Shown one piece after another: positions 1 through 12,123 of a stretch of DNA of 12,123 bases. Origin of the DNA: Nitrospinota bacterium (lineage in GTDB: Bacteria > JADFOP01). The stretch's first letter is position 1. Each line of letters opens with the position of its first letter. The notes beneath the pieces were generated by a model. The model was not told the origin of the DNA. It did no database searches and saw nothing but the letters and a program-made list of their open reading frames with translations. The translations under genes were made by a program, and so were the position numbers. Where the stretch lies: NCBI GenBank assembly GCA_022562795.1, contig JADFOP010000053.1, positions 1 to 12,123 of the forward strand, written 5' to 3'.

Positions 1-2019
1 AGGGAAACCTGTTCGGCCTGATGAGGGCGCTGCTGCGATCTCAGGACGGGGCAGGCTCGCGCCCCTCGCCCTGTTCGTCGGGGGGATGTAGAAGCCCGTC
101 GGAAGCCCCGAGCCGGAGCGGGCCTCGGCACGAGGCGGTGCGTAACGAGCAGTGAAGCCCGATCGGGTGTACGCCGGAGGCGGCGCCACGGGGGCGTGAG
201 CCCTCGCTGGGGCCGGAGCGTAGGATCGCCTCGACAGGGTCCGAGTCCTAGACGGCGGTGGGGCAGTAGCCGTAAAGCGTTGGGGCCGCTGATCTTCAGC
301 CGGGGGCATGAGCATTACTCTGGCTGGACGGCGGCCTCCCATGGCGACCCTCTTAGCGCCATTCGGCTGTGAGGAAAACCCCCAGCCGTGACGGGTCGGG
401 AAAAGGACGAGGGCGCGCTGCCGGGGGGCAAGCTCCGCCCGCTGAATTTCCTCTGCCTGCTCCTCTTTCTCCATCTCCTCCAGGATGGACTTGACATCCT
501 CCGGCGGGAGTTCATCTTTCCTGTCCAACAGGTCTGGCGCCTGTGGCTTGTCCTCCATGTGTAGGAGTGTGGAGATCACCGCCCCGCCGGAACGGTTGTC
601 GACGACCGATCCGACGAAGTCGCCCCGCTTGCCCGTGCCGTAATCGTTGCGGAGCACGTAAAGCGTGGCGTGGGTGACGTTCTTCAGCTTAACCCCTGTT
701 CTCTCGTCGATGAGCGTCGTCCCCTCGCCCACACCGGTCGTCTCAAGCACGCTAAAGGTGGGCCTGCCGGCGCAAGCACCCCCCGCGTCGGGGCAGAGCG
801 CGGCCTTGAAGGTCTGATATAGGCGGTCGTCAGTGGAGTCGTTGCCCGGAGATGATGGCTGAAGCATCGGCCTTAGCGTCCTGACAGCGCCGATGTTCTC
901 GAATTTGGTCACCCGGAGGTGCTTGTCCAGGGCCGGGTCGAGGGTGATGGTGAAGTGCTGTTTGTGGGGATCCAGGCGGCTGGTCAGCCAGTTGAGGCCG
1001 AAGAGCATCATGACGTGTGGCTGGTTCAGGTAATCCCTAAAGTCGAAGTTGCACTTCTGGCCGGGCGCGGTTCGATCGCAGGTAAGGACGTTCCTATCGC
1101 ATGAGAGGTTGCCGACGATGCTGGCCCGTCGAAGGGGGTCGCCCCCCATGAAGCCTTCCCGGTAGGTGAAGTGGAACCCCTCGCCTCGATGCATGCACGC
1201 CCAGCTGAGGCGTTGCGCGTTGCCGTACTTATGCTGGTACGGCAAGGCGTCAGTGTTAAAGGTCAACTTGATGGCCTGGGTAATGGGGTTGATCCGAATC
1301 TCATCGCCGGGCTTTTTAATAATGTTGCGAACCACGCAATTGTCCCGGTTCTCATCGCACATCTTGATGCGGACGGGAAAGGTTGACGACTCGTCAGGCT
1401 CGACCCATCCGGCCTTCGCCTCCTTGTTCTTTGCGATGTCCCGTCGGATTTTGTAGACGATCTCCCCGGTGGTCGGGTCCTTTTTGAATAGGAAAGCGGT
1501 GGTCTTCCCGTCTTCGCTGCCTCCGAAGATGAACCGCTTGCCGCTCTCATCGATGTACTCGAAGATGGCCTCGGACGTATACTCGGAGAGGTCCTGGTCG
1601 GGAAAGAGCGCCCGGTATAGCTGCAAATTGCGGTTGCGGACCCCCGTCTGGTAGGGCTTGAGCTCGAGGAAGCCGTCCGGGGTAACGCTCGCCTCGACGG
1701 AGGAGCCATCGACGGTCACGAGGCCCGCCAGCCCCCCGTCGCGGCCGCCGCTGATGGCGAAGACGCTCCGGCCGTTTTGGATGCCGTAGATCAGGGGTGG
1801 TTTGCCAGCCAGGTCTTCGGGGGTTAAGACTTCGTCGACCTGGCCACCCTGGCGCTGGAAGTCCGCAAGGGCGTCGACCAGAGATCCACCGATGGACAGC
1901 CGCTTCTGAGGCTGGGGGAACCATGACTGAGCTGAGACAGGGATGGCGGACGTCGTGAAAACCAGGAGAGAGATAACAATAAGGAAAAAAAACATTCGTC
2001 TCATAGCCAATACCCCCAT
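1..2019 (-). CDS. Large secreted cysteine-containing protein of unknown function, C-terminus cut by window edge
   Basis: The frame is open without a stop from 2019 down to base 1, so the gene continues past the left edge (at least 673 residues). I chose ATG 2019 because GGGAG lies 6 nt before it; the in-frame ATG at 2004 is an alternative. Residues 6-30 form a Sec-type signal peptide: Arg pair, hydrophobic FFFLIVISLLVF core, then VSAQ as the likely cleavage region. The mature part has eight cysteines in close groups (CDENRDNC, ACMH, LSCDR, LTCDR, KCNF, LCPD, GACAG), which fits disulfide bonding outside the cytoplasm. Around residues 507-530 there is a charged, probably helical segment (EEMEKEEQAEEI). 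From about residue 555 onward the chain is rich in Pro, Ala and Arg, like a disordered linker or wall-associated tail. I recognise no family. It has its own promoter and is separated from the response regulator by 275 bp. The reading frame is certain; the function is not. Confidence 0.8.
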   Translation of the reverse strand, partial: MGVLAMRRMFFFLIVISLLVFTTSAIPVSAQSWFPQPQKRLSIGGSLVDALADFQRQGGQVDEVLTPEDLAGKPPLIYGIQNGRSVFAISGGRDGGLAGLVTVDGSSVEASVTPDGFLELKPYQTGVRNRNLQLYRALFPDQDLSEYTSEAIFEYIDESGKRFIFGGSEDGKTTAFLFKKDPTTGEIVYKIRRDIAKNKEAKAGWVEPDESSTFPVRIKMCDENRDNCVVRNIIKKPGDEIRINPITQAIKLTFNTDALPYQHKYGNAQRLSWACMHRGEGFHFTYREGFMGGDPLRRASIVGNLSCDRNVLTCDRTAPGQKCNFDFRDYLNQPHVMMLFGLNWLTSRLDPHKQHFTITLDPALDKHLRVTKFENIGAVRTLRPMLQPSSPGNDSTDDRLYQTFKAALCPDAGGACAGRPTFSVLETTGVGEGTTLIDERTGVKLKNVTHATLYVLRNDYGTGKRGDFVGSVVDNRSGGAVISTLLHMEDKPQAPDLLDRKDELPPEDVKSILEEMEKEEQAEEIQRAELAPRQRALVLFPTRHGWGFSSQPNGAKRVAMGGRRPARVMLMPPAEDQRPQRFTATAPPPSRTRTLSRRSYAPAPARAHAPVAPPPAYTRSGFTARYAPPRAEARSGSGLPTGFYIPPTNRARGASLPRPEIAAAPSSGRTGFP

Positions 2020-2097
2020 TCCGAACTCCCAGGTCCGGGAGATTTCGGGTTGACTCTTTGGGCTATGAAGCACGAACGGTTTCTCGGTACGAAGCGC

Positions 2098-2126
2098 ATT
2101 ATACACGCAAAGAGACTGTTTGACAA
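2098..2126 (-). promoter_or_regulatory. Sigma70-type promoter of the secreted-protein gene
   Basis: On the minus strand TTGTCA (2126-2121) is followed after exactly 17 nt by a perfect TATAAT (2103-2098). Transcription should start near 2091, giving a leader of about 70 nt before ATG 2019. The surrounding DNA is AT-rich. Confidence 0.65.
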
Positions 2127-2195
2127 GAGGATGGCTACTATTTTCTCGAAAAATCCTTACCGTCACTTAACATAATATAATACAAACAATTAGTA

Positions 2196-2210
2196 TGCTT
2201 CTAGGAAGCA
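2196..2210 (-). terminator. Small hairpin after the response regulator gene, possible weak terminator
   Basis: TGCTTC and GAAGCA form a 6-bp stem with a 3-nt loop. On the minus strand an AT-rich, T-containing stretch follows, about 85 nt after the response regulator stop. The stem is short and there is no clean U-tract, so this is tentative. Confidence 0.3.
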
Positions 2211-2294
2211 AATAAGGGCCAGGAAGGCTGCTGATTAGCTGAATGAGGGGGCCGCCAGCCCGGCTCAGGGGTGGCAAATGACTCGCGTTCCCAA

Positions 2295-2663
2295 TCAGGC
2301 TGGTGGCGTGGTACGGGCGAGGAGTTCGCGGATGGCGGCTTTGAGCTGGTGCGTGTCCCCCGACTTGACGATGTAGGCGTCGGAGGCCCATGTCTTGAAA
2401 TCCTGCTTGAGCTCCGGGTAGGCCGTGCAAATGACTATAGGGGTGCGGTGGTTTTCGGAGCGGTAGGCCTCGAGGAACTCGATGCCATCCATTACGGGCA
2501 TCTTGAGATCGAGGGTGATGAGGTCCGGGCCAAAAGATGCGCAGGCTGACAGGGCCTCCTGCCCATTAATTGCCCGCTGCACCCGGTAGCCGTCATCGGC
2601 GAGCTCCTCCTCTAGGAGCCGGGCCACGCCCTCGTCGTCTTCAATTATAAGAATTTTCTTCAT
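2295..2663 (-). CDS. Stand-alone receiver-domain response regulator (CheY-like)
   Basis: This 122-residue protein is a single REC domain with no output domain. It shows the standard phosphorylation set: acidic cluster E8-D9-D10 (IIEDDE), phospho-acceptor D52 within LITLDLKMPVMDG, switch Thr T80 (VICTAYPE) and the conserved lysine K100 (YIVKSGD). Such proteins take a phosphoryl group from a histidine kinase and act by protein-protein contact or in a phosphorelay. The start ATG 2663 is set by AAGGAG 7 nt upstream and by the family N-terminus MKKILIIEDD; the frame is open further upstream but that extension does not look like REC sequence. No histidine kinase gene is in the window, so it is an orphan here. 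It overlaps a small acidic ORF upstream in another frame and probably shares its transcript. Confidence 0.9.
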   Translation of the reverse strand: MKKILIIEDDEGVARLLEEELADDGYRVQRAINGQEALSACASFGPDLITLDLKMPVMDGIEFLEAYRSENHRTPIVICTAYPELKQDFKTWASDAYIVKSGDTHQLKAAIRELLARTTPPA

Positions 2664-2814
2664 CGTCGAGCTCCTTCCGGTGGGTGGTCGCCCGTCCACC
2701 CGCCCCTGGGCGTAGCGGTGAGCCGGTCTCGTATGTACGGATGTAGTATTCGAGACACTCCTTGATGAGTTCGTCCTCACGGTCCTCAAAGAGAATATCC
2801 GTCTCCTCCATCAT
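2641..2814 (-). CDS. Small acidic protein overlapping the response regulator start, unknown
   Basis: This 57-codon ORF begins MMEETDILFEDREDELIKE and ends in DDEENSYN. It is acidic in its first half, probably helical (residues 8-25), followed by a Gly/Arg/Pro-rich turn region. A weak AGGA precedes the paired ATGs at 2814 and 2811. Its stop lies 23 bp inside the response regulator gene in a different frame, and the response regulator's AAGGAG site sits inside its coding sequence. That arrangement fits translational coupling. I recognise no family. It may be a real partner of the response regulator or only an upstream ORF that tunes its translation. Confidence 0.45.
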   Translation of the reverse strand: MMEETDILFEDREDELIKECLEYYIRTYETGSPLRPGAGGRATTHRKELDDEENSYN

Positions 2815-2836
2815 AAATCCTACAACTGCTTAAGGT

Positions 2837-2908
2837 TCAAGGACTTAAGGCCGAACGCGCGGTCACAAAAAAAGCCTTCAGGCAATAATGGCGAGCCTTA
2901 AAGGCCAT
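2837..2908 (-). CDS. Candidate 23-residue leader peptide of the response-regulator operon
   Basis: ATG 2908 is preceded by GGGAGGTG with a 5-nt spacer, the strongest ribosome binding site in this region. The ORF runs MAFKARHYCLKAFFVTARSALSP and stops at 2837, 22 nt before the next ORF. There is no run of one amino acid as in classic biosynthetic attenuators, but it is basic and contains Lys, Arg, Phe and Cys. The terminator-like hairpin lies almost wholly within this ORF, so ribosomes translating it would melt the hairpin. Seen in sequence: the Shine-Dalgarno, ORF and hairpin. Inferred: an attenuation role. Confidence 0.4.
   Translation of the reverse strand: MAFKARHYCLKAFFVTARSALSP
2867..2906 (-). 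terminator. Intrinsic-terminator-like hairpin inside the leader of the response-regulator operon
   Basis: Read on the minus strand, GGCCTT and an inner AGGC pair with GCCT and AAGGCT around an 11-nt loop, with a small internal loop, and the stem runs straight into seven T residues. No complete longer gene lies upstream on this strand, so the hairpin would end a transcript of about 75 nt started at the candidate promoter at 2951-2980. It is therefore an attenuator or the end of a short RNA. Confidence 0.5.
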
Positions 2909-2913
2909 TTGAA

Positions 2914-2937
2914 CACCTCCCGACCGTAGAGGGGGAG
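2914..2937 (-). promoter_or_regulatory. Hairpin that can hide the leader-peptide ribosome binding site
   Basis: On the minus strand CTCCC (2937-2933) can pair with GGGAG (2921-2917), the core of the leader ORF's Shine-Dalgarno, across an 11-nt loop. The stem is only 5 bp but GC-rich. It would make leader translation conditional. Confidence 0.3.
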
Positions 2938-2950
2938 ACTTTCTACCATA

Positions 2951-2980
2951 AATATACTTCCTCTATCGTCGTCTTCGCAA
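2951..2980 (-). promoter_or_regulatory. Candidate promoter of the leader / response-regulator transcript
   Basis: Minus-strand TTGCGA (2980-2975) and TATATT (2956-2951) are separated by 18 nt, with 4/6 and 5/6 matches to the sigma70 consensus. The start would be near 2944, just ahead of the Shine-Dalgarno hairpin and the leader ORF. Confidence 0.4.
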
Positions 2981-2995
2981 CTCGATTCGCCGCCA

Positions 2996-3014
2996 AGCCA
3001 CGTCCAGCGTGGCT
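2996..3014. repeat. 7-bp inverted repeat in the gene-free region
   Basis: AGCCACG and CGTGGCT are perfect complements around a 5-nt loop. It could be a small operator or hairpin; nothing else in the sequence assigns it a role. Confidence 0.3.
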
Positions 3015-3042
3015 CAATGGCAGGCTCTGGGCCTATGATTCA

Positions 3043-3074
3043 TTATCCACAGATGTGGACAATCTTGTGGATAA
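3043..3074. promoter_or_regulatory. Cluster of three DnaA boxes
   Basis: TTATCCACA (3043-3051) is a perfect DnaA box on the plus strand. TGTGGACAA (3054-3062) is a one-mismatch box on the minus strand. TGTGGATAA (3066-3074) is a perfect minus-strand box. They are only 2-3 bp apart. A degenerate fourth (TGTGGGGAA, two mismatches) lies at 3152-3160. The last box overlaps the likely -35 of ldcA. Such a dense cluster suits a DnaA-controlled promoter, a DnaA-titrating site or part of a replication origin. No dnaA, dnaN, gidA or rpmH gene is visible nearby, so an origin is not established. Confidence 0.6.
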
Positions 3075-3093
3075 CCCCTAAATATTGTATCCT
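3056..3093 (+). promoter_or_regulatory. Probable promoter region of the ldcA-mpl operon
   Basis: Two overlapping candidates exist: TTGTGG (3065-3070) -17- TATCCT (3088-3093), and TGGACA (3056-3061) -17- TAAATA (3079-3084). Neither is strong, and both overlap the DnaA boxes. The leader would be 85-100 nt and includes the 3100-3127 hairpin. Confidence 0.35.
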
Positions 3094-3099
3094 CCCCAG

Positions 3100-3127
3100 A
3101 TGAGGCCACAGCCCGTTGGGGCCTCAT
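3100..3127 (+). repeat. 8-bp inverted repeat in the ldcA leader
   Basis: ATGAGGCC and GGCCTCAT pair perfectly around a 12-nt loop. No T-run follows, so it is not a standard terminator; it may be an mRNA hairpin or a protein-binding dyad. Confidence 0.35.
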
Positions 3128-3183
3128 GCCTCCATACTGAGAATCAGAAGTTGTGGGGAAAATTCGCTCCATGAGCTCAAACC

Positions 3184-4107
3184 ATGCCACTTAAGAGACC
3201 ACCGACCTTACAAAAGGGAGATCGGGTGGCCCTACTCGCCCCCGCAGGGCCCGTCTCGCGCCGTGCCCTGAGCGAAGCCCGAGCTTCCCTGAGCGCCCTC
3301 GATCTGGTCGTTGAGACTAAAGGGGAGCCCACCGCCAAGCTCCGCTACCTTGCGGGGCCAGATGAGGCTCGGGCAGAGGCCCTCCACGAGGCCTTCGCCG
3401 ACCCCGCCGTCCGGGCAATTTTTGCTCTGCGGGGCGGCTACGGGACGACCCGTCTGCTGCCGCTGCTCGACCTTGGACTCATCCGGGCCAACCCGACCAT
3501 CTTCGTAGGCTCGAGCGACGTTACAGCGTTGCTCACCGCCCTGGTCCAGCAGGCGGGCCTCGTGGCCTTCCACGGCCCCTCCGCCACCGAGCCATTCTAC
3601 CGCGAGTCCGACCCAGAGGTCTTAAAGCGCTTCTGGAGCCTCCTCAGCGTGCCTGAGCCACTGGGGGAGGTCCGCCCTTCGGGGCTTAGGGTTTTGAGGG
3701 GAGGCCGGGCCCGAGGCCGCCTCATGGGCGGATGCCTCTCCCTGCTTGCCGCAACAGCCGGCACACCCTGGCAGCTCAATGCTCGCGGGGCGGTCTTATT
3801 TCTAGAAGACGTGGACGAAGCCGCCTACCGGATTGACCGGATGCTTACCCAGCTATCCCAGGCTGGGGCGCTGGAGGGTGTCGTGGCCGTCGTTGTGGGA
3901 GAGATGGTCCGCTGCCCCGTGCCCCAGGGGGAGGCCTGGAGCCTCGACGACGTCCTCCTCGACCGTCTCGGCCCGCTGGAGGTGCCCATCCTGGCGGGGT
4001 TTCCCGCCGGCCACGGCCGCAATGAGGTGGTCTTGCCCCTGGGGGTTGAGGTAGAGGTCGACGCCGAGGCGGGCCTGCTCACCGTCTTAGAGGCCGCTGT
4101 CTCATGA
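3184..4107 (+). CDS. ldcA: LD-carboxypeptidase (peptidase S66, murein tetrapeptide carboxypeptidase)
   Basis: This family removes the terminal D-Ala from cytoplasmic murein tetrapeptides to give L-Ala-D-Glu-mDAP tripeptide for recycling. The 307-residue length is typical. The S66 hallmarks are present: LRGGYG at residues 82-87, nucleophile S111 in GSSDVTALL, E208 in LFLEDVDEAAYRIDRML, and H277 in PAGHGRNEVVLPLG, giving the Ser-Glu-His triad. There is no signal peptide, as expected for a cytoplasmic enzyme. ATG 3184 is the only usable start because a stop lies in frame at 3172-3174; no clear Shine-Dalgarno precedes it. The gene opens an operon: its stop overlaps the next start by 4 bp. The adjacent mpl, whose enzyme uses the LdcA product, supports the call. 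Confidence 0.93.
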   Translation: MPLKRPPTLQKGDRVALLAPAGPVSRRALSEARASLSALDLVVETKGEPTAKLRYLAGPDEARAEALHEAFADPAVRAIFALRGGYGTTRLLPLLDLGLIRANPTIFVGSSDVTALLTALVQQAGLVAFHGPSATEPFYRESDPEVLKRFWSLLSVPEPLGEVRPSGLRVLRGGRARGRLMGGCLSLLAATAGTPWQLNARGAVLFLEDVDEAAYRIDRMLTQLSQAGALEGVVAVVVGEMVRCPVPQGEAWSLDDVLLDRLGPLEVPILAGFPAGHGRNEVVLPLGVEVEVDAEAGLLTVLEAAVS

Positions 4108-5240
4108 GGGGTTTTGAAGAGCCCGCCGCCCTGCTCCGCGAGGCCGTAGCAGAAGGGGTCGTCCCCGGAGGGGTGGCGCGGGTCGGTGTGGGAGAAGAGA
4201 TCCTCTGGGAGGAGGCCGTCGGCTGGGCGGCAATCGTCCCGGAGCGGCGGGACGCCACACCTGAGACCGTCTACGACGTGGCGTCGCTCACCAAGGTCGC
4301 CGCCACGACCTCGGCCGCCTGTCTCCTGGCCGAACGAGGGGCCCTGGGACTCGACGGCCGGGTAGGGGAACACCTGCCCGGCTGGCCCCCAGACAAGGCT
4401 GCGCTCACCGTCCGGCAGCTGCTTACCCACACGGCTGGTCTGGCAGGATGGAAGGCCTACTGGAGGATGTGGCTAGAGACGCACGATCTCAAAGGTCATG
4501 AGGCAAGTCCCTCGCGGGACTCGAAAGGATGGGTGCTGGAGACCATAGCGAGCGACGATCTCATCTCCGAGCCGGGCGCAGCCTGCAAATACTCCGACCC
4601 GGGCTTCATCGTCCTCTGGGAGCTTTTGGAGCGGGTCGCGGGCGAGCCACTGGGGGCTTTCCTCGCCCGGGAGCTCTTCGGGCCCCTGGGGATGGACTCC
4701 ACCTTTTTCGTGGACATTACCACGAACGAGCCCCTACCAGTGGAGCGTGGTCGCATTGCACCGACGGAGGATTGCCCTACCCGCGGCCGTCTCCTTTGCG
4801 GTGAAGTCCACGATCTCAACGCATGGGCCCTGGGCGGGGTAGCCGGCCACGCGGGGCTTTTCACAACAGCGGCCGACCTCCACAGGCTGGGGGCCGCCTG
4901 GCTCTCGGGAATCAGAGGAGAGTCCCATGGGCCCTTCACCCCGCCGTGGGCGGCGGAGTTTGTTCGCCTCCAGCGGCCCGATCTCGAATCCCCTTACGCC
5001 CTTGGCTGGGATAGCCCTCAAGGCGAAGGCTCCCTGGCAGGGGGGTTGCTCGGCCCGGGCGCACGCGGCCACTGGGGCTACACCGGCTGTAGCCTCTGGC
5101 TCGATCCCGCCAGTGGGCTCGTCATCGTTCTGTTGACGAACCGACCCCATCCCCACGACACCCCTCCCGAGGCGATGGCGGCCTTCCGGCCCCGCCTCCA
5201 CGACGCCGTCGTGTCCGCCGCCGAGAAGGCCCTCCGGTGA
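4104..5240 (+). CDS. Cytoplasmic serine hydrolase of the beta-lactamase (class C / AmiE-like) family
   Basis: This 378-residue protein carries the three penicillin-recognising motifs: S61-L-T-K64 (nucleophile and base), Y163-S-D in CKYSDPGF, and H323-W-G in HWGYTGCS in place of KTG. It also has the GEVHDLNA...GGVAGHAGLF block (around 233-252) common in the beta-lactamase-related hydrolase group. No signal peptide or membrane segment is seen, so it should act in the cytoplasm, unlike true beta-lactamases. Bacillus subtilis AmiE (N-acetylmuramyl-L-alanine amidase of muropeptide rescue) is a member of this broad group. Lying between ldcA and mpl, with ATGA and GTGA overlaps on both sides, it is a good candidate for cleaving peptides from muropeptides. 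Substrate is inferred from context only; an esterase or D-aminopeptidase activity remains possible. Confidence 0.88.
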   Translation: MRGFEEPAALLREAVAEGVVPGGVARVGVGEEILWEEAVGWAAIVPERRDATPETVYDVASLTKVAATTSAACLLAERGALGLDGRVGEHLPGWPPDKAALTVRQLLTHTAGLAGWKAYWRMWLETHDLKGHEASPSRDSKGWVLETIASDDLISEPGAACKYSDPGFIVLWELLERVAGEPLGAFLARELFGPLGMDSTFFVDITTNEPLPVERGRIAPTEDCPTRGRLLCGEVHDLNAWALGGVAGHAGLFTTAADLHRLGAAWLSGIRGESHGPFTPPWAAEFVRLQRPDLESPYALGWDSPQGEGSLAGGLLGPGARGHWGYTGCSLWLDPASGLVIVLLTNRPHPHDTPPEAMAAFRPRLHDAVVSAAEKALR

Positions 5241-6676
5241 GGCGACCTCCCCTGCCTTCGGGCGAGGACGTCGGCCACGTCCACCTCATCGCAGTAGGTG
5301 GCGTCGGCATGGGGGGTCTGGCCGGGCTTTTCGCGCAGTCGGGCCGGCGGGTAACCGGCAGCGACGGGCCCCTATACCCGCCTATCAGCGATCTCCTCGG
5401 CGACCTTAAGATTCCCGTATCCGAGGGCTATCGTCCCGAGAACCTCTCGCCCCTGCCCGACCTCGTTGTGGTCGGCAACGTCGTTAGCCGCGAGAACCCA
5501 GAGGCCCTTTCAGCCGTGGAGATCGGGCTACCCTTGGCCTCCATGCCCGAGGCCCTCGCACACTATTTTATTGGCGAGAGCCACGCGGTGGTTGTGGCAG
5601 GCACCCACGGAAAAACCTTTACGACGAGCCTTCTGGCCTGGATGCTCCAGACTGCGGGCCTCGATCCAGGATTCCTCATCGGAGGAATCCCGAAAAACTT
5701 CGGCGTTAACTTCGCCGGAGGGGGCGGGGAGCTCTTCGTGGTCGAGGGTGACGAGTACGACACGGCATTCTTCGACAAGGGCCCGAAATTCCTCCACTAC
5801 CGGCCCCGCACCCTCATTCTAACCTCAATTGAGTTCGACCACGCAGACATCTACCCCGACGTGGGGGCCATAGAGGAAAATTTCCGCCGTCTTGTCGACC
5901 TCGTCCCAAGCTCCGGCCTGGTCGTGGCCTGCGCCGACGACCAACGTGTGGCCGCGCTGGTGGAGGCAGCCACGTGCCGTGTCGATACCTATGGCCTGGG
6001 GCGGTCGGCCCTCTGGCGGGCTGAGGAGGTCCGGGCGGCCGGGGAGGCCACAAGCTTTCGGGTCGTCTGCGGCGACGAGGCCTTCAGGCCCTACTGGTGG
6101 GGCGCCCTGGGACGCCACAACGTGCAGAACGCGCTCGCCGCCATCGCCGTGGCTCACGAGGTTGGGCTCAGCTACGACCAGGTGAGCGCGGCCCTCAACA
6201 GCTTCGAGGGGGTCCGCCGCCGCATGGAGCCTTTGGGCGAGCCGTCAGGAGTGCTCGTCGTGGAGGACTTCGCCCACCACCCCACGGCGGTCCGCTCCAC
6301 CGTGGCGGCTCTCAGGGAGCGTTACCCCGCTCGCCGGCTCTGGGCGGTGTTCGAGCCACGAACCAACACCTCCCGCCGGCGGGTCTTTCAGGAAGCCTAC
6401 GCCGGGAGCTTCGAGGGAGCTGACCGGGTGGTCGTGGCCGCCGTCCACCGGGCCGAGGCGGTCCCGGCAGAGGAGCGCTTCGACCCGGAGCGTCTGGCCC
6501 GCGATCTTTCGGCCCTGGGTATTTCGTCCCGCCACATCCCGGAGGTCGAGGATATCGTGGAGACCATCGCCGCCGAGGCACAGGAAGAAGATGTGGTCCT
6601 CATCATGTCCAACGGCGCCTTCGGCGGCATTTACGGCAAGCTCCTGGCCGCGCTGGAGCGACGGGAGAGGAGATAA
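5237..6676 (+). CDS. mpl: UDP-N-acetylmuramate:L-alanyl-gamma-D-glutamyl-meso-diaminopimelate ligase
   Basis: Mpl is an ATP-dependent Mur-family ligase that joins recycled tripeptide to UDP-MurNAc in the cytoplasm. Over 479 residues the order is: N-terminal nucleotide-sugar domain with AVGGVGMGGLA (19-29), central ATPase domain with P-loop GTHGKT (122-127), the VEGDEYDTAFFD block (169-180) followed by KFLHYRP that marks Mpl rather than MurC, then EFDHADIYPD, GRHNVQNALAA, and the C-terminal DFAHHPTAVRSTV and FEPRTNTSRR motifs. The residue after GKT is Phe rather than the usual Thr, a mild oddity. The start is GTG 5237, overlapping the previous stop (GTGA), with AAGG 7 nt upstream. It is the last gene of the operon and faces a convergent gene across a hairpin. 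Its presence implies meso-diaminopimelate peptidoglycan. Confidence 0.95.
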   Translation: MRRPPLPSGEDVGHVHLIAVGGVGMGGLAGLFAQSGRRVTGSDGPLYPPISDLLGDLKIPVSEGYRPENLSPLPDLVVVGNVVSRENPEALSAVEIGLPLASMPEALAHYFIGESHAVVVAGTHGKTFTTSLLAWMLQTAGLDPGFLIGGIPKNFGVNFAGGGGELFVVEGDEYDTAFFDKGPKFLHYRPRTLILTSIEFDHADIYPDVGAIEENFRRLVDLVPSSGLVVACADDQRVAALVEAATCRVDTYGLGRSALWRAEEVRAAGEATSFRVVCGDEAFRPYWWGALGRHNVQNALAAIAVAHEVGLSYDQVSAALNSFEGVRRRMEPLGEPSGVLVVEDFAHHPTAVRSTVAALRERYPARRLWAVFEPRTNTSRRRVFQEAYAGSFEGADRVVVAAVHRAEAVPAEERFDPERLARDLSALGISSRHIPEVEDIVETIAAEAQEEDVVLIMSNGAFGGIYGKLLAALERRERR

Positions 6677-6702
6677 GCGAAGGGAGAGTGCGGAAAGAAC
6701 AA

Positions 6703-6749
6703 CGCCCCCGGCGGGAGTAGCCATGAACCTTCTCCCGCAGCCGGGGGCG
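6703..6749 (-). terminator. Strong hairpin between convergent genes, probable terminator
   Basis: A perfect 10-bp GC-only inverted repeat (CGCCCCCGGC / GCCGGGGGCG) is extended by GGGAG/CTCCC after a 3-nt bulge. Read on the minus strand it is followed by TTGTTCTTT, so it best fits a terminator for the sigma-factor operon. On the plus strand no T-run follows, though it may still slow transcription out of mpl. Confidence 0.6.
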
Positions 6750-6772
6750 ATCGTAGCTAAGGCCTGCTAGGG

Positions 6773-7297
6773 CTACCTTCGTAGAGAGCCAGGGCGGCTT
6801 TTTAGGCCCCGCCCGTGCATCATGCCCCGTAGGCCATGGCGGAACTTCTGCCGGAAGACTACGTATTGAGCGTAGCGGCGGGTGCCGAGAATATTCCGTT
6901 CCTCAGCCAGACGTTCCCTCATGAGCTGGTGGCGGCGGACGTGAAAGCCCTCGAACTCACCCAGGATGGCCTTTAGCTCGTTCTCCGACGCCTCCCGCTC
7001 CAGGGCTGCCTTCAGCTTCGTGACCATGGTCTCATCCTTCTTGCGGAATGTGCTGGCCTGGTCCAGGAAGCGGTCAAAGGACTCGGACATCTTATCAAGA
7101 GTCGCCTTGTCGAGCTTCAGCTCTTCGCCCAGCCGCTTGAGGAAGACCGAGCGAATCCGTTCCATTCGCTCCTGCTTTATCTTATTAAAAGTCCGCACAT
7201 TTTTGCCCTTGTCCGAAGGGACCTGGGCGGCGCCCGGCGTCGGGAGAATGATGATGGCCAGTGCCGCGGCCAATCCCACCAACCAGATTCTTCGCAT
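6773..7297 (-). CDS. Periplasmic CpxP/Spy-like helical protein
   Basis: The protein has 174 residues. Residues 1-24 are a signal peptide (MRR, hydrophobic WLVGLAAALAIIIL, then PGAAQ as cleavage region). The mature part is highly charged and almost entirely helical, with a segment resembling the second conserved repeat of the CpxP/Spy/heavy-metal-sensor family (LGTRRYAQYVVFRQKFR, 138-153), and a His/Met/Arg-rich tail (RHGLRGMMHGRG). Proteins of this class bind misfolded protein or metal in the periplasm and report to stress regulators. AAGGAGG lies just upstream of ATG 7297. It starts 62 bp after the anti-sigma gene in the same direction, so it is probably an effector or sensor of that sigma system. 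The family call rests on overall pattern; the LTxxQ motif is not intact. Confidence 0.65.
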   Translation of the reverse strand: MRRIWLVGLAAALAIIILPTPGAAQVPSDKGKNVRTFNKIKQERMERIRSVFLKRLGEELKLDKATLDKMSESFDRFLDQASTFRKKDETMVTKLKAALEREASENELKAILGEFEGFHVRRHQLMRERLAEERNILGTRRYAQYVVFRQKFRHGLRGMMHGRGLKSRPGSLRR

Positions 7298-7324
7298 GAC
7301 TCCCTACCTCCTTCTAAAGCGTCT

Positions 7325-7354
7325 CCAGACCCGTAACGTTTATGAATCCGTTGA
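7325..7354 (-). promoter_or_regulatory. Possible ECF-type promoter before the CpxP-like gene
   Basis: Minus-strand TCAAC (7354-7350) and TCTGG (7329-7325) are separated by 20 nt. A near-identical arrangement precedes the sigma gene (TCAAC-19-TCTAA). Short motifs like this arise by chance, so the call is weak. Confidence 0.2.
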
Positions 7355-7359
7355 CCGTA

Positions 7360-7923
7360 TCATAGCGTCTTGAGAATTCGATCCAGCTCTTCGGACGACA
7401 TCTTTGCGATCTCCCGCATCGTCTCATGGTCAAGGGGCTCAGCCCCTAGCAGGTCCCCATCGCTCGAAATTGAGAGGGCCTCAGAGAGGGCCTCGATCTC
7501 ATCGACAGTCAGGGTCGCCAGGGTGCTGGGATTTTGAGGTTCATAGAAATATGGGCCCACGGTTAGAGAGAAGCTCAGGGCGCAGACGGCCACCAAAAGC
7601 GCCCCCGTAGCCAGCGCCGGCTTGAGACGTAGCGGCGTCAAGGCCTGGGCGAGCCACGCCCCGGCCCTGCCCAGGAGGCCGGGGTCTGCCTTCCTAAGTC
7701 GGGCGGTCCTCAAGACGTGCTGGCGCATGGCGGCCCAGTCGGGCTCGACCCTCTCTCCAAGGGCTGCGGAGCTGAAAGCCGCCCGTGTGGCCTGGAGCAG
7801 GTCTGCCTCTGCTAGGCAATCTCCGCAGATCTCTACATGGTGTTCAAGGGTGGCGGCTTCGGCCGAGGCCAACTGCCCGGCGAGCCACTCTGGCAACCGT
7901 TCATGGGTTTCCTGGCAGCTCAT
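7360..7923 (-). CDS. Membrane anti-sigma factor with ZAS zinc-finger domain (zf-HC2)
   Basis: This 187-residue protein binds and silences the ECF sigma factor next to it. The N-terminal domain has C3, then H29-x3-C33-x2-C36 (HHVEICGDC), the ZAS metal-site pattern; the 26-residue C-to-H spacing matches RsrA-type anti-sigmas. A basic stretch and one transmembrane helix follow (about 103-121, ALATGALLVAVCALSFSLTV), leaving about 65 residues outside, ending in two acidic helices (VDEIEALSEAL, SSEELDRIL). I chose ATG 7923 because it overlaps the sigma stop by 4 bp (ATGA), the usual coupling, and because the open frame upstream only shadows the sigma gene. A Cys-containing ZAS site raises the possibility of redox or metal sensing. 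Confidence 0.88.
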   Translation of the reverse strand: MSCQETHERLPEWLAGQLASAEAATLEHHVEICGDCLAEADLLQATRAAFSSAALGERVEPDWAAMRQHVLRTARLRKADPGLLGRAGAWLAQALTPLRLKPALATGALLVAVCALSFSLTVGPYFYEPQNPSTLATLTVDEIEALSEALSISSDGDLLGAEPLDHETMREIAKMSSEELDRILKTL

Positions 7924-8468
7924 AGAATTTGACCCTCCTCGGCAAGCACCATGGATCGCAGGTTCTTGACCGCGTGGTGGTAATTGCTCTTCGCCGTGCC
8001 TTCGGAGCACTGCATGACTTCGGCAATCTCATTGAAAGAAAGATCCTCCACCACCCGCAGCAGGAGTGTTTCACGCTGGCGGGTGTGCAGCCGGTCGATC
8101 ACCCCCCGGAGGGCATCGAATTCCTCAGCTGACGTGTTGGCAGCCTCCTCGGCTTGCTTAAGGCTCCGTACCTCCGCATAGCTCTCAAGCTTTTGCCGGG
8201 CCCGATCGGCGTCGCGGAGATGGTTCTTGCAGAGGTTAAGCGCTATCCGGTAGAGCCAAGTATGGAGACTCGCCTGGCCGCGAAAGCGGCCAATGGCCTG
8301 GTGGGCCCGAAGAAACGTCTGCTGGGTAATATCGCGGGCGCTCTCCGGATCGGGCATCCACCGCAGGGCCAGGTAATATATTCGTTGCTGGTAGAGCTCC
8401 ATGAAGTCGGCGAAGGCCGCCTCATCGCCGGCCTTGAGCCGCTCCAGGAGGTGAGCTTCGGAATCCAC
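7920..8468 (-). CDS. ECF-family RNA polymerase sigma factor (sigma-24 type)
   Basis: This 182-residue protein has the two-domain ECF layout. Region 2 spans about residues 22-90, with the core-binding and -10 recognition helices (DPESARDITQQTFLRAHQAI, then SLHTWLYRIALNLCKNHLRD). Region 4 spans about 118-172, with a helix-turn-helix (LSFNEIAEVMQCSEGTAKSNYHHAVKNL) for the -35 element. Region 3 is absent, as normal. GGGAGG lies 6 nt before ATG 8468. It heads the operon sigma, anti-sigma, CpxP-like protein, so it is probably held at the membrane by the anti-sigma factor and released by an envelope signal. A TCAAC-19-TCTAA element just upstream could be its own autoregulated promoter. Confidence 0.93.
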   Translation of the reverse strand: MDSEAHLLERLKAGDEAAFADFMELYQQRIYYLALRWMPDPESARDITQQTFLRAHQAIGRFRGQASLHTWLYRIALNLCKNHLRDADRARQKLESYAEVRSLKQAEEAANTSAEEFDALRGVIDRLHTRQRETLLLRVVEDLSFNEIAEVMQCSEGTAKSNYHHAVKNLRSMVLAEEGQIL

Positions 8469-8491
8469 GGTTCCCTCCCACGGCTTAAGTA

Positions 8492-8520
8492 TTAGACAGC
8501 CAGAAGGACAAAGAGGTTGA
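8492..8520 (-). promoter_or_regulatory. Candidate autoregulated ECF promoter of the sigma operon
   Basis: Minus-strand TCAAC (8520-8516) and TCTAA (8496-8492) lie 19 nt apart, resembling sigmaE-type GAACTT/TCTGA promoters. The start would be near 8487, with a short leader to ATG 8468. A similar pair stands before the CpxP-like gene. Confidence 0.3.
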
Positions 8521-8551
8521 ATCCCGTTTCAGTTTTTGCGCTTACGGCTCA

Positions 8552-9865
8552 TTACCGGTTCAGCAAAATCCGCAGGTAAGATAGCTCGCGTGGGATCTCT
8601 TGGTCTTCGCAATAGTTGTTGGCCGCCAGGACCTGAAGGTCTTTCATCACCCGCTCGTCGCCCTCGAAGACGACCGTCTCCGACCCCTTCTCAGCAAGAA
8701 GCCAGCCAGCCTCCAGCAGCGCCATGACACTCTTGGCGCTGTACCGCTCCGACCCCACCAGGAGATATACGTCTGTGCCGAACTCGTTGACAATTAAGGA
8801 GATATAGGTGGCCGGGCGGGCGTGGAAACCCAGAGGCTTTGGCAGGGGCAATTCCACCCGCTCCAGGCGGGCGTAGCTTGTCAGCAACGCCTCGGCGCAC
8901 CGGTTGGCTTTCTCAAGGTAGGTGACGGCGGCTTGGTAGAGGTGGTTGATGGCGTGGTTGAGGAGCTCGCTCTTGTCTACGAAATCGTCCATCCGCTTCT
9001 TTACTTGGCTGCTACGAATAGGGTCGAGGTGGCGTTCGTAGAAGTGGACGACCCAGCGAAGAGCCTCCAGCAAGTGGAGGCTTGTGGCGCACGTGCCCCG
9101 CAGGCGGGGAAGAGAGGCGTGCTCGGCCTCCAGAGCGGTGCGGCTCACGTAGGTGTCGTAGTCAGATTGGATGCCTTGAAGGAGGTTCTTGATTTTCTGG
9201 ATTTTTTTAACGTCGAGCTTGGTTGGCACAACCTGGATAAGCTCATCGGCCGCGAGGCCGGGCAGGAGCCCGAAATCGCGGGTCAAGCTGTAGACCTTGC
9301 GCACCTTGCGCGCGAGCCCCAGCATCCGGGCATCCCCCTCCTCCACCTCGACTTGCTCGCCGGTTCGAGGCAGCTTGCCCTCTAGCCGAGCATCGGTGGA
9401 ATCCGGGGCCAGCGGATCCACCGCAGGCAGAGTCAGACCCAGCTCCTCAGCCTCCCTGCACGCTTCCTGTGCCAGTCGTCGCAGCGACTCGTTGAGGAAC
9501 GCCATCGTTATGCCGAGCTCCTTGAGGAACCTGCGATCATCAGCTTCTAGCTCCTCAATATACCGGCGTTCAAAGCGGTCCAGGATATGTCGGACGTGGA
9601 AGGAAGCGATGCCGAGGTTGCGGATCGAGGCTACAAGCTCGGTGTGATATTCCCAGGTGGCGTTTTCTCGGGCGCCGTGGTCGTCGAGGTAGGTTTCGTA
9701 GGCGCGCGCCTCGTTGAGCAGGGTGGAGTACTGGTGTTTGGTGTAGGATGGCGGAGCAGACAGTAGGCCCTGGAGGGCCGCGAGGAAAGGCCGCGAGGCA
9801 CCCTCAGCTTGGCTTAGGAACTCGTCGAGGCGGATCCCGACTCCGTCGGCTACAGGTTCGTCCAT
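8552..9865 (-). CDS. HPr-like phosphocarrier domain fused to a long helical N-terminal region
   Basis: This protein has 437 residues from ATG 9865 (GGGGGTG 6 nt upstream). The last ~100 residues form an HPr-like domain: the active-site histidine H348 in LGFHARPATYISLIVNEF matches His15 of PTS HPr. KSVMALLEAG contains S379, exactly 31 residues later, the same spacing as His15-Ser46. HPr is about 88 residues; here about 335 residues precede it, with no signal peptide. They are predicted mostly helical and charged (RFERRYIEELEADDRRFLKELG, a break near 145-180, then KKIQKIKNLLQGIQSDYDTY), of no family I recognise. In the known PTS, EI phosphorylates the His and HPrK/P the Ser; neither gene is in the window. 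It is probably a regulatory phospho-protein rather than a plain sugar-transport carrier. It is monocistronic behind a strong promoter. An upstream GTG at 9901 is less likely as start. Confidence 0.85.
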   Translation of the reverse strand: MDEPVADGVGIRLDEFLSQAEGASRPFLAALQGLLSAPPSYTKHQYSTLLNEARAYETYLDDHGARENATWEYHTELVASIRNLGIASFHVRHILDRFERRYIEELEADDRRFLKELGITMAFLNESLRRLAQEACREAEELGLTLPAVDPLAPDSTDARLEGKLPRTGEQVEVEEGDARMLGLARKVRKVYSLTRDFGLLPGLAADELIQVVPTKLDVKKIQKIKNLLQGIQSDYDTYVSRTALEAEHASLPRLRGTCATSLHLLEALRWVVHFYERHLDPIRSSQVKKRMDDFVDKSELLNHAINHLYQAAVTYLEKANRCAEALLTSYARLERVELPLPKPLGFHARPATYISLIVNEFGTDVYLLVGSERYSAKSVMALLEAGWLLAEKGSETVVFEGDERVMKDLQVLAANNYCEDQEIPRELSYLRILLNR

Positions 9866-9912
9866 GAGCTGCACCCCCGTCGGGGACAGGCACGCGCGCA
9901 CCTTCTGCTTTA

Positions 9913-9941
9913 TTTATAGCCATTTACGGGGAATGTGTCAA
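9913..9941 (-). promoter_or_regulatory. Sigma70 promoter of the HPr-fusion gene
   Basis: A perfect TTGACA (9941-9936) and TATAAA (9918-9913) are separated by 17 nt. The start near 9906 leaves about 40 nt of leader before ATG 9865 and argues against the GTG at 9901 as translation start. Confidence 0.75.
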
Positions 9942-10244
9942 GAAGGTAGAAGTGGGCATCGTAAGGGCGGGGCTGGCCGATATAGGGTATTCTAAGACGA
10001 CACATCTTGAAGCACCTCGGAATAGAAGTCTGAGATTGCGGGTGGGCAGGCTCAAAAGCCGAGATCGACGCAAGGAGACTTGCCAGGCTTCATTCTACAG
10101 CGTTGACTCGAAAGTCTACGATATGCTAGCTTGTTGTTCGAATTGTTCCATTCGTACCTGGATTGGGATTTTAGCCAAAAAGTGAGCTTCTAAGGCGATT
10201 GCGCCCAGCCAGGATTGACCGAGGAACGCGGATATTTATAAGAC
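9942..10244. other. Intergenic stretch without a convincing gene
   Basis: About 300 bp between the HPr-fusion promoter and the tRNA. A 77-codon plus-strand frame runs 9952-10185 from a GTG, but its composition gives no family signal. AT content rises toward the tRNA. I see no repeat or RNA gene here. Confidence 0.5.
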
Positions 10245-10319
<75 letters not shown>

Positions 10320-10329
10320 GATTAATCAA

Positions 10330-11475
10330 TTACTTACCGTCCTGTACTTCTTCTAAGGCCCGCTCAAAACCCTCGATTGTGCCCAATTTTGTGCCCACAG
10401 AGGCGTGAAAAGCGTCCAAAGAGCGGGCCGCTTGCTCTAGGTCGGACTCACTCGTGATGTTGTAGCGGTCAAAGATGCTTCGGCTTTGGTGGCCTGAGAT
10501 CGCCATAGCAACCCGCTCTGGTACCCCTGAACGGACAAGGTTTCGTATTGCGCTTCGGCGTAGGTCGTGGAACAACAGACCACTATATACCACCTTGCCC
10601 TCTCGTTTCTCTTTCTTGCCTAATCCGACCTCAACACAGGCGGTCTGCCACGCCTTCTTAAAGCCCTTGATAGGCTGACCATCTCGGACAAAGACCTGTT
10701 CGACATCGGGCCAATGCCAGTCCCGTTGAGCTTTAATTTCGGCTAGTGCCCTGTAGAGTTCTTCAGCAAGGGGTATCGTCCTGGCCGTTCGGGTTTTCGT
10801 GTCCGACGCTTCGAGACGCACTAGCCGTCCTTGCAAGTCCACCTGTGACCACCTAAGGCCGAGAATCTCACCAAGGCGCATCCCTGTAAAGTATCCCATG
10901 GTTAAAATTGGCTTCACGTGCGACGGCAAGGCCGCCTTAAGGGCTAGGTATTCTTCACGCTCTATAAAGCCCTCTCTCGCATTGTTCTCACGAAGCAAGC
11001 GGATGTGGGGGGCCGAAAGTGCCTTCGGCGGGGTAGATGTTTTAGCAAGGCTGTAGGCCCGCTTTAGCAAGGATAGCTCACGGTTGATGCTTGCGTCAGA
11101 GGGTGGCCCCCCTCGGCGGGTTGTCATGCCCCTTCGCTTCGTTATGTAGGTGTTGACGTGCGCCGTGGTGATTTGCGAGCCTCTCAGGCCCCCGAAGAAG
11201 GCCTTGAGCTTGCTTGCAGAGAGCCTAACCCTCTCTACTGATTTGCCATTCGCCTCATAGTCCGAAATAACATCGTCGAGCAATTCGGCAACCGAAATGC
11301 GCTCAACCCTTAGTGATAGCGGCATACCCGTAGCGACCCGCCCCTCTCGTTCTTTCAGTAATTTCACGGCCTCACCCTTCTTAGTGCTGCCGCTGCTTTC
11401 TCGGTGAGGCCTGCCATGAACATGAAATTTTATCCACCAATACGGTGAGCCTTTTCGTCTGTAAACGCTACCCAA
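10330..11475 (-). CDS. int: Tyrosine recombinase / phage-type integrase
   Basis: This 381-residue site-specific recombinase should integrate and excise the island at tRNA-Thr. An N-terminal arm-binding-like start (MGSVYRRKGSPYWWIKFHVHGR, 1-22) is followed by a SAM-like core-binding domain (about 60-145) and the catalytic domain (about 165-355). The catalytic set is complete: R200 (TGMRLGEILGLRW), K227 (SDTKTRTAR), H303 and R306 (FHDLRRSA), H329 (ISGHQS) and nucleophile Y338 (FDRYN). The start is TTG 11475, the only option after an in-frame stop at 11482-11484. It lies 2 nt past the stop of the RHH gene, with GGTGAG at ribosome-binding distance, so translation is coupled. The gene ends 11 bp from the tRNA, and its 3' end carries a tandem TGTGCCC pair that may be arm-type binding sites. 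Confidence 0.95.
   Translation of the reverse strand: MGSVYRRKGSPYWWIKFHVHGRPHRESSGSTKKGEAVKLLKEREGRVATGMPLSLRVERISVAELLDDVISDYEANGKSVERVRLSASKLKAFFGGLRGSQITTAHVNTYITKRRGMTTRRGGPPSDASINRELSLLKRAYSLAKTSTPPKALSAPHIRLLRENNAREGFIEREEYLALKAALPSHVKPILTMGYFTGMRLGEILGLRWSQVDLQGRLVRLEASDTKTRTARTIPLAEELYRALAEIKAQRDWHWPDVEQVFVRDGQPIKGFKKAWQTACVEVGLGKKEKREGKVVYSGLLFHDLRRSAIRNLVRSGVPERVAMAISGHQSRSIFDRYNITSESDLEQAARSLDAFHASVGTKLGTIEGFERALEEVQDGK
10378..10396 (+). repeat. Tandem TGTGCCC pair within the 3' end of int, putative recombinase arm sites
   Basis: TGTGCCC occurs at 10378-10384 and 10390-10396 (12-bp period), the second continuing ACAG. It lies about 60-80 bp from the tRNA 3' end. It encodes the repeated GT(K)LGT in the integrase C-terminus, so coding constraint could be an alternative explanation. 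Confidence 0.4.
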
Positions 11476-11477
11476 AA

Positions 11478-11651
11478 CTACTCACCCCCTTTCTCAGGCT
11501 TGATGCCTTTTTCTAAGAAATACAGGATAGCCATTCTGATGAGTTCGCTTCTGCTTGCGCCATGCCGCTTGCTCAACCTGTCAAGACGCTTCAGCATGGC
11601 CTCATCCATCCATAGGTGAACGAGCTTTTTTGAAGACTTTCTTGCTACCAT
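11478..11651 (-). CDS. Small ribbon-helix-helix (CopG-like) DNA-binding protein
   Basis: This 57-residue protein fits the RHH fold: a basic N-terminus (VARKSSKK), a beta-strand KLVHLWM (9-15), helix 1 DEAMLKRLDRLSKRHG (16-31) and helix 2 SRSELIRMAILYFLEKG (33-49). Such proteins dimerise to place two strands in the major groove, usually at short inverted repeats, and repress their own operon. GGGGGG lies 5 nt before ATG 11651. The gene directly precedes int and is translationally linked to it. A 36-bp dyad sits 15 bp upstream of its start and overlaps its promoter, a natural operator. It most likely controls int expression, as in small phage and island modules. An antitoxin role is less likely because no toxin follows. 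Confidence 0.82.
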   Translation of the reverse strand: MVARKSSKKLVHLWMDEAMLKRLDRLSKRHGASRSELIRMAILYFLEKGIKPEKGGE

Positions 11652-11665
11652 AGACACCCCCCTTG

Positions 11666-11701
11666 CATAATAGTTGTATATCTAAATATACATCCATTAT
11701 G
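11666..11701. promoter_or_regulatory. 36-bp dyad operator between the RHH and xis genes
   Basis: CATAAT (11666) ... ATTATG (to 11701) and the inner TGTATAT (11675-11681) ... ATATACA (11686-11692) share one centre of symmetry at 11683.5. Fifteen of the 18 paired positions match. It overlaps the -10 of the candidate rhh-int promoter, as expected for an autorepressor operator. Confidence 0.55.
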
Positions 11702-11713
11702 TATCATTTGCAA
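11685..11713 (-). promoter_or_regulatory. Promoter of the rhh-int transcript
   Basis: Minus-strand TTGCAA (11713-11708) and TATATT (11690-11685) are spaced by 17 nt. The start near 11678 gives a leader of about 27 nt to the RHH start. Being downstream of xis, it allows int to be expressed separately from xis. Confidence 0.5.
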
Positions 11714-11731
11714 GTGATTTATGGGGGTGCG

Positions 11732-11932
11732 TCATGGGCTTTCTCTAAATTTGTGGCGCTCTATGAAGTCGTCTAGGTCTTCTCGGTCAAAGTAAATTTT
11801 GCGGTTGAATTGAACATAGGGCAGGGTGCCTTTCCATTGAAGCGCTCTCAGCGTCCACGGGGATATGCCCAGAAATTGTGCTGCCGTCTTTACGTCGAGT
11901 AGTCTAGGGTGGTCAACGGATTGTCTATCCAT
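11732..11932 (-). CDS. Excisionase / AlpA-like MerR-type helix-turn-helix protein
   Basis: This 66-residue protein is a single winged-helix HTH_17-type domain. LLDVKTAAQFLGISPWTLRA (11-30) is the helix-turn-helix, then LQWKGTLPYVQFNRKIYFDREDLDDFIERH (31-60) gives the wing and closing helix typical of excisionase, AlpA and Cox-like proteins. Such proteins bend attachment-site DNA for excision or activate int. ATG 11932 has only a weak AGAG ahead of it, and a 6-bp GC hairpin lies 11 nt upstream in the leader. It is separated from the RHH gene by 80 bp that hold the dyad and a second promoter. The role as recombination directionality factor is inferred from size and neighbour int. Confidence 0.82.
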   Translation of the reverse strand: MDRQSVDHPRLLDVKTAAQFLGISPWTLRALQWKGTLPYVQFNRKIYFDREDLDDFIERHKFRESP

Positions 11933-11943
11933 GTCGCTCTAAT

Positions 11944-11964
11944 AGGCCCCGTATTTTTGGGCCT
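11944..11964 (-). repeat. Hairpin in the xis leader
   Basis: AGGCCC and GGGCCT pair perfectly around a 9-nt AT-rich loop, starting 12 bp before the xis start codon. It could restrict ribosome access or act as an operator; no T-run follows it on the minus strand. Confidence 0.35.
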
Positions 11965-11975
11965 TACTCTGGGTC

Positions 11976-11997
11976 TGTGCCCGTAGTGTGCCCACAA
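11976..11997 (+). repeat. Second tandem TGTGCCC pair, upstream of xis
   Basis: TGTGCCC occurs at 11976-11982 and 11987-11993 (11-bp period, one helical turn), the second continuing ACAA. The same 10-mer TGTGCCCACA ends the pair inside the 3' end of int. I noticed no other TGTGCCC in the window. Confidence 0.45.
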
Positions 11998-12123
11998 TCA
12001 GGGCCGTTCGGTCTGCTCTTGCTCAAAGTGGGGACTTTAGTTCCAGAATTTACTTATTAGGGGTGAGAATTTTAGTTCTAAAGCCCCCTCGTACCCATAA
12101 CCATATTAACTTCAATAAGTTTG
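11998..12123. other. AT-rich end of window with a short direct repeat, no gene seen
   Basis: TTTAGTTC occurs at 12036-12043 and 12071-12078, each following a G-rich stretch, 35 bp apart. The xis promoter probably lies in or left of this region, but no convincing -35/-10 pair is visible. No reading frame with family signal is present. Confidence 0.4.

Follow-up and report, generated by a model that had tools for sequence, protein, structure and literature searches.

A candidate translation-controlled leader attenuator ahead of a stand-alone response-regulator gene in a Nitrospinota bacterium

Organization of the leader region

The window (the whole stretch of 12,123 nt analyzed here, one of the 84 contigs in which a genome of 2.15 Mb with a G+C content of 60% is assembled) harbors a short leader ORF that encloses a terminator-like hairpin and precedes a response-regulator gene. 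The question raised by this locus is whether the leader decides the expression of the regulator. A preliminary description had proposed either an attenuator in which translation of the leader decides on read-through or a regulatory RNA of ∼75 nt. Located on the minus strand, the locus occupies part of the divergent region that separates the LD-carboxypeptidase gene (3184-4107, plus strand) from a minus-strand gene for an exported protein, the congener homologue of which is a long ORF. In minus-strand order, it consists of a promoter-like pair, the CTCCC/GGGAG repeat, a Shine-Dalgarno (SD) sequence, the ATG, the leader ORF with the hairpin-T7 inside, ORF57 and the receiver gene (Table 1). The SD, both ORFs and the receiver gene were found as described earlier. 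No co-directional gene is present upstream of the leader, the next upstream gene being divergent. Hence, the terminator-like stem ends no annotated gene and could only shorten a transcript begun within the same intergenic region.

Table 1. Features of the leader-ORF57-receiver locus.
Feature	Position	Strand	Remarks
Promoter-like pair TTGCGA-18-TATATT	2980-2951	-	9/12 consensus; expected start near 2944
CTCCC/GGGAG hairpin over leader SD	2937-2917	-	-11.1 kcal/mol
Shine-Dalgarno GGGAGGTG	2921-2914	-	5 nt before leader ATG (2908)
Leader ORF, 23 codons, MAFKARHYCLKAFFVTARSALSP	2908-2837	-	Read from sequence
Terminator-like stem (2906-2873) and T7 (2873-2867)	2906-2867	-	Inside leader ORF
ORF57, 57 codons	2814-2641	-	Overlaps start of receiver gene by 23 nt
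Single-domain receiver (response regulator), 122 aa	2663-2295	-	PF00072, E 3.2e-22

The promoter-like pair showed a PSSM score of 9.4, and since intergenic DNA reaches such a score 0.23 times per 300 nt, the pair, though present, is weak evidence by itself. The ribosome-binding site stood out more clearly. The duplex of the leader SD with the 16S tail was estimated at -14.8 kcal/mol, as compared to -11.6 kcal/mol for the receiver gene and -4.0 kcal/mol for ORF57. Within 110 kb of intergenic strand-nt, 13 sites combine GGAGG, ATG and an ORF (10-80); the leader site alone is overlapped by a T6 or longer run. The hairpin proposed to mask this SD is present, but its stability was no better than that of shuffled sequence (z -0.08).

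As in a leader attenuator, a short ORF with a ribosome site is thus found in the 5′ leader, its translation being predicted. The codon usage of the leader ORF was not coding-like (z 0.77, p 0.22), and the peptide is devoid of any amino-acid codon run. The codon usage of ORF57, on the other hand, resembled that of real genes (z 4.5-4.7; 4.7 before the overlap), and by this measure ORF57 looks coding. Its product is acidic, and neither a homologue nor a family was found in relatives, Pfam, NCBIfam or plasmids. An alternative extension of the receiver frame to a TTG start did not show gene-like codon usage (z -1.6). A second promoter-like pair, TTGAAC-19-TATGAT, was located at 2840-2810 on the minus strand, 3′ of the T7, and could by itself drive the receiver gene.

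The terminator-like element

The stem closes directly on the seven Ts inside the leader ORF, in agreement with the preliminary description. The hairpin-T7 folded with -14.9 kcal/mol (z -2.3 vs. shuffles). A census of T7 or longer runs in 371 kb of the genome returned 27, i.e., 10 intergenic and 17 coding; a hairpin at or below -12 kcal/mol preceded 3 of the 10 intergenic runs (leader included) and none of the coding ones. Both the leader SD and the hairpin-T7 are therefore unusual for the host genome, and their overlap is unique within the 371 kb sampled. With its loop of 11 nt, the stem escaped a strict terminator scan that allowed loops of up to 8. The z-score and the census together point to a predicted intrinsic terminator lying between the leader start and the structural gene, as would be the case in a leader attenuator.

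With its first base, the 5′ arm of the stem takes up the third position of the leader start codon, and 42 nt separate the leader AUG from the end of the T-tract. The free RNA was predicted to form two hairpins, the second ending at the U-tract. When positions -15 to +15 around the leader AUG were blocked, the terminator stem disappeared from the fold, i.e., in silico, a ribosome so positioned would exclude folding of the terminator.

The minus strand at 2904-2835 also carries four copies of the motif CCTTnAR, for which 0.24 are expected per 300 nt. This cluster, partly within the stem, is the only one in 371 kb of the genome and may represent an operator.

Relatives of the locus

The host class is represented in the genome collection by three genomes, namely, this one, a congener (G001) and a more distant one (G002). 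In the congener, both flanking genes are kept, and ∼0.25 kb of unrelated DNA takes the place of the leader, ORF57 and the receiver gene. A search of 98 genomes with the leader DNA revealed only the leader itself, with no homologue, the next matches having E-values of 0.005 or worse. The leader-ORF57-receiver arrangement is hence confined to one sequenced species. With so few sequences, the absence from relatives is no disproof of an attenuator. The cassette 2295-2900 occurs in this genome only while the congener flanks are intact, a pattern of recent gain or of loss of a duplicated receiver.

The receiver protein matched only distant receivers in the genome collection (mostly at 31-44%, the best at 52% over a part), and these did not provide an orthologous set of upstream regions for alignment; a viral scan gave no match. 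A paralogue with 53% identity is present in the same genome (contig C12) and a relative with 49% identity in the congener (contig C444). Both of these adjoin a GAF-type histidine kinase gene and a phosphofructokinase gene (named by reading translations), and a receiver in a further genome (G007) directly follows a kinase gene. None of these three qualified as a counterpart of the locus. Since the nearest relatives are kinase-linked, the receiver of the window is a diverged, orphan, lineage-specific copy of a kinase-linked regulator.

Proposed mechanism and alternative explanations

The likeliest reading, to which a probability of roughly 0.42 is assigned, is that of a cis-acting leader attenuator, i.e., a premature terminator opened by a ribosome at the leader start. 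Transcription would begin near 2944, and by default, the hairpin at 2906-2873 would fold and the polymerase would stop in the T7, giving an RNA of ∼78 nt. A ribosome bound to the very strong SD while the RNA polymerase is still near would hide the 5′ arm of the stem; the terminator would thus be blocked, and read-through into ORF57 and the receiver gene would follow. The net effect would be a switch that is off by default and released once a ribosome binds. The control variable would be leader initiation, set by ribosome supply, polymerase pausing or SD access, and not amino-acid codons, as the peptide lacks a codon run. An amino-acid attenuator of the trp/his type was rejected, as neither a codon run in MAFKARHYCLKAFFVTARSALSP nor a mutually exclusive antiterminator in the folds was found.

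The attenuator is favored by the rarity of both the hairpin-T7 and the SD, their unique overlap, the loss of the terminator from the blocked fold, the lack of an upstream gene on this strand that would account for the terminator, and a coding-like ORF57 that overlaps the receiver gene. It is disfavored by the restriction to a single genome, the shuffle-level SD hairpin and the neutral codon usage of the leader; moreover, the TTGAAC-19-TATGAT pair, if used, would uncouple the 78-nt RNA from the receiver gene. Repression of terminators by nearby ribosomes has been demonstrated in experiments on tR2, and the pyrBI attenuator has been discussed in the same terms (PMC4824070). Such repression is, however, rare for terminators that fall in the first 100 bp of an ORF, where the ribosome still lags behind the polymerase (PMC4824070). 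Here, the T-tract is just 42 nt away from the AUG, so that attenuation would require either a pause or very rapid initiation. Of the two outcomes proposed at the outset, the geometry accommodates both translation-dependent attenuation and a terminated RNA, of ∼78 rather than ∼75 nt, with no upstream gene that the terminator could serve; what did not hold up was the contribution of the SD-masking hairpin, which is at chance level.

It is rather unlikely, though a serious contender, that the arrangement is due to chance or is a relic, in which case a lineage-specific stretch would contain an SD-ATG by coincidence and a terminator with little or no activity, with ORF57 and the receiver gene transcribed from downstream. 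The missing leader in the congener, the common promoter score and SD hairpin, and the neutral leader codons are all in keeping with this, whereas an intergenic hairpin-T7 and an SD with ATG that are each rare and also overlap would not be expected by chance. A stand-alone, trans-acting small RNA of ∼78 nt, with the receiver gene on its own promoter TTGAAC-19-TATGAT and the leader ORF incidental or dual, is an unlikely explanation. It would account for the size and the architecture of promoter, two hairpins and U-tail, for a free-RNA fold of two hairpins that ends at the U-tract, and for the promoter-like pair behind the terminator; but a strong SD before an ATG is superfluous for an sRNA, no second copy or homologue was found among the 98 genomes, and no Rfam family was matched at gathering score, only sub-threshold chance matches (E of 1 or more) being obtained. 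Across the window, only the tRNA passed the Rfam gathering cut-off.

A structured 5′ UTR of ∼145 nt (2944-2800), with a three-way junction resembling a riboswitch, is very improbable. In this fold, the CTCCCCC would have two mutually exclusive pairing partners, the leader SD and the GGAGGAG where ORF57 starts, and the MFE was -51.3 kcal/mol (z -3.0; 2/200 shuffles). The antisense strand, however, scored comparably (z -2.3), fixed 145-nt windows reached only about -1, and there are no relatives with which to compare it. As the ends were chosen after the fold had been seen and the antisense strand scores similarly, the fold was given little weight.

Returning to the attenuator, a stricter form of it would have ribosome binding alone, independent of elongation or stalling, switch on the orphan response regulator, the terminator stem beginning inside the start codon. 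In this improbable form, the leader would sense the supply of free ribosomes directly and pass it on to two-component signaling.

Comparison with known leader systems

In Streptococcus gallolyticus, the pil1 locus is switched on when its leader is translated into the terminator (PMC3894217). The present leader is similar to pil1 in that translation into a premature hairpin terminator would lead to read-through with no amino-acid codon run involved (PMC3894217); it differs in lacking repeats and phase variation, in a terminator that starts at the leader start codon, and in a downstream gene that is a regulator. With E. coli pyrBI, it shares an intrinsic terminator within the leader ORF, where the ribosome-polymerase distance sets the outcome (PMC4824070). 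The pyrBI leader gene, however, comprises 135 bp with polymerase pausing sites (PMC4824070), whereas the present T-tract lies 42 nt from the AUG, and any pausing here would be conjectural. A short leader peptide and a terminator before an operon are also found in attenuators of the trp/his type, but the cognate codon run and the defined antiterminator hairpin are absent here. Default termination would release a short 5′-leader RNA like the terminated 5′ UTR RNAs that act as sRNAs (PMC7815308), although unlike these, it has no known target or homologue.

The mechanism class is already known, and a stand-alone regulator as its target would be less usual. If the attenuator reading is true, the amount of a stand-alone receiver protein would be coupled to translation capacity in a bacterial lineage that has been sampled poorly, and leader attenuation would extend past biosynthesis, resistance and surface genes. 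The locus would also offer a compact test case for antitermination controlled by initiation rather than by stalling.

Other features of the window

Upstream of the leader, an 89-bp element (3043-3131) is 92% identical in the congener, while the surrounding intergenic DNA has diverged. It contains facing DnaA-box sequences, TTATCCACA-N14-TGTGGATAA, along with an AT-rich stretch, and the box pair occurs once each in this genome and in the congener. From its sequence, the element could be a putative DnaA-binding or origin element. Against an origin, dnaA is located elsewhere (contig C21), adjoining its own weaker boxes; the GC skew of the congener contig showed no clear turn.

A 449-aa protein encoded at 8555-9901 has an HPr-like domain at the C-terminus and a long N-terminal part without assignment. 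At 10245-11475, a tRNA gene precedes a tyrosine recombinase gene of opposite orientation, and a small protein encoded at 11732-11932 appeared excisionase-like by eye. The tRNA, the tyrosine recombinase and the excisionase-like protein together likely mark the end of an integrated element.
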